Source of the DNA: Dialister micraerophilus DSM 19965
Lineage (GTDB): Bacteria; Bacillota; Negativicutes; Veillonellales; Dialisteraceae
Reading direction: 5' to 3'
DNA: 64,000 nucleotides
Assembly: GCF_000194985.1 (NCBI RefSeq)
Contig: NZ_GL878519.1
Coordinates: forward strand, 85,904 to 149,903
In this document: in pieces, positions 1 to 64,000 of the stretch
How positions within the stretch are numbered: the stretch's first letter is position 1
How the letters are laid out: each line of letters starts with the position of its first letter
Notes under the pieces: model-generated
The model's input: the letters and a program-made list of their open reading frames with translations, nothing else
The model's database searches: none
What the model was told of the DNA's origin: nothing
Made by a program: the position numbers and the translations under genes

Positions 1-248
1 TCTGAATTTACATATCCTATTTTTTCAATAGTATCTCTTATTACTTTCGGTATATCTATATAACATTTGGTAGATATTTCACCGAAAACATGTACTTGTC
101 CTGTTGTTACAATTGTTTCACAAGCAACACGTCCATCAGGATCTTTTGATAAAATTGCGTCTAATATGGCATCAGAAATTTGATCGGCTATTTTATCAGG
201 ATGACCTTCAGTAACTGATTCTGAAGTGAATAATGTTTTATTGGGCAT
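1..248 (-). CDS. metK: S-adenosylmethionine synthetase, N-terminal part (cut by window edge)
   Basis: MetK makes S-adenosylmethionine from methionine and ATP in the cytoplasm. Only about the first 82 residues lie in the window; the frame is still open at base 1. It begins [19 protein letters not shown], and the family N-terminal motif SVTEGHPDK (ATP and metal contacts) is clear, followed by [12 protein letters not shown] and [10 protein letters not shown]. The ATG at 248 follows a GGAGG ribosome site. The gene lies directly downstream of a SAM-I riboswitch and its terminator, so its own product should shut off its transcription. Identification is secure; the C-terminal catalytic parts cannot be checked here. 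Confidence 0.96.
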
Positions 249-271
249 AATAACCTCCATTATTATTTAAT

Positions 272-294
272 AAAAAAACCTCCGCACAGGGAGG
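272..294 (-). terminator. Intrinsic terminator of the metK SAM-I riboswitch
   Basis: A short G+C-rich hairpin (CCTCC, 6-base loop, GGAGG) is followed on the minus strand by seven T. It sits between the SAM-I aptamer and the metK start codon. This is the expected expression platform: SAM-bound aptamer allows this terminator to form. Confidence 0.85.
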
Positions 295-303
295 AATATT
301 TCC

Positions 304-400
304 TCTCATCTGCCAGCTTTTGCTGTTGGAATTAGCACCGTTTCTTAATGATGGTTGCCGTAGCTTCATAGGGCCAGTCCCTCTGCTACTCTTGATGAGC
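304..400 (-). promoter_or_regulatory. SAM-I (S-box) riboswitch upstream of metK
   Basis: Read on the minus strand, the segment has the S-box core in order: CTCATCAAGAGTAG (P1 5' side), GAGGGACTGGCCC, TGAAGCTACGGCAACC, GGTGCTAATTCC, and the P1 closing strand GATGAG. These are the hallmark conserved blocks of the SAM-I aptamer. It is followed by a hairpin-T terminator and then metK, the SAM synthetase gene, which is one of the commonest S-box targets. Function is inferred from the family: high SAM terminates transcription. Confidence 0.95.
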
Positions 401-429
401 GACATAAGTCTCATATTTAATTCAAAGTC

Positions 430-458
430 ATTATAAATCTTTATTAATAATTTATCAA
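430..458 (-). promoter_or_regulatory. Sigma-A type promoter for the metK S-box transcript
   Basis: On the minus strand TTGATA (453-458) and TATAAT (430-435) are separated by exactly 17 bases. It starts about 30 bases before the riboswitch P1 helix and just beyond the stop codon of the upstream ABC ATPase gene, so metK has its own promoter. Confidence 0.75.
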
Positions 459-468
459 GTAAGACTTT

Positions 469-1206
469 TTATAAAACTTGTGAAAGGAAAGCTTTTGTTC
501 TTTCTTCTTTCGGTGATTTAAATAAGTTGTTGGGTTCTCCTTCTTCAACTATAATTCCGTGATCGATAAAAACTGCTCTTGTTGCTACTTCACGCGCAAA
601 ACCTATTTCATGAGTAACAACAACCATTGTCATACCTTCGTTTGCAACTTCTTTCATAACATCTAAAACTTCATGTACCATTTCAGGATCCAATGCCGAT
701 GTAGGTTCATCAAATAATAGCGCTTTAGGTTTCATTGCTAAAGCACGTGCAATGGCTACACGTTGCTGTTGACCACCGGAAAGTTGAGAGGGTTTAGCAT
801 TTTCTTTATCTTGTAATCCAACTTTTTTTAATAAATTCATACCTCTGGTATAAGCTTCTTCCTTTGATAATCCTCTTACTTTCATAGGTGCAAGCATTAA
901 ATTTTTTATGACACTCATATGCGGAAATAAATTGAAACGTTGAAAAACCATACCAACTTCAGTACGAACAGCGTTAATGTTTTCTTCTCCGTTTAGAGGC
1001 ATATCGTCAAATGTTATAATTCCGGTAGTAGGAGTTTCCAAACCGTTTATACATCTGAGCAATGTGCTTTTACCTGAACCTGATGGTCCTATAATAACGA
1101 CAACTTCACCCTCATTGACTTTTAATGATATATCATTAAGAACTGAAGTATTTTCAAATGATTTACTTATATGATTTACATTTATTAAAGTTTTTGTGGC
1201 TTCCAT
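469..1206 (-). CDS. Polar amino acid ABC transporter, ATP-binding protein (GlnQ/HisP family)
   Basis: This is the cytoplasmic ATPase of an amino acid importer. The 245-residue protein shows Walker [10 protein letters not shown], the Q-loop [11 protein letters not shown], the signature [16 protein letters not shown], Walker [14 protein letters not shown] and the switch histidine in [10 protein letters not shown], all typical of the GlnQ/TcyC group. I start at ATG 1206 (MEATKTL), which follows GGAGAAAATA; an upstream in-frame start would add an unrelated 27-residue tail inside the permease gene. Start and permease stop overlap as TAATG, implying translational coupling. No periplasmic binding protein gene is adjacent, so substrate (glutamine, cystine, arginine or other) cannot be named. 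Its gene ends right before the metK promoter. Confidence 0.92.
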
Positions 1207-1847
1207 TATTTTCTCCGTTCTAAAAATGATACTAAACGAGAAATAGCTAATGTCATAACAAGATATAAAAATGCAACTGTAAGCCAAATCTCAAAAGAAC
1301 CATACGTTTGTGCAATAATTAATTGTCCTCTACGTGTTAATTCTTCAAATCCAATAACAGAAACAAGTGAAGAATCTTTTAGCATTGCAATAAATTCATT
1401 ACCTAACGGTGGAAGTATATTTCTTAAAGCTTGAGGCAATATTATATGGTACATTGTTTGCCACCATGTTAATCCTAATGATCTTCCAGCTTCCATTTGA
1501 CCTATATCAATTGATTGTATTCCTGCACGTATGATTTCCGAAACATAAGCTCCGCTATTTATACCACATGCAGTAACTGCAGCCAAAAACGGATCAACTC
1601 TATGTCCGCTAATCATAGGTAAAGCAAAGTAAATTAAAAATATCTGAACCAATAAAGGAGTACCTCGGATACAATCAGCATAAATTGTTGCAATAATTCG
1701 CAATACACGAATCTGACCGATACGTAATATTCCTATAATCAATCCTATAATTAATCCTATAGCAACGCTTACAGCTGTTATTTCAATAGTTACTCCAGCC
1801 CCCAAAAGTAATAATGGGAATGCCTGTTGAATCAATTCAAAATTCAT
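1206..1847 (-). CDS. Polar amino acid ABC transporter, permease protein (HisM/GlnP family)
   Basis: This 213-residue inner-membrane protein has about five hydrophobic segments and the permease EAA-loop, here [22 protein letters not shown], which docks on the ATPase. The [14 protein letters not shown] motif near residue 60 is characteristic of the His/Glu/Gln/Arg/opine permease subfamily. It is the first gene of a two-gene unit with the ATPase just downstream (TAATG overlap). A homodimer of this permease with two ATPases is the expected importer core. The missing solute-binding protein must be encoded elsewhere. Confidence 0.92.
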
Positions 1848-1896
1848 AATTTATCCTATTTTTCCTTTTAAATAAAATTTAAATACAACATGTATA

Positions 1897-1925
1897 ATTT
1901 TACATTTAAGAGAATAGTTAGTCAA
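1897..1925 (-). promoter_or_regulatory. Promoter for the amino acid ABC permease/ATPase pair
   Basis: Minus-strand TTGACT (1920-1925) and TAAAAT (1897-1902) lie 17 bases apart, 50 bases before the permease start and just after the gltX terminator. Confidence 0.6.
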
Positions 1926-1934
1926 CAATATTAT

Positions 1935-1975
1935 TTAAAAAAATAAACGAAGAGTTATTTACTGAACTCTTCGTT
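1935..1975 (-). terminator. Intrinsic terminator downstream of gltX
   Basis: An 11-bp perfect stem (AACGAAGAGTT paired with AACTCTTCGTT) is followed on the minus strand by a T-rich tract ending in seven T. It closes the long ctsR-to-gltX transcription block. Confidence 0.85.
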
Positions 1976-1986
1976 CATTAATTCTC

Positions 1987-3444
1987 TTAAATAGTTAAAC
2001 CTTTTTTTAAAAGATTTAAAGTTTTATCTTTACCGAATAAAGAAATCATTGTATATATACCGGGACCCTTTGTTTTTCCCGTTAATGCAATTCGAACAGG
2101 TTCAAATGCAAGTTTTCCTTTTATATTAGTCGTTTTCATTGCATTTGTAAAGCATTTCTTTATAAAATCATCTTCAAATAAATCTAATTTTTCAAGATTT
2201 TCTATAAAAGCTTGAAGAATTTTTTTACTTGATTCGGATTTCATAATTTCTTTATATTCTTCGTTCTTAATTTCTCCAATTGTTCTGTAGAAAATTTTCA
2301 GTTCTTCTTCTACTTGCATACCATATGACAATCTTTCTTGAACGTAGCAAACAACTTTTTTAAGCCATTCTTTACGCTCCGGAGAAATCGGTAATGTTTC
2401 GTATCCGACTTTAACTATAAAAGGCATCAAAAATTCCAGTAATTGATCGGGTGATAATTCTTTTATATAGCGAGAATTTATCCAGTTCAGTTTTTCAATA
2501 TCGAAAACCGCATCATTTGATGAAACGCGATTCATAGTGAATTTTTCTATTAATTCATTTCTTGTAAATATTTCTTCTTCACCTTCAGGTGCCCAACCTA
2601 ACAAAGCAAGGTAATTTACTATTGCATCAGGTAAGTATCCCATATCTTTATAAGAAGTAATAGAAGTTGCACCGTGTCGTTTACTCATCTTTTTGTGATC
2701 TGAACCTAGTATAAGTGATATATGTCCGAAAACAGGTGCTTCGTGTCCTAATGCTTGATATATAGCTATTTGACGCGGTGTATTTGATAAATGTTCTTCT
2801 GCACGTATTACATGTGTAATTTCCATGTCTATATCATCTATTACTACAGCAAAATTATATACAGGTATTCCGTCGGATTTCATAATTATGAAATCTCCCA
2901 CTCCTGATGCTTGAAATTCTACATGACATCGGACCATATCATCAAATTCAAAAACACCATGTGTAGGAACTCTGAGTCGGACAACCGGCTTTCGTCCTTC
3001 TTCTTTATATTTTTTTTGTTCTTCAGCTGTTAGATTTTTACAGTAACCTTGATATACAGGAGTTTTTCCTTCTTTGAGTTGTGCTTGTCTACTTGCTTCT
3101 AATTCTTCAGCTGTATCATATGCATAGTATGCTTTATCTTCTTTTATTAACTGTTCTACAATTTTTTTATATTTTTCTAAACGCTCAGTTTGTCTATATG
3201 GAGCATGAGGACCACCTACATCAATTCCTTCATCCCAATTAAGACCTAACCATTTTAAAGATTCTTTTATATTTTCTTCAGATTCTTTAGTTGAACGTAC
3301 CGTATCTGTATCTTCAATACGTACGATAAAATCACCATTCATATGTTTGGCAAGTAACCAATTAAATAAAGCAGACCTTGCTCCTCCAATATGAAAAGGT
3401 CCTGTCGGACTCGGCGCAAATCTTACTCTAATTTTCTTCTGCAT
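1987..3444 (-). CDS. gltX: Glutamyl-tRNA synthetase
   Basis: It charges tRNA-Glu (and perhaps tRNA-Gln if a GatCAB pathway is used). The 485-residue class Ic enzyme begins MQKKIRVRFAPSPTGPFHIGG, with the HIGH-type motif HIGG, and has KMSKRHGA as its KMSKS-type loop. Length fits the bacterial family. I choose ATG 3444 because AGGAGG lies 7 bases before it; that ribosome site is inside the end of the ispF reading frame, and the two genes overlap by 17 bases, suggesting coupling. An in-frame start at 3462 lacks support. The placement after ispD/ispF matches Bacillus gene order. Confidence 0.96.
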   Translation of the reverse strand: MQKKIRVRFAPSPTGPFHIGGARSALFNWLLAKHMNGDFIVRIEDTDTVRSTKESEENIKESLKWLGLNWDEGIDVGGPHAPYRQTERLEKYKKIVEQLIKEDKAYYAYDTAEELEASRQAQLKEGKTPVYQGYCKNLTAEEQKKYKEEGRKPVVRLRVPTHGVFEFDDMVRCHVEFQASGVGDFIIMKSDGIPVYNFAVVIDDIDMEITHVIRAEEHLSNTPRQIAIYQALGHEAPVFGHISLILGSDHKKMSKRHGATSITSYKDMGYLPDAIVNYLALLGWAPEGEEEIFTRNELIEKFTMNRVSSNDAVFDIEKLNWINSRYIKELSPDQLLEFLMPFIVKVGYETLPISPERKEWLKKVVCYVQERLSYGMQVEEELKIFYRTIGEIKNEEYKEIMKSESSKKILQAFIENLEKLDLFEDDFIKKCFTNAMKTTNIKGKLAFEPVRIALTGKTKGPGIYTMISLFGKDKTLNLLKKGLTI

Positions 3445-4159
3445 AACAGTGCCTCCTGACAATCAAAGCTGTTGATAATGCAATTATTGCTTTATCATTT
3501 CCTACAGCATCTAATTTTTCATTTGTTTTAGCTTTTATACCTATTTGATTAATTTTTATTTTCAATATTTTTGATATATTAGTTTTCATTTCCGGGATAT
3601 ATTTAATAAGTTTAGGTGATTGAGCTATTACAGTTGTATCTATATTTGAAATAACAAAATTTTCTTTTTCTATAATTTCTGAAACTTTTTTTAACATCGT
3701 TAAACTTGAAATATTTTTATATTTAATATCTGTATCCGGAAAATACGTTCCGATATCTGATAATCCTGCTGCTCCCAATAAAGAATCTATTATAGCGTGA
3801 ATAAGTACATCAGCATCTGAATGACCCTCAAGTCCTTTTTCATTTAAAATTTTAACACCGCCTATGATAAGCGTATTTTTTAAATTTTTTCTATGAATGT
3901 CATAGCCTTGACCTATTCTATACATAAGTTTATCTCTATCAATTATCTCACAAAAATGTTCCCAATCTTCAATTGTTGTAATTTTAAATAATTTTTCATA
4001 ACCTTTACAAATTTTAACTTTGTAACCTGAATATTCCAATATGGATGAATCATCGGTTATTTCAATATTGTTTGAAGGTATTTTGGATATTGCATCTTTA
4101 AATATTTTAGTAATAAAAACTTGAGGTGTTTGAATTTTTATTAAATTATTTCTATTCAA
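3428..4159 (-). CDS. ispF: IspDF C-terminal part: end of IspD fused to MECDP synthase IspF (frameshifted)
   Basis: Two pieces are visible in one frame. The first about 80 residues (IQTPQVFITKIFKDAI ... TIEDWEHFCEIIDRD) are the C-terminal part of IspD. From MYRIGQGYDIH the rest is IspF, which cyclises CDP-ME 2-phosphate in the MEP isoprenoid pathway, with the metal and active-site motifs GYDIH and GHSDADVLIHAIIDSLLGA. IspD and IspF are therefore joined in frame as a bifunctional protein. The frame is split from the IspD N-terminal part by a one-base loss in an A6 run at 4176-4181. One added A there gives an unbroken 393-residue IspDF. The TTG used to mark 4159 is not a convincing start; the true frame continues upstream. 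Confidence 0.9.
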   Translation of the reverse strand: MNRNNLIKIQTPQVFITKIFKDAISKIPSNNIEITDDSSILEYSGYKVKICKGYEKLFKITTIEDWEHFCEIIDRDKLMYRIGQGYDIHRKNLKNTLIIGGVKILNEKGLEGHSDADVLIHAIIDSLLGAAGLSDIGTYFPDTDIKYKNISSLTMLKKVSEIIEKENFVISNIDTTVIAQSPKLIKYIPEMKTNISKILKIKINQIGIKAKTNEKLDAVGNDKAIIALSTALIVRRHCYAEEN

Positions 4160-4167
4160 AGTTTTTT

Positions 4168-4608
4168 TTACAATATTTTTTCTTTTTCTTTTATTGTATC
4201 GCTACAAGACAAAAATGGTATTGCACCAGGCGTATCTTTATCAATATTATTTAATAAAATCTTTATAATTTTATTGTTTATAAAAGGTCTTGCGCAATCA
4301 TGAATTAATAAATAATCTGATTCTGGATCTACAGACAACAACCCGTTTTTCACAGATTCAAATCGTGTTTTTCCTCCTGACGTAAACTTAACTTTTACAG
4401 TATGTCGAATTTTAGAAAGTATATTTTTAAAAATCTCTATTTCAGAATTTTTAACTACTATAATTAATTCATCTATTTGATTTGAGGAAAAAATATTCTC
4501 TAAAGTGTACTGCGCCAACGTTTTATTTTCATGTTTTAATAATAACTTATTTAAAGAAAGTCCTACTCTGCTACCTGCGCCTGCACATAGAAGAATCATG
4601 CTGTTCAT
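4168..4608 (-). CDS. ispD: IspDF N-terminal part: 2-C-methyl-D-erythritol 4-phosphate cytidylyltransferase (frameshifted)
   Basis: IspD forms CDP-methylerythritol from MEP and CTP. This 146-residue fragment has the nucleotide-binding start LCAGAGSRVG, the NKLLL motif, GGKTRFESVKNG and LLIHDCARPFI, all characteristic of IspD (usually HDAARP; here HDCARP). It stops early at DTIKEKEKIL. The next IspD residues (NIVKKTLNRNNL, then IQTPQVF) continue in the other frame after one extra A in the A6 run 4176-4181. The ATG at 4608 overlaps the stop of the preceding PIN-TRAM gene as ATGA, typical of coupled translation. Either an assembly error or a true frameshift; since the MEP pathway is usually essential, the former is likelier. 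Confidence 0.9.
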   Translation of the reverse strand: MNSMILLCAGAGSRVGLSLNKLLLKHENKTLAQYTLENIFSSNQIDELIIVVKNSEIEIFKNILSKIRHTVKVKFTSGGKTRFESVKNGLLSVDPESDYLLIHDCARPFINNKIIKILLNNIDKDTPGAIPFLSCSDTIKEKEKIL

Positions 4609-5693
4609 ACTTGTTTTTCTCCTATTTTTGCAAAAATCATCTTTCCGGCGGCGGTTTGCAATACAGATGTAACCATAATTGAGACTTGTTTTCCTATTGA
4701 TTTACTTCCATTTTCAACTACAATCATAGTTCCATCGTCCAGATATGCAACACCTTGACCTTCTTCTTTTCCGTGCTTTATAAGTTGTACAACTATTTCT
4801 TCACCGGGAATCAATACAGGTTTTACTGCTATAGCTAAATCGTTAATATTTAATACTTCTATTTCTTGTAATTCTGCAACTTTATTTAAATTATAATCGT
4901 TAGTTATTATTTTATATTTCTTTTGTCTTGCTAATTTTATTAATTTAGAATCGACTTCATTTACATCTTCAAAATCATCATTTATAATGATAACTTCATC
5001 TTCTTGTTTTTTTCTCATTTGATTTAATATATCAAGGCCTCTGCGTCCCCTGTTTCGTTTTAAAATATCAGATGAGTCAGATATTTTTTGTAATTCTTCC
5101 AATACAAAAACAGGAATAACTAAAGGTCCTTCTAAAAATCCTGTCTTAAAAATATCTGCAATTCTTCCGTCAATTATAATATTTGTATCTAATAATTTCC
5201 CGATCTTTTTATTTTTTGACTCTTTTCCGTGACAAATTATCCATTCCCAGATTTCAGCTTTTTTATTAATTCCCAAGTGCATACCTATATATCCTAAAAC
5301 TATGCTGAGTACTACAGATATATAAGGTCCTATATAAGGTACACTTCTAAATGCAAGTCCAACTAAATTTGCAATTATCAGTCCGATAAAAAGTCCGGAT
5401 GTCCCAATTAATAAATCTTGTAATGAATTTGCCGTTAATGATTTTTCTACATGTGATGTTAATTTAAAAAGTTTGTTTATTAAATATGGCGCTATGAAAA
5501 AACCTATAAATGCACCTATTATTGCATTTATAATTATTGATGCACCTGATATTATCGTAATTCCTAAAATCATAAAATTTAATATGTTTTCGGGCACTAT
5601 TAACGATAATATAAATGATGTTTGTGTAGATAATGCAATTCCTAATATTGTAAAGAGTATTATAAAAATAACCCTTAAAATTTTTTCTGACAT
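4605..5693 (-). CDS. PIN/TRAM domain membrane protein (YacL family)
   Basis: The 362-residue protein starts with four hydrophobic membrane segments (about residues 5-140), then a PIN nuclease-like domain beginning KLLDTNIIIDGRIADIFKTG, with acidic residues also in VFVLEELQKI and IITNDYNLNKVA, and ends with a TRAM domain (GEEIVVQLIKHGKEEGQGVA). The arrangement is that of Bacillus YacL, found in the same place between radA (with disA lost) and ispD. Its biological role is not established. ATG 5693 is preceded by AGAGGAA; an upstream in-frame codon lacks a ribosome site. It overlaps ispD by four bases. Confidence 0.9.
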   Translation of the reverse strand: MSEKILRVIFIILFTILGIALSTQTSFILSLIVPENILNFMILGITIISGASIIINAIIGAFIGFFIAPYLINKLFKLTSHVEKSLTANSLQDLLIGTSGLFIGLIIANLVGLAFRSVPYIGPYISVVLSIVLGYIGMHLGINKKAEIWEWIICHGKESKNKKIGKLLDTNIIIDGRIADIFKTGFLEGPLVIPVFVLEELQKISDSSDILKRNRGRRGLDILNQMRKKQEDEVIIINDDFEDVNEVDSKLIKLARQKKYKIITNDYNLNKVAELQEIEVLNINDLAIAVKPVLIPGEEIVVQLIKHGKEEGQGVAYLDDGTMIVVENGSKSIGKQVSIMVTSVLQTAAGKMIFAKIGEKQV

Positions 5694-5763
5694 ATAAATT
5701 CCTCTAATAAATAGTTTATATTGCATACATTAAGTTAATACAATAATTATATTATCACATAAA

Positions 5764-7203
5764 TTAAGCTTTGAGTACAATTGTACTTATTTTATTTGTA
5801 TTATTATTTTTTATTAAATTAATTGCATCATTTATATGTGCTATAAAATGTGTATATTTTAATAAATATAATAAATCATTTTCTTTAAAATATTTTTCTA
5901 CATCTTTTTTGTTACCCATTGGTAAAATAAATTTTTTAAATTTCATTTTTATCGCTTCTTTTATACGTATTATTATTCCTGAAACAGGTAATATTTCTCC
6001 TGTTAAACTTACTTCACCTAAAACAATCATTTCTGCAGATATAGGTACATCGTTATTTATAGAAACTACAGCTAAAGCAACTGCCAGATCTACAGCTGTT
6101 TCTCGTACATAAATTCCACCGGGAATATTTATATATACATCATTTCTACTAAATAATTGATTTGCTCTTTTTTCAAGTACAGCAAGTAACATAGTTATTC
6201 TATTGTAATCATATCCTACAGTAACTCTGCGCGGCATATTCAGGACTGTTGCTACTGTAAGTGCTTGTACTTCAATGATAACTGCTCTCATTCCTTCTAA
6301 TAATGTTGTTGCTATACTTCCGGGAATATTTGATGCTCTTTCTCTTAATAGAAATTCGGAAGGATTATTTATAGCTGAAAGTCCTGTCTTATTCATTGAA
6401 AATAATCCTGTTTCATCTGTAGAACCAAAACGATTTTTTACCATTCTGAGCATACGAAATTGATAACTTCGATCACCTTCCAAGTACGCTACAGCATCAA
6501 CCATATGTTCCAACATTCTAGGTCCTGCGAGGTTTCCTTCTTTTGTTACATGTCCTATTATAATTAGTGCAATATTATCTCTTTTGGCTAAATTTATTAA
6601 AATGGAAGTCACGTCACGAATTTGTGTAATGCTTCCTATTGACGCATTCGAATTTGCTATAAAAACAGTTTGTATTGAATCTATTATGAGTAATGACGGA
6701 TTTATTTTTTGTGTTGCGTTTATTATATTTTCTAAATTACCGTCAGACATTATATAGCAAGAGTCTTCAAACAATCCAATGCGCTCTGCACGCATTTTTA
6801 TTTGAAATTCGGATTCTTCTCCGCTGCAATATAAAACTTTTTTATTTTTTTGCGCTACAAACTTACAAATTTGTAATATTAAAGTTGATTTACCTATGCC
6901 TGGTTCTCCACCGCATAATATCACAGATCCCGGAACGATTCCTCCACCCAAAACTCGATCTATTTCGGGAAATTCTAAATTTATACGTTCATTGCTTTTT
7001 GAATTTATTTCTGATATTTTAAGCGGCTTTTTTAAATCTGATTTTGAACTAAAAAATGTTTTAGGATTTGTAATATTAATTTCGCTCTCTTCATGCATAC
7101 TATTCCATTCATTACATTGCAAACATTTTCCTACCCATTTAGAACTTATATTTCCACAATTACTACAAACAAACTTTGTTTTCTTTATATTCTTTGCAAC
7201 CAT
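5764..7203 (-). CDS. radA: DNA repair protein RadA (branch-migration ATPase)
   Basis: RadA helps process recombination intermediates with RecA. The 479-residue protein has the N-terminal zinc finger CSNCGN ... CLQCNEW, a RecA-like core with Walker A GGEPGIGKST, the RadA-specific motif KNRFGSTDE, and a C-terminal Lon-protease-like domain (GGIYVRETAVDLAVALA). Slightly longer than usual through a C-terminal tail. It follows clpC as in Bacillus, but a 12-bp hairpin lies between them. The normal downstream partner disA is absent and YacL follows directly. Confidence 0.95.
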   Translation of the reverse strand: MVAKNIKKTKFVCSNCGNISSKWVGKCLQCNEWNSMHEESEINITNPKTFFSSKSDLKKPLKISEINSKSNERINLEFPEIDRVLGGGIVPGSVILCGGEPGIGKSTLILQICKFVAQKNKKVLYCSGEESEFQIKMRAERIGLFEDSCYIMSDGNLENIINATQKINPSLLIIDSIQTVFIANSNASIGSITQIRDVTSILINLAKRDNIALIIIGHVTKEGNLAGPRMLEHMVDAVAYLEGDRSYQFRMLRMVKNRFGSTDETGLFSMNKTGLSAINNPSEFLLRERASNIPGSIATTLLEGMRAVIIEVQALTVATVLNMPRRVTVGYDYNRITMLLAVLEKRANQLFSRNDVYINIPGGIYVRETAVDLAVALAVVSINNDVPISAEMIVLGEVSLTGEILPVSGIIIRIKEAIKMKFKKFILPMGNKKDVEKYFKENDLLYLLKYTHFIAHINDAINLIKNNNTNKISTIVLKA

Positions 7204-7219
7204 AATATTACCCCAAAAT

Positions 7220-7249
7220 AATAAGACATGAATTCACTCATGTCTTATT
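7220..7249 (-). terminator. Hairpin between clpC and radA (possible attenuating terminator)
   Basis: A perfect 12-bp stem (AATAAGACATGA / TCATGTCTTATT, 6-base loop) is followed on the minus strand by ATTTTGG, so the T tract is weak. It could partly terminate the heat-shock transcript before radA or stabilise the mRNA end. Confidence 0.5.
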
Positions 7250-7262
7250 ATACTACACAAAA

Positions 7263-9683
7263 TTACAATGTATTGAAAACTAATTGTTTTTCATTATTTA
7301 AATCAATATTCAATTGACGTTTACCTTTAAGGTCTCCTTTTATAATCATATCTGAAATATTATTTTCAATTTTTTTCTGAATAAGTCTTTTTAAAGGTCG
7401 TGCTCCATACTCAAAACTATATCCTTCTTTTATCAGATATTCTTCAGCTTTATCAGATACTGATAATTTAACATGTAAACTATTCATTTTATTTTCAGTA
7501 TTTTTAAGGAGTAATTTTATTATAGATTTTAATTCTTTTTCTTCAAGCGGTTTAAATACTATCATTTCATCAATTCTATTTATAAACTCAGGTCTAAATG
7601 TATTTTTTACCTCCTCAAGAATTTGTGTTTTTTGATTTTCAAATGATATTTCTTTTATATCCTTTCCGGTTATTTCAAATCCTAAAGATTTAATGTTTTT
7701 ATTTAAATATTTAGCACCTAAATTACTTGTCATTATAATGATGCAATTTGTAAAATCAACCGTTCTTCCTTGTCCGTCAGTAAGTCTACCGTCATCCAAT
7801 ACTTGTAAAAGAATATTGAAAAAATCAGAATGTGCTTTTTCTATTTCATCAAATAATATAATGCTGTACGGTTTACGACGTATTACATCAGTTAATTGTC
7901 CTCCTTCATCATAGCCTACATATCCTGGAGGTGCTCCTATTAAACGGGATACTTCGTGTTTTTCCATATATTCGGACATATCAAATCTTACTAAAGCAGA
8001 TTCATTACCAAACATGTATTCTGCAAGTGCGCGTGCCAATTCAGTTTTTCCTACACCTGTAGATCCCAAAAATATAAATGAACCTATCGGATGTTTCGGA
8101 TCTTTCATTCCGGCTCTTGCTCTTCTAATAGCTTGAGCTACTGCATGAATCGCTTCATCCTGTCCTATAACTCTTTTTTTCAACTCATCTTCTAAATGTA
8201 ACAAACGCTCTGAATCGCTCTGTTTTAAACTTTGCAACGGTATTCCTGTCCATTTTGAAACTACTTCTGCTATGTCTTCACCTGTAACAACTAACGGTTT
8301 TAGATTATCATCTTTTTTAGCTTTTTTATATTCAGCAATTTTATCTGATAAACTTTTAGCAATATCACGCAATTCGGCAGCTTTTTCAAAATTTTGTGAA
8401 GAAACTGCAGCTGTTTTTTCTTTTTGAACAGATTTCAATTTGTTTTCCAATAACTTTATATTGTCAGGTGATAATGAAGCTTGAATTTTTACTTTTGCTG
8501 AAGCTTCATCTATCAAATCTATTGATTTATCCGGTTGAAATCTGTCATTTATATATTGGGTTGATAAATCTACTGCATTTAAAATAGCTTCATCAGTAAT
8601 TTTGGCATTATGAAATGCCTCATATCTATCTCTTAAACCCTTAAGAATTTTTATTGTGTCTTCACGGTTTGGTTCTCCGATTATTACAGATTGAAAACGA
8701 CGTTCCAATGCGGCATCTTTTTCAATATATTTTTTATATTCATTAAGAGTAGTTGCACCTATACAACGTAACTCTCCTCTTGCAAGAGACGGTTTCATTA
8801 TATTGGCGGCATCCATCGATCCGCTTTCTCCGGATCCTGAACCTGCACCCACCAAGGTGTGAATTTCATCAATAAATAAAATCCAATCTTTATGTTTTTT
8901 TATTTCATCTATTATCTTTTTTAATCGTTCTTCAAATTCACCCCTATATTTTGTACCTGCAACAATAGAAGCAATATTTAAAGATATAATTTTACAATTT
9001 TTCAACATTTCAGGTACATCTTGAGTTATTATTCTTTGTGCAAGACCTTCAGCAATTGCAGTTTTTCCTACACCCGGTTCTCCAATTAATACCGGATTAT
9101 TTTTATTTCTTCGCATTAAGATTTGAATAACACGATTTATTTCATCTTGTCTACCTATAACAGGGTCTATTTTACCTTCTTTTGCACGTTCATTTAAATC
9201 AATTGCAAATTCGCTGAGTTCACCTAATGATGAATCTTTCTTGTTATATGAATCTTCTGATAAAACCTTGTTAAATGCATCTATTATTTTTTCTTGTGTA
9301 ACATTGAAATAATCCATAATTTGCATTATGAAGTTATCACCTTCATGAAGTATAGCCAGAAGAAGATGTTCCGTTCCTACATATTGCATATGCATTCTAT
9401 TTGCTTCTTCTACAGAAGTAACTAAAATACGTTTAGTTTGCGGAGCTACATATAATTCATCAGCTGAAAGAATTGAATGTTTTTTATAGCTTTTTAAAAT
9501 TTCTAATAAGTTTTCTTCCGTTATTCCTACAATAGATAAAATTTTACTACCGGCATCGTCTTTTTCATGTGCAATACCGACCAAAAGATGTTCCAACCCA
9601 ATGTATTCGGAATTTAAACTCGATGCAATTTTTGCCGAGTATTTCCATGCATTTTTTACGCCTTCAGTATATCTGTCTTCCAT
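7263..9683 (-). CDS. clpC: ATP-dependent Clp protease ATP-binding subunit ClpC
   Basis: ClpC is the Hsp100 unfoldase that feeds ClpP. The 806-residue protein has the two N-terminal Clp-N repeats (about 1-145), a first AAA+ domain with [15 protein letters not shown] and the [15 protein letters not shown] loop, a UVR-like coiled-coil middle region (about 410-450), a second AAA+ domain with [16 protein letters not shown], and a ClpB-type C-terminal domain. ATG 9683 is chosen because AAGGAGTG lies just upstream; a GTG three codons earlier falls inside that ribosome site. It is the third gene after ctsR and mcsA, and is expected to be repressed by CtsR. mcsB is not present between mcsA and clpC. 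Confidence 0.97.
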
Positions 9684-9701
9684 TAGTATCACTCCTTAAT
9701 T

Positions 9702-10124
9702 TTAATTTTCTTTATTTTTCAATTTAATTTTGTCACGAATAACTGCAGCGCCTTCGTAATCTTCAACTTCAACAGCTTTTTTTAATTTTTCTTTTAAAAT
9801 ATCAATATCTGATTTTTTTTCTTTTGAATCCAACTTCTTTGTAAATAAATCAGATATATTTTCAGTATATCTATCTTTTTTTATTAAACTTGAATTTTTA
9901 TTATCTATCCTAAAATAATTTGATATATCATCAACATCTTCAAATTCATAAAAACTGTTATCTAAAAATTTATTCATCATGTAAAATGGATCTTTAATTC
10001 CGCTAATTTGGAAATTTTCTTTATTTGCACAAACATGACATAAATTATATTCAGTTCTATTTCCGTTTATTATAAGAATTTTATGTATTGAAGCTCTATT
10101 TTTACCACATTTTTCACAATTCAT
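9702..10124 (-). CDS. mcsA: McsA-like zinc/UVR-domain protein
   Basis: In Bacillus McsA activates the arginine kinase McsB and modulates CtsR. This 140-residue protein has an N-terminal pair of zinc-binding cysteine pairs (CEKCGK near residue 3 and CHVCANK near residue 30) and a C-terminal UVR motif (DILKEKLKKAVEVEDYEGAAVIRDKIK) typical of UvrB/UvrC-interacting and McsA proteins. It is shorter than Bacillus McsA. It is placed 3 bases after ctsR and 18 before clpC. With no mcsB alongside, it may act directly on CtsR or ClpC; that is inference. Confidence 0.88.
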   Translation of the reverse strand: MNCEKCGKNRASIHKILIINGNRTEYNLCHVCANKENFQISGIKDPFYMMNKFLDNSFYEFEDVDDISNYFRIDNKNSSLIKKDRYTENISDLFTKKLDSKEKKSDIDILKEKLKKAVEVEDYEGAAVIRDKIKLKNKEN

Positions 10125-10127
10125 AAT

Positions 10128-10562
10128 TCATCCCTCCAATATAGTTTTTACCCTTTTTGTTAAAGTATTTATTCCTTTATTAATTTTAGAATCAGGACAA
10201 TAATCAAGAAATGTATGTACAGCTGTCATAAATAATGAAAATTGTACATCATCAAAAATATTACTTTCTTGTAAATCATTTAAAAGTTTATTTAATATTT
10301 CTTTTTCATTTATCGGTTTTACGATAACAGGATAATTTTTAACGGAAGAAATTTTTATATATCCCCCATTACCACGTCTTGATTCAACTATAAAATTTTG
10401 ATTATCTGAAAATCTTGTATTTATTACATATGTTATTTGCGATGGAGCACATTCCAATTCATTTGCCAATTCTCTTCTTTTTAAAATAATTCCTTCATCT
10501 TCTCTGCTACGTAACATTTCCAGAATTATTTTTTCAATTTGATCTGATAAAATGTTATTCAT
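10128..10562 (-). CDS. ctsR: Transcriptional repressor CtsR
   Basis: CtsR is the class III heat-shock repressor of clp genes. The 144-residue protein has the family winged-helix region: LANELECAPSQITYVINTRF, then FIVESRRGNGGYIKI, which contains the RGGGG-like wing (here RGNGG) that senses temperature in Bacillus CtsR. It is first in the ctsR-mcsA-clpC unit. Four direct repeats of the GTCAA type overlap its promoter, so it probably represses itself. Start ATG follows GAGGTGAG. Confidence is high on sequence and context. Confidence 0.95.
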   Translation of the reverse strand: MNNILSDQIEKIILEMLRSREDEGIILKRRELANELECAPSQITYVINTRFSDNQNFIVESRRGNGGYIKISSVKNYPVIVKPINEKEILNKLLNDLQESNIFDDVQFSLFMTAVHTFLDYCPDSKINKGINTLTKRVKTILEG

Positions 10563-10587
10563 AATTTACTCACCTCTTACTAAATTA

Positions 10588-10616
10588 AGTATAAAGCTCA
10601 AAAGTCAAAAAGTCAA
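10588..10616 (-). promoter_or_regulatory. Promoter of the ctsR-mcsA-clpC operon
   Basis: Minus-strand TTGACT (10611-10616) and TATACT (10588-10593) are 17 bases apart, about 26 bases upstream of the ctsR start codon. The -35 box is itself part of the GTCAA repeat array thought to be the CtsR operator. Confidence 0.8.
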
Positions 10617-10634
10617 TAGGTTTAAAAGTCAAAA
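10596..10634. promoter_or_regulatory. Putative CtsR operator: GTCAA direct repeats with 8-base period
   Basis: On the plus strand GCTCAAAA, AGTCAAAA, AGTCAATA and, 16 bases on, AGTCAAAA form a direct array: conserved G at 10596, 10604, 10612 and 10628. The published CtsR site is two RGTCAAA heptads whose starts are 10 bases apart; the core is the same here but the spacing is 8 and 16. The array covers the -35 box and spacer of the ctsR promoter, where a repressor would block RNA polymerase. Assignment to CtsR is inference from context and core sequence. Confidence 0.65.
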
Positions 10635-10664
10635 AAACAGTCGTTTTAATCCGACTGTTTTTTT
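10631..10664 (-). terminator. Terminator downstream of recX
   Basis: The stem ACAGTCG ... CGACTGT is flanked by seven A and seven T, so it can work on either strand. The last codons of recX form part of the upstream arm. It separates recX from the ctsR promoter. Confidence 0.85.
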
Positions 10665-11086
10665 AGATTTAATTTATATATTATTTTTTGAGAAAAACCT
10701 TTTCTTGCTAAAAAAATAATTAATTTATCAGGATTATTTTTATATAAATTTGAAATTTTAAACTTCAAATTTACTATTTTTTTTGCAGCATTTAATTCTT
10801 CAGTCTCCGATAAATCCAAATTAATATAAAGTCCTTTTTGTTTTAACTTTTGATGAATCATTTTATTACTTAATATGTTTTGATTTTTATAATAATTAAA
10901 TAATTCTATTGATAATTTTTCGTCATTTATATAATTTAATTTTTTTAACTTTTCAATAGTTTTATTTATTTCTTCATTGGTATATCCTCTATTTTTAAGT
11001 TTATAAGTTATTTCATATTCACTTTGGGATTTATAGTTAAGAAGCCTTAAAGCGGCTTGATAAACATCTTTTTTATTTTTCATCAT
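10646..11086 (-). CDS. recX: Regulatory protein RecX
   Basis: RecX binds RecA filaments and tunes their activity. The 146-residue protein has the short three-helix repeats of the family: [20 protein letters not shown] near the start, then [20 protein letters not shown], and a C-terminal repeat. It lies immediately downstream of recA; its ATG at 11086 (MMKNKK) is inside the last codons of recA, giving a 14-base overlap. An alternative TTG at 11098 has no ribosome site. It is a compact member of the family. The C-terminal codons are part of the transcription terminator. Confidence 0.88.
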
Positions 11087-12128
11087 CGTTTCCGGCAATT
11101 ACTTCATCATTAAATGTTTCAGGTTCAACCATTAGAGTGTCTCTTATTATTTTATCGATTTCTTTAGCAATTTCAGTATTATCATGAAGATACTTTTTTG
11201 CATTTTCACGTCCTTGACTTATTCTTTCACCTTTATAAGAATACCATGCACCGCTCTTTTTTATAATATCCATATTTACTGCAATATCTAATAATGTACC
11301 TTCTCTAGATATACCTTCTCCGTACATAACATCAAATTCAGCTACTTTAAATGGCGGTGCAACTTTATTTTTTACAACTTTAGCTCTTGTACGATTTCCT
11401 ACAACATCAGTACCGTTTTTTATAGCTTCTCCACGCCTTACTTCTATACGAACTGATGAATAAAACTTTAATGCTCTTCCACCTGTTGTAGTTTCAGGAT
11501 TACCAAAAACTATTCCCACTTTTTCTCTTATTTGATTTATAAATATAACGATAGTGCGAGATTTACTGATTATACCTGTTAATCTTCTCATAGCTTTACT
11601 CATTAATCTCGCTTGTAATCCTACAGATTGATCGCTTATATCGCCTTCAATTTCTTGCCGTGGTACTAAAGCCGCTACTGAATCTACAACTATTATATCT
11701 ACAGCTCCGCTTCTTACTAAAGATTCACAAATACTTAAAGCTTGTTCACCGCAATCAGGTTGAGAAATTAATAATGCATCTGTATTTACACCCAAATGAT
11801 GTGCATAAATAGGATCCAATGCATGTTCGGCATCTATAAAAGCTGCCACGCCTCCGATTTTTTGTGCTTCTGCTATAGCGTGTAATGCTAATGTTGTTTT
11901 ACCTGAAGATTCCGGACCGTAAATTTCTGTTACTCTACCTCTCGGATATCCTCCTACACCTACTGCTATATCTATAGCTAAAGAACCGGTTGATATAACT
12001 TCGATATCCAATTTACCGCGCATATCACCTAATCTCATAATTGCACCGGCACCAAATTCTTTGGTTATTTGGTTTAAAGCACTTTCTAACGCTTTATTTT
12101 TTTCTTGTTCTATAGCGTTTTTTGACAT
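11073..12128 (-). CDS. recA: Recombinase RecA
   Basis: RecA forms filaments on single-stranded DNA for strand exchange and triggers LexA cleavage. The 351-residue protein has Walker [15 protein letters not shown], Walker [11 protein letters not shown], loop L1 near [17 protein letters not shown] and the signature [13 protein letters not shown]. Length and motifs are normal. The start follows AAAGGAGC inside the end of the cinA gene (19-base overlap), so recA is co-transcribed with cinA and rimO, as commonly seen in Firmicutes. No LexA-type operator was recognised upstream, which fits an internal operon position. Confidence 0.98.
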
Positions 12129-12634
12129 ACAAAGCTCCTTTCTAAAATTTCATTGTTAATATAATTAATTAAATATTCTATTGCTTTTTCAGTAACTTTA
12201 ATTCTTATTTGATTTCTGTTTCCATAAAAAAACTCTTTATATACCTTAACGCCCTTTTTGCTTGAAATTCCTATAAAAACCAAACCTGTAGGTTCATTTG
12301 AATTCATAAGATGTGGACCGGCATATCCTGTAGTTGATATTGAAAAATCCGAACAATATAATTTACGTACACTTTGCGCCATTTCTTTAGCTACAGGTTC
12401 ACTTACAGCAGTAAATTTGTTTATTAAATCTATAGGTATATTAAGAATTTTCTCCTTTGCAGTATTTTGATATGTAACAACTCCACCTACAAAATAATTT
12501 GAACTTCCGGGAATATCTGTAATTGTTTTTGATACTAATCCGCCTGTACAAGATTCGGCAACAGATATTAAAAACTTGTTTTCTAATAATACTTTTTTTA
12601 ATTCTTTTAATTTAATATCTATAGCATTTTCCAT
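12110..12634 (-). CDS. CinA C-terminal domain protein (NMN deamidase-like, PncC)
   Basis: The family hydrolyses nicotinamide mononucleotide to nicotinate mononucleotide in pyridine salvage. This 174-residue protein is only the C-terminal domain of Cin[46 protein letters not shown] and STTGYAGP are clear. The N-terminal MoCF/COG1058 domain found in the larger Firmicutes CinA is missing, as in E. coli PncC. ATG 12634 is one base after the rimO stop and is preferred over a TTG three codons upstream. It overlaps the recA start by 19 bases. Confidence 0.9.
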
Positions 12635-12635
12635 T

Positions 12636-13982
12636 TTAATCAATTCTTTCTGCTATTAAATCATATGAATACCCATCTATTATTTTTGTTTTTATGAAAT
12701 CACCGGGGCAAGCATCACCGAAATTATAAATATATGTATTACCATCAACATCAGGTGATTGAAAAGAAGTTCTTCCCTTAGCTATTAATTTTTCTCCATC
12801 TTTAATTATATCTTCTATTAAAACTTCTGCTTCTTTACCTATAAGTAATTCATTATTTTCTTCAGAAATACCTGCTTGAATTGACATAAGTTTATCATAT
12901 CGTTTTTCTTTAACATCTTCAGAAATTTGATTTTGCATGAGTGCTGCAGCGGTACCTTCTTGTGGGGAAAATTTAAATGCCCCCATATTATCGAATTTAA
13001 TTTTTTTGATAAATTCGCATAAATCTTCAAAATCAGATTCTGTTTCTCCGGGAAATCCTACCATTAATGTTGTTCGTATTGTTATATAAGGAATATTGTT
13101 GCGAATTTTATTTAATAATTTAAGAATACTTTCACTTGTGTCTTTTCTGTTCATTCTCTTGAGAACATTATCACTTATATGTTGCAATGGTATATCTATA
13201 TATTTACAAATTTTTCTTTCTTTTGAAATTAAATCAAGTAATTCATCAGTAAAATTTGTAGGGTATAAATAAAATAATCTAATCCACTTTACTTCAGGTA
13301 TTTTTACTAATTGTTTAAGTAATAAAATTAATGAAGTTCCGTCTCTTAAATCTTGACCATAACAACTTAAATCTTGTGCAATTAAATTAAATTCACGAAC
13401 ACCTTGCTTAGCTAAATTTCTTACTTCAGACAATATTGATGAAATAGTTCTACTTCTCATGGGTCCACGTACAAAAGGTATGTAACAAAAAGTACATCCT
13501 TTATTACAACCTTCAGATATTTTTATATAGGACATATATGATGGTGTTGTTAACTTACGTGGAATAAGTTCTTCAGATGCACATGGTGTGCAATTAAATT
13601 CATATATTTTTTCATTTTCTTTCTCATAAGATTTTTGTACGGCTTTTAATATATTTCTCCATGAATCTGTTCCGATAAATATATCTATCTCAGGTATTTC
13701 TTTAGCTAAAGCTTCTTTATATTGTTGTGTAAGACATCCGGCAGCCACAAGACGTTCACATTTACCGGTTTTTTTGTAATTTGCAATTTCCAAGACAGTT
13801 TCAATAGACTCTTGTTTTGCGGGATCTATAAATGTGCATGTATTAACAATAATTACATGTGCTTCTGATAAATCATTTGTCAATTCATATCCTGCATTTT
13901 GCAAAATCCCTACCATCATTTCAGTATCTACAAGATTTTTTGAACAACCCAAACTTATAAATCCCAACTTTTTAGCTTTCAC
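12636..13982 (-). CDS. rimO: Ribosomal protein S12 methylthiotransferase RimO
   Basis: RimO adds a methylthio group to an aspartate of ribosomal protein S12 using SAM and iron-sulfur clusters. The 448-residue protein has the N-terminal UPF0004 domain (GFISLGCSKNLVDTEMM, VNTCTF, AAGCLTQQY cysteines), the radical-SAM motif CNKGCTFCYIP, and a C-terminal TRAM domain. The SLGCSKN start distinguishes RimO from MiaB (which usually has TYGCQMN). It is the first of a rimO-cinA-recA-recX run and starts 3 bases after the solute-binding protein gene. Confidence 0.95.
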   Translation of the reverse strand: MKAKKLGFISLGCSKNLVDTEMMVGILQNAGYELTNDLSEAHVIIVNTCTFIDPAKQESIETVLEIANYKKTGKCERLVAAGCLTQQYKEALAKEIPEIDIFIGTDSWRNILKAVQKSYEKENEKIYEFNCTPCASEELIPRKLTTPSYMSYIKISEGCNKGCTFCYIPFVRGPMRSRTISSILSEVRNLAKQGVREFNLIAQDLSCYGQDLRDGTSLILLLKQLVKIPEVKWIRLFYLYPTNFTDELLDLISKERKICKYIDIPLQHISDNVLKRMNRKDTSESILKLLNKIRNNIPYITIRTTLMVGFPGETESDFEDLCEFIKKIKFDNMGAFKFSPQEGTAAALMQNQISEDVKEKRYDKLMSIQAGISEENNELLIGKEAEVLIEDIIKDGEKLIAKGRTSFQSPDVDGNTYIYNFGDACPGDFIKTKIIDGYSYDLIAERID

Positions 13983-13985
13983 CAG

Positions 13986-15017
13986 CTAATTCCTCCCAAA
14001 TCTTATTTTTTCTACCCATAAATCCAATAAAGTTTTCTTACCCTCATCACTATAATTTTTTTCTAAATCCCAAAATATAAGATCCTTTCCGAATTTATCT
14101 GAATTAACTTTCATATCATTACTATAAAGATAATAATTTTTATTATCTTCCATATTCTTTTTATAATTTGAAGAATCTAAAATCCAATTTATAAATTCAA
14201 CACTTTCTTTACTATTATTTTCTTGTAAACTTGCTATACCATATAAATACCATGCAGTTCCATCAATTGGATATGAAATAATAACGGGAAGTCCTTCTTT
14301 TTCTGTTCGTTTAGCTTCATTATAATCAGAAATTCCTATATCACATTTATCCATTGCTGCCATACGAGAAGGTGTAGACAGATATTTTCCGTATTGAATT
14401 ACATGTTTATTTGCAATCCATAATCTATCAAAAATACCATCTTCTCCAAAATGCTCCGTCATTGACATCAATAAATCTTTTGTTATATCCGATGCAATAA
14501 AATCCGTCACACTTAATCTGATATTTATATGATTAAAAATTTCATCCCAACTATATACAAAATCAGGATTATTATCTGCAAATTTTTTATTTACTATAAA
14601 AATAGTAGGATTAATCCAAATTCCTGTCCAAAAACCATCTTTATCTTTAAAAATATTAAGAACTGTATCTGTTTTTTCTGAAGTAAATTTATAAATTTTC
14701 CGCATAGATTTTAATTTATTTAAATTTTCTTGAGATGTTATAATTATATCACTTTTTTTCAATATAACAGGATCAATATTTTTTAAATTAACAGTATTTA
14801 TATAATTAACTTCAACATTTATTTTTTTAGAATTATAAAAAGATTGCTTAATCGGTTCAAACATATCAGATGGTAAGTCTGTGATAACTACAACTTTTTT
14901 TGCATCTGCAATTACTTCTTGTTCCTTTTTCTTGTGTTCATCAGCATAATAAAAAATATAAAAACATGCCGATAATGTAATAACTAATAAAAGAACAATG
15001 GCAAAAATTCTTTTCAC
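13986..15017 (-). CDS. Orphan extracellular solute-binding protein
   Basis: The 343-residue protein begins with a hydrophobic export segment (IFAIVLLLVITLSACFYIFYY). LSAC resembles a lipobox, but the hydrophobic stretch runs on, so a membrane anchor is also possible. The rest resembles iron/thiamine/polyamine-type type 2 periplasmic binding proteins: VVVITDLPSDMFEPI near the start, GFWTGIWINPTIFIVNKKF in the middle, EGLPVIISYPIDGTAWYLYGIA, and ESVEFINWILDSSNY. No permease or ATPase gene is next to it; it sits between ftsK and rimO. Ligand is unknown. It may serve a distant transporter or a sensing role. Confidence 0.75.
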   Translation of the reverse strand: MKRIFAIVLLLVITLSACFYIFYYADEHKKKEQEVIADAKKVVVITDLPSDMFEPIKQSFYNSKKINVEVNYINTVNLKNIDPVILKKSDIIITSQENLNKLKSMRKIYKFTSEKTDTVLNIFKDKDGFWTGIWINPTIFIVNKKFADNNPDFVYSWDEIFNHINIRLSVTDFIASDITKDLLMSMTEHFGEDGIFDRLWIANKHVIQYGKYLSTPSRMAAMDKCDIGISDYNEAKRTEKEGLPVIISYPIDGTAWYLYGIASLQENNSKESVEFINWILDSSNYKKNMEDNKNYYLYSNDMKVNSDKFGKDLIFWDLEKNYSDEGKKTLLDLWVEKIRFGRN

Positions 15018-15036
15018 AATTATCCTCTTTCTAAAA

Positions 15037-17240
15037 TCAAGTATTTTTTAACTTAATTTCCAATTCATCTTTAGAAATTAAAATTTCTCGTGGCTTTGCA
15101 CCATCTGCACCCGAAACAATCCCCATTGCTTCCATTGTATCCATTAATCTGCCGGCTCTAGTATATCCTATTCTAAATCTTCTTTGTAATGCTGATACTG
15201 ATGCACGTTTAGTATCTAAAATCCATTCTGCAGCTTCTCCTAAAAGTTCATCTTGTTGTGATTCAAATGGAACAATTTCTTTTATTTCCGGTATTGATAA
15301 ATCAATTGGTTTATTATCAAGTTTAATTAACCCTGATGAATTTTCTTTGATGAAATTTGTTATGTTTTCTACTTCTTTATCTGTTATAAAAGCTCCTTGT
15401 ACACGTATAGGATAAGCAACACCTGAAGGATCAAACAACATATCACCCTTTCCAAGTAATTTTTCAGCGCCGGCTCTGTCTAGAATTGTTCTTGAGTCAA
15501 TTTGAGATGATACAGCAAACGAAATTCTACTTGGAATATTGGCTTTTATAACACCTGTTATAACATCTACCGACGGTCTTTGTGTCGCCAAAACTAAATG
15601 AATTCCTGCAGCACGTGCTTTTTGAGCAAGTCGACATATAGAATCTTCTACGCTGTCGGATGCAACCATCATTAAATCTGCCAATTCGTCTATTATTATA
15701 ACCATATAAGGCAATTTCAATTCAGGTTTTGCTATATTGAAACCTTTAATATCCCTAACTTTATTTTCCGAAAATAATTTATATCTGTGTTCCATTTCTC
15801 TGACAGCCCAATTTAATGCTCCTGCTGCTTTTTTAGGATCTGTAACTACATCAATTCTTAAGTGAGGAATTCCATTATAAATTGAAAGTTCCACTACTTT
15901 AGGGTCTATCAAAATTAATTTAACATCGTCCGGAGAACTATTATACAGAATACTGGTAATCAAAGTATTTATACATACACTTTTTCCGCTACCAGTTGCT
16001 CCGGCAATTAAAAGATGAGGCATTTTAGACAAATCGGCAACTACGGCATTACCTGCTATATCCTTCCCCAATGCTACTAAAATATTTCCTTTCCCACGTT
16101 TAAATTTATTATCTTCAAGAACATCTCTTAATGCCACTTCGGAGTTTTTTTCATTTGGAATTTCTATTCCAACAGCAGATTTACCTGGAATAGGTGCTTC
16201 TATACGAATTTGAGTGGCAGCTAATTGAAGTGCAATATCATCAGATAAATTTTCAATTTTTCTTACTTTTACTCCCGGTGCAGGTTCTATTTCAAAGCGT
16301 GTTACGGACGGACCTATACTTATATTAATAACTTTTGCGGAAACACCGAAACTTTTTAATGTTTTTTCTAATAAATCCGCTTTTTCTTTGGCTATATCAA
16401 AATAATTTTCTGAAATTTTGATACTTTTATGAAGTAATTCAATAGGAGGAAATTTATATCCTGAGCGTGTTTTTATCTCTTTTGAATCATCTTTATCCAA
16501 TTCTTCATTTTTATCATTTAATGTTTCATCAATATATTTTTTTATAGATTTATTTTTAACTTCAGAAATTGAGTTTTCTTTTATATGTTTTTTCTTAGAC
16601 GATTTATATAAAAAATCATTTGATTCTTCTTCATTTTCAGAAAAAAATTCAGGTTTTTTTAAAGTTTGACTTTTCTTCTTAATTGTCTTTTTCACTAAAA
16701 TTAATTTTTCTTCAGTTTTTTTACTTATTTTTTGAACACCTGAAGAAAGAGACCATTTTGTCAAAAACAATATATCTATTACTAATAATAAAGTTATTAA
16801 TATTGTTGTTCCGATTTCGCCAATCATCCATCTGAATGACCATGTTATTGAACTTCCAATTATTCCACCATATTCCGTAATATATTTCATATCAAACTCA
16901 TATCCGGTAGGAACCATAATATGTGTATAAAGTGTAGCTATTAGAAAATATGAAAAAAAAGCAAGAAGTAATTTTCTATTCCATGAAAAATTACTTGCTT
17001 TTAATGTATAATATCCTCCCCACACAACTAATCCTATTGCCGGAAATATTGATAAAATTCCAAACAGTACAGAAAAAGCTTGTGTAATAAGATCACCTAT
17101 AACTCCCGTATTAAATCTCAATATTGAAATTATTACAAAAACTCCTAAAAATAACAAAAATAATCCTGTTAATTCATAAGATAATTTGCTTTTATTTTTT
17201 TCCTTTTTATTACAGAACTATGATTCTTTTTATTATTCAT
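15037..17240 (-). CDS. ftsK: DNA translocase FtsK/SpoIIIE (N-terminal frameshift)
   Basis: FtsK pumps chromosome termini away from the division septum. It has four or five N-terminal membrane segments, a charged linker, an alpha domain (PPIELLHK onward), a RecA-like motor with Walker [16 protein letters not shown] and Walker [10 protein letters not shown], and a C-terminal gamma domain ([21 protein letters not shown]). The uninterrupted frame starts only at a TTG at 17157 inside the first membrane helix. A good start, ATG 17240 after AAGGAGAT, reads [15 protein letters not shown] and then hits a stop because the A7 run at 17195-17201 is one base short. Adding one A gives [12 protein letters not shown] joined to [10 protein letters not shown] and a full 734-residue protein. 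Confidence 0.93.
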
Positions 17241-17249
17241 AAAATCTCC

Positions 17250-18557
17250 TTAGTCGTGTTTATCATTGGTAAAAGAAATCCATTCTTTATATAACTTTTT
17301 TTCTTCACCTTTAAGTATAGGTTTATAATAAATATCTTGTTTTAATGTCTCCGGAAGATATAATTGATTTACCCAACCTCCAAAATCATGTGGATATTTA
17401 TATTCTTTTCCATATCCCATTTTTTCAGCACCTGAATAATGAGAATCTCTTAAATGGATAGGTACTTCTCTGATTTTTGTTTCTTTTTCTCGCTTTTGTG
17501 CTATGTTTATAGCTTTATATGCACTATTACTTTTGGGAGAAAGACAAATATATATAACAGCTTCTGATAAAATTATTCTTGCTTCAGGAAATCCTACTCT
17601 ATCTGCCGCTTCAGCTGCAGATGTTGCCAATACCAAAGCGTTTGGATTGGCAAGTCCTACATCTTCTGCCGCAGATATAATTATTCTTCTTGATATAAAT
17701 TCCGGTTTTTCTCCACTTTCTATCATTCTTGATAAATAATGAAGTGCGGCATTTACATCACTGCCTCTCATACTTTTTATAAATGCTGAAGCTACATCAT
17801 AATGATTGTCACCTTTCTTATCATATAAGAATATTTGTTCGCCGGCAACTTCTTTTACTAAATTTTCTGTTATTGTTCCGTTCGGAGCGACTAATGATGT
17901 GACTTGTTCTAATAAGTTTAATGCAATTCTTGTATCGCCATTAGCAAAAACTGCTATTTCTTTTAAACTTTTTTCATTATATTCATAATTATATTTTCCT
18001 AAACCTTTGTCTTTGTTTGTAAGAGCATTTTTTAAAATAGATATTATATCGTCTATTGATAATTCTGTAAGTCTTACTAATCTTATTCTCGAAAGTAATG
18101 CTCGATTCAATGAAAAGTAAGGATTCTCAGTAGTTGCTCCAATAAGTGTTAAGGTGCCGTCCTCTGTATATGGAAGCAATACATCTTGTTGAGATTTATT
18201 AAATCTATGAATTTCATCTATAAAAAGAATTGTCTTTTTATTATAAAATTTTAAATTTTCTTCAGCTTTTATTGCTATTAATCGAATTTCTTTAATTCCA
18301 TTTTCAGTAGCATTAAACTTTATAAAATTTGATTTTGTAGTACTTGCTATAACTTTTGCAATAGTTGTTTTACCGCATCCGGGTGGTCCGAATAATAATA
18401 AAGACGGTACTAAATCTTTACAAATCATTTTATATAAAAAAGATTGACTTCCTATTGAATTTTTTTGACCTACAATATCTTCAAGTTTATCGGGACGCAT
18501 TCTGTCTGCAAGCGGAATATAAGTATTATCTTGTTTAATATCAAATAAAGAATCCAT
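17250..18557 (-). CDS. rarA: Replication-associated recombination protein RarA (MgsA/YcaJ/YrvN)
   Basis: RarA is a clamp-loader-like AAA+ ATPase that acts at stalled replication forks. The 435-residue protein has PLADRMRPDKLEDIVGQ at the start, Walker A FGPPGCGKTTIAKVIA, Walker [17 protein letters not shown], sensor 1 IGATTENPYF and a C-terminal MgsA domain (SAFIKSMRGSDVNAALHYLSRM, DVGLANPNAL). Length is normal. It is read leftward, starting just after the terminator of the 6S RNA; the same neighbourhood of aspS and rarA occurs in other Firmicutes. Confidence 0.95.
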   Translation of the reverse strand: MDSLFDIKQDNTYIPLADRMRPDKLEDIVGQKNSIGSQSFLYKMICKDLVPSLLLFGPPGCGKTTIAKVIASTTKSNFIKFNATENGIKEIRLIAIKAEENLKFYNKKTILFIDEIHRFNKSQQDVLLPYTEDGTLTLIGATTENPYFSLNRALLSRIRLVRLTELSIDDIISILKNALTNKDKGLGKYNYEYNEKSLKEIAVFANGDTRIALNLLEQVTSLVAPNGTITENLVKEVAGEQIFLYDKKGDNHYDVASAFIKSMRGSDVNAALHYLSRMIESGEKPEFISRRIIISAAEDVGLANPNALVLATSAAEAADRVGFPEARIILSEAVIYICLSPKSNSAYKAINIAQKREKETKIREVPIHLRDSHYSGAEKMGYGKEYKYPHDFGGWVNQLYLPETLKQDIYYKPILKGEEKKLYKEWISFTNDKHD

Positions 18558-18569
18558 AATTGCCTCTAT

Positions 18570-18600
18570 AAAAACAAGCCGCTAAGTTCCCTTAGCGGCT
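18570..18600 (-). terminator. Terminator of the 6S RNA transcript
   Basis: A 10-bp perfect stem AGCCGCTAAG / CTTAGCGGCT with a 4-base loop is followed on the minus strand by TGTTTTTAT. It lies between the 6S RNA and rarA. Confidence 0.85.
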
Positions 18601-18610
18601 AATAATTCAC

Positions 18611-18790
18611 AATCCCCACCATGTCGTTGATGCTGTATTTTGAGTCTGCATAATTGCAGGTGGGTGTTCTCCTGAAACATTTTGTTAGTCCCCTTTAAGG
18701 GGCTTTAACGCCACAATTCAACTTGAACTCCCTAAATAAAGGTGTTGGTTCAAAATATAAAGCTGCACGTGCACAGCAGGGGTTTTCTTA
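18611..18790 (-). ncRNA. ssrS: 6S RNA (RNA polymerase-binding regulatory RNA)
   Basis: 6S RNA mimics an open promoter and sequesters the housekeeping RNA polymerase in stationary phase. On the minus strand the segment opens with CCCCTGCTGTGC and closes with ACATGGTGGGG, which pair as a terminal stem. Between them, long partly paired arms (TTGAACCAACACC against GTGTTCTCC-like and TTCAAGTTGAATTGTGG segments) flank a purine/AT-rich centre, as in 6S. About 180 nt, own promoter, own terminator, and a place downstream of aspS next to rarA, as for Bacillus bsrA. No open frame explains the segment. An alternative is another structured leader for rarA, which I consider less likely because of the terminator. 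Confidence 0.75.
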
Positions 18791-18795
18791 ATTTC

Positions 18796-18824
18796 AGTTT
18801 ATCAAAGGTATGTTTTTTTTTCAA
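18796..18824 (-). promoter_or_regulatory. Promoter for the 6S RNA
   Basis: Minus-strand TTGAAA (18819-18824) and TAAACT (18796-18801) are 17 bases apart, predicting a start near 18788, right at the 5' end of the predicted 6S RNA. It lies between the aspS stop and the RNA. Confidence 0.6.
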
Positions 18825-18849
18825 GTATACGCACCAAAACGTTTACCGA

Positions 18850-20649
18850 TTAAAACAAATCTTTTTCTGTTTTTATTGATGTTTTTATGTGCAGTTCTCT
18901 CAACTGTTTATCAGATACTCCTGAAGGCGCCTGAGTCAACGGATCAATTGCACTTTGCGTTTTAGGAAACGCAATAACATCTCTAATTGACTTACATTTA
19001 AGCATTAACATAACTAAACGATCCAATCCGAATGCTATACCTAATTCAGGCGGTGCTCCGTATTGGAAAGCTTCTAATAAGAAACCGAATCTTTCTTCAG
19101 CTTCTTCATCACTTAATCCTATTGCCTCAAATACTTGTTTCTGTAATTCAGGTTGATATATACGCAAACTACCTCCACCGATTTCAGTTCCGTTAAGAAC
19201 CATATCATAAGCTTTTGCATATACTTTCGAAGGATCTGTTTTTAAATATTGTATATCTTCATCTCTAGGTGCGGTAAACGGATGATGTTCTGCTACATAA
19301 CGTTTTTCATCTTCATTATATTCGAACATCGGGAAATCCGTAACCCAACGGAAGCAAAATTCATTTTCATTTATGAGATTTCTTCTACGAGCCATTTCCA
19401 ATCGTAACTCTCCCAATGCATGTGCAACAATCTTGGGTTTATCAGCGATTAATAATAACAAATCACCTTCTTCGGCTTCACAGAATCTTCCAATTTCTCT
19501 AACTTTTTCTTCACCTAAGAATTTGGTTACTTGGCATTTTAATTTTCCGTCTTTTTGGAATCCCATCCAAACCATGCCCTTAGCACCATAACGACCTACA
19601 TAATCAACAAGATCATCTAAATCACGTCTAGGTATATCTGAATATCCTTTAACATTGATTGCTTTAATAACACCACCGTTATCTACAATCGAACGGAAAA
19701 CTTTGAAGTCACATTCACGCAATAAATCTGTCACATCATAAAAATGCATGTCAAATCTTAAATCAGGTTTATCAGAGCCATAAAGATTCATAGCATCATC
19801 CCATTTAATTCTCTTAAATGGAACCGGCACATCTATATTTAATATTTCTTTAAATAACTGCTGCATCATACGTTCCATCAATGAAAGAATGTACTCTTGA
19901 TCTTCAAATGAAGCTTCTATGTCCAATTGAGTAAATTCAGGTTGTCTGTCCGCACGAAGATCTTCATCTCTAAAACATCTTGCTATTTGGAAATATTTTT
20001 CAACACCTGATACCATTAACAATTGTTTAAAAAGTTGTGGAGATTGCGGTAATGCAAAAAATTCTCCGGGATTTACTCTGCTAGGAACTAAATAGTCACG
20101 AGCACCCTCAGGTGTACTCTTAGTCAATATAGGTGTTTCAATTTCTAAATATCCATGCTTGTTCATATATTCTCTTATGTTATGAACAATTTTATGTCTC
20201 ATAATTAAATGATTAAGCATTTCCGGACGTCTTAAATCAATATAACGATGTTTTAAACGGATATTCTCATCTACGTCAATTCCATCCTCTACGTAAAAAG
20301 GAGGTGTTTTTGATTTGTTTAAAACTCTCATTTCAGATACAACTACTTCAATATTACCGTTTTTCATCTTTTCATTTATTGTATCTTCACTTCGCTCGCG
20401 AACAACACCTTTTACAGCAAGTACATATTCGGAACGAACATCTTCCGCTTTATGGAAAGCTTCTTCACCATGTTGTGGACTGAATACCAATTGAACTATA
20501 CCGGAACGATCTCTAAGATCTATAAAAATCAAACCGCCATGATCACGTCTTGTTTGAACCCAACCTGCCAATGTAACTTCTTTTCCGCATTCAGCAATAG
20601 ATACATTGCTACATTCACAAGTTCTACGCATGCCTGTCATTGTTTCCAT
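18850..20649 (-). CDS. aspS: Aspartyl-tRNA synthetase
   Basis: This class IIb enzyme charges tRNA-Asp. The 599-residue bacterial-type protein has an N-terminal OB anticodon-binding domain (VTLAGWVQTRRDHGGLIFIDLRD), motif 2 (FRDEDLRADRQPEFTQLD), the inserted GAD domain (about 300-420) and motif 3 (GIAFGLDRLVMLM). ATG 20649 is 6 bases after GAGAGGTG; a GTG three codons earlier overlaps that ribosome site. hisS, its usual Firmicute neighbour, is not adjacent. The 6S RNA lies immediately downstream. Confidence 0.97.
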   Translation of the reverse strand: METMTGMRRTCECSNVSIAECGKEVTLAGWVQTRRDHGGLIFIDLRDRSGIVQLVFSPQHGEEAFHKAEDVRSEYVLAVKGVVRERSEDTINEKMKNGNIEVVVSEMRVLNKSKTPPFYVEDGIDVDENIRLKHRYIDLRRPEMLNHLIMRHKIVHNIREYMNKHGYLEIETPILTKSTPEGARDYLVPSRVNPGEFFALPQSPQLFKQLLMVSGVEKYFQIARCFRDEDLRADRQPEFTQLDIEASFEDQEYILSLMERMMQQLFKEILNIDVPVPFKRIKWDDAMNLYGSDKPDLRFDMHFYDVTDLLRECDFKVFRSIVDNGGVIKAINVKGYSDIPRRDLDDLVDYVGRYGAKGMVWMGFQKDGKLKCQVTKFLGEEKVREIGRFCEAEEGDLLLLIADKPKIVAHALGELRLEMARRRNLINENEFCFRWVTDFPMFEYNEDEKRYVAEHHPFTAPRDEDIQYLKTDPSKVYAKAYDMVLNGTEIGGGSLRIYQPELQKQVFEAIGLSDEEAEERFGFLLEAFQYGAPPELGIAFGLDRLVMLMLKCKSIRDVIAFPKTQSAIDPLTQAPSGVSDKQLRELHIKTSIKTEKDLF

Positions 20650-20814
20650 GTTTTGCACCTCTCAATATATTTATTAATAATAATATCCTTTAGTTAATTC
20701 TTTTGCAAGAAAATATCAAAATTCAAAATTATTATATACACATTTTAAGTACTGTAATAATTTTAATTTTAGTGATATTAAATAAATCGCATCATTTAGA
20801 TTAAAATAACATAA

Positions 20815-20840
20815 ACATTTTACTACATTATGTAAAATGT
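20815..20840 (-). terminator. Weak AT-rich hairpin downstream of fur
   Basis: ACATTTTAC and GTAAAATGT form a 9-bp stem, followed on the minus strand by TTATGTTATTTT. Low G+C makes termination uncertain. The remaining roughly 150 bases up to aspS hold no gene that I can see. Confidence 0.35.
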
Positions 20841-20866
20841 TGTAAATAATCATAATCAAACAGTAA

Positions 20867-21316
20867 TTATTCGTTTAAAGCACAATATTCACAGTATCCA
20901 TAAAATTTAAGTTGATAGTCGACAATATTAAATCCTGTTTCGTTTTTAATCTTATGTTTTACATCATCCATAAAATCTCTGGAAAATTCAAAAATTTTTC
21001 CACAATTCAAGCAAATTAAATGATAATGTGAATTTGCTAAATTATGATCATTTAATTCATAACGGCTTCTACCGTCGCCAAAATCAAGCTTTTTTAATAA
21101 ATCTAAAAAAGTAAATAATTCCAAAGATCTATATATTGTTGCCAATCCTATTTCAGGATTAGATTTATGTACTATTTCAAACACATCTTCTGCACTTAAA
21201 TGATTTTCAGAACTATCAAGAAATGCTTGCAATATAGTTTGTCTTTGCGTTGTAAATTTAAATTTGTGTTCACGAATTTTCTTTTTTAAAATATTCATGG
21301 CCGTAGATTTTTTCAT
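20867..21316 (-). CDS. Fur-family metalloregulator
   Basis: The 149-residue protein is a typical Fur-family repressor: winged helix with FTTQRQTILQAFL and EIGLATIYRSLELF (recognition helix), then a dimer domain with the metal ligands HYHLICLNCGK and the second cysteine pair CEYC. Fur, PerR and Zur cannot be separated safely by eye. ATG 21316 follows AAAGGAAG and is preferred over an upstream in-frame codon at 21352 inside the previous gene. It follows the AI-2E-type permease gene by 19 bases and is probably co-transcribed with it. Confidence 0.88.
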   Translation of the reverse strand: MKKSTAMNILKKKIREHKFKFTTQRQTILQAFLDSSENHLSAEDVFEIVHKSNPEIGLATIYRSLELFTFLDLLKKLDFGDGRSRYELNDHNLANSHYHLICLNCGKIFEFSRDFMDDVKHKIKNETGFNIVDYQLKFYGYCEYCALNE

Positions 21317-21335
21317 AATTACACTTCCTTTAGAA

Positions 21336-22379
21336 TTATTTGTAACGTTCATAAAACCACATATGCCTTAATACAATTTGAAGCACAGCTATAAACGGTA
21401 CAGAAACCATCATTCCTATTACACCGTATAATTGTCCTCCTATTAATACTCCGGCAATAATTACTATAGGATGTACTTTGATTATAGACCCCATTAATTT
21501 CGGCATAATTAAATGTGCATCTAATTGCTGTACAAAAATATAAAATATAGTAACTTGAATCGCTGTAGACGTGCCTTGAAGAAGTCCTAAAACTATAGGT
21601 GGTAATGCTCCGATAATAGGTCCTACAATAGGTATCATCTCAAGAACACCTGCCAATAAACCTATAACCAAAGGATATGGTATGTCAAACATACTCATTC
21701 CTATACAAACAAATATAGTCATAATTACAGAAAGCAATAATTGTCCTCTTATATAAGCATGCAAAACATTATATATTTCTGAAAATAAAATATTTAAACG
21801 ATTACTATATCTTTCAGGAAATAAAGAAATAAATAAATCTTTAAACACACTACCTTTTTTCATAAAATAAAAAGTTATAAAAGGAACGACAATCAATTCA
21901 AGTAATGTGCTTGCAACGCTAAACACTGCAGATATACTGAATTGTGCCAATTTTAATGTATACTCACCTATATTTTGAATTACTCTTGCTATAACCGTTT
22001 TAACTTCAGGAGGTAAAAGACTTAATGAGTAATTCTTTTCTAAAGACATCATAAGCTGTTGTAATGCATTTAATGTGTCAGGAACATTTTTTATAAATGC
22101 TCTTAATTCATTAATAAAGGGTACAAAAATATGAACTCCGATAGAATATACAATCGTAATAAAAACTATAAAAGAAATAATTATCGAAAAATCATATGGA
22201 AACCATTTAATTTTAAGCTTTAATATATTTTTTTGTATAAATTTAGCAAGCGGATTTAACAGTATGGCTAAAAATAGTGATATTCCGAAAGGGAATACAA
22301 CAACAGGGGCAAAAAATAATAAAATACCAAAAAAAACAACTATTGTTACTCTAAGCCAAAACTCGGTTCCTTTTCTCAT
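21336..22379 (-). CDS. AI-2E family transporter (YtvI/PerM-type membrane protein)
   Basis: The 347-residue integral membrane protein has about seven hydrophobic segments, a central soluble stretch (about 70-150) and the conserved family C-terminal region YPLVIGLLAGVLEMIPIVGP ... PPIVLGLLQG ... HPIVVI-like (here HPIVIIAGVLIGGQLYGVIGMMVSVP). Members include TqsA and several sodium/proton antiporters, so the substrate is unknown. It starts within a few bases of the metallo-hydrolase stop and precedes fur, indicating one transcription unit from recJ to fur. Confidence 0.88.
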   Translation of the reverse strand: MRKGTEFWLRVTIVVFFGILLFFAPVVVFPFGISLFLAILLNPLAKFIQKNILKLKIKWFPYDFSIIISFIVFITIVYSIGVHIFVPFINELRAFIKNVPDTLNALQQLMMSLEKNYSLSLLPPEVKTVIARVIQNIGEYTLKLAQFSISAVFSVASTLLELIVVPFITFYFMKKGSVFKDLFISLFPERYSNRLNILFSEIYNVLHAYIRGQLLLSVIMTIFVCIGMSMFDIPYPLVIGLLAGVLEMIPIVGPIIGALPPIVLGLLQGTSTAIQVTIFYIFVQQLDAHLIMPKLMGSIIKVHPIVIIAGVLIGGQLYGVIGMMVSVPFIAVLQIVLRHMWFYERYK

Positions 22380-22380
22380 A

Positions 22381-23016
22381 CTAAGTACCTCTTACAAACG
22401 GATTATTTTCACGTTCAAATTTAATAGAAGTTGTAATTCCATGTCCGGGCATAACATCTGTATTATCAGGTAATGTAAACAATCTATTTACTATACTGTT
22501 AACAAGTTGTATAAAATTACCACCCGGAAAATCTGAGCGTCCTATTGTTTTATAAAACAAAGTATCACCTGTAAATAATATATTTTCAGATTTTATATAA
22601 TAACAAATACTTCCTATTGTATGACCCGGTGTTGTTATTATTTCAAATTCGACATTTCCAAAATTTAATTTTTCTCCATCTTTTAGTAAAAAATCTACTT
22701 TATCATAAATTAACGTTCCTGGAAATAAATATGATAAATTAAAATTCGAATTTAAAAGTGTTTTTTGTTCTTTTTCTCCCATATAAACTTTTGCATCAGG
22801 AAAACTTTCTTTTATTTTTAAAATTCCGGCAATATGATCTATATGTGCATGTGTTAAAAGTATAGCTTTAATTTTTATGTTTGATTTTTTAATTTCAGAC
22901 AAAATATTTTCAACATCAAAAGAAGGATCTATAACGACAACTTCATTTATATTTTCAAAATAAATAATATAAGTATTATTTTGAAGCGGGCCAAGAATTA
23001 CTTTTTCTATTTTCAT
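22381..23016 (-). CDS. MBL-fold metallo-hydrolase (glyoxalase II-like, YqgX family)
   Basis: The 211-residue protein has the metallo-beta-lactamase motif THAHIDH (HxHxDH) at about residue 55, a downstream TTPGHTIGSICYY histidine, the bridging aspartate in LFTGDTLF, and PGHGITTS near the end. This order fits YcbL/YqgX-type hydroxyacylglutathione hydrolase relatives. In Firmicutes this gene often follows relA/dtd. Substrate cannot be assigned. Confidence 0.88.
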   Translation of the reverse strand: MKIEKVILGPLQNNTYIIYFENINEVVVIDPSFDVENILSEIKKSNIKIKAILLTHAHIDHIAGILKIKESFPDAKVYMGEKEQKTLLNSNFNLSYLFPGTLIYDKVDFLLKDGEKLNFGNVEFEIITTPGHTIGSICYYIKSENILFTGDTLFYKTIGRSDFPGGNFIQLVNSIVNRLFTLPDNTDVMPGHGITTSIKFERENNPFVRGT

Positions 23017-23023
23017 ATATTAC

Positions 23024-23470
23024 CTAAAACATTTTTTGACTATCTAAAAGTATAGTTACAGGTCCATCATTTTCTAAAGATACTTTCATATCTGTTTGAA
23101 ATTTACCGGTTCCTACTTTAACATATTTTGAACACATTTCCACAGTCTTTTCATATAATTCATTAGCACGGTCAGGTAATTCAGCTTCTATAAATCCCGG
23201 TCTCCTACCATGTCTTACATCTCCATATAATGTGAATTGTGAAACTAATAATAATTCTCCACCACTTTCAAGTAATGATTTATTCATTTTTTCGTTTTCA
23301 TCTTCAAAAATTCGCATATTAATAATTTTATTGCAAATATATTCACAATCCTTTTCCGTGTCGCCCTTTTTTACACCTAATAATACCAACATACCCTTAC
23401 TTATTTTTGAAGTTTCAACCCCATCATTTACTACACGAGCCCAATTACATCTTTGAATTACCGCACGCAT
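23024..23470 (-). CDS. dtd: D-aminoacyl-tRNA deacylase
   Basis: Dtd hydrolyses D-aminoacyl-tRNAs and mischarged glycyl-tRNA-Ala. The 148-residue protein shows the family motifs LLVSQFTLYGDVRHGRRPGF (containing the SQFTL active-site motif) and NDGPVTILLDS (containing the Gly-cisPro GPVT element). Length is standard. It follows relA by 10 bases, the same order as in Bacillus. Confidence 0.96.
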   Translation of the reverse strand: MRAVIQRCNWARVVNDGVETSKISKGMLVLLGVKKGDTEKDCEYICNKIINMRIFEDENEKMNKSLLESGGELLLVSQFTLYGDVRHGRRPGFIEAELPDRANELYEKTVEMCSKYVKVGTGKFQTDMKVSLENDGPVTILLDSQKMF

Positions 23471-23480
23471 ATTTACTCCT

Positions 23481-25832
23481 TTATTTTGAATGAATACGTC
23501 TTACAAAACGTACACCTTTTATTCTACGTATTTTTGTCATAATATATTCTAATTGTTGCAAATCTTTTACTTGTATTCCCAAATCCATTTTTGCAACACC
23601 GTTTTCATTTACATTTACATTGGCAGTAGAAACTGACATTTTCAATTCGGTAAATACAGATAATACCTCTGACATTAGTCCACTTCTGTCATAACTTATT
23701 ACTTCTATATTAACTAAGAATTTACTTACTATTTGATTAGACCATTCTACATAAATTCTACGACCTTGTTCAAACAGATTGAGTGCATTTGAACAATCGG
23801 CACAATGTACCGATACTCCACGGCCTCTTGTTACATACCCTATAATTGGATCACCAGGTAACGGATTACAACATTTTGCCAATCTTACAAGTAAATCTTT
23901 TTCACCTTTTACTAAAATACCGTTGCTATGTGTTTTATTTTTATTATTTCCCTTTAAACCTTCAAGTGTTTTTAGTGTTTTTTGTTTTAATATTTTATCC
24001 GGATTCAAATCTTTTTCATAAAAATCTATTATTTTTAAAATAACACTTCGTGAAGATAATCCTCCGTAACCGATAGATGCCATCATATCATCTACAGATG
24101 AATTGGAATATATTTTAGCCGCTGAATTTATACAATCATGTGTATAAATTTTTTTCCAATCATAGCCTAACTTAGTTGCTTCTGCTGTAAGTAACTCAAT
24201 TCCTCTACGTATATTTTCTCCACGGTTTTCACGCTTAAACCAATTGCGTATCTTTGACTTACTTTCTGTTGCACAAACCATATTTAACCAGTCATAACTC
24301 GGTTTGCCTGTTTTTGAAGTTACTATACTTACAATATCACCGTTTTTTAATTTCGTTTCCAATGGAACAATTTTATTATTAATCTTCGCTCCTACACAAT
24401 GATTGCCTACATCAGTATGTATACGATATGCAAAATCAATAGAGGTAGATCCTTTAGGTAGATTTATTACATCTCCTTTAGGTGTAAATACAAATACTTC
24501 ATCAGAAAATACGTCTAATTTGACAGCATTCATAAGTTCTTTGGGATTTTCGGTGTCTTGCCATTCCAAAATTCTGCGCAACCAACCTATTTTAGAGTCA
24601 AATTTTTGTGAATTATTTGAATTTCCTTCTTTATATCTCCAGTGTGCAGCAATACCGTATTCAGAAACATGATGCATTTCCCATGTACGTATTTGAATTT
24701 CTACAGGTTGTCCTTTAGTACCTATGATAGTTGTATGCAAAGATTGATACATATTAGGTTTTGGTACCGCAATATAATCTTTAAATCGTTTCGGTAAAGG
24801 TTTCCACAGAGAATGCACTATACCTAATACTGCATAGCATTGCGGTATAGTATCTACAATTACACGAACTGCATAAAGGTCATAAATTTGTGATAATTCT
24901 CGATTATCACGCTTCATTTTTTTATATATACTATAAAAATGTTTAGGTCTTCCTGTAATAACCGCTTTTATATTTGTTTCATCAATTTTTTCCTTTAAAA
25001 CATGCATTGTATCTTCTACAATAGCTTCACGAACTTGTCTTTTTTCTCGCATTTGACTAACTAAATCATAATAATCTTCAGGATATAAGTAATGAAAACA
25101 TAAATCCTCAAGTTCCCATTTTATATTATATATTCCTAATCTATGTGCAAGAGGGGCATAAATTTCTATTGTTTCTTTAGCAACACGTTGTCTTTTTTCT
25201 TTACGAAAAACCCAAAGTGTTCTCATATTGTGTAATCTGTCGGCAAGTTTAATAATAACTACACGAACGTCTTCTGCCATAGCCAAAAACATTTTTTGGA
25301 AATTTTCAAGCTGCTGATCTTCTTTATTTTTATACTTGAATTGCGAAAGTTTTGTAACTCCATCAACCAGAAATGCTATTTCTTTACCAAATTGATTCTC
25401 TATATCTTCTAAAGTTGTATCCGTATCTTCAGCTACATCATGTAATAATGCCGCCACAATTGCATTTCTATCTAATTCTAACTCAGAAAGAATATATGCA
25501 ACTGATAAAGGATGAAATATATACGGCTCTCCTGTTGCGCGTTTTTGCCCGGAATGTGCTTTATTTGCCAATTCAAATGCTTTTTTTATAAAATTTATAT
25601 CATCTTGATTTGAAATATACTTTTTAACTCTATTAATTAATTTTTTATATGCATCTTCAATTGCTTTTTCATAATAAGTTTCAGAAAGATTTTTATTATT
25701 TTCACATTTTTGATTATGTCGCATCAAAAAATCTGCAAGTTTTGATGCAGATGCATCCGTATATATAGTTGTATCTACTAAATCATTAGCTATTAAATTT
25801 TTGTCTTCATTCAGAAATAAATTTTTATTCAT
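23481..25832 (-). CDS. relA: Bifunctional (p)ppGpp synthetase/hydrolase RelA/SpoT (Rel)
   Basis: Rel makes and degrades the stringent-response alarmone (p)ppGpp. The 783-residue protein has the HD hydrolase domain with ALLHDVAEDTD, the synthetase domain (YDLYAVRVIVDTIPQCYAVLG), a TGS domain (VFVFTPKGDVINLPKGSTSI), the zinc-finger/RIS region with CCNPLPGDPIIGY and HCADC, and a C-terminal ACT domain. An intact HD motif suggests both activities. There is a longer N-terminal region (about 55 residues before the HD domain) than in Bacillus. apt, usually between recJ and relA in Bacillus, is absent. Confidence 0.96.
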   Translation of the reverse strand: MNKNLFLNEDKNLIANDLVDTTIYTDASASKLADFLMRHNQKCENNKNLSETYYEKAIEDAYKKLINRVKKYISNQDDINFIKKAFELANKAHSGQKRATGEPYIFHPLSVAYILSELELDRNAIVAALLHDVAEDTDTTLEDIENQFGKEIAFLVDGVTKLSQFKYKNKEDQQLENFQKMFLAMAEDVRVVIIKLADRLHNMRTLWVFRKEKRQRVAKETIEIYAPLAHRLGIYNIKWELEDLCFHYLYPEDYYDLVSQMREKRQVREAIVEDTMHVLKEKIDETNIKAVITGRPKHFYSIYKKMKRDNRELSQIYDLYAVRVIVDTIPQCYAVLGIVHSLWKPLPKRFKDYIAVPKPNMYQSLHTTIIGTKGQPVEIQIRTWEMHHVSEYGIAAHWRYKEGNSNNSQKFDSKIGWLRRILEWQDTENPKELMNAVKLDVFSDEVFVFTPKGDVINLPKGSTSIDFAYRIHTDVGNHCVGAKINNKIVPLETKLKNGDIVSIVTSKTGKPSYDWLNMVCATESKSKIRNWFKRENRGENIRRGIELLTAEATKLGYDWKKIYTHDCINSAAKIYSNSSVDDMMASIGYGGLSSRSVILKIIDFYEKDLNPDKILKQKTLKTLEGLKGNNKNKTHSNGILVKGEKDLLVRLAKCCNPLPGDPIIGYVTRGRGVSVHCADCSNALNLFEQGRRIYVEWSNQIVSKFLVNIEVISYDRSGLMSEVLSVFTELKMSVSTANVNVNENGVAKMDLGIQVKDLQQLEYIMTKIRRIKGVRFVRRIHSK

Positions 25833-25841
25833 TAAATCACC

Positions 25842-27833
25842 TTAGCAATTATTATATTTTTTATATGTTTCAGAATCTTCAAGATTAAATTTTTTATTAA
25901 AGAAATTCAATTTATAAAAAAGCTCATATTTTTTATAAAAAATCGATAAAATTCCTAATTCAACGAATACTTTCAAACCCAATTTTATTACAACTTTATT
26001 GATAGAATAATTAACATCTTCAAAAATGAATTCAACTAATTTATTTTCGTTTAAATCTCTTATATTACATTTTCTCAAACTATTATATATTTTAACCAAA
26101 ATATCTCTATTTAATGTAGATTCATACGAAATTTCAATATCTTTACAATTTAATTGTACATGTTCACCATACCAATTATGAATTTCAGGTTCATAAACTA
26201 CATCAATCAATTGTCCTTGATTGCAAAATGAATTATTTTCGTAATTCCAAAAAACACCTTCTATTTCTTCTTTATTATTAAAAGTACTGAATTTAAAATG
26301 CTTATTTTCATTTCCTATTCTACGTGTCCTATTTACAAGAATTTCTTTACTTAAAAATAAAGGTTTAGGATTATCACACCCAAAAGGCTCCAATATATCT
26401 AATGAACGAATAAAATCTAATGTAATTTCATTTAAAGATATATTCTCTTCAATTTCAAGTATAGGAATACAATCTTCATCCGTTATTTTTTCATTTGTAT
26501 ACTTAATCATTCTTTCTTCAAATAGTTTAATATTTTCTTCTTTTATACTGAATCCTGCAGCCATTTTATGTCCGCCAAATTGTAATAATATATCAGAATG
26601 TGCTTTTAAAGCTTCATAAATATTAAATCCTGGAATACTTCTACAAGAACCTTTACCTACACCGCCCTTAATTGATATTACAAAAGAAGGTTTATTGTAA
26701 GTATCTAAAAGTCTTGATGCTACAATTCCTATTACTCCCGGATGCCAATTTTCACCTGCAATAACAATAGTTTTTTCTTTGGACAAATCTTTCTTTTTCA
26801 CAATATCTTGAGCATATCCGTAAATTTCACGCTCTATTTTTTGACGTTCAGAGTTTATTTCACAAAGTTTTTTCGCCAACTCTTTTGCTTTACAATCATT
26901 TGTTGACGTAAGAAGTTCAACCCCAATTTTTGCGTGATTTATTCTTCCTGCCGCGTTTAATCTCGGTGCAATAATAAATGATATATTTTCTGAACGTATC
27001 ATTTTTTTCTGATTTTCTTCGTTTTCTTTTAAAATTCCTGTTTCATATAATAATGCTTTAAGGCCTTTATTTTCAGTATTTATTAAACGTTTTAATCCTT
27101 CTTTTACAAATATTCTGTTTTCATCTGTTAAAGAAACTACATCGGCAATTGTACCTAATGCAACTAATTCTATATCGTTAAAATAATCTTTATTGAACTT
27201 TTTTAAATAAATAGCTCTACATAAAGAATAAGCAACTCCACAACCTGCCATTTCACTAAAATGATATTCACAATCTTTTTGATGCGGATCTATTACTGAA
27301 ATAACATCCGGAAGCTCATCAGGAGGCATATGATGATCTGTGACAATTACATCTATATCTTTTGATGCTTCTTTAAAAATTTTGGCAGCGGCTATACCAC
27401 AATCTACCGTTATAAGTAAATCATATTTTTTTGCTAAATTATTTATCGCATTAACATTAGGTCCATACCCTTCAGTTTCTCTATCAGGTATGTAATAACC
27501 TACGTTTACACCTAAATTTTTAAAGAAACGATATAAAATAGATGTTGAAGTAATACCGTCAACATCATAATCTCCAAAAATTACAATATTTTCATTTTTA
27601 TTTATTGCAATTAAAATTCGATCAACTGCACTTTTCATTCCTTTCATTACAAATGGATTTTCAAGTTCATTTAAACTACCATGAAGAAAAGGAATCAGTA
27701 TATCTTCACTGTTTATACCTCTTCTTATCATTATTCTTGCCAATGCATCGGAAATATTTTCTTTTTTAAAAAAATCAGGTATTACTGCCACTTCTTTATT
27801 TTTTTCTTCTAAATTCCATTTATACTTAGACAT
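25842..27833 (-). CDS. recJ: Single-stranded-DNA-specific exonuclease RecJ
   Basis: RecJ degrades single-stranded DNA 5' to 3' in recombination and mismatch repair. The 663-residue protein has the DHH-family motifs in order: FGDYDVDGITS, LITVDCGIA, VIVTDHHMPP and VIDPHQ, then DHHA1 motifs with FGGHKMAAGFS and an OB domain. The C-terminal about 90 residues resemble the Firmicute extension but are weakly conserved. It is the first gene of the leftward recJ-relA-dtd run. Confidence 0.95.
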   Translation of the reverse strand: MSKYKWNLEEKNKEVAVIPDFFKKENISDALARIMIRRGINSEDILIPFLHGSLNELENPFVMKGMKSAVDRILIAINKNENIVIFGDYDVDGITSTSILYRFFKNLGVNVGYYIPDRETEGYGPNVNAINNLAKKYDLLITVDCGIAAAKIFKEASKDIDVIVTDHHMPPDELPDVISVIDPHQKDCEYHFSEMAGCGVAYSLCRAIYLKKFNKDYFNDIELVALGTIADVVSLTDENRIFVKEGLKRLINTENKGLKALLYETGILKENEENQKKMIRSENISFIIAPRLNAAGRINHAKIGVELLTSTNDCKAKELAKKLCEINSERQKIEREIYGYAQDIVKKKDLSKEKTIVIAGENWHPGVIGIVASRLLDTYNKPSFVISIKGGVGKGSCRSIPGFNIYEALKAHSDILLQFGGHKMAAGFSIKEENIKLFEERMIKYTNEKITDEDCIPILEIEENISLNEITLDFIRSLDILEPFGCDNPKPLFLSKEILVNRTRRIGNENKHFKFSTFNNKEEIEGVFWNYENNSFCNQGQLIDVVYEPEIHNWYGEHVQLNCKDIEISYESTLNRDILVKIYNSLRKCNIRDLNENKLVEFIFEDVNYSINKVVIKLGLKVFVELGILSIFYKKYELFYKLNFFNKKFNLEDSETYKKYNNC

Positions 27834-27913
27834 GATTTTAACTTTCCTTATAATTATTTTCTTATTTTATTTTAGCACGTTTAATTCTCACTTTCTATAT
27901 TTTGTTATCATTT

Positions 27914-27943
27914 AAAAAGCAACTCTTTTCAGAGTTGCTTTTT
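27914..27943 (-). terminator. Terminator between the YbjN-like gene and recJ
   Basis: AAAAAGCAACTCT and AGAGTTGCTTTTT form a 13-bp stem with a 4-base loop. The A/T flanks allow activity on both strands; on the minus strand it closes the YbjN-like gene. Confidence 0.88.
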
Positions 27944-27946
27944 CGT

Positions 27947-28393
27947 TTAGTCCCAAATTTCTTTCATTATTTTTTTAAATTCTTCTTGTAAGTGATCAAC
28001 TATTACTTCTAAAATCACCCAAATAACTTCTGCATCAAATCCATCTTCAGTACATGGTATGCATGCATCTAAAAATACTGAACCATCTTCAGATACTACA
28101 TATTTAAAAACCTTATAGCTTCTATTCAATTTATTCAAATATTCCAATATTTCAGCTTTATTATCATCTTTTACAACAGATGGAATAAGTTGAACTCTTA
28201 TAATACTGTACAATGTATTATCTGTAATAATAACTGTCGGCAATCTTTGTCCTTCAGTTTCTATGAAAGAACGAAATATTTTTGTATTGTTAGCGTCCGT
28301 TCCTTCTTCAACAGAGAAAAATTTAATCTCTTTTTCTTTTAAGAATTTTTCAAATTTTTCACCTTTTAAATTTTTGCGATTTTCTTTTTCCAT
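27947..28393 (-). CDS. YbjN-domain-like protein of unknown function
   Basis: The 148-residue acidic protein begins with a charged segment and then shows the alternating pattern of the YbjN / type III secretion chaperone-like fold: FRSFIETEGQRLPTVIITDNTLYSIIRVQLIP, LNKLNRSYKVFKYVVSEDGSVFLDACIP, and a C-terminal helix pair. No catalytic residues or signal peptide are seen. It is a single-gene unit divergent from tadA with its own terminator. Members of this fold are often found in stress responses, but no specific function can be given. Confidence 0.6.
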   Translation of the reverse strand: MEKENRKNLKGEKFEKFLKEKEIKFFSVEEGTDANNTKIFRSFIETEGQRLPTVIITDNTLYSIIRVQLIPSVVKDDNKAEILEYLNKLNRSYKVFKYVVSEDGSVFLDACIPCTEDGFDAEVIWVILEVIVDHLQEEFKKIMKEIWD

Positions 28394-28567
28394 AAATATA
28401 CCTCTCTATAATATTTATTCTAATTTTCTTTTATTGTACATCGTTATTTTAAAATAATCCAGTACAAGTTCTTTTAAGGATATTATTTTTTCACTTATTG
28501 TTGCAACTAAAACATTATGCTATCATTTATTTGATTATAAAAATCTAAATATAAATAGAGGCTAATT

Positions 28568-29017
28568 ATGAATGATAAAGATTATATGACACTTGCTATC
28601 CAAGAAGCTAAAAAGGCCTATATGAATAATGAAATGCCTATAGGCGCAATAATAACTTATAAAGATATTATTATTGCAAACAGTTATAATGAATGCGAAA
28701 AAAACAAAAATATTTTTGATCATGCAGAGATACTTGCCATAAAAAAAGCTTCTAAATTACTAAATACCTCTCGTTTGACGGGTTGCACTCTTTATGTTAC
28801 CATAGAGCCGTGTCCTATGTGTGCCGGTGCTATTATGCACTCACGCATTGATCGATTAGTTTTCGGTGCTTTTAATGATTTATATGGCGGCATTATCTCA
28901 AAATATAAAATAGGTAAAGATTCATCGATGAATCATACTTTATCTGTCGTATCAGGAATTGAAGAAAACACTTGTAAACAATTGGTATGTGATTTTTTTA
29001 AAAACAAAATACGTTAA
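28568..29017 (+). CDS. tadA: tRNA-specific adenosine deaminase
   Basis: TadA converts A34 to inosine in tRNA-Arg(ACG). The 149-residue protein has the zinc and proton-shuttle motif HAEI (residue about 56) and PCPMCAGAI, plus the TadA-like MGAFNDLYGG equivalent (VFGAFNDLYGGII) and NEMPIGAI near the start. Length fits. It is one of few rightward genes here and lies just ahead of tRNA-Ser. The segment between it and the divergent YbjN-like gene (28394-28567) holds no clear further feature. Confidence 0.94.
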   Translation: MNDKDYMTLAIQEAKKAYMNNEMPIGAIITYKDIIIANSYNECEKNKNIFDHAEILAIKKASKLLNTSRLTGCTLYVTIEPCPMCAGAIMHSRIDRLVFGAFNDLYGGIISKYKIGKDSSMNHTLSVVSGIEENTCKQLVCDFFKNKIR

Positions 29018-29021
29018 ATAT

Positions 29022-29110
29022 GGAGCGGTATCGAAGTGGTCATAACGGGGCTGACTCGAAATCAGTTGTACCTTAGGGTACCGTGGGTTCGAATCCCACC
29101 CGCTCCGCCA
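29022..29110 (+). tRNA. tRNA-Ser (anticodon CGA), CCA encoded
   Basis: The acceptor arms GGAGCGG and CCGCTCC pair fully. The anticodon arm is CTGA-CTCGAAA-TCAG, so the anticodon is CGA, reading UCG. A long variable arm (GTACC ttaG GGTACC type) identifies a class II serine tRNA. The T arm GTGGGTTCGAATCCCAC and the encoded CCA end are intact. It lies 4 bases after tadA and is followed by a terminator. Confidence 0.96.
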
Positions 29111-29158
29111 TTCACTTTTTGCAAAGTAACATAAAGTTCAAGTAAGTAGATAAGCGTT

Positions 29159-29187
29159 ATAAGCTCGCATTGTTGCGAGCTTTTTTA
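29159..29187 (+). terminator. Terminator of the tadA/tRNA-Ser transcript
   Basis: AAGCTCGCA and TGCGAGCTT form a 9-bp stem with a short loop, followed by TTTT on the plus strand. Confidence 0.85.
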
Positions 29188-29243
29188 TATATAACAAATA
29201 CCGGGGTAAAGAAATATATCCTTATCCCGGTATTTGTTATATA
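29188..29243. repeat. 18-bp perfect inverted repeat with 20-base loop
   Basis: TATATAACAAATACCGGG (29188-29205) and CCCGGTATTTGTTATATA (29226-29243) are perfect inverted copies. It lies between the convergent tRNA-Ser and rplT transcripts. On the minus strand it follows rplT directly, but no T tract comes after it. It may be an mRNA-stabilising hairpin or a terminator that uses the following AT-rich DNA. Confidence 0.7.
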
Positions 29244-29255
29244 ATCACATTTTTA

Positions 29256-29606
29256 TTATGCATTTTTTGCAATTTCTACAAGTTTTGTAAATCCTGCCGG
29301 ATCGCTGATAGCTAACTCACTCATCATTTTACGATTAACTTCTACACCTGCTCTTGTCAAACCTGAAATTAATGTACTGTAATTAATACCGTTTTGACGA
29401 GCTGCTGCATTAATACGAACAATCCAAAGTTTACGAAATTCTCTCTTCTTTGCTCTACGATCTCTTCTTGCATAGTAAAGAGCTTTCATAACTAATTCAT
29501 TGGCTTTTCTAAATTGTGCATGACGTGCACCTCTGTATCCTTTAGCCAACTTCAAAATTTTCTTATGTCTAGCGTGACTTGTAATTCCGCTTTTTACTCT
29601 TGCCAT
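29256..29606 (-). CDS. rplT: 50S ribosomal protein L20
   Basis: L20 is an early-assembly 23S rRNA binding protein and, in Bacillus, the repressor of its own operon through the leader. The 116-residue sequence [35 protein letters not shown] and [18 protein letters not shown] is standard. It is the last gene of infC-rpmI-rplT. Confidence 0.98.
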
Positions 29607-29629
29607 TCTCGAATTCCTCCTTTTTTCAA

Positions 29630-29830
29630 TTAAAAGTTCTTAGGCAATAATTTCGCTATACGTTTGTAATCAGCCTTCGAAATTAATGCTGCTTTTCTAT
29701 AATTTCTCTTTCTCTTTGGAGATTTCTTTTCAAGAATATGGCTACGGAAAGCCTTATTTCTCTTAATTTGACCTGATCCTGTAACTTTAAAACGTTTAGC
29801 CGCGGAACGGCAGGTTTTCATCTTTGGCAT
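29630..29830 (-). CDS. rpmI: 50S ribosomal protein L35
   Basis: The 66-residue basic protein has the family start [20 protein letters not shown] and the [17 protein letters not shown] segment. The usual histidine after MPKMKT is replaced by cysteine here. It lies between infC and rplT in the conserved order. Confidence 0.97.
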
Positions 29831-29847
29831 ATCATTATTCTCCTTTT

Positions 29848-30357
29848 TTAAGCTTTAGGTGCAATTACCATCGTCATATTACGACCTTCAAGTTTAGGTG
29901 ATTTTTCGCAAATTATTTTATCACCTAATTCTTTAATTACACGTTCAAGCACATTACTCCCAAGCTCGGGATGCGTCATTTCTCTACCTCTGAACATAAT
30001 TGTTACTTTAACCTTATTTCCATCGGATAAAAAACGTTGCGCACTTTTTAACTTAACATAAAAATCGTGATCTTCAATATTGGGACGAAGTTTTACTTCT
30101 TTTACTTGAAAAACTTTTTGCTTTTTCTTTTCTTCTTTTTCACGCTTTTGCTGTTCATAACGATATTTACCGTAATTCATAATACGACATACCGGTGGCC
30201 TTCCATTAGGAGCAACTTCAACTAAATCAAGTCCTCTATCGTCAGCTTCAGCTAAAGCATCACCAATATTCATTATTCCTAATTGCTCATTTTCATCAGT
30301 AACAACTCGTACTTCACGAGCACGAATTTGTTCATTGATGTTAAGTTCCTTTGCTAT
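29848..30357 (-). CDS. infC: Translation initiation factor IF-3 (probable ATA start codon)
   Basis: IF-3 keeps 30S subunits free and proofreads start codons. The N domain ([22 protein letters not shown], then [13 protein letters not shown]) and C domain (KVKTIM-like, here [18 protein letters not shown]) are clear. I place the start at ATA 30357, codon 6 of the longer ATG frame from 30372. The strong ribosome site GGAGGTG is 6 bases before the ATA, while the ATG at 30372 overlaps that very site and has none of its own. IF-3 genes usually start with a rare AUU/AUA/AUC codon for autoregulation, so this fits. If the ATG is used, five residues are added. Confidence 0.93.
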
Positions 30358-30385
30358 TGTTTTCACCTCCATTTAGAATATACAT

Positions 30386-30500
30386 TCTATTGCAAGTAAA
30401 AAACGGACGAAACAAATCGCCCGCTTTAAATTCCTTTCAATACCTTAGTAACTTTTCGTCTTGTAAGGTGAGAAGCGGATGACTTCTGCTTGCAATAACA
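30386..30500 (-). promoter_or_regulatory. L20-type ribosomal leader upstream of infC-rpmI-rplT
   Basis: The untranslated leader on the minus strand contains GCAGAAGTCATCCGCTTC followed by TCACCTT, a block I recognise from Firmicute L20/infC leaders. ATTGCAAG at the 5' side (30488-30495) can pair perfectly with CTTGCAAT at the 3' side (30389-30396), and an intrinsic terminator lies between. In Bacillus, L20 binding promotes that terminator. Function here is inferred from this match and the operon content. Confidence 0.8.
30398..30423 (-). terminator. Leader terminator (attenuator) upstream of infC
   Basis: CGGGCGA and TCGTCCG form a 7-bp stem with one G-T pair, followed by six T on the minus strand, within the L20-type leader. 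Confidence 0.75.
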
Positions 30501-30543
30501 TACAAATATTAACATTTACATATAACTTTTGTCAAGCTTTACA

Positions 30544-32448
30544 TTATTTTCTTTCCTTCATCTTATTTAATATAAGCTCAATAAATTTATTTATATCTAC
30601 AGTTCCTTCATCACCTTTTTCTCTACTTCTTACTGATATATTTCCTGAATTTGATTCTTTTTCTCCTACAACAACCATGTAAGGAATTTTTTCCATTTGT
30701 GCTTTTCTTATTTTATATCCCAAGGTATCGTTACCTTTATCTATTTCTACACGTATACCTTGTTCAAACATCTTTTTATATACTTCTTGAGCATAATTAT
30801 GATAATTTTCTGAAACCGGAATAATTTTAACTTGAACAGGCGCACACCAAGTCGGGAAAGCACCTGCGTAATGTTCGATTAATATACCTATAAAACGTTC
30901 TAATGAACCATATCCTGCACGATGAATCATAACTGCACGATGTTTTTCACCATCTTCTCCTACGTAAGTTACATCAAAACGTTCAGGTAATTGCATATCC
31001 ATTTGAATTGTTCCACATTGCCATGTACGTCCTAATGAATCTTCTATATGGAAATCCAATTTCGGACCGTAAAACGCACCATCCCCCTCATTTATTCTGT
31101 ATGAAACGTTTGTACTCTCAATTGCATTTCTTAATGCATTTGTAGCAATTTCCCAAAGTTCATCTGAACCCATAGAATTTTCAGGTCTTGTAGATAACTC
31201 AATATGATATTTAAGTCCGAAAACATCATACAATTCTTTAAACATATTTACTACGGAAATAACTTCACTTTCCATATCTTTAGGTGTCATAAATATATGT
31301 GCATCATCTTGAGTAAAATTTCTTACACGGAATAAACCATGTAAAGCACCATGTAATTCATGACGATGAACTAAACCGAATTCACCCACACGTTTAGGTA
31401 AATCACGATAACTTCTTTGTTGTGTCTTAAAATATAATATTCCACCGGGACAATTCATAGGTTTAACTGCATAGTCTTCGTTATCTATTTTTGTAAAATA
31501 CATGTTTTCTCTATAGTGATCCCAATGACCTGACTGCAGCCAAAGATTTTTAGATAAAATAATAGGTGTAACTATTTCTTCGTACCCATATTTTCTAAAC
31601 AATTCGCGTTCATAATCAATAAGCAAATTCCTTATAACCATTCCCTTTGGATGAAAGAATGGAAATCCCGGACCTTCCTCATGAAAACTGAATAAATCTA
31701 ATTGTTTACCTAATTTACGATGATCACGCTTTTCAGCTTCGCTACGAACAAATAGGAAATGTTCCAGGTCTTCTTTATTAAAAAATGCTGTACCGTAAAT
31801 ACGTTGAAGCATAACATTATTTTCGTCACCACGCCAATAAGCACCTGCAACACTTAAGAGCTTAAAAGCTTTAATTTTACCTGTATTATCTACATGACCG
31901 CCTCGACATAAATCATCATAATCACCTTGTGTATAGATAGAAAGTTCTGTATCTTCAGGCATATCATTAATTAATAAGATTTTGTAATCTTGCTCTTTAT
32001 TTTTAAAGAAATCCAAAGCTTCTTTTCTTGAAACCACTTTTTTATCAAGATGTAAATTTTGCTTAATTATCTTTGACATTTCTTTTTCAATGGCAGGAAA
32101 ATCTTCCTGTTTAAATACGTGTTCAGATTCTATATCATAATAAAATCCGGTAGATATTGCAGGTCCTATAGCAAATTTTGTTCCCGGATATAAATGCTGT
32201 ATGGCTTGTGCCATAACATGCGCAGCAGTGTGTCTTAATGCAGCCAAACCTTCAGGATCATTTTTTGTGCAAAACTCAATTTTTGTACCATCTTTTATTA
32301 AATTTCTTAAATCTGTAACATTACCGTCAACTTTTGCAACAAGTGCTTCTTTAGCTAAGCTTCGTGAAATTTTTTTTGCAACTTCAAACAGAGTAATCGG
32401 TTCTTCAAAACTTAATTTACTCCCGTCTTTCAATTCAATAGTAATCAT
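30544..32448 (-). CDS. thrS: Threonyl-tRNA synthetase
   Basis: The 634-residue class II enzyme has an N-terminal TGS domain (MITIELKDGSKLSFEEPI), the editing domain with RHTAAHVMAQAI (HxxxH) and a later zinc/editing CRGGHVDNTG, a catalytic core with MNCPG and WQCGTIQMDMQLPERF, and a C-terminal anticodon-binding domain. Zinc-ligand Cys and His residues are in place. It has its own promoter and threonine T-box leader, so uncharged tRNA-Thr should induce it. Confidence 0.98.
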   Translation of the reverse strand: MITIELKDGSKLSFEEPITLFEVAKKISRSLAKEALVAKVDGNVTDLRNLIKDGTKIEFCTKNDPEGLAALRHTAAHVMAQAIQHLYPGTKFAIGPAISTGFYYDIESEHVFKQEDFPAIEKEMSKIIKQNLHLDKKVVSRKEALDFFKNKEQDYKILLINDMPEDTELSIYTQGDYDDLCRGGHVDNTGKIKAFKLLSVAGAYWRGDENNVMLQRIYGTAFFNKEDLEHFLFVRSEAEKRDHRKLGKQLDLFSFHEEGPGFPFFHPKGMVIRNLLIDYERELFRKYGYEEIVTPIILSKNLWLQSGHWDHYRENMYFTKIDNEDYAVKPMNCPGGILYFKTQQRSYRDLPKRVGEFGLVHRHELHGALHGLFRVRNFTQDDAHIFMTPKDMESEVISVVNMFKELYDVFGLKYHIELSTRPENSMGSDELWEIATNALRNAIESTNVSYRINEGDGAFYGPKLDFHIEDSLGRTWQCGTIQMDMQLPERFDVTYVGEDGEKHRAVMIHRAGYGSLERFIGILIEHYAGAFPTWCAPVQVKIIPVSENYHNYAQEVYKKMFEQGIRVEIDKGNDTLGYKIRKAQMEKIPYMVVVGEKESNSGNISVRSREKGDEGTVDINKFIELILNKMKERK

Positions 32449-32465
32449 AATTACACTCCTTTAAA

Positions 32466-32499
32466 AATAAAAAACTTTCGTCCTCAAGGGACGAAAGTT
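32466..32499 (-). terminator. T-box terminator upstream of thrS
   Basis: AACTTTCGTCC and GGACGAAAGTT make an 11-bp stem followed by a T-rich tail (TTTTATTTTT) on the minus strand, located between the T-box sequence and thrS. It is the regulated terminator of the leader. Confidence 0.9.
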
Positions 32500-32691
32500 A
32501 AATTCCGCGGTTCCACCCAATTAAAGCAAATGCTTCTCTCCTAAGCAAATAACGATGCAAACCGGAAAATTCTACTTAATTTCAAATTTTCTGTTCAAGA
32601 GCGGTATCGTCTACAAAAAAATTATCTGTTCCCACCAACCACAGACTCTCTAATAATTTCATTTGTAACGCATTTCTCTTTCATTACATTT
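32473..32691 (-). promoter_or_regulatory. T-box riboswitch (threonine specifier) controlling thrS
   Basis: On the minus strand the leader has the stem I AGAGAGTCTGTGG start and GGTGGGAACAG, a specifier loop with GACGATACCGC in which ACC (32603-32605) is a threonine codon, and the T-box itself GGGTGGAACCGCGG (32505-32518) ahead of a terminator hairpin. All hallmark pieces are present in order. The base after TGG in the T-box is A, predicting U as the discriminator base of the sensed tRNA-Thr. Confidence 0.95.
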
Positions 32692-32697
32692 AACAAT

Positions 32698-32726
32698 AAT
32701 ATAAAACTTTATTATTGTATTGTCAA
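32698..32726 (-). promoter_or_regulatory. Promoter for the thrS T-box transcript
   Basis: Minus-strand TTGACA (32721-32726) and TATATT (32698-32703) are separated by 17 bases, just after the yerC stop codon. Confidence 0.85.
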
Positions 32727-32732
32727 GTTAAA

Positions 32733-33041
32733 TTATTTATCGTCAGAAGCCTCTTCCATTCTTTTCAAAATTTTTACATATCCGTCAGCACCATATTTCA
32801 AACATTTTTTCACACGTGAAATAGTTGCTGTGCTTACCCCGGTACTTTCTTCTATTTTATCGTATTTTGCACCTTCTTTTAAAAGTCTTGCAACTTCTAA
32901 TCGTTGCGACATATCTTTCAATTCACTTATAGTGCATAAATCTTCAAAAAATTCATAACATTCTTCTCTTGATTCAAGCATAAGTATAGCATCAAAAAGT
33001 TTGTCTGTAATAGGATTTACTAAACGCTGATTTACTCCCAT
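32733..33041 (-). CDS. TrpR/YerC-family DNA-binding protein
   Basis: The 102-residue protein has the YerC/YecD type of TrpR-like helix-turn-helix: LCTISELKDMSQRLEVARLLKEG, then KYDKIEESTGVSTATISRVKKCLKYG as the recognition part. Effector and targets are unknown. It is read away from metN; its promoter takes its -35 box from the 11-bp tandem repeat at 33091-33145. The ribosome site AAGGAG precedes the ATG by a standard spacing. Confidence 0.85.
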   Translation of the reverse strand: MGVNQRLVNPITDKLFDAILMLESREECYEFFEDLCTISELKDMSQRLEVARLLKEGAKYDKIEESTGVSTATISRVKKCLKYGADGYVKILKRMEEASDDK

Positions 33042-33075
33042 AGCATACTCCTTTATTTAAACATCTCTTTAATTG

Positions 33076-33103
33076 ATTATATCATTAAATAAAACTATAT
33101 CAA
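33076..33103 (-). promoter_or_regulatory. yerC promoter using a tandem repeat unit as -35 box
   Basis: Minus-strand TTGATA (33098-33103) and TATAAT (33076-33081) are 16 bases apart. The -35 box is inside the first 11-bp repeat unit; every further unit carries the same TTGATA. Confidence 0.65.
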
Positions 33104-33145
33104 AACTATATCAAAACTATATCAAAACTATATCAAAACTATATC
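33091..33145. repeat. 11-bp tandem repeat, five perfect copies (AAAACTATATC)
   Basis: Five head-to-tail copies of AAAACTATATC, each with an A tract, fill the space between the divergent yerC and metN promoters. A period of 11 bp is close to one DNA helical turn, so the A tracts are in phase and should bend the DNA. There are no spacers, so it is not a CRISPR array. Confidence 0.95.
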
Positions 33146-33165
33146 AAAATCTAATATAAAAACTA

Positions 33166-33194
33166 TTGACACATTTGAAAATAAATAGTAATAT
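33166..33194 (+). promoter_or_regulatory. Promoter of the metNIQ operon
   Basis: TTGACA (33166-33171) and TAATAT (33189-33194) lie 17 bases apart, 27 bases before the SAM-I aptamer and 20 bases after the tandem repeat array. Confidence 0.9.
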
Positions 33195-33220
33195 AAGCTA
33201 ACTTTACAACAACTGAATAT

Positions 33221-33315
33221 TTCATCAAGAGTAGCTGAGGGATTGGCCCTATGAAGCTACGGCAACCATTCATACTGAAACGGTGCCAATTCCATCGGAT
33301 TTCCCGAAAGATGAA
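33221..33315 (+). promoter_or_regulatory. SAM-I (S-box) riboswitch upstream of metNIQ
   Basis: The plus strand shows TTCATCAAGAGTAGCTGAGG, GATTGGCCCTATGAAGC, TACGGCAACC, CGGTGCCAATTCC and the closing GATGAA, the ordered conserved blocks of the SAM-I aptamer. It is followed by a terminator and then metN. This is the second copy in the window, the other serving metK. Confidence 0.95.
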
Positions 33316-33323
33316 CATTAAAC

Positions 33324-33353
33324 AACTTTCATCATTCCGTTGAAAGTTTTTTT
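33324..33353 (+). terminator. Intrinsic terminator of the metNIQ SAM-I riboswitch
   Basis: AACTTTCA and TGAAAGTT form an 8-bp stem followed by a T tract on the plus strand, between the aptamer and the metN ribosome site. Confidence 0.85.
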
Positions 33354-33375
33354 ATTAAATTTATAAGGAGAACGC

Positions 33376-34413
33376 ATGATAGAACTGAAAAATGTTTATA
33401 AAACTTATGATAATAAAACTAATGCTTTAAACGATATAAATATAAAAATAAAAGAAGGTGAAATATTTGGAATTATCGGCCAATCAGGTGCCGGTAAATC
33501 TACCTTAATACGTTGCATAAACATGCTTGAAACTCCTACATCGGGAGAAGTTATCATAAACGGTAAAGATATTACTAAATTATCAGAAAAAGAATTACGT
33601 AATGAAAGAAAAAAAATCGGAATGATTTTTCAACACTTCAACCTTCTTTCAAATCGTACCGTATATAAGAATATCGCTTTCCCTTTAGAATTATCAAATA
33701 CACCTAAAGAAGAGCAAGAAAAACGCATAAATTCAATGCTTGAATTAGTAGGCTTGACAAATCATAAAAATAAATATCCTTCACAACTTTCAGGAGGACA
33801 AAAACAACGTGTAGGAATAGCAAGAGCATTAATAACTCAACCTTCCATTCTCTTATCGGATGAAGCTACAAGTGCACTTGATCCTGAAACTGTAAAATCA
33901 ATTTTAGATTTATTAAAAGAAATAAACAAAAAACTTGGAATAACAATAATTTTAATAACTCATCAAATGGAAGTTATTAAAAAAATAGCAAATCATGTAG
34001 CTGTAATAGAAAACGGAAAAATTATAGAAGAAGGCTCTGTAATAAATCTTTTCAGCAATCCAAAAACTGAAACGCTAAAAAAATTTATAGGTTCAACAAG
34101 TTTAAACTTACCTGAAGATTCAGAATTTTATAGCATGATAAAAACAAAACATGCTGCAGGCGATAAAATGGTACTCTCATTATCATTTAAAGGTGCTGTC
34201 ACAAATGAACCTATTATTGAGCATTTAATTCGTTTTTATAATTTAAATGTCAGTATATTATATGCTAATATCGATTACATTCAAGAAACACCGTTTGGAA
34301 CATTAATTATTTTACTTGACGGCGCTGAAAATAATGTAGAAAACTCATTTAAATATTTGAAAACACTTCCTATAGAAAGTGAGGTCTTAGGGTATGTCTC
34401 CAATAATAATTAA
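33376..34413 (+). CDS. metN: Methionine ABC importer, ATP-binding protein MetN
   Basis: MetN powers methionine uptake. The 345-residue protein has Walker A GQSGAGKSTLIRCIN, signature QLSGGQKQRVGIARAL, Walker B ILLSDEATSALDP and the H-loop LITHQMEVIK, followed by a C-terminal NIL domain (about 265-345) that in MetN binds methionine and inhibits transport. It is the first gene behind the SAM-I riboswitch, with start ATG after AAGGAGA, and overlaps metI by 20 bases. Confidence 0.97.
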   Translation: MIELKNVYKTYDNKTNALNDINIKIKEGEIFGIIGQSGAGKSTLIRCINMLETPTSGEVIINGKDITKLSEKELRNERKKIGMIFQHFNLLSNRTVYKNIAFPLELSNTPKEEQEKRINSMLELVGLTNHKNKYPSQLSGGQKQRVGIARALITQPSILLSDEATSALDPETVKSILDLLKEINKKLGITIILITHQMEVIKKIANHVAVIENGKIIEEGSVINLFSNPKTETLKKFIGSTSLNLPEDSEFYSMIKTKHAAGDKMVLSLSFKGAVTNEPIIEHLIRFYNLNVSILYANIDYIQETPFGTLIILLDGAENNVENSFKYLKTLPIESEVLGYVSNNN

Positions 34414-35047
34414 TCTTTTATTTAAATCATTGGCAGAAACTTTATACATGTTGTTTGTTTCCTCTCTTTTATCTGCAGTTATTGGCATACCTTTAGGTAT
34501 ATTGCTTGTAGTTACTGAAAAAGGAAAAATTCTTTCATGTTCATTTTGCAATAAACCGTTATCGTTTATAGTAAATATAATTCGGTCAATACCTTTTATA
34601 ATTCTTATGGTAGCAATTATTCCTATAACTCGAATGATTGCAGGAACATCAATCGGAACGAATGCAGCAATAATTCCATTAACAATTGCATCTATACCTT
34701 ATACTGCAAGATTAATAGAGACTTCAGTGCGTGAAATTCCTGTAGGATTGATTGAAGCAGCAAAATCTATGGGCGCTTCACCTTTGCAAATTATAAAAAA
34801 AGTAATTATTCCTGAAGCATTACCCTCAATGATAGAAAATATAACGGTTGTTATAGTAACTCTTATAGGAACCAGTGCAATGGCAGGTACAATTGGCGGC
34901 GGCGGTCTTGGAGATCTTGCTATACGTTACGGATATCAACGTTTTCAAGCAGACGTTATGATTGTCACAATAATAGTGTTAATCGTGATAGTTCAACTTG
35001 TTCAATTCGCAGGAAACTACTTATCACGTAAAACGAATAAAAAATAA
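34394..35047 (+). CDS. metI: Methionine ABC importer, permease protein MetI
   Basis: The 217-residue inner-membrane permease has about five membrane segments and the EAA loop EAAKSMGASPLQIIKKVIIPEALPSM that contacts MetN. RSIPFIILMVAIIPITR and the glycine-rich TIGGGGLGDLAIRYGYQRF near the end are typical of MetI. The start is inside metN, so translation is coupled; metQ follows after 13 bases. Confidence 0.97.
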   Translation: MSPIIINLLFKSLAETLYMLFVSSLLSAVIGIPLGILLVVTEKGKILSCSFCNKPLSFIVNIIRSIPFIILMVAIIPITRMIAGTSIGTNAAIIPLTIASIPYTARLIETSVREIPVGLIEAAKSMGASPLQIIKKVIIPEALPSMIENITVVIVTLIGTSAMAGTIGGGGLGDLAIRYGYQRFQADVMIVTIIVLIVIVQLVQFAGNYLSRKTNKK

Positions 35048-35060
35048 TGGAGGTTATTTT

Positions 35061-35870
35061 ATGAAAAAGAAGTTTTTATTAGGAGGCATTGCAATATTAT
35101 CTGCAGCCATTTTATTATCAGGATGTGGTTCCGCATCCTCAACTAAAAATGAAATTACAGTAGGTGCAACTGCCGGTCCACATGCGCAAGTAGTAGAAGC
35201 AGCAGCAAAAGAAGCGGAAAAACATGGTCTGACTATACATGTAAAAGAATTTTCAGATTATATTACTCCGGATCAGGCCTTATCAGATGGCGACATAGAT
35301 ATCGCTGTATATCAACATAAGCCCTTTCTTGAAAATTTTAACAAACAGCATAATACTGATTTAGTTAATATAGGAAATGCTATTTTGATGAGAATGGGTA
35401 TTTATAGCAACAATTACAAGAATGTAAATGATATACCTGATAATGCAACTGTTTCAATTCCAAATGACCCTACCAATGAAGGTAGAGGATTACAATTACT
35501 TGAACAGGCAGGTTTAATTAAATTAAAAGAAGGCGTTGGAATAAAAGCTACTCCTGCTGATATAGTTTCTAATCCGAAAAATTTGAATTTTAAAGAAATA
35601 GAAGCAGCGCAATTACCAAGAAGCTTAGATGATGTTGATGCTTCAGTTATTACAATGAATTTTGTACAAAGTGCCGGAATATCTCCACAAGAAAAAGGTA
35701 TTTTCTTTGAAGATAAAGACAATCCCCTTGCAGTAATGATAATTGCTACACGTGCAAAAGATAAAGATAATGAAAACTACAAAACATTTGTATCTGCATA
35801 TCAATCCGACGCAGTAAAACAATTTATAAAAGAAACATTCAAAGGTACAATAGAAGCTGCATGGAATTAA
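35061..35870 (+). CDS. metQ: Methionine-binding lipoprotein MetQ
   Basis: MetQ captures methionine outside the inner membrane. The 269-residue protein has a lipoprotein signal with lipobox LLSGC (Cys about 20), then the NlpA-family motifs VGATAGPHAQVVEAA, LSDGDIDIAVYQHKPFLENF and SIPNDPTNEGRGLQLLEQAGLI. I start at ATG 35061 after GGAGGTT; a longer in-frame start lies within metI. It ends the metNIQ operon at a strong terminator. Confidence 0.97.
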   Translation: MKKKFLLGGIAILSAAILLSGCGSASSTKNEITVGATAGPHAQVVEAAAKEAEKHGLTIHVKEFSDYITPDQALSDGDIDIAVYQHKPFLENFNKQHNTDLVNIGNAILMRMGIYSNNYKNVNDIPDNATVSIPNDPTNEGRGLQLLEQAGLIKLKEGVGIKATPADIVSNPKNLNFKEIEAAQLPRSLDDVDASVITMNFVQSAGISPQEKGIFFEDKDNPLAVMIIATRAKDKDNENYKTFVSAYQSDAVKQFIKETFKGTIEAAWN

Positions 35871-35920
35871 TAAAAAGCATTTTCCTCAAATCATTAACGA
35901 TTTAGGAAAATGCTTTTTTA
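35871..35920. terminator. Bidirectional terminator between metQ and the RNase H gene
   Basis: AAAAAGCATTTTCCT pairs with AGGAAAATGCTTTTT over 15 bp, with a further inner AAATC/GATTT helix. T tracts on both strands serve the convergent metNIQ and rnhA transcripts. Confidence 0.92.
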
Positions 35921-36523
35921 ATTAAATAAGGCGTCTTTTGCAAGAGAATCCGCCAAATCATTATATTTAACACCCGTATGACTTTCGACTTTATGAAATC
36001 TTATATCTATTTTATCTTTTATTGTTTCATAAAATAATTTAAGTTTTTTAGTTAATATTTTATTTGCTTTCCATTCACCCGTACACCACTTTTCTATACC
36101 TGTATAATCATAATATAAATTAAGCACTTTACCTTTTCTTTCTAAACATAAATTTATTGCATACATTGCCCCATAAACTTCTCCTGCAACATTTCGCATC
36201 ATTGCTTCTTCTTTGTTGATGATTTTTTTTGAATATTTTTCAATTTTTCCATTTTCAATTAAAACCACTCCGAAAGAAAAACATTCCGGTTTTGAAGGTA
36301 TATAAGAACCGTCTACATATGCAATTATATTATTTTCATTACTTTCTTCTTTTATAGAATTATTTTCAAACAAAAATTCTTCAGCATCTTTTTTATTATA
36401 AAAACCTTTATATACAGCATTGGGATAACCAATAACTTGTTGTTTACATATTTCCCAATCTGAAAATATTCCTACATTTCTTCCTACTTTAACTGCATAA
36501 AATAATTTCTTTTTATTTGCCAT
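35918..36523 (-). CDS. rnhA: Ribonuclease HI with N-terminal hybrid-binding domain
   Basis: The enzyme cleaves RNA in RNA-DNA hybrids. Of 201 residues, the first about 45 form the RNase H hybrid-binding (viroplasmin-like) domain (FYAVKVGRNVGIFSDWEICKQQV and YKGFYNKKDAEEFL). The catalytic domain follows, with acidic residues in IAYVDGSY, NVAGEVYGAMYAI, YYDYTGIEKW and NDLADSLAKDA (D-E-D-D set). The domain order is that of Bacterial RNase H1 proteins with an RHBD. It is a single gene convergent with metQ and divergent from the MFS gene. Confidence 0.92.
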   Translation of the reverse strand: MANKKKLFYAVKVGRNVGIFSDWEICKQQVIGYPNAVYKGFYNKKDAEEFLFENNSIKEESNENNIIAYVDGSYIPSKPECFSFGVVLIENGKIEKYSKKIINKEEAMMRNVAGEVYGAMYAINLCLERKGKVLNLYYDYTGIEKWCTGEWKANKILTKKLKLFYETIKDKIDIRFHKVESHTGVKYNDLADSLAKDALFN

Positions 36524-36585
36524 TTATATATCCTTTCAAATTTATGCTATTATATTCTTATCAAAGTATAATTTTAGAGGTGAAA

Positions 36586-37815
36586 ATGAATCTTATAAGC
36601 AAATTTCCTGCCCTTGAAGTAAGGGACTATAGGTTATATTGGTCAAGTCAATGGGTTGCTTTAATCGGATTTTGGATGCAACTTACGGCACAACAATGGC
36701 TTGTTTATGAAATTACAAATTCCGCATTTTTACTTGGTGTACTCGGAGCGGTACAATTTTTACCAAGTTTTATTTTTTCACTTTTCATAGGTTTCTGGAT
36801 TGACAGACATGACAAGAAAAAAATTTTAACCGTTACACAATGTATGTATATCATCCAATCTGTTTGCTTAGGAATACTTATTTTAAGCGGACATGCAAAT
36901 TATTATTGGATTTTATTCTTTGCATTCGTTGTAGGAACAATAGATTCAATAGACATGCCTACAAGATTGTCTTTTCTTCCTGATATTGTCGGAAAAGATG
37001 CTCTTCACAGTGCAATAAGTTTAAACTCCACAAATTTCAATTTAACAAGAATGATTGGTCCTTTATTAGCAGCTTTTCTTATAAATTTCTTTCCTTATGA
37101 TATCATTTTTTTCTTAAATGCGCTTTCAATAATACCCGTACTCATTGCATATAAAAAAATGAAAGCACAATCTTCTATAAGCACATCAATTACAAAAAAT
37201 GCAACGCAAGAAATAAAAAAAGGCATAACACATGCAAAATCAAAACCTATAATTTTATGCAATTTAATAGCTTTGGCTATAGTTAGCGGATTAATCTTAA
37301 ACTTCGGTTCATACGGACCGTTACTTGCAGATAGAGTCTTACATGCAGGTGTAAACGGATTCGGGTTTATTCTTTTCGGTTTCGGTACCGGATCAATGAT
37401 TGGAGGATTAATATCCGCTGCTGCAAAAACACAATTAAGCCAAAAATGGGTTTTTATAAATGCTATTCTTTGCGGACTTGAACTGTCGGCGGTAAGTTAT
37501 ATAAGTAATTTCTTTATATCAATAACAATTTTTATTTTTATGGGATTCAGTGTAACACTTTTCCTTGTTAATTGTAATACTGCGATTCAAATTGCATCTA
37601 ATAAAAATTACTTGGGCAGAATTATGAGTTTATACACATTTGTTTATCTGGGAAGTGCCCCTTTCGGCAGTTTATTTGTAAGTTCGATGTTAGAAAGCTT
37701 CGGAACATCTTTAGGATTATTTTTAACAGGTTTAATTGATGCTGTATTTATAACATTTTTAGTCTTTTTTTATAAAAAACAAATTTCAAATAAAATAAAC
37801 ATAAAATGCAACTAA
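36586..37815 (+). CDS. MFS transporter (EntS/enterobactin exporter-like family)
   Basis: The 409-residue membrane protein has about 12 hydrophobic segments and the DRHDKKKIL motif between helices 2 and 3 (MFS motif A-like). Its start MNLISKFPALEVRDYRLYWSSQWVALIGFWMQ is typical of the MFS_3 group that includes EntS and many putative exporters; substrate is unknown. ATG 36586 follows AGAGGTGA; an earlier in-frame start lies in the neighbouring RNase H promoter region and is unlikely. It ends at a terminator shared with hldE. Confidence 0.85.
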   Translation: MNLISKFPALEVRDYRLYWSSQWVALIGFWMQLTAQQWLVYEITNSAFLLGVLGAVQFLPSFIFSLFIGFWIDRHDKKKILTVTQCMYIIQSVCLGILILSGHANYYWILFFAFVVGTIDSIDMPTRLSFLPDIVGKDALHSAISLNSTNFNLTRMIGPLLAAFLINFFPYDIIFFLNALSIIPVLIAYKKMKAQSSISTSITKNATQEIKKGITHAKSKPIILCNLIALAIVSGLILNFGSYGPLLADRVLHAGVNGFGFILFGFGTGSMIGGLISAAAKTQLSQKWVFINAILCGLELSAVSYISNFFISITIFIFMGFSVTLFLVNCNTAIQIASNKNYLGRIMSLYTFVYLGSAPFGSLFVSSMLESFGTSLGLFLTGLIDAVFITFLVFFYKKQISNKINIKCN

Positions 37816-37826
37816 TTCAAAATTTT

Positions 37827-37876
37827 AAACTGCACTCCTAAAATTATAGCTGATTTTAAAAGTGCAGTTTTTTTAT
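37827..37876. terminator. Bidirectional terminator between the MFS gene and hldE
   Basis: AAACTGCACT and AGTGCAGTTT form a stem around an AT-rich inner hairpin, followed by seven T on the plus strand and an A/T tail on the other side. Confidence 0.85.
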
Positions 37877-37877
37877 G

Positions 37878-39326
37878 TTATTTATTAATTTTTAAAATTT
37901 TATTTATTATATTCGTTGTTGAACAGTTTTCTACAAAAGGAATTACAATAACTTCTTTTGCATAATTTTTCCCTACAATTTCATCTTTTTTATAATCTCC
38001 GCCTTTTACCAAAACATCAGGTTTTAATAAGGAAATCAAATTTAGCGGAGTGTCTTCATCAAATACTACTATAGCATCAATATAAGGTAATTCATTAAGT
38101 ATGTATACTCTATCTTCAATGTTTTGTATAGGACGTTTTTTACCTTTCAATCTGCTAACGGATTTGTCGGAATTTACACCGACTACAAATCGTGTACCTA
38201 ATTGTGCGGCTTTTTTTAAATAAGTCACATGTCCTCTATGCAATAAATCAAAGCATCCATTTGTAAATACTATTTTTTCACCTTCATTTTTCCACTTTTT
38301 TATTAATTTTATAAATTCATCCATTTCATTTTGATTGAAAACACTTTTAAAGTCTTTGAAATCTCCACAATAATTTTCTAATTCGGATTTTTTAACTTGA
38401 TATGTACCTACGTGTGAAATAGCAATACTTGCAGCTATATTCGCTGCCTCCAGTATTTCCGACATTTCAACTCCACATGCAATTGCAGTTGCAATTATAC
38501 TGATTACTGTATCTCCAGCACCCGAAACATCAAATACATCTTTTGCAAATGCAGGACAATGAATAATTTTATTTTCCCCTATGCAAGTTATACCTTTCTC
38601 CGAACGCGTTACTATTAAATAGTCCAAGTTTAACTTTTTACGAATTTTTTCCCCTGCTTCAACAATACTTTCATCTTTATTTTCTATTAAATATCCACAA
38701 TATTTTGAAAGTTCTTTTACATTTGGAGTCAAGGCAAATGCATTTGAATATTTTTCCCACTCGATTCCTTTTGGATCTATTAAAACAGGAATATTTCTTT
38801 TATTACACAATGAAATTATATTACATGTTAATTCATTTGATACTACACCTTTACCGTAATCAGATATAATTACCGAATTCAAATTTTCACATAAACTTTC
38901 AAGCCATAATAAGATATTGTCAGATTCTGCTTCTGAAATTTTCAATTTTTCTTCATTATCCAAACGCATAATTTGTTGACTGTTATTTAAAAACCTTGTT
39001 TTTACTGTTGTATAATGATTTTTTCTTACAAAAACTGCGTCTCTATTTATATTTTTATCATCAAGAAGATTTAAAACTTCATCTTTGGTTTTATCCTGAC
39101 CCAACATTCCGGATAAGTACACATTACAACCTAAGGCTTTTACATTTGCAGCAGTATTGGCAGCACCGCCCAATATATTTTCCGAGGATTCGAATATTGA
39201 TATAGGCACAGGTGCTTCTTCAGATATGCGATTTACACGTCCCCTGACATATCGATCCATCATTATGTCACCTACAACAGCTATATTAATCCGACTTGTT
39301 ACATCAAGCCATGAAAATCTTTTCAT
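37878..39326 (-). CDS. hldE: Bifunctional heptose 7-phosphate kinase / heptose 1-phosphate adenylyltransferase
   Basis: HldE makes ADP-heptose precursors for the LPS inner core. The 482-residue protein joins an N-terminal PfkB/ribokinase domain (VVGDIMMDRYVRGRVNRISEEAPVP, GGAANTA, DVSGAGDTVI) to a C-terminal nucleotidyltransferase (VFTNGCFDLLHRGHVTYL, with the HxGH motif HRGH). The fusion matches the proteobacterial and Negativicute HldE. Its presence is the best sign here of an outer membrane with heptose-containing LPS. No other LPS genes lie next to it. Sequence is complete and in frame. Confidence 0.95.
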   Translation of the reverse strand: MKRFSWLDVTSRINIAVVGDIMMDRYVRGRVNRISEEAPVPISIFESSENILGGAANTAANVKALGCNVYLSGMLGQDKTKDEVLNLLDDKNINRDAVFVRKNHYTTVKTRFLNNSQQIMRLDNEEKLKISEAESDNILLWLESLCENLNSVIISDYGKGVVSNELTCNIISLCNKRNIPVLIDPKGIEWEKYSNAFALTPNVKELSKYCGYLIENKDESIVEAGEKIRKKLNLDYLIVTRSEKGITCIGENKIIHCPAFAKDVFDVSGAGDTVISIIATAIACGVEMSEILEAANIAASIAISHVGTYQVKKSELENYCGDFKDFKSVFNQNEMDEFIKLIKKWKNEGEKIVFTNGCFDLLHRGHVTYLKKAAQLGTRFVVGVNSDKSVSRLKGKKRPIQNIEDRVYILNELPYIDAIVVFDEDTPLNLISLLKPDVLVKGGDYKKDEIVGKNYAKEVIVIPFVENCSTTNIINKILKINK

Positions 39327-39412
39327 TTAATAAAACCTCATTTATTAATAAATTAACATTACTTTTATATAGTTATTTTTACATAAAAACACATAAACGG
39401 CAAATATTTCTA

Positions 39413-39452
39413 AAATAAAAAAATACGTGAAATAAAAATTCACGTATTTTTA
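39413..39452 (-). terminator. Terminator downstream of tatD
   Basis: AAATACGTGAA and TTCACGTATTT form an 11-bp stem, followed by seven T and further AT on the minus strand. Confidence 0.85.
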
Positions 39453-39454
39453 CA

Positions 39455-40225
39455 TTATCTCAAACCATATATATCCATTGCATTTTGATATGTTATTTCT
39501 ATTATTTTTTCTATTGAAATATTACGTAAAGCAGCAATTTCTTTTGCAATATAATACAAATTCAACGAAGTATTTCTTTGTCCTGTAAACGGAGGTGGAG
39601 TCATGTATGGACTATCCGTTTCTATAAGCATTCTTTCAAGTGGAATAATTCTTGCAATTTCTTTTATTCGTTTACTATTTTTATAAGCTACGGGACCTGC
39701 AAATGAAATATAAAAATCCGATTTTATCATTTCATTTGCAAATTCAATACTTCCGCTAAATGAATGCATTATTCCCCTCAAATTATGCTTTTTCATTTTT
39801 TTAATAATTGAAAATATGTCTCCATGAGCTTTTCTATCATGAATAATAATCGGTAAATCTGTTTCTTGAGCAATATTTATTTGATTTATAAAATATTCTT
39901 TTTGAATTTCTCTATTATTATTTTTATCGTAATAGTCAAGTCCTATTTCACCTATAGCAACAACTTCACTATTTGCCTTTACCAAATCAAATATTTTTTT
40001 TAAATCACATTTTTTATCAATTTCAGCAAAATATGGATGTATACCTATAGCAGCATATAAATTTTTAAATTTTTTTGACAACTCGATTGATTGTAAAGAT
40101 GTTTCATAATTTTCTGATGGACAAACTATTTTATATTCCAGTTTTTCCAACAATTTCAACAATTCATCTCTATCTTTATCAAATGCTTTATCATACATAT
40201 GCGCATGGGTATCAAAAAAAATCAT
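39455..40225 (-). CDS. TatD-family metal-dependent hydrolase (YabD-like)
   Basis: The 256-residue TIM-barrel enzyme has the metal-binding FFDTHAHMYD at the start, AIGEIGLDYYD (first glutamate), PIIIHDRKAH, LRGIMHSFSGS and ETDSPYMTPPPF, the ordered metal ligands of TatD DNases. It follows metG with an ATGA overlap, as in Bacillus metS-yabD. DNase and D-aminoacyl-tRNA deacylase roles are reported in the family; the role here is open. Confidence 0.93.
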   Translation of the reverse strand: MIFFDTHAHMYDKAFDKDRDELLKLLEKLEYKIVCPSENYETSLQSIELSKKFKNLYAAIGIHPYFAEIDKKCDLKKIFDLVKANSEVVAIGEIGLDYYDKNNNREIQKEYFINQINIAQETDLPIIIHDRKAHGDIFSIIKKMKKHNLRGIMHSFSGSIEFANEMIKSDFYISFAGPVAYKNSKRIKEIARIIPLERMLIETDSPYMTPPPFTGQRNTSLNLYYIAKEIAALRNISIEKIIEITYQNAMDIYGLR

Positions 40226-42126
40226 TTTACTTTGCTTCCTGCCGGCATGTTAACAAATGGAACTTCTAATTTACCGTCTTTACTTGCAGCTAAAATCATA
40301 CCTTTAGATTCTATTCCCATTAATTTTATAGGTTTTAAATTTGATACCAAAATCACACATTTACCTATTAAATCTTCCGGTTTATAAAATGCCGCAATTC
40401 CACTCACTACACTTCTTTCTTCATTTCCTAAAGAAACTTTTAAATGAATCAGTTTTGATGATTTTTTTACTTTTTCAGCTTCTAAAATTTCAGCTACAAC
40501 CAATTCTACTTTAGAAAAATCATCTATTGTTATTTGATTGTGATTATTTTTAACTTCTTCAGTTTCAGTTTTACTTTCTTCTTCAATACGCGGAAAAATC
40601 GGTAAACCTTTATTTATTTTTGTATTTTCTTCAAATTTTCCCCAAGTAACATCTGATAATTGTACAGATTTAAAATCTTTTAACCCTAATTGATTCCACA
40701 TTTTTTCAGCTGCTATCGGAATTACGGGGGAAACAAATATAGATACAACTCTAAGTCCTTCGCACAAATGATATAATACTGCATCCAATAAATCTTTTTT
40801 GCTTTCATCTTTTGCCAATGTCCACGGCATAGTTATATCTATATATTTATTTAATGAACGAACATATGTCCATACTGATTTAAGAGCATCATTAATTTTC
40901 CAATTATTCATTCCGTATTTATAATTTTCTAAAACATTTATCAAATCATTTTCAATATTTAATGACGCATCTTCAATTACTTTATCTCCGGTTATATCAC
41001 CTTTATAAACAATTCCGTTTCTATATTTTTCTACCATTGACAATGTTCTGTATAAAAGATTCCCTAAATCATTTGAAAGATCTGAATTTATTCTGTTTAT
41101 AAGTCTATCTCTACCGAAATTACCATCACTTCCAAGTTGAATATCATTCATTAAATAGTAACGTATTGCATCCGAACCGAATTCATGTATCAAAGGAATA
41201 GGATCTACTACATTACCTTTTGATTTAGACATTTTTTCACCTTCAACCACAAGCCAACCGTGTCCGTAAACTTGTTTCGGTATTTCAATATCCAAACTCA
41301 TAAGCATAATCGGCCAAATAATAGTATGAAATCTTACTATTTCTTTTCCTACCAAATGTACATCTGCAGGCCAGTATTTTTTAAATTTTTCTTTATCATC
41401 TTTTATACCTACAGCTGTTAAATAATTTGTAAGCGCATCAAACCATACATAAACTACATGCTTAGGATCAAAAGGTACAGGAATTCCCCAGGAAAAGCTT
41501 GTACGTGATACACATAAATCTTCCAAACCGTTTTTCACAAATTGAATCATTTCATTTCTTCTTGATTCAGGTTCTATAAAATGTGGATTTTCTTCAATAA
41601 ATTTCAACCATCTATCAGCATATTTTGACATTTTAAAGAAATATGCTTCTTCACTTACCCGTTTACATTCACGTTTACAATCTGCACATAAATTTCCTTC
41701 AAGTAATTTGCTTTCAGGCCAAAATGTTTCGCAAGGTACACAATACCAACCTTCATATTTACCTTTATAAATATCACCCTTGTCATAAGCTTTATGAAAT
41801 AACTTTTGTACAACTTTAATATGTCTTTCCTCAGTTGTACGTATAAAATCATCATTGCTTATATTAAGTTCTTTCCATAATTGTTGGAATCCCTTAACAA
41901 TTTTATCAACGTACTCAATTGGAGTTACCCCTGCTTCTGTAGCTTTTTGTTCAATTTTCTGACCGTGTTCATCAGATCCGCACAAAAAGAAAACATCTTT
42001 TCCATCCAATCTTTTAAATCTTGCTACAGTATCTGCGACTGTTGTGCAATATGTATGTCCGATATGTAATTTTGCACTTGGATAATAAATTGGCGTTGTA
42101 ATATAAAAAGCTTGTTTTTCAGACAT
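40222..42126 (-). CDS. metG: Methionyl-tRNA synthetase (with C-terminal tRNA-binding domain)
   Basis: The 634-residue class Ia enzyme has the HIGH region TTPIYYPSAKLHIGHTYC, a zinc knuckle with CVPCETF and CADCKREC, and the KMSKS loop GEKMSKSKGNVVDP. After about residue 530 comes an EMAPII-like tRNA-binding domain (FSKVELVVAEILEAEKV), which provides dimerisation. Bacterial length and domain set are normal. It lies between rsmI and tatD; no T-box was seen in the 49-base gap before it. Confidence 0.97.
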   Translation of the reverse strand: MSEKQAFYITTPIYYPSAKLHIGHTYCTTVADTVARFKRLDGKDVFFLCGSDEHGQKIEQKATEAGVTPIEYVDKIVKGFQQLWKELNISNDDFIRTTEERHIKVVQKLFHKAYDKGDIYKGKYEGWYCVPCETFWPESKLLEGNLCADCKRECKRVSEEAYFFKMSKYADRWLKFIEENPHFIEPESRRNEMIQFVKNGLEDLCVSRTSFSWGIPVPFDPKHVVYVWFDALTNYLTAVGIKDDKEKFKKYWPADVHLVGKEIVRFHTIIWPIMLMSLDIEIPKQVYGHGWLVVEGEKMSKSKGNVVDPIPLIHEFGSDAIRYYLMNDIQLGSDGNFGRDRLINRINSDLSNDLGNLLYRTLSMVEKYRNGIVYKGDITGDKVIEDASLNIENDLINVLENYKYGMNNWKINDALKSVWTYVRSLNKYIDITMPWTLAKDESKKDLLDAVLYHLCEGLRVVSIFVSPVIPIAAEKMWNQLGLKDFKSVQLSDVTWGKFEENTKINKGLPIFPRIEEESKTETEEVKNNHNQITIDDFSKVELVVAEILEAEKVKKSSKLIHLKVSLGNEERSVVSGIAAFYKPEDLIGKCVILVSNLKPIKLMGIESKGMILAASKDGKLEVPFVNMPAGSKVK

Positions 42127-42175
42127 AAAATTCTCCCCTTATATTATTTAAATCCTAACAACCATTTCAAGTATA

Positions 42176-43024
42176 TCAATCATTTTTCTTACTTATCAAA
42201 TATTGATATACTTCCCTTCGAGATAAATTAAATTCTACAGCTATTTTGCGTGAAACATCTTTTAAAGGTTCACTTTCAACTAAAGAAAGTGCAACTTTTT
42301 TCCAATCTTTTTCCACTTCTTCTTTTTTTATTTCTGTATCTTTAAAACCCTCCACCAATATAACGTATTCTCCTCTTGCCGATTCTTCATCCAATTTTTT
42401 GCGTAATTCATTTAAGGTATTTCGCTCAAATGTTTCAAATTTTTTAGTAAGTTCTCTAGCCAATACCGCATAACGATTACCTAATTCACTTAATAAAATA
42501 TCCAAAGTTTCTTTCAATCTATGTGGTGCTTCATAAAAAATAAGTGTCATAGATAAGTTTGAAATATCTTTTAATATTTTTTTCTTTTTGGTATTTGTTT
42601 TCGGCAAGAATCCTATAAAAACAAATTGTCTGCTATCCAATCCTGATGCAATCAATGCTGTTAAAGCTGCATTTGCTCCCGGCAAAGGTATTATAGAAAT
42701 ATTTTCTGTCAATGCTTTTTTTACTAAATCATAACCGGGATCTGAAATTACAGGCATACCTGCATCACTACATTGTGCTATCGATTTACCGATTCTTAAT
42801 TGCTCTATTAAATATTCTCCCGCCACATGCTTATTATGTTCATGATAAGCAATAATGCATTTATGGATATTAAAATGATTAAGCAAAAGTTTGGTATGTC
42901 TTGTATCTTCAGCAGCTATAATATCCACATTTGCCAAAATATCTATTGCACGTTGAGTTATATCCGATAAATTTCCTATCGGAGTCGGTACAAGATATAA
43001 TGTACCGTTATTCACTTCATTCAT
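42176..43024 (-). CDS. rsmI: 16S rRNA (cytidine 1402-2'-O)-methyltransferase RsmI
   Basis: RsmI methylates the ribose of C1402 in the decoding centre. The 282-residue tetrapyrrole-methylase-fold protein begins GTLYLVPTPIGNLSDITQRA, has AEDTRHTKLLL and AQCSDAGMPVISDPGY and ends with a RsmI C-terminal helix-turn-helix (VSRKIAVEFNLSRREVYQYL). ATG 43024 lies after AAAGGAAT and one base beyond the trmN6 stop, and is chosen over an upstream in-frame codon within trmN6. Same order as Bacillus yabB-yabC. Confidence 0.95.
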   Translation of the reverse strand: MNEVNNGTLYLVPTPIGNLSDITQRAIDILANVDIIAAEDTRHTKLLLNHFNIHKCIIAYHEHNKHVAGEYLIEQLRIGKSIAQCSDAGMPVISDPGYDLVKKALTENISIIPLPGANAALTALIASGLDSRQFVFIGFLPKTNTKKKKILKDISNLSMTLIFYEAPHRLKETLDILLSELGNRYAVLARELTKKFETFERNTLNELRKKLDEESARGEYVILVEGFKDTEIKKEEVEKDWKKVALSLVESEPLKDVSRKIAVEFNLSRREVYQYLISKKND

Positions 43025-43025
43025 T

Positions 43026-43766
43026 TTATTCCTTTCCATAAATCGAAAGCACTTCTTCCGTATATGCTCCATCATCATAATGTAAAAAGAGTGGCGGTTC
43101 AACAGTGACTTCTACATTTCCACCGTACTTCCACTCCACTAAAACTCTTACAGCATTATGTTTTTTTCGTGCATAAATAAATCGTATTCGCTTAGCTTCC
43201 ATTTTATACTTTCTACCATATGTTATCAAGTCACATAATCTGTCAGCTCTGTGAACCATAGTCAACCTTCCACCGTATTTAAGTAAATATTGAGCTGTTT
43301 TAAATACATCTTCAATTGTAGCATTAATTTCATAACAAGCAGTTGCAACAGCTTCTTTATTACTTATTTTTCCGGTTTTTATATCTCTATATGGTGGATT
43401 TGCAACTACAGATGTAAAACTTCCGGTCGGATAATACTCTTTAATCTTTTTATAATCACATTCCAAAACTTTAATTATGTCATTCTTTTTATTACCGCTG
43501 ACATTTCTTTTCGCAATATCTGCCATAATAGGATTTATTTCAAATGCAGCAATATCTTTTGCACCTAATGCCGATAAAAGTAATGGTATAATTCCGGTTC
43601 CTGTTCCTAAATCTGCTATTTTATCTTTATTTTTTATTGAAACATAATGTGCCAATAACACCGAATCGATAGAAAAACAAAATCCGTCCGTACGTTGAAT
43701 AATCTTCATCCCGTCACGAATCAAATCATCCAATCGTTCATTTTCTTTTAAAATCCAGTTACTCAT
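43026..43766 (-). CDS. tRNA1(Val) adenine-N6 methyltransferase-like protein (TrmN6/YabB)
   Basis: The 246-residue class I SAM methyltransferase has the SAM-binding ADLGTGTGIIPLLL (motif I), AFEINPIMADIAKRNV, and the N6-adenine methylase signature VVANPPY. Family members methylate A37 of tRNA-Val or are unassigned. The ATG at 43766 (MSNWILKENERLDD) sits in the end of the PSP1 gene (8-base overlap). Same neighbours (PSP1 before, rsmI after) as Bacillus yaaT-yabA-yabB-yabC, though yabA is not present. Confidence 0.9.
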   Translation of the reverse strand: MSNWILKENERLDDLIRDGMKIIQRTDGFCFSIDSVLLAHYVSIKNKDKIADLGTGTGIIPLLLSALGAKDIAAFEINPIMADIAKRNVSGNKKNDIIKVLECDYKKIKEYYPTGSFTSVVANPPYRDIKTGKISNKEAVATACYEINATIEDVFKTAQYLLKYGGRLTMVHRADRLCDLITYGRKYKMEAKRIRFIYARKKHNAVRVLVEWKYGGNVEVTVEPPLFLHYDDGAYTEEVLSIYGKE

Positions 43767-44607
43767 TTTCAGCTTCTTCAACCTCACTCCATGGTAAAAT
43801 TTTCACTTGATTGCTTTCGAATTGTATTTTAACAGTATGTTTTTGTGAATTCACATAAACAACTTGACCTGAACCTTCTTCTGTAATTACCTTCATTCCG
43901 ACAAAAAAATTCGGATTATCATATCTTTTTTTCATTTTACAACAAGTCTTGCGTCTTTCAGGATCATTTTTATATTGATCATTTTCATATCTTAAGCAAC
44001 ACATTAATCTACCGCATACACCTGAAATTTTTGAAGGATTAAGAGAGAGACCTTGTATTTTCGCCATTTTTATAGAAACAGGAGCAAACTCACCTAAAAA
44101 ATTAGCACAACAAAGCGGACGCCCACATGGACCTATTCCATTTACTTGTTTTGCTTCATCACGAACACCGACTTGTCTTAATTCAATTCTTGCATGAAAT
44201 ACTGCAGCAAGTTCTTTAACCAATTCTCTAAAATCTATTCTCCCGTCTGCTGTAAAGAAGAATACTATTTTATTCCTGTCAAATGTGTATTCAACTCTTA
44301 ATAAGCGCATAGGAAAATTAAATTTTTTGATTTTAGTTAAACAAATATCAAAAGCCGATTCTTCTCTTTCTTTATTTCTTTTTAACTGTATTTTATCTTT
44401 AACGGTTGCTTTTCTGATAACAGATTTAAGCGGTAAATTTTCATCTGAAATACTTATACTTGTCGGTTTCAAAACAACGTGTCCGTATTCCATGCCTCTG
44501 GATGTTTCTACTATAACACCGTCATTTAAATGTAAATCCAGACTGTTGTCATTAAAATAATAAATTTTTCCGGCACGCTTAAATCTTACCCCTATTACAC
44601 CTTCCAT
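43759..44607 (-). CDS. PSP1 domain protein (YaaT/RicT family)
   Basis: The 282-residue cytoplasmic protein has the PSP1 C-terminal domain with the cysteine-rich block GPCGRPLCCANFLGEFAP and SGVCGRLMCCLRYEND, plus VGVRDEAKQVNG. In Bacillus RicT works with RicA and RicF as an iron-sulfur complex affecting RNase Y. It follows holB with a 13-base overlap. RicA/RicF partners were not seen in the window. Confidence 0.92.
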   Translation of the reverse strand: MEGVIGVRFKRAGKIYYFNDNSLDLHLNDGVIVETSRGMEYGHVVLKPTSISISDENLPLKSVIRKATVKDKIQLKRNKEREESAFDICLTKIKKFNFPMRLLRVEYTFDRNKIVFFFTADGRIDFRELVKELAAVFHARIELRQVGVRDEAKQVNGIGPCGRPLCCANFLGEFAPVSIKMAKIQGLSLNPSKISGVCGRLMCCLRYENDQYKNDPERRKTCCKMKKRYDNPNFFVGMKVITEEGSGQVVYVNSQKHTVKIQFESNQVKILPWSEVEEAENE

Positions 44608-45620
44608 CCTATATCGCCTTTCTGTATATGTTCGAATTCAACAAGTATCATATCCCAAATCAATTTCACTGATATATATCTCTTACACGCCTTCAAAGAT
44701 TTGTCTAATATTTTTATTGCTTTACAAACTTTTTCATATGTCCATTTTTGTACAATTATTTTTTCTATATCTTTAAAATTAACACATCTTATAAAATCAG
44801 TTTTACCTGTTGATGCAATAACCATTAAATCTTGCCCAATCAAAGATAGACATTTCAAATATCGAATGAATTCAACTCGATCTTTAAATTCTTTTTCAGT
44901 CAATTTGTAAAATGCCGTTTTATTTTCAGAAAAAATTTCCCAAAATTTCAAAGCCTCTTCAAATCCGACAGAATTGTTATCCGATGAAAAAGACAATGTC
45001 ATTCCGGGATTGCCTTCAGTCAATCTAAAAGATTCTTCAACACTTAAATTTAAAGGTAAAGTAAATTTATCATGGAAATCATTTATTAATTGTATATATT
45101 CTTCCTTATTCAAAGGGAAAAACGGAAATAATTCCGCTCTTGAAATAATAGTAGGAAGCAACGAATTTAACTCATGAGTAATCAAAATAAAATATACATT
45201 ATTCAATGGTTCTTCCAAAGTTTTGAGTAATGCATTTGCAACAGGAGGCATCATACTTTGAGCTTCATCAATAATACATACATGAACTTGATTATCAAAT
45301 GAATTCATTTCTTCAAAAAAAATACGAAACTGTTCAAACTTTAATTCTAATCCTAAAGGTCTTATATACCATAATAATTTATCTGATGTTGTCAAAATTT
45401 GATATCTTGAAACATCTTCAGAAAACCACATTTCAGTTTCTTTTTGATATTTATCATTCTTATGGGTTAAAACAGCTGCCAAATCGATAGCGGCCGTTGT
45501 CTTGCCTAAACCTTCATCTCCATAAAAAATAATCGTATGACTCAATGTATCATCTGATACCATACGCTTAAGTGATTTTTGTATCTTTGATTGTCCATAT
45601 ATTCTAGGAAGAAAATTCAA
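44595..45620 (-). CDS. holB: DNA polymerase III, delta-prime subunit
   Basis: HolB is part of the clamp loader. The 341-residue AAA+ protein has FLPRIYGQSKIQKSLKRM at the start, Walker A YGDEGLGKTTAAIDLA, DEAQSMMPPVANALLKTLEEP (SRC-type neighbours) and ISRAELFPF, typical of DnaX-like HolB. The classic zinc-finger cysteines of many delta-prime proteins are not seen. It leads the leftward holB-yaaT-trmN6-rsmI-metG-tatD cluster. Confidence 0.88.
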   Translation of the reverse strand: MNFLPRIYGQSKIQKSLKRMVSDDTLSHTIIFYGDEGLGKTTAAIDLAAVLTHKNDKYQKETEMWFSEDVSRYQILTTSDKLLWYIRPLGLELKFEQFRIFFEEMNSFDNQVHVCIIDEAQSMMPPVANALLKTLEEPLNNVYFILITHELNSLLPTIISRAELFPFFPLNKEEYIQLINDFHDKFTLPLNLSVEESFRLTEGNPGMTLSFSSDNNSVGFEEALKFWEIFSENKTAFYKLTEKEFKDRVEFIRYLKCLSLIGQDLMVIASTGKTDFIRCVNFKDIEKIIVQKWTYEKVCKAIKILDKSLKACKRYISVKLIWDMILVEFEHIQKGDIGWKV

Positions 45621-45727
45621 AATATGTACCTCTTAACTAATATACAACATCATATTGATATTTTATCATAAAAGCACTTATATATATATTTTTTAAAATA
45701 AATTTATTAAATTTATCAAATATAATT

Positions 45728-45757
45728 AAAATAAAATCCGGAAAATCCGGATTTTAT
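45728..45757 (-). terminator. Terminator downstream of the HAD gene
   Basis: AAAATCCGG and CCGGATTTT form a 9-bp stem with a 5-base loop, followed by ATTTT on the minus strand. Confidence 0.7.
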
Positions 45758-46878
45758 AAAATATCTAATATTTTTAATACTGAATCAACACAAACGCAAT
45801 TTTCATTTTTTAAAATATTCTCCAAACTTGAAAATTTATATGTGCCGGTTATTCCGATAAAAGATACTCCGATTTTTTTTGCAGCAAGAAAGTCAGCTAT
45901 TGAATCTCCTACTATTATATATTTATCATTTTCATCCAATAAAATATCTCCATTTAAATAATTTAAATAATTTTCCTTTTTCCTTCCAAACATAGCACAA
46001 TAATAAATAAATGGATCGGGTTTATCAGGTATTTTACATTTTAAAAGTTTCGAAACATCTTCAGCATCTGATACAGTTGCTATATATTCTTCATCAAATT
46101 CTTCCAACCAATTATTTTGCTTAAAAGGAATTTCTGTTTCTATAAGTTTTCTTCCTGTTGCTATAGAAATTTTATATCCTTTTTGTTTTATTTGCTGAAA
46201 CATTGCCTTTATTTTTGATGCAGGTGCAAGCGATTTGTCAAATTTTATAAATCCTTCTTTTCTACCGTTATATGGAAATTTACCGAATTCACTTATAAAT
46301 AGATTTGTACCTAGATAAATATTTAAAAATGTTTCTTTGTGCATATTCCAAAAATTGCTTTGTAATTGTAACCATTTAACATTTTCTAAATATTTTCCGA
46401 ACTCAAAAAGTAAAAAATCAAATATCTCTATTCCGTTTGCATCATTTTTTAAAATATTTTGCCAAAAACTCAATATTTCTTCGGAACCAGGTATTGAAAG
46501 TCCCATTAAAACAAGACCTGCTTTTTTTATATCTTTTTCGGTACTTATACAAACATTTAATTTTTCCCCGGTTTTTAAAAAATATTCTCTTGCCATTAAT
46601 CCTATGGTTGTAGACAAATAAGCATGCACCATATCCCACTCTGAATTTATACCTTTGCTCTTAAGAAAATGAATTAATTTATCATTTCCCCACAAATAGT
46701 ATCTAGTTGAAGAAATATTTCCTCTATTAGTATTTTTTATATTACATAAATCTGCTTCTGTCGGTAATCCCAAATATATTGAATCGTACAACCATTCTTG
46801 AATTGTCAGTGCAGCTACGTCAAAATAATTTTCTTCACTGAACAAAACTCCGTCAATATCAAATATAACTTTTTTCAT
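45754..46878 (-). CDS. HAD-superfamily hydrolase with a large N-terminal cap insert
   Basis: The 374-residue protein opens with HAD motif I MKKVIFDIDGVLF. Motif II (ISIATGR, about residue 243) and motif III (VGDSIADF, about residue 325) come much later. So about 230 residues, rich in aromatic and hydrophobic residues and without a fold I recognise, are inserted after motif I as a cap. HAD phosphatases of the phosphoglycolate group usually have smaller caps. Substrate is unknown. ATG 46878 follows CAGGAGAT; an upstream in-frame start lacks a ribosome site. It is a single gene with its own terminator. Confidence 0.8.
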   Translation of the reverse strand: MKKVIFDIDGVLFSEENYFDVAALTIQEWLYDSIYLGLPTEADLCNIKNTNRGNISSTRYYLWGNDKLIHFLKSKGINSEWDMVHAYLSTTIGLMAREYFLKTGEKLNVCISTEKDIKKAGLVLMGLSIPGSEEILSFWQNILKNDANGIEIFDFLLFEFGKYLENVKWLQLQSNFWNMHKETFLNIYLGTNLFISEFGKFPYNGRKEGFIKFDKSLAPASKIKAMFQQIKQKGYKISIATGRKLIETEIPFKQNNWLEEFDEEYIATVSDAEDVSKLLKCKIPDKPDPFIYYCAMFGRKKENYLNYLNGDILLDENDKYIIVGDSIADFLAAKKIGVSFIGITGTYKFSSLENILKNENCVCVDSVLKILDIL

Positions 46879-46942
46879 ATTTATCTCCTGATTTGCATTA
46901 TAACTATATATACAATACCAAATATATTTAACATTTGACAAA

Positions 46943-46975
46943 TTTAAAAGAATGCACTCTTTCAAGTGCATTCTT
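46943..46975 (-). terminator. Terminator downstream of nth
   Basis: AAGAATGCACT and AGTGCATTCTT make an 11-bp stem followed by TTAAATTT on the minus strand. Confidence 0.7.
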
Positions 46976-46977
46976 CA

Positions 46978-47619
46978 TTATATCTTTTTTAATGTATTGG
47001 ACGGACAGACATCACTTAAAAAACAATTTTTACAATCAGGATTTCTTGCGTGACAAAATTTTCTTCCGTGCCAAATCAACCAATGATGGCATGCAGACCA
47101 CTTTTCTTTCGGAACTGTCTTTTGCAATTCCAACTCAACATCTAACGGTTTTTTGCCTTTAGCAAGATTAAGTCTGTTTGATACACGAAAAACATGAGTA
47201 TCTACAGCTATTGCAGGATATCCCCAAGCAACACTTCTTACAACATTTGCCGTTTTTCTACCTACACCCGGTAATTTTATCAAATCTTCAAATGAATGCG
47301 GAACTTCTCCATTATATTCTTTCAGAAGTACATTACACATCCCTAAAAGATGTTTTGCTTTAGATTTGTATAAACCGCAATCACGGATTTCTTTTTCCAG
47401 TTCGGATTGTGATAATTTTACCATTTTCGCAGGAGTATCTAATTTAGGAAAAATTCTTTTCGTTATAATATTCACACGTTTATCTGTACACTGTGCAGAT
47501 AAAATAACTGCCACCAACAAAGTAAACGGACTTGTGTATTCAAGTGCGGTATTATATTCGCCGTAATATTTTTCCAATCTTTGCAATTGTATTTCTTTAA
47601 CAGATTTATTTATTTTCAT
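46978..47619 (-). CDS. nth: Endonuclease III (DNA glycosylase/AP lyase)
   Basis: Nth removes oxidised pyrimidines. The 213-residue protein has the helix-hairpin-helix LPGVGRKTANVV with the catalytic lysine, the catalytic aspartate in VDTHVFRVSNRL, and the iron-sulfur cluster cysteines spaced C-x6-C-x2-C-x5-C (CHARNPDCKNCFLSDVC). Start overlaps the trxB stop as TAATG, so the two are coupled. Length and motifs are normal. Confidence 0.96.
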   Translation of the reverse strand: MKINKSVKEIQLQRLEKYYGEYNTALEYTSPFTLLVAVILSAQCTDKRVNIITKRIFPKLDTPAKMVKLSQSELEKEIRDCGLYKSKAKHLLGMCNVLLKEYNGEVPHSFEDLIKLPGVGRKTANVVRSVAWGYPAIAVDTHVFRVSNRLNLAKGKKPLDVELELQKTVPKEKWSACHHWLIWHGRKFCHARNPDCKNCFLSDVCPSNTLKKI

Positions 47620-48257
47620 TACTTGCCTGACATCAAAAGATAATCATGTGCTGACAAAGCAGCGGCGGCACCTTCTCCGGCCGCTATAATAACTTGCTTA
47701 TATTTATTATTTGTAACATCCCCTGCTGCAAACAATCCTGGTATATTTGTAGCGGAATTTTTATCTGTAACAATTTCTCCCAAATTATTTCTGATTAAAT
47801 TTTCAGGTACAAATCCTACATTAGGAATACCTCCGGCTTCAACAAAAATACCTTCAATTTCCAAACTTTGCAATTGTCCGTTTTCTTTATTTTTTATTAT
47901 AACTGAATTTACTTTTTTATCTCCTTTTATTTCTTCAGGAGTATATCCTATCATTACCTGAATATTTTTATATTCATCCATTCTCTTAACTAAAATTTCT
48001 TGAGCTCTTATACGACTTCTGACCAACAAATACACTTTAGGTGAAATAGTTGCCAATTCTATTGCTGCTTGAACCGCACTGTCACCGCCACCTACAATGG
48101 CAACCGTTTTATTACGATAAAACGGACCGTCACAAGTTGCACAGTAACTTACGCCTCTTCCTGTAAATTGTGCTTCTCCCGGAATATCTAAAAGTCTACT
48201 GCGTTTCCCGGAAGTTATTATACATGTTTTCCCTTCAATTACAGTTTCATCATCCAA
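47619..48257 (-). CDS. trxB: Thioredoxin reductase, C-terminal part (frameshifted)
   Basis: TrxB reduces thioredoxin with NADPH. This fragment has the redox pair SYCATCDGPF, the NADPH-binding VAIVGGGDSAVQAA and the C-terminal FAD motif GLFAAGDVTNNKYKQVIIAAGEG. It carries on from the N-terminal fragment (48239-48532) in a different frame. Adding one A to the A7 run at 48276-48282 joins them as KIEKKENFITYLDDETV and gives an intact 304-residue protein. The apparent start at 48257 is internal. Confidence 0.92.
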   Translation of the reverse strand: MDDETVIEGKTCIITSGKRSRLLDIPGEAQFTGRGVSYCATCDGPFYRNKTVAIVGGGDSAVQAAIELATISPKVYLLVRSRIRAQEILVKRMDEYKNIQVMIGYTPEEIKGDKKVNSVIIKNKENGQLQSLEIEGIFVEAGGIPNVGFVPENLIRNNLGEIVTDKNSATNIPGLFAAGDVTNNKYKQVIIAAGEGAAAALSAHDYLLMSGK

Positions 48258-48532
48258 ATATGTAATAAAATTTTCTTTTTTTCTATTTTTAAAACTTGTG
48301 CTGTTATAAATTCTATTGAATAATTTTTTACATGAGATTCCATTTTTTCTGAAAGTTCAAAACCTGAAATTGATGAAAATCCTAAGTAATTTTCTATATC
48401 ATTTGTCAAAAGCATCTGTCCGCCGATATCTGTAGTTATAATCGCAACAGATAACTCTTTTCTTACTGCATACATTGCCGCATTCAAACCTGCAGGCCCG
48501 CCACCGATAACAACTACGTCAAAAATTTTCAT
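48239..48532 (-). CDS. trxB: Thioredoxin reductase, N-terminal part (frameshifted)
   Basis: The 97-residue fragment has the FAD-binding motif VVVIGGGPAGLNAAMYA, IGGQMLLTNDIENYLGF and then runs into 14 non-homologous residues (ILLHIWMMKL) and a stop. The frame is lost at the A7 run 48276-48282 on the coding strand. The ATG follows GGGGTGGG and a good promoter (TTGCAT, 17 bases, TATAAT), which argues that the gene is expressed and that the break is either a sequencing artefact or a tolerated slippage site. Confidence 0.92.
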   Translation of the reverse strand: MKIFDVVVIGGGPAGLNAAMYAVRKELSVAIITTDIGGQMLLTNDIENYLGFSSISGFELSEKMESHVKNYSIEFITAQVLKIEKKKILLHIWMMKL

Positions 48533-48571
48533 ATTCCCACCCCTATTAAATCGAATTTTATCGTTGTGATA

Positions 48572-48600
48572 ATTATATACCAGTATTTATCTTTATGCAA
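48572..48600 (-). promoter_or_regulatory. Promoter of trxB-nth
   Basis: Minus-strand TTGCAT (48595-48600) and TATAAT (48572-48577) are 17 bases apart, right after the leuS terminator. Confidence 0.65.
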
Positions 48601-48633
48601 GAAAAACTCCTTATTACTAATAAGGAGTTTTTC
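48600..48633 (-). terminator. Terminator downstream of leuS
   Basis: AAAAACTCCTTATT and AATAAGGAGTTTTT are inverted copies with a short loop. On the minus strand the stem is followed by a T tract, immediately after the leuS stop codon. Confidence 0.9.
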
Positions 48634-48638
48634 ACTGT

Positions 48639-51110
48639 TTATTTGGCTATTACAATATTAATTATTCTTTTAGGAACAACGATAAATTTCAATATCTTTT
48701 TGTCTGTTAAGCATTTTTTAACATCTTCAGATTCCTGGCATTTTTTTATAATTTCTTCTTTTGTATCATTTATATTTACTTTTATTGTTGCACGTAAACG
48801 TCCATTTATTTGAACAGGCATTTCAACTTCATTTTCAATCAATGCCGAATTATCAACCTCAGGCCATAACGCAGAATGAACGCTGGACTCATTTTGATGT
48901 ATATGCTGCCATAATTCTTCAGTTATATGTGGAACAAAAGGTGCAAGCAATATAATAAGATTGCGCAAACATTCATTAACAACAGATTCGCTTACTATGG
49001 ATTCAGTTTCACTGAAATGATACATGTCATTAACTAATTCCATAATTGAACTGATTGCCGTATTAAAGCTGAATTTACCGTTTAAATCTGAAGTTACTTT
49101 AGCAATAGAACGATGTAAACGTCTTCTCAAAGCTTTTTCGTTTTCATTAAGTTCTTCACGTGATTCGGTTTTTAAGTTAATAAATCTATCTACAATAATC
49201 CACACACGCTTCAAGAAACGATAAGCACCTTCAACACCTTTATCGCTCCATTCCAAATCTTTTTCCGGCGGTGCTGCAAACAGAATAAATAAACGTGCTG
49301 TATCCGCACCATACTTAGATACAATTTCTTCAGGACTTACTACATTTCCTACGGATTTACTCATTTTCCCGCCATCTTTAAGAACCATACCTTGACAAAG
49401 TAAATTTTTAAATGGTTCGGAATCTCTTACAAGGCCTTCATCGTATAAAACCTTCATAAAAAATCTTGAATAAAGTAAATGTAATATAGCATGTTCTATT
49501 CCGCCTATATACTGATCTACTTGCATCCAATAATCGGATTTTTCTTTTTCGAATGGAATATTTTCATTTTTCGAATCTGTATAACGTAAGAAATACCAAG
49601 AAGAATCTATAAATGTATCCATTGTATCTGTTTCTCTTAATGCATCTTTTCCACATTTAGGACATTTACAATTAAGGAATTCTTTATTGGTTTCAAGAGG
49701 AGACAAAGTTCCTGAAATAAAATCAACATCTTCCGGTAATTTAACAGGTAAATCTTTTTCCGGTACCGGTACATTTCCGCAATCTTTACAACAAATTATA
49801 GGTATCGGACATCCCCAATAACGTTGACGTGAAATCAGCCAATCCCTCAATCTATAATTTATTTTTTTATTTCCTATATTCATCTTTTCAAGTTTATTGG
49901 TTATAGCTTCTCTGGCTTCCTTAGAATTCATACCCGAAAATTCTTCTGAATTTACAAGTATTCCATCGTCAACATAAGCTTGGGTCATATTTTCTAAGGA
50001 CAATGATTTTTCATCATTTTGTATAACAATCTTGAAAGGAAGATTATATTTTTTTGCAAATTCCCAGTCACGCTGATCTGAAGACGGAACTGCCATTACT
50101 GCACCGGTTCCATATTCAAACAATACATAATTGGCTATCCAAATCGGAATTCTTTCTCCGGTAAGCGGATGTATTGCAAATTTGCCTGTGAACATTCCCA
50201 ATTTCGGTGCATCTTCCGCAGTTCTTTCTATATCATTTATATTTTTTACAGTATAAATAAATTTATTCAATTCATCTAAATTATCACTGTCTTGAATAAG
50301 TTTTTTTACTAACGGATGTTCAGGCGCCATAACCAAGTAACTTACACCATATACAGTATCAACTCTTGTGGTGTAAACACGAATACTGTCATTGCTTCCT
50401 TCGACATTAAAATTAAACTCGGTACCTTCGGATTTACCTATCCAATTTCTTTGCATTGATTTTACTCGCTCCGGCCAACCTTCGAGTAAATCTAAATCTT
50501 TAAGCAAACGTTCAGCATAATCAGTTATTTTGAAAAACCACTGAGAAAGATTTTTCTTTTCTACTATACTCTTGCATCTCCAACACTTTCCGTTTTCTAC
50601 TTGCTCATTGGCAAGAACTGTATGACATCCGTTACACCAATTTACTTTAGCTTCTTTTTTATAAGCAAGTCCTCTTTTATAAAAAACTTCAAATAATTTT
50701 TGAGTGTGCTTATAGTAATCTTCCTTACATGTTAAAACATCTATATCCCAATCATACGAAAGTCCCAATTCCGTTTGTTGTCTTATCATATTTTTGATAT
50801 TTGAATATGTCCACTTTGACGGTGCAATACCGTTTTGAATCGCTGCATTTTCAGCCGGCATTCCAAAAGCGTCATATCCCATCGGATGCAATACATTAAA
50901 CCCTTGCATTTTCTTAAAACGCGCAATAACGTCACCTATAGAATAATTTCTTACATGACCCATATGCAAATTTCCTGAAGGATAAGGAAACATTTCCAAT
51001 ACATAATATTTCGGTTTGTTTTCATCTATTTCAACTTTGAAAGACTTTGTATCATGCCAATATTTTTGCCATTTTCTTTCAATCTCACGAGGTATATATT
51101 TTTCTTCCAT
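48639..51110 (-). CDS. leuS: Leucyl-tRNA synthetase
   Basis: The 823-residue class Ia enzyme has [19 protein letters not shown] (HIGH region), the CP1 editing domain ([19 protein letters not shown]), a zinc-like CxxC pair in the insert (CKCPKCG) and the KMSKS loop [12 protein letters not shown], then an anticodon-binding region. ATG 51110 follows GGAGGGC with normal spacing; the frame runs further upstream without a ribosome site. It has its own promoter; its leader is too short for a T-box. Confidence 0.97.
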
Positions 51111-51158
51111 TTTATTGCCCTCCATTGTAAAACTTTACATCCCAATGATATTCCTTTA

Positions 51159-51187
51159 AGTATAGGTTAGCAGATAAAATTAGTCAA
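51159..51187 (-). promoter_or_regulatory. Promoter of leuS
   Basis: Minus-strand TTGACT (51182-51187) and TATACT (51159-51164) are 17 bases apart, giving a leader of about 40 bases. Confidence 0.8.
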
Positions 51188-51201
51188 ATTCAGTTTATAT
51201 G

Positions 51202-52308
51202 TCACCTATTTTTGATTCTATTCTTTTTTCTTATTTTTTTCAATATACTTCCATTTGAATTATTCCATATATCATATTCGGAATAATTATTTATCCATTT
51301 ATTCTCCAAGTATGAATAAATATCACTGGATTCAAATCCATATCTCCAAAATGCCAGCCCTCCAAGTTTGTATTTTTTTGCTAATTTAATTTTTTCTCCT
51401 AATGACCTTTTTTCTTCCATCCATATTTGTGCCGGCAAACCGTTTGTTTTATATATACCTTTATACTGTTTTTCTTTTTCTTGCCAAATTAAACGTACAT
51501 TATGCTTCATAATGAATTCTCTATTATTTTTTATCGTTAAAACCGAAGAAGTTGCACTTCCGTCATATCCTATCCAAGCTCGTGTATAAAATGGAATACC
51601 TAAGATTAATTTTTCTGCAGGAACTTCATTTAATAATTCCGGTATTTTCCGATTCAACCAATTATATGATGAAACAGATCCGGCATATTTACTTCCTGCA
51701 GGAGTTTCATCGTATCCCATAATTATTTGATAATCGGTAAATTTCGATAAAGCTTTTCTGTCATAGCACATACTCCAAAAATCACTTAGCTGTTCAATTA
51801 CGGTTATATCAATTGATAATTTTTTGTTTTTGGCATGGATTTTACTTGATAATTCTTTTATAAAATTTGTAAATAGATTTTTATCTTCTTTATACATATT
51901 TTCAAAATCAATATTATATCCGTCAAATCTGTATACTTCAGAATATGCCGCCATACGATTGGTAATTTCATCTATTTTTTTTGAATTCTTTACAAAATCA
52001 CGAGTTTTGTCCGGATCAAAATTATTATGTATCAACGGCATTACTTCCATACCTGAATTTTGAATATTTTTCAAATATGATAAAAATTCATTACTGAATA
52101 CATTGTTAAAAACATTTATACTTCCCAATGTAGGAGATATTATTCTTATGCCTGCATTTTCCGTAAAAAATGCAGAATTCTGGTTGAATTCACTATCAGG
52201 ATCCCATATAATCAACGGTTTTAAATTGGATTTTTCCTTTTTTAAATTAATTTGTTTATCTTTTTGTATTTTAAATGTTTTTCTTTTTAAGTTGATTTCA
52301 CCTTTCAA
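51202..52308 (-). CDS. Glycoside hydrolase family 18 domain protein, main part (frameshifted)
   Basis: GH18 proteins of the YaaH type hydrolyse or bind N-acetylglucosamine polymers. This 368-residue part has RIISPTLGSINVF, the catalytic-type motif YRFDGYNIDFENM (DxxDxDxE pattern kept), VIMGYDETPAGSKYAGSV and LGIPFYTRAWIG, and GLAFWRYGFESSDIYSYL near the C end. The first codons carry the end of a copper-amine-oxidase-N-like segment. Two lost A bases, in A6 runs at 52345-52350 and 52423-52428, separate it from its signal-peptide part; restoring both gives a 473-residue protein over 51202-52621. Probably a cell-surface peptidoglycan-acting protein. Confidence 0.8.
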   Translation of the reverse strand: MKGEINLKRKTFKIQKDKQINLKKEKSNLKPLIIWDPDSEFNQNSAFFTENAGIRIISPTLGSINVFNNVFSNEFLSYLKNIQNSGMEVMPLIHNNFDPDKTRDFVKNSKKIDEITNRMAAYSEVYRFDGYNIDFENMYKEDKNLFTNFIKELSSKIHAKNKKLSIDITVIEQLSDFWSMCYDRKALSKFTDYQIIMGYDETPAGSKYAGSVSSYNWLNRKIPELLNEVPAEKLILGIPFYTRAWIGYDGSATSSVLTIKNNREFIMKHNVRLIWQEKEKQYKGIYKTNGLPAQIWMEEKRSLGEKIKLAKKYKLGGLAFWRYGFESSDIYSYLENKWINNYSEYDIWNNSNGSILKKIRKKNRIKNR

Positions 52309-52402
52309 ACCTGCTTGTTTCGAGAAAAAATCGAAATCAACTAATTTTTTATTGTTTTTATAATAATCGGTATCTCTACTTTTTCTTCTTTATTTCCAAC
52401 TT

Positions 52403-52621
52403 TTAAAATTGCAAATGTTTTATTTTTTCTTCTTGAATTTTCCATCTACCGCCATTTTCAAGCAATTCAGGTGTAACATAAACAGTATCTTCATCTTTAT
52501 AGGCGTAAAATCCTTTTAAATTTTTCCCTTCCAAATGCAATTTATCAATTGCATTTGCATTAATGAAAGCAGTAAGAATCAAACTTGATAAAATTAAAAT
52601 CTTATATTTTTTTATTTTCAT
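52403..52621 (-). CDS. GH18 protein, signal-peptide and N-terminal part (frameshifted)
   Basis: The 72-residue fragment starts with an export signal (KILILSSLILTAFINANA) and then KLHLEGKNLKGFYAYKDEDTVYVTPELLENGGRWKI, as in the copper-amine-oxidase-N-like surface domains. It stops at KIKHLQF. With one A added to the A6 run 52423-52428 it continues KTFAILKVGNKEEKVEIPII, and with a second A in the run 52345-52350 it reaches LVDFDFFSKQAGLKGEINL of the GH18 part. The three pieces therefore come from one gene. Confidence 0.8.
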   Translation of the reverse strand: MKIKKYKILILSSLILTAFINANAIDKLHLEGKNLKGFYAYKDEDTVYVTPELLENGGRWKIQEEKIKHLQF

Positions 52622-52826
52622 GTTTCTCCTACCCGAAATTAAAAAATTAAATAAATAAAGTACACTTATTTTTGTAGTATATCATAGGTTTTTTTATAAA
52701 TAAAATTATGTAATTTATTCTTTTTATTGCAGCTGTTATTTTATTTTGATAATATAATTTGGTAATTAAATTTAATATTTAACATATAATCAGATTTATT
52801 AAATGAAATAACTTAAAGGAGATACA

Positions 52827-53597
52827 ATGCATCAATACCTTACATTTATAGGAAATTTTCCTATTCGTTTTTATGGTATATTTTTCTCGTTCGGCATTAT
52901 TGCCGGGTGTATAATTGCATATTTTTTATTAAAAAAAGAAGGACACGGTTGGGAAAAAATTTTATTTGATTTTGGACTTGTAATTTCTTTTTCCGGAATT
53001 ATAGGTGGCAGATTATGGGATGTATTTTTCTTCGATTGGCAATACTATCATAACCATCTTTTGGAAATACCTTTTATATGGCAAGGAGGTATGGCAATAC
53101 AAGGTGGATTATTATTTTCTGCAATTGCCGCATACTTTTTCTTAAAAAAACATGGTATTCCAATACTTCCTTTTGCAGATACTATATCCCCCGCAATTAT
53201 TTTAGGACAAGCGATAGGTCGCATTGCCAATTTTATGAATGGAGATGCATTTGGACATCCAACCGGAAGTTCTTTTGGTTTGTTATATCCTAAAACAACA
53301 TTAGCTTATAAAACATTCGGCAGTCAACCTTTATGGCCTGCAGAAGTTTGGGAATGTCAAGGTGATTTAATAATTTTTGTTTTACTTATTTGGTTCTCAT
53401 GTTCAAAACGTCCTAAAGGTACTGTTTTTTGCCTTTATTTAATGCTTTATTCCATATTACGCTTTTTCTTGGAATATTTACGTGGAGATTATGCAATATT
53501 GGCATTCGGATTAAAAAGTGCGCAAATAACTTCAGTAATTGTATTTATTTTAGCTTCTGTTTTTTTCATATATTTCAATATCAAAAAACAAAACTAA
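52827..53597 (+). CDS. lgt: Prolipoprotein diacylglyceryl transferase
   Basis: Lgt attaches diacylglycerol to the lipobox cysteine of lipoproteins. The 256-residue membrane protein has the signature GRIANFMNGDAFGHPT with the essential GRxxNF motif, IPFIWQGGMAIQGGLL and LYLMLYSILRFFLEYLRGD (family signature with an arginine). The start follows AAAGGAGA. It is read rightward and convergent with ligA. Genes for MetQ and possibly other lipoproteins here depend on this enzyme. Confidence 0.97.
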   Translation: MHQYLTFIGNFPIRFYGIFFSFGIIAGCIIAYFLLKKEGHGWEKILFDFGLVISFSGIIGGRLWDVFFFDWQYYHNHLLEIPFIWQGGMAIQGGLLFSAIAAYFFLKKHGIPILPFADTISPAIILGQAIGRIANFMNGDAFGHPTGSSFGLLYPKTTLAYKTFGSQPLWPAEVWECQGDLIIFVLLIWFSCSKRPKGTVFCLYLMLYSILRFFLEYLRGDYAILAFGLKSAQITSVIVFILASVFFIYFNIKKQN

Positions 53598-53611
53598 TAC
53601 TTAAAATACCG

Positions 53612-57866
<4,255 letters not shown>

Positions 57867-57884
57867 TTTACTCCTTTGTATCTA

Positions 57885-57926
57885 AAAAATAAGACTCATA
57901 TATGACTTGATAGTCATTATGAGTCT
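57885..57926 (-). terminator. Terminator downstream of ppaC
   Basis: AGACTCATA and TATGAGTCT enclose an inner TGACT/AGTCA helix. The stem is followed by TATTTTTT on the minus strand. Confidence 0.88.
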
Positions 57927-57941
57927 CACTTTATTTAATTC

Positions 57942-58883
57942 CTATTCATATACCTTAATAAGAAACGGTGCTACTTGTTTCTTTCTGGACATAACTTTTT
58001 CCAATAAAATCGCATTATTTTTTGATTCTTTACCAAATGCTTTTTCAGCAAAAGATTTAGCCCCTTCAGTAAACCATAAATCAGTATTTTCAGTAAGAAT
58101 GTTTGTAACCATCAAGAAAGATGCAACATAATTTTTTTCAATTTTTCTTGCTTCCAAAATTTTCATTATTTCAGCTTTTTTTGCTTCAATAGGTGCTTCA
58201 TCCATAACTGAAATTTGTCCTATTGTAAATACTTTATCACCTGCACTAAATTCTTTGGAATCATTATTTGCTAATTTTTCGGGTGGATAATCCGATATAT
58301 CCGCACCTGCTCTAAGCATTTCCATACCATATTTTTCATAATCTACACCGGCAATTTTTGCAAGTTCAATAGCTGATTGTTTATCTTCGTCTGTTGTTGT
58401 AGGTGAACGGAATAATACGGTATCTGAAATAATAGCAGAAAGCATCATGCCGGCAGCTTCACGAGAAGGTTTTACTCCATGCTGTTTATATAAACCGTAA
58501 ACAACTGTATTTACGCATCCTACCGGACGAATCAATATAAAAATCGGTTTTAATGTTTCAAAATCTCCAATTCTATGATGATCTATAACTTCAATAATAT
58601 CTGCATCTTCAAATCCGTCAATACACTGTTTTGATTCATTGTGATCTACTAAAATTAATTTTTTCTTTTCTTCATCAGGATTTTTTCTTGCTACAGATTT
58701 TACATATACAGGCGCTTCCACTCCGAAATAATCAAGTGCAAAACGTGATTCTTTATTAATTTCTCCTGCACAAATCGGTACAGCTTCTACACCTAATTGT
58801 CTCAACAAGTATGAATAACTTACTGCTGCACCTATACTGTCCGTATCAGGAGACTTGTGCCCGACAACATAAACCTTACTCAT
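57942..58883 (-). CDS. ppaC: Manganese-dependent inorganic pyrophosphatase (family II)
   Basis: The enzyme hydrolyses pyrophosphate. The 313-residue DHH/DHHA2 protein has VVGHKSPDTDSIGAAVSYSYLL, LVDHNE and VIDHHRIGDFET (metal-binding DHH), and SDTVLFRSPTTTDED of the family. It has a CBS-free (short) form. Its own promoter is TTGAAT, 17 bases, TAAAAT. Confidence 0.95.
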   Translation of the reverse strand: MSKVYVVGHKSPDTDSIGAAVSYSYLLRQLGVEAVPICAGEINKESRFALDYFGVEAPVYVKSVARKNPDEEKKKLILVDHNESKQCIDGFEDADIIEVIDHHRIGDFETLKPIFILIRPVGCVNTVVYGLYKQHGVKPSREAAGMMLSAIISDTVLFRSPTTTDEDKQSAIELAKIAGVDYEKYGMEMLRAGADISDYPPEKLANNDSKEFSAGDKVFTIGQISVMDEAPIEAKKAEIMKILEARKIEKNYVASFLMVTNILTENTDLWFTEGAKSFAEKAFGKESKNNAILLEKVMSRKKQVAPFLIKVYE

Positions 58884-58926
58884 TAAACATTCTCCTCTCT
58901 ACATCAAACGTAAAATTATTATTTAT

Positions 58927-58955
58927 ATTTTACTCTATAGTTTTAAATCATTCAA
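58927..58955 (-). promoter_or_regulatory. Promoter of ppaC
   Basis: Minus-strand TTGAAT (58950-58955) and TAAAAT (58927-58932) are 17 bases apart, about 45 bases ahead of the start codon. Confidence 0.6.
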
Positions 58956-58980
58956 TAGAATCAAGGACTGTTATATAAAA

Positions 58981-59685
58981 TTAACACTTATTTTTCTCTT
59001 GCTTTTTTTTATTTTTCATATATAACCAAATCAATCCATAAACAATACCTACTACAATTATAATTATAGCCAATCTTAGTTGATGTTCTTTAAAAGTAAC
59101 TATATCATGTCCTAATACAACTTCCAATAAAACTGACGGAAATTTACCTATCAAGCTTCCTAATAAATGTTCATAAAATGTCATGCTTGATAATGCGGAT
59201 ATTGCAGTAACCAATCCGTTAGGCATATAAGGTATTGCCCGCGCAATCATAACAGCTTTCCATGACTCATAGGAGTCTAATTTGGTCAAAGTTTTACTTT
59301 TTTGAATAATGGCCTTTGCAACATTTCTAAAAAGCGTTCTCATTATAAAAAAAGAAATCATGACTCCGGTAGTTTCAGCCAACCATGATATAACAGTTCC
59401 CCAAAAAATACCAAAAATCAAACCATTTGCCGTTGATAAAAATATAGAAGGCAAAAATCCCACTATATTTATTATTACATCTATAAAGAAACTTACAAAA
59501 ACCGCCCATATACCAAAACTTTGTAGATATACAACAGTTCCCTGAAGGTTTCCATCTTTGGATAATTTTATAATCGTTGAATAAAAAGTCGGATCGGCAA
59601 TGTGAATACCGACAAAAAGTAAACATAATAATATTATTAAAATAAATCGAAATTGTTTTTCCTTTTTCTCTTCATTTTCTCTCAT
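58981..59685 (-). CDS. TVP38/TMEM64 family (DedA-like, SNARE-associated) membrane protein
   Basis: The 234-residue protein has about five membrane segments and the family's motif region LPSIFLSTANGLIFGIFWGTVISWLAETTG, with PYMPNGLVTAISALSSM in the second half. Members are implicated in lipid carrier recycling and membrane homeostasis; specific function here is unknown. It is a single gene upstream of ppaC, downstream of the MreB-like gene. Confidence 0.88.
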   Translation of the reverse strand: MRENEEKKEKQFRFILIILLCLLFVGIHIADPTFYSTIIKLSKDGNLQGTVVYLQSFGIWAVFVSFFIDVIINIVGFLPSIFLSTANGLIFGIFWGTVISWLAETTGVMISFFIMRTLFRNVAKAIIQKSKTLTKLDSYESWKAVMIARAIPYMPNGLVTAISALSSMTFYEHLLGSLIGKFPSVLLEVVLGHDIVTFKEHQLRLAIIIIVVGIVYGLIWLYMKNKKKQEKNKC

Positions 59686-59721
59686 AATTCACGACCTGAT
59701 AATTAAATTTTAAAATAAGTA

Positions 59722-59752
59722 AAAGGAATGCATATGCATCCCTTTTATTTTA
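59722..59752 (-). terminator. Terminator downstream of the MreB-like gene
   Basis: AAAAGG-ATGCATATGCAT-CCTTTT is a nearly perfect palindrome of about 26 bases followed by ACTTATTTT on the minus strand. Confidence 0.75.
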
Positions 59753-60844
59753 CTAATGCAAATCTTGTAATGAATCACGAAATAAATGCATATATTCCAA
59801 AGCTTTACCTGCACCTATAGCATTAATATAGGAAGGCTGATTTATTACATAAGTTGAAATACCTGTTATATTACCTATCATATTGCTCAAACCTTTTAAT
59901 TGTGATAAAGCACCTGACATCATTATACCGTCATTTTTTATATCAGATAATAAAACAGGTGGCGTCTGCTGTAATACATTTATTATCTGTAAAAACACTT
60001 TGTTTAAAATTGAACTTAAAGCTTGGTATATGTCTTTTGAAGTTACAGAAATTCTTACCGGCAATCCTGTATCGAGTGATTGCCCTGATACTTCCGCTGT
60101 TCTTTGCGCATGATCCAATTCCCAAGTAACACCAAGTGTTATTTTCAGTGATTCTGCTGATTTTCTACTTATATTAACATGATATTGTTTTCTTATATAA
60201 GATATAATGGCTTGATCCATATAAATCCCGCCATATTTTAATGAATCGCTTATAACTATTCCGCGTTTGGATAAAACTGATATTTTAACAGATCCTCCGC
60301 CGAAATCTATCAGGAAAAAACCTTGACAATCTTTTCGTTTATTTTTTATCCCCATTAAGGTAGCTATAGGTTGATCAATCAAAACAGTTTTTCTTACTCC
60401 CATTGCAACCGAAGCTTCAAGAAGTGCACGTTTTTGAACTTTACTTATGCCCGGTGGTACGCATATAAGTAATCTCGGATGGAAAAATAATCCTTTCAAA
60501 TATGAATAACTCATAATTGAATTCAATAAGTACGTAACTGCTTTATAATCAACTACCACACTATTTCTCACAGGATAAATCAAATTTATACCTTGAGGTG
60601 TACGTCCTTCCATCTCTTCGGTTTTAGTTCCATAAGAAAAAAAATCATTTTTATTTTCTTGCTTGGCCACTACAGATGATTCAGAAAAGATAATACCTTT
60701 TTCTTTTAAATATACCACCATATTCGATGTCCCTAAATCAACGCCTATATTTTCAGACCCGAACGATCCAAGCCAATCCATAAAAGTATATTTATCTAAT
60801 TGAAATTTGAATTTATTGCTTAATATTTTTTTCTTATTCGACAC
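59753..60844 (-). CDS. MreB-like rod-shape protein
   Basis: The 363-residue actin-like protein has phosphate 1 IGVDLGTSNMVVYLKEKG, PPGISKVQKRALLEASVAMG, a connecting FFLIDFGGGSVKISVLS and GIMMSGALSQLKGL near the end. MreB usually has DIGGGT and GGGALL-type blocks; here they are FGGGS and SGALSQL, so it is a divergent member and may be Mbl/MreBH-like. It follows murA with an 11-base overlap, linking it to peptidoglycan synthesis. The start (GTG 60844) is uncertain; an ATG at 60781 lacks a ribosome site. Confidence 0.85.
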   Translation of the reverse strand: MSNKKKILSNKFKFQLDKYTFMDWLGSFGSENIGVDLGTSNMVVYLKEKGIIFSESSVVAKQENKNDFFSYGTKTEEMEGRTPQGINLIYPVRNSVVVDYKAVTYLLNSIMSYSYLKGLFFHPRLLICVPPGISKVQKRALLEASVAMGVRKTVLIDQPIATLMGIKNKRKDCQGFFLIDFGGGSVKISVLSKRGIVISDSLKYGGIYMDQAIISYIRKQYHVNISRKSAESLKITLGVTWELDHAQRTAEVSGQSLDTGLPVRISVTSKDIYQALSSILNKVFLQIINVLQQTPPVLLSDIKNDGIMMSGALSQLKGLSNMIGNITGISTYVINQPSYINAIGAGKALEYMHLFRDSLQDLH

Positions 60845-62087
60845 GAGAAATTTCAGCCCCTAAGCCTTGTAACTTTTCAACTAAATGATCATATCCTCGA
60901 TCAATATGATGCAACTCACCTATTTCAGTTTCTCCATGTGCCGCCAAACCTGCAAGTACAAGTGCAGCACCTGCTCTCAAATCTGTTGCGCGAACAAATG
61001 CACCATTTAAGAAAGGAACTCCTCTAACCGTTGCACATCTTCCCTCAACTTGGATAGATGCACCCATACGTCTTAATTCACCTACATGCATAAATCTATT
61101 TTCAAAAACAGTTTCGGTAATCTTGCTTTCACCGTTACTTATTGTCATCAATGCCATAAATTGTGCCTGTAAATCTGTAGGAAACCCGGGATAAGGCATA
61201 GTTTTAATATCGGTTGAACTTATATTTCCATCACTAATTACACGAACACTATCTATGTCTTTTATTACCTTTACACCTGCTTCAGAAAGTTTAGCCAAAA
61301 GAGGTTTTAAATGTTCCGTTAAAACATTTTCAATTGTTACATCGCCGCCCGCCATTGCAGCAGCAATCATATACGTTCCGGCTTCTATACGATCCGGAAT
61401 AACTGTATGCGATATTCCCCTAAGTTCTTTAACACCTTCAATACGTATAACATTTGTTCCTGCACCTTTTATGTTTGCACCCATACTTGATAAAAAAGTA
61501 ACAAGATCAACTATTTCAGGTTCTTCAGCAGCATTTTCAATAATTGTTCTTCCTTCAGCAAGTACTGCTGCCATAAGTATATTTTCAGTAGCTCCTACAC
61601 TAGGAAAATCTAAATATATAGTTGTTCCTTTTAACCCTTGAGGTGCATATCCTTCTACAAAGCCGTTTCCTACAGTTATTTTTGCACCTAATGCCTCAAA
61701 CGCTTTTAAATGCAAATCAATAGGACGACTTCCAATCATACATCCTCCGGGTAAAGCGATTTTTGCATAGCCCATTTTAGAAAGAAGAGGACCCATAATC
61801 AAAAAAGATGCACGCATACGGCTCATCAATTCATAAGACGCTTCCGATTTATTAAGACCTGAAGCATCAAATGTAAGACTGCTACCTTGCTTTTTAACTA
61901 TTACACCTAAAGATTCCAAAACGCTGCAAATAGTTATTACATCATCTAAATCTGGAACATCAAGCACTGTAGCAGGTGTTGAAGGCAATAACGTCGCCAC
62001 AATAATAGGTAAAACTGCATTTTTTGCGCTTGATACGCGTACGGATCCATGTAAAGGTTTTCCACCTTTAATCAATAATCTTTCCAA
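60834..62087 (-). CDS. murA: UDP-N-acetylglucosamine 1-carboxyvinyltransferase
   Basis: MurA starts peptidoglycan precursor synthesis by transferring enolpyruvate from PEP. The 417-residue EPSP-synthase-fold protein has SSAKNAVLPIIVATLL with the conserved lysine-asparagine pair and LPGGCMIGSRPIDLHL carrying the catalytic cysteine (fosfomycin target). TTG 62087 (ERLLIKGGKPL) is chosen because AGGAGTGA is 7 bases upstream; a longer in-frame ATG at 62111 overlaps this site. It overlaps the downstream MreB-like gene. Confidence 0.96.
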   Translation of the reverse strand: MERLLIKGGKPLHGSVRVSSAKNAVLPIIVATLLPSTPATVLDVPDLDDVITICSVLESLGVIVKKQGSSLTFDASGLNKSEASYELMSRMRASFLIMGPLLSKMGYAKIALPGGCMIGSRPIDLHLKAFEALGAKITVGNGFVEGYAPQGLKGTTIYLDFPSVGATENILMAAVLAEGRTIIENAAEEPEIVDLVTFLSSMGANIKGAGTNVIRIEGVKELRGISHTVIPDRIEAGTYMIAAAMAGGDVTIENVLTEHLKPLLAKLSEAGVKVIKDIDSVRVISDGNISSTDIKTMPYPGFPTDLQAQFMALMTISNGESKITETVFENRFMHVGELRRMGASIQVEGRCATVRGVPFLNGAFVRATDLRAGAALVLAGLAAHGETEIGELHHIDRGYDHLVEKLQGLGAEISRVE

Positions 62088-62223
62088 ACGAATCACTCCT
62101 ATATATTTCAAATAATTATTTTATTTAAATTTTACTATTTTAAATCTTAGGTAATCATAGCAAAATTAATATTCAAATTCAACAAAATAAATAAAAACAC
62201 CAAATATATAAAAATGATTAAAT

Positions 62224-62715
62224 TTATTTTTCAGATTTTTCATCTTTCTCAGAAGATGCAATAACTTGAAGAATGTCATGTCTTGTAATCATACCTACTA
62301 ATTTATTCGGAGATTCAACAACAGGTACACTTTTTAAATGCTCATCAATCATTAAAGTAGTAACAGTTTCCAAATTAGTGTCGGGAGCAACACAGTGCAC
62401 ATTTGTTGTCATAATTTCAGATGCTTTGGTTGCAAGCAATTTTCTAAATGAACTTGCAAATCTTCCATAGCCCCAATAATAGACTCCTGCCCCTAAAACA
62501 TCCATATATTGAGGTACATACGGTCTTACCTTTTTATAAAGTAAATCTCCTTCCGATATAATTCCGAGTAATGTATTTTTTTCCCCTACAACAGGTAATG
62601 CACTTACAGGATGTTCTACAAATATTTTCACCAAATCATGAATATTTATATCTGCAGAAACTGAAATAATATCTTTAGACATGAAATCTTTCGCTAAATA
62701 TTGTTTTATTCCCAT
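62224..62715 (-). CDS. CBS-domain-pair protein
   Basis: The 163-residue protein has two CBS motifs: MSKDIISVSADINIHDLVKIF ... VSALPVVGEKNTLLGIISEGDLL, then, after an insert of about 30 residues, IMTTNVHCVAPDTNLETVTTLM ... LKSVPVVESPNKLVGMITRHDIL. Such pairs bind adenosine-type ligands. The insert region YMDVLGAGVYYWGYGRFASSFRKLLATKASE sits between the two motifs. ATG 62715 follows GGAGGAT. No neighbouring domain shows what it regulates. Confidence 0.9.
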   Translation of the reverse strand: MGIKQYLAKDFMSKDIISVSADINIHDLVKIFVEHPVSALPVVGEKNTLLGIISEGDLLYKKVRPYVPQYMDVLGAGVYYWGYGRFASSFRKLLATKASEIMTTNVHCVAPDTNLETVTTLMIDEHLKSVPVVESPNKLVGMITRHDILQVIASSEKDEKSEK

Positions 62716-62784
62716 AAAATCCTCCAAATTGTAAAAATATATTTTATTTAATTGTACATTATTTTTGACTATTATTATAGTTCT

Positions 62785-63261
62785 TTATAAATGGTAAGGC
62801 TCATTTTTTATAATTTTTATACTTCTGTATATTTGCTCAACTAATATCAATCTTGCCATTTGATGTGTCAACGTCATTTTACTTAAACATAATTTAAATT
62901 TAATATTTTTTCTGATAGTCTCTCCATTACCTAAAGGACCTCCTATAAAAAAATGAAATCTACTTTTACCTGAAATCATTTTATTTTCAAACCATGAAGC
63001 CAATTCTTCCGATGACATTTCTTTACCTGATGTATCTAATAATATGCAACAATCTGTATATTTTAGAGATTTTAATAATTTAATACTTTCTTTTTCCATA
63101 ACCTGCTTCTTAATTTCTTCAGATTTTTTAGAAAATTTTTCTTCTTCATGTTCAATAATGTTCATTTTAGCAAACGGTTTTAAACGTTTAAGGTACTCAT
63201 CAATGCCTTCCTTCATCCATTTTTCTTTTATTTTACCTATTGCAGATATTGTAATTACCAT
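62785..63261 (-). CDS. rlmH: 23S rRNA (pseudouridine 1915-N3)-methyltransferase RlmH
   Basis: RlmH is a SPOUT methyltransferase. The 158-residue protein has GKIKEKWMKEGIDEYLKRL near the start, LLDTSGKEMSSEELA, FFIGGPLGNGETI (SAM-binding knot region) and EQIYRSIKIIKNEPYHL at the C end, all standard. It overlaps the htrA stop by 7 bases, as in many Firmicutes where a trypsin-like protease precedes rlmH. Confidence 0.96.
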   Translation of the reverse strand: MVITISAIGKIKEKWMKEGIDEYLKRLKPFAKMNIIEHEEEKFSKKSEEIKKQVMEKESIKLLKSLKYTDCCILLDTSGKEMSSEELASWFENKMISGKSRFHFFIGGPLGNGETIRKNIKFKLCLSKMTLTHQMARLILVEQIYRSIKIIKNEPYHL

Positions 63262-64000
63262 TTCAAATTCTCCGGAGATTCACCCAACTCAACAATTGTT
63301 CTTTTTAAAACACCGTCAGATTCATATGTAACATTAATTTTTTCACCGGGAGAATACTTACTTAAAATTTCTCTTATTTCTATAATTTTATTAACCGGTT
63401 TATCATTTATCTGCATTAAATAATCTCCGATTTCTATACCCGAAGCATTAATCGGTCCATCTCTGTAAACATTTAATACCAACACACCACCGGCGTCACG
63501 ACTCCAATCATATCCATATCTGTTTGCCAAGTCTTCATCAATCAAAGAAGCACCTAAAAAAGAACGTATAACACGACCGTTTTTAATCAATTGTGATGTA
63601 ATATCTTTAACTTGATTAATAGGTATTGCAAATCCAATTCCTTCAATTCCTTGCTTTATTATTTTTGAGCTGTTAATACCTATAACTTTTCCATCGACTG
63701 TTGCTAAAGCACCACCTGAGTTTCCAGGATTTATAGCAGCATCGGTTTGAATCAACTTAAAACGATGTTCCATATTATCCAATGTTCTGTTCAATGCACT
63801 TATTACACCCACAGTTATTGTACCTTTAAACTCCAATCCAAGAGGATTACCTATAGCTATAGCAGTTTCACCTACTTGCAGCTGTTCCGAATCACCAAAT
63901 ACAGCTGTAGGTAAATCATCTTGAGTGTCAATTTTAATAACTGCCAAATCGGTTATTGCATCTTTACCTATAACTTTACCGTTAATTGTTTTACCGTTGG
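63255..64000 (-). CDS. HtrA/DegP-like serine protease (cut by window edge)
   Basis: The frame runs on past base 64000. The visible part starts within the trypsin-like domain: catalytic aspartate in AITDLAVIKID, the oxyanion and serine block INPGNSGGALATVDG and VIGINS, then one C-terminal PDZ domain (GGVLVLNVYRDGPINASGIEIGDYLMQINDKPV). The catalytic histidine and N-terminal membrane anchor lie outside the window. An HtrA beside rlmH is typical of Firmicutes. Protein quality control in the envelope is the likely role. Confidence 0.93.
   Translation of the reverse strand, partial: NGKTINGKVIGKDAITDLAVIKIDTQDDLPTAVFGDSEQLQVGETAIAIGNPLGLEFKGTITVGVISALNRTLDNMEHRFKLIQTDAAINPGNSGGALATVDGKVIGINSSKIIKQGIEGIGFAIPINQVKDITSQLIKNGRVIRSFLGASLIDEDLANRYGYDWSRDAGGVLVLNVYRDGPINASGIEIGDYLMQINDKPVNKIIEIREILSKYSPGEKINVTYESDGVLKRTIVELGESPENLKW

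Follow-up and report, generated by a model that had tools for sequence, protein, structure and literature searches.

The divergent promoters of yerC and metN in Dialister micraerophilus DSM 19965 are separated by five perfect tandem copies of the 11-bp unit AAAACTATATC. With a probability that we place at about 0.6, this array is a young minisatellite, expanded by slippage, which took over the -35 region of yerC; its curvature and A-tracts would be incidental and its effect on transcription at most modest and constitutive. Control of both operons most likely rests on two elements that predate the array, the repressor HisR and a SAM riboswitch. The window analysed has 64,000 nucleotides (30% G+C) and belongs to a genome of 1.28 Mb. 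Pattern searches were genome-wide, while the background for TRF and for curvature was a 400-kb sample of the genome taken in stretches.

Sequence and extent of the array

The five perfect copies occupy positions 33091-33145 of the plus strand, with starts at 33091, 33102, 33113, 33124 and 33135. Direct reading and TRF agree on them, in line with the sequence-only reading, which had also correctly placed the end of the perfect copies 20 bases short of the metN -35 box. Two degraded copies, AAAATCTAATAT and AAAAACTAT (33146-33165, plus strand, identified from the sequence and by TRF), lie between the perfect array and this box. Growth by slippage fits such an arrangement of perfect inner copies and degraded copies at the metN edge. 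When the degraded copies are included, TRF delimits an array of 6.7 copies (33091-33166) with a score of 127, the runner-up in the window scoring 63. It is the top TRF array of the 400-kb sample and the only case there of a period of 5-40 with at least 3.5 copies. Ten order-3 Markov simulations of 400 kb gave a best score of 107, with typical values of 58-74 and a lowest peak of 58. The location of the array, exactly between the yerC and metN promoters, is not random.

The array, made of short and perfect tandem repeats next to promoters, has the form that characterizes promoter-proximal phase-variable repeats (contingency loci). A coding role was discarded, no ORF of at least 70 aa spanning the array, and a role at the transcript level is unlikely because the array is found upstream of both inferred start sites.

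The pattern search of the 1.28-Mb genome found no second occurrence of the AAAACTATATC dimer, and none was present in the viral contigs searched. Seven single units are found outside the array, against about 4-5 expected from an estimate based on base composition. These figures bear on the proposal that the array binds a regulator reading 11-bp direct repeats, such as a response regulator of the OmpR/PhoB type. The unit can be divided into 7 bp (CTATATC) and 4 bp (AAAA), which is the 7+4 direct-repeat layout of the PhoB box (pho box), and three Trans_reg_C proteins are encoded in the genome. A binding array is nevertheless very unlikely: CTATATCnnnnCTATATC is found nowhere else in the genome or in 11 family relatives, single units are near chance level, and one target in one species is not what would be expected of a regulator.

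Promoters and regulators flanking the array

The gene yerC (32733-33041, minus strand) codes for a TrpR-family repressor of 102 aa (TIGR02531, 133.9 bits, above cut-off) whose closest named matches are from Veillonellaceae bacteria and Dialister sp., followed by Veillonella and Megasphaera. A comparative study names YerC HisR, assigns it to the TrpR family as a repressor that acts on histidine genes, gives cacTTTAnnnnnnTAAAgtg as its operator consensus and lists among its targets hisXYZ and, as predicted for Dialister, hisR itself, i.e. autoregulation (PMC9413887).

The promoter of yerC/hisR reads TTGATA-16-TATAAT (11/12), with TGA before TATAAT (extended -10). Its -35 box TTGATA (33098-33103, minus strand) is formed by copy 1 together with the AA that begins copy 2, which bears out the earlier view that the first copy supplies this element. 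The extended -10 TGATATAAT (33076-33084, minus strand) is conserved as TGnTATAAT in 12/12 family genomes compared. It is overlapped by a HisR-like operator, TGATATAATCAATTAAAGAG (33065-33084, minus strand), which agrees with cacTTTAnnnnnnTAAAgtg at 9 of the 14 fixed positions. A TAAAG operator half is found within 18 bases after the yerC -10 in 10 of the 12 genomes, versus a shuffled mean of 1.3. The promoter call of the sequence-only reading was correct; it had left yerC unspecified and missed both the HisR identity and the operator-like site over the -10.

The conserved control beside the array would be HisR autoregulation, as suggested by the sequence and by PMC9413887. With a TrpR-family YerC protein and a predicted HisR palindrome at its promoter, hisR qualifies as a putative HisR-autoregulated gene. 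The position of the palindrome at the hisR promoter agrees with the prediction for Dialister; an array adjoins the operator here, whereas none is mentioned in the passages of PMC9413887 that were consulted. That the repeats are themselves HisR operators reinforcing this autoregulation is most improbable, even though HisR is encoded next door and its autoregulation is predicted in the genus (PMC9413887). The unit has no TTTA...TAAA half-sites, and the HisR-like site is located outside the array, over the -10, and is retained in relatives without repeats.

No match to histidinol dehydrogenase was found in the genome, so HisR probably governs uptake in this species, hisXYZ being among the targets given in PMC9413887. 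Note that a probable histidine auxotroph (no detectable histidinol dehydrogenase) seems to retain the repressor HisR. The search for more HisR-like sites in the genome gave 13 matches versus 15 in the control, i.e. control level. One of them (C1:54861), looked at more closely, lies, as judged by eye, in or beside polysaccharide pyruvyl transferase-like and transketolase-like ORFs, which are not histidine genes. A T-box leader (32484-32693, minus strand, 119.1 bits) is found between yerC and thrS.

On the other side of the array, the metN promoter TTGACA-17-TAATAT (33166-33194, plus strand, 10/12) is followed by a SAM riboswitch (RF00162) in the metN leader (33219-33317, plus strand, 85.4 bits). 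Both elements had been proposed from the sequence and were confirmed. The methionine importer genes that follow (33376-35870, plus strand) are metN (33376-34413), metI (34394-35047) and metQ (about 35058-35870). MetI and the MetQ/NlpA family protein score above their profile cut-offs; MetN is a best match that stays under its cut-off (423.9 vs 499.7). The window also carries a second SAM riboswitch (303-401, minus strand, 87.1 bits) and a 6S RNA gene (18609-18785, minus strand, 86 bits).

The yerC-metN spacer in relatives

The locus was compared with 11 sequenced relatives of the family (12 genomes with the present one) and with 60 other genomes of the order. The divergent organization of yerC and metN is found in 10 of the 11 family relatives. 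The exception is L044: beyond its yerC promoter, the place expected for metN is taken by unrelated sequence with the appearance of a transposase gene. The SAM riboswitch is present in 9/11 relatives, and an equivalent metN promoter likewise in 9/11. In another relative (L046), yerC and metN are divergent, the leader has no SAM riboswitch match, and a single AAAACTATATC is found on the yerC strand in the spacer (upstream of yerC, positions 1100-1500).

None of the 11 relatives has a perfect tandem of at least three copies with a period of 8-13 in the 400 bp upstream of yerC, and none has paired AAAACTATATC units. A lone dimer with 3 mismatches (L093, another family) is all that was found in the 60 genomes from the rest of the order; it was rejected as an array and attributed to chance, being degraded and having no more copies nearby. 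Among the genomes compared, the array appears to be species-specific, being found in this species only. Because all 11 relatives lack it, the array does not belong to the conserved machinery of methionine control.

Across the family, the gap that separates the yerC -10 from the metN -35 can be as short as 56 bp or as long as 318 bp. It measures 84 bp here and 85 and 81 bp in two low-GC relatives, so the array is not a lengthening relative to these two, in which unrelated sequence occupies its position. The yerC -35 boxes of relatives are other hexamers, e.g. TTTACA and TTTGCA, spaced by 17-18 bp, and it follows that the ancestral yerC -35 was probably overwritten by the array.

The young-minisatellite reading accommodates these observations as follows. 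In a spacer that is itself not conserved but lies between two conserved promoters, an AT-rich 11-bp unit would have multiplied, with replication slippage as the most likely mechanism, and the ancestral yerC/hisR -35 region would have been displaced, as the comparison suggests, by the equivalent TTGATA seen in the sequence. The array may have happened to bring an equivalent -35, or may have been retained for bringing one. Regulation would be left to two conserved elements: the metN leader with its SAM riboswitch, and HisR bound over the yerC -10. The locus chiefly illustrates that a promoter can survive when its -35 box is overwritten by a slippage array: the repeat unit brings a good hexamer of its own, next to an extended -10 that is conserved. 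Pointing against this reading, the status of the array as the sole one of its kind in the 400-kb sample, its siting between the promoters, the top wedge-model curvature and the near-equal gap length would also fit selection.

Predicted curvature

Curvature was predicted with dinucleotide wedge parameters (Bolshoy set) in segments of 75 bp and with a second model made of simple A-tract vectors at 10.5 bp per turn. The strongest predicted intrinsic curvature (33070-33164, on neither strand in particular) amounts in the wedge model to as much as 127 degrees over 75 bp and is weaker under the A-tract model. The value of 127 degrees, attained at 33075-33149, is the maximum of the 400-kb sample, whose 99.9th percentile is 94.6 (wedge model). 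The A4 tracts recur every 11 bp, with centres from 33092.5 to 33136.5, i.e. near the helical period. When the 11-mer was permuted, an equally strong bend resulted in only 2.7% of cases. The A-tract model places the array at about the 99.4th percentile; when the AT-rich spacer was shuffled 2000 times, 205 of the products bent at least as much. Strong intrinsic curvature of the array is likely, not certain, and depends on the model. The earlier claim of bent DNA stands as to the phased A-tracts and the top rank in the wedge model, the strength of the bend being less in the A-tract model.

The A-tracts on the yerC side are at -45.5 and -56.5. Relative to the inferred metN start, those of the degraded copies have their centres at -53 and -41, which are UP-like positions. 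One may envisage a fixed, curved UP-like element which selection would have kept for the steady, strong transcription of hisR, metNIQ or both and not for variability. The wedge-model rank, the A-tracts near metN UP-element positions and a gap length that is possibly conserved (84, 85 and 81 bp) would all suit it. It is nonetheless an unlikely explanation, given that curvature is not conserved in most relatives (9/11 are under the 93rd percentile in the wedge model) and that shuffled spacers reach the observed value in the A-tract model as often as stated above. In the minisatellite reading, A-tracts follow one another at intervals of about one turn ahead of each promoter, so that the spacer is probably curved, and the effect would be at most a modest constitutive shift in upstream DNA shape or alpha-subunit contact. 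One relative (L045) is a clear exception, with a predicted curvature of 109.5 degrees per 75 bp in its yerC-metN spacer (148 bp upstream of yerC), without repeats.

Copy number and comparison with known repeat switches

Copy number was simulated from 0 to 8 units. With 1-8 copies, the yerC -35 TTGATA and its 16-bp spacing are constant and the metN core promoter is untouched; with zero copies, the yerC -35 is lost and TATATT takes its place. The metN A-tracts centred at -41 and -53 keep their position at any copy number. One added copy is 11 bp and exceeds a full turn by about 17 degrees. In the model, the bend is 23 degrees with 0 copies, 123 with 5 (the maximum) and 66 with 8.

These values bear on whether the array acts as a copy-number rheostat, in which slippage would alter curvature and the contacts of the RNA polymerase alpha-subunit with A-tracts, leading to graded tuning of hisR, metNIQ or both. 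The dependence of the modelled bend on copy number and the placement of A-tracts upstream of both promoters would allow it, and precedents exist. The T-tract of the Helicobacter pylori sabA promoter, beside the -35, is a rheostat-like simple sequence repeat whose clones differ by 1-bp steps, so that the upstream DNA turns around its axis, with measured effects on expression (PMC4081817). The present array resembles it as an AT-rich repeat touching a -35, with A-boxes 10-11 bp apart and an effect expected via DNA shape and alpha-subunit contact. It differs in that its unit of 11 bp nearly keeps the phase and that it includes the -35 itself. In Neisseria meningitidis, promoter output changes with the copy number of the TAAA tract upstream of nadA (PMC2791445). 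The nadA tract likewise is repeated in tandem, precedes a promoter and has a ligand-responsive repressor close by, but it lies between NadR operators and alters their spacing, whereas here a single HisR-like site is found on one side of the array.

A rheostat is doubtful, because an 11-bp step shifts the helical phase by no more than about 17 degrees, in contrast to the steps of 1 bp and 4 bp in the two precedents, because the A-tracts closest to metN sit in the degraded edge and are fixed relative to metN whatever the copy number, and because copy number alters neither core promoter. The bolder form of this idea, that one slippage-prone 11-bp array tunes a histidine repressor and a methionine importer together by whole helical turns of curved DNA with core promoters intact (graded phase variation), seems rather improbable. 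If copy number were variable and effective, repeat-length tuning would reach beyond surface proteins into the supply of amino acids, and would do so with a unit that hardly shifts the helical phase.

The TA repeat between the divergent hifA and hifB genes of Haemophilus influenzae lies between -10 and -35 and changes their spacing, which results in on/off switching. The present array also is one repeat common to two divergent promoters; unlike in hifA/hifB, its copy number changes the spacing of neither promoter over 1-8 copies. Judged on this predicted anatomy, a spacing-type on/off switch is excluded. As both core promoters would stay constant over these copy numbers, an on/off switch of any kind by the array is unlikely. 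The proposal that the array is an on/off device for methionine uptake is not supported on these grounds and because the array is found in 0/11 relatives. The core promoter in contact with the array belongs to yerC, which codes for the histidine repressor HisR and so has to do with histidine rather than methionine.
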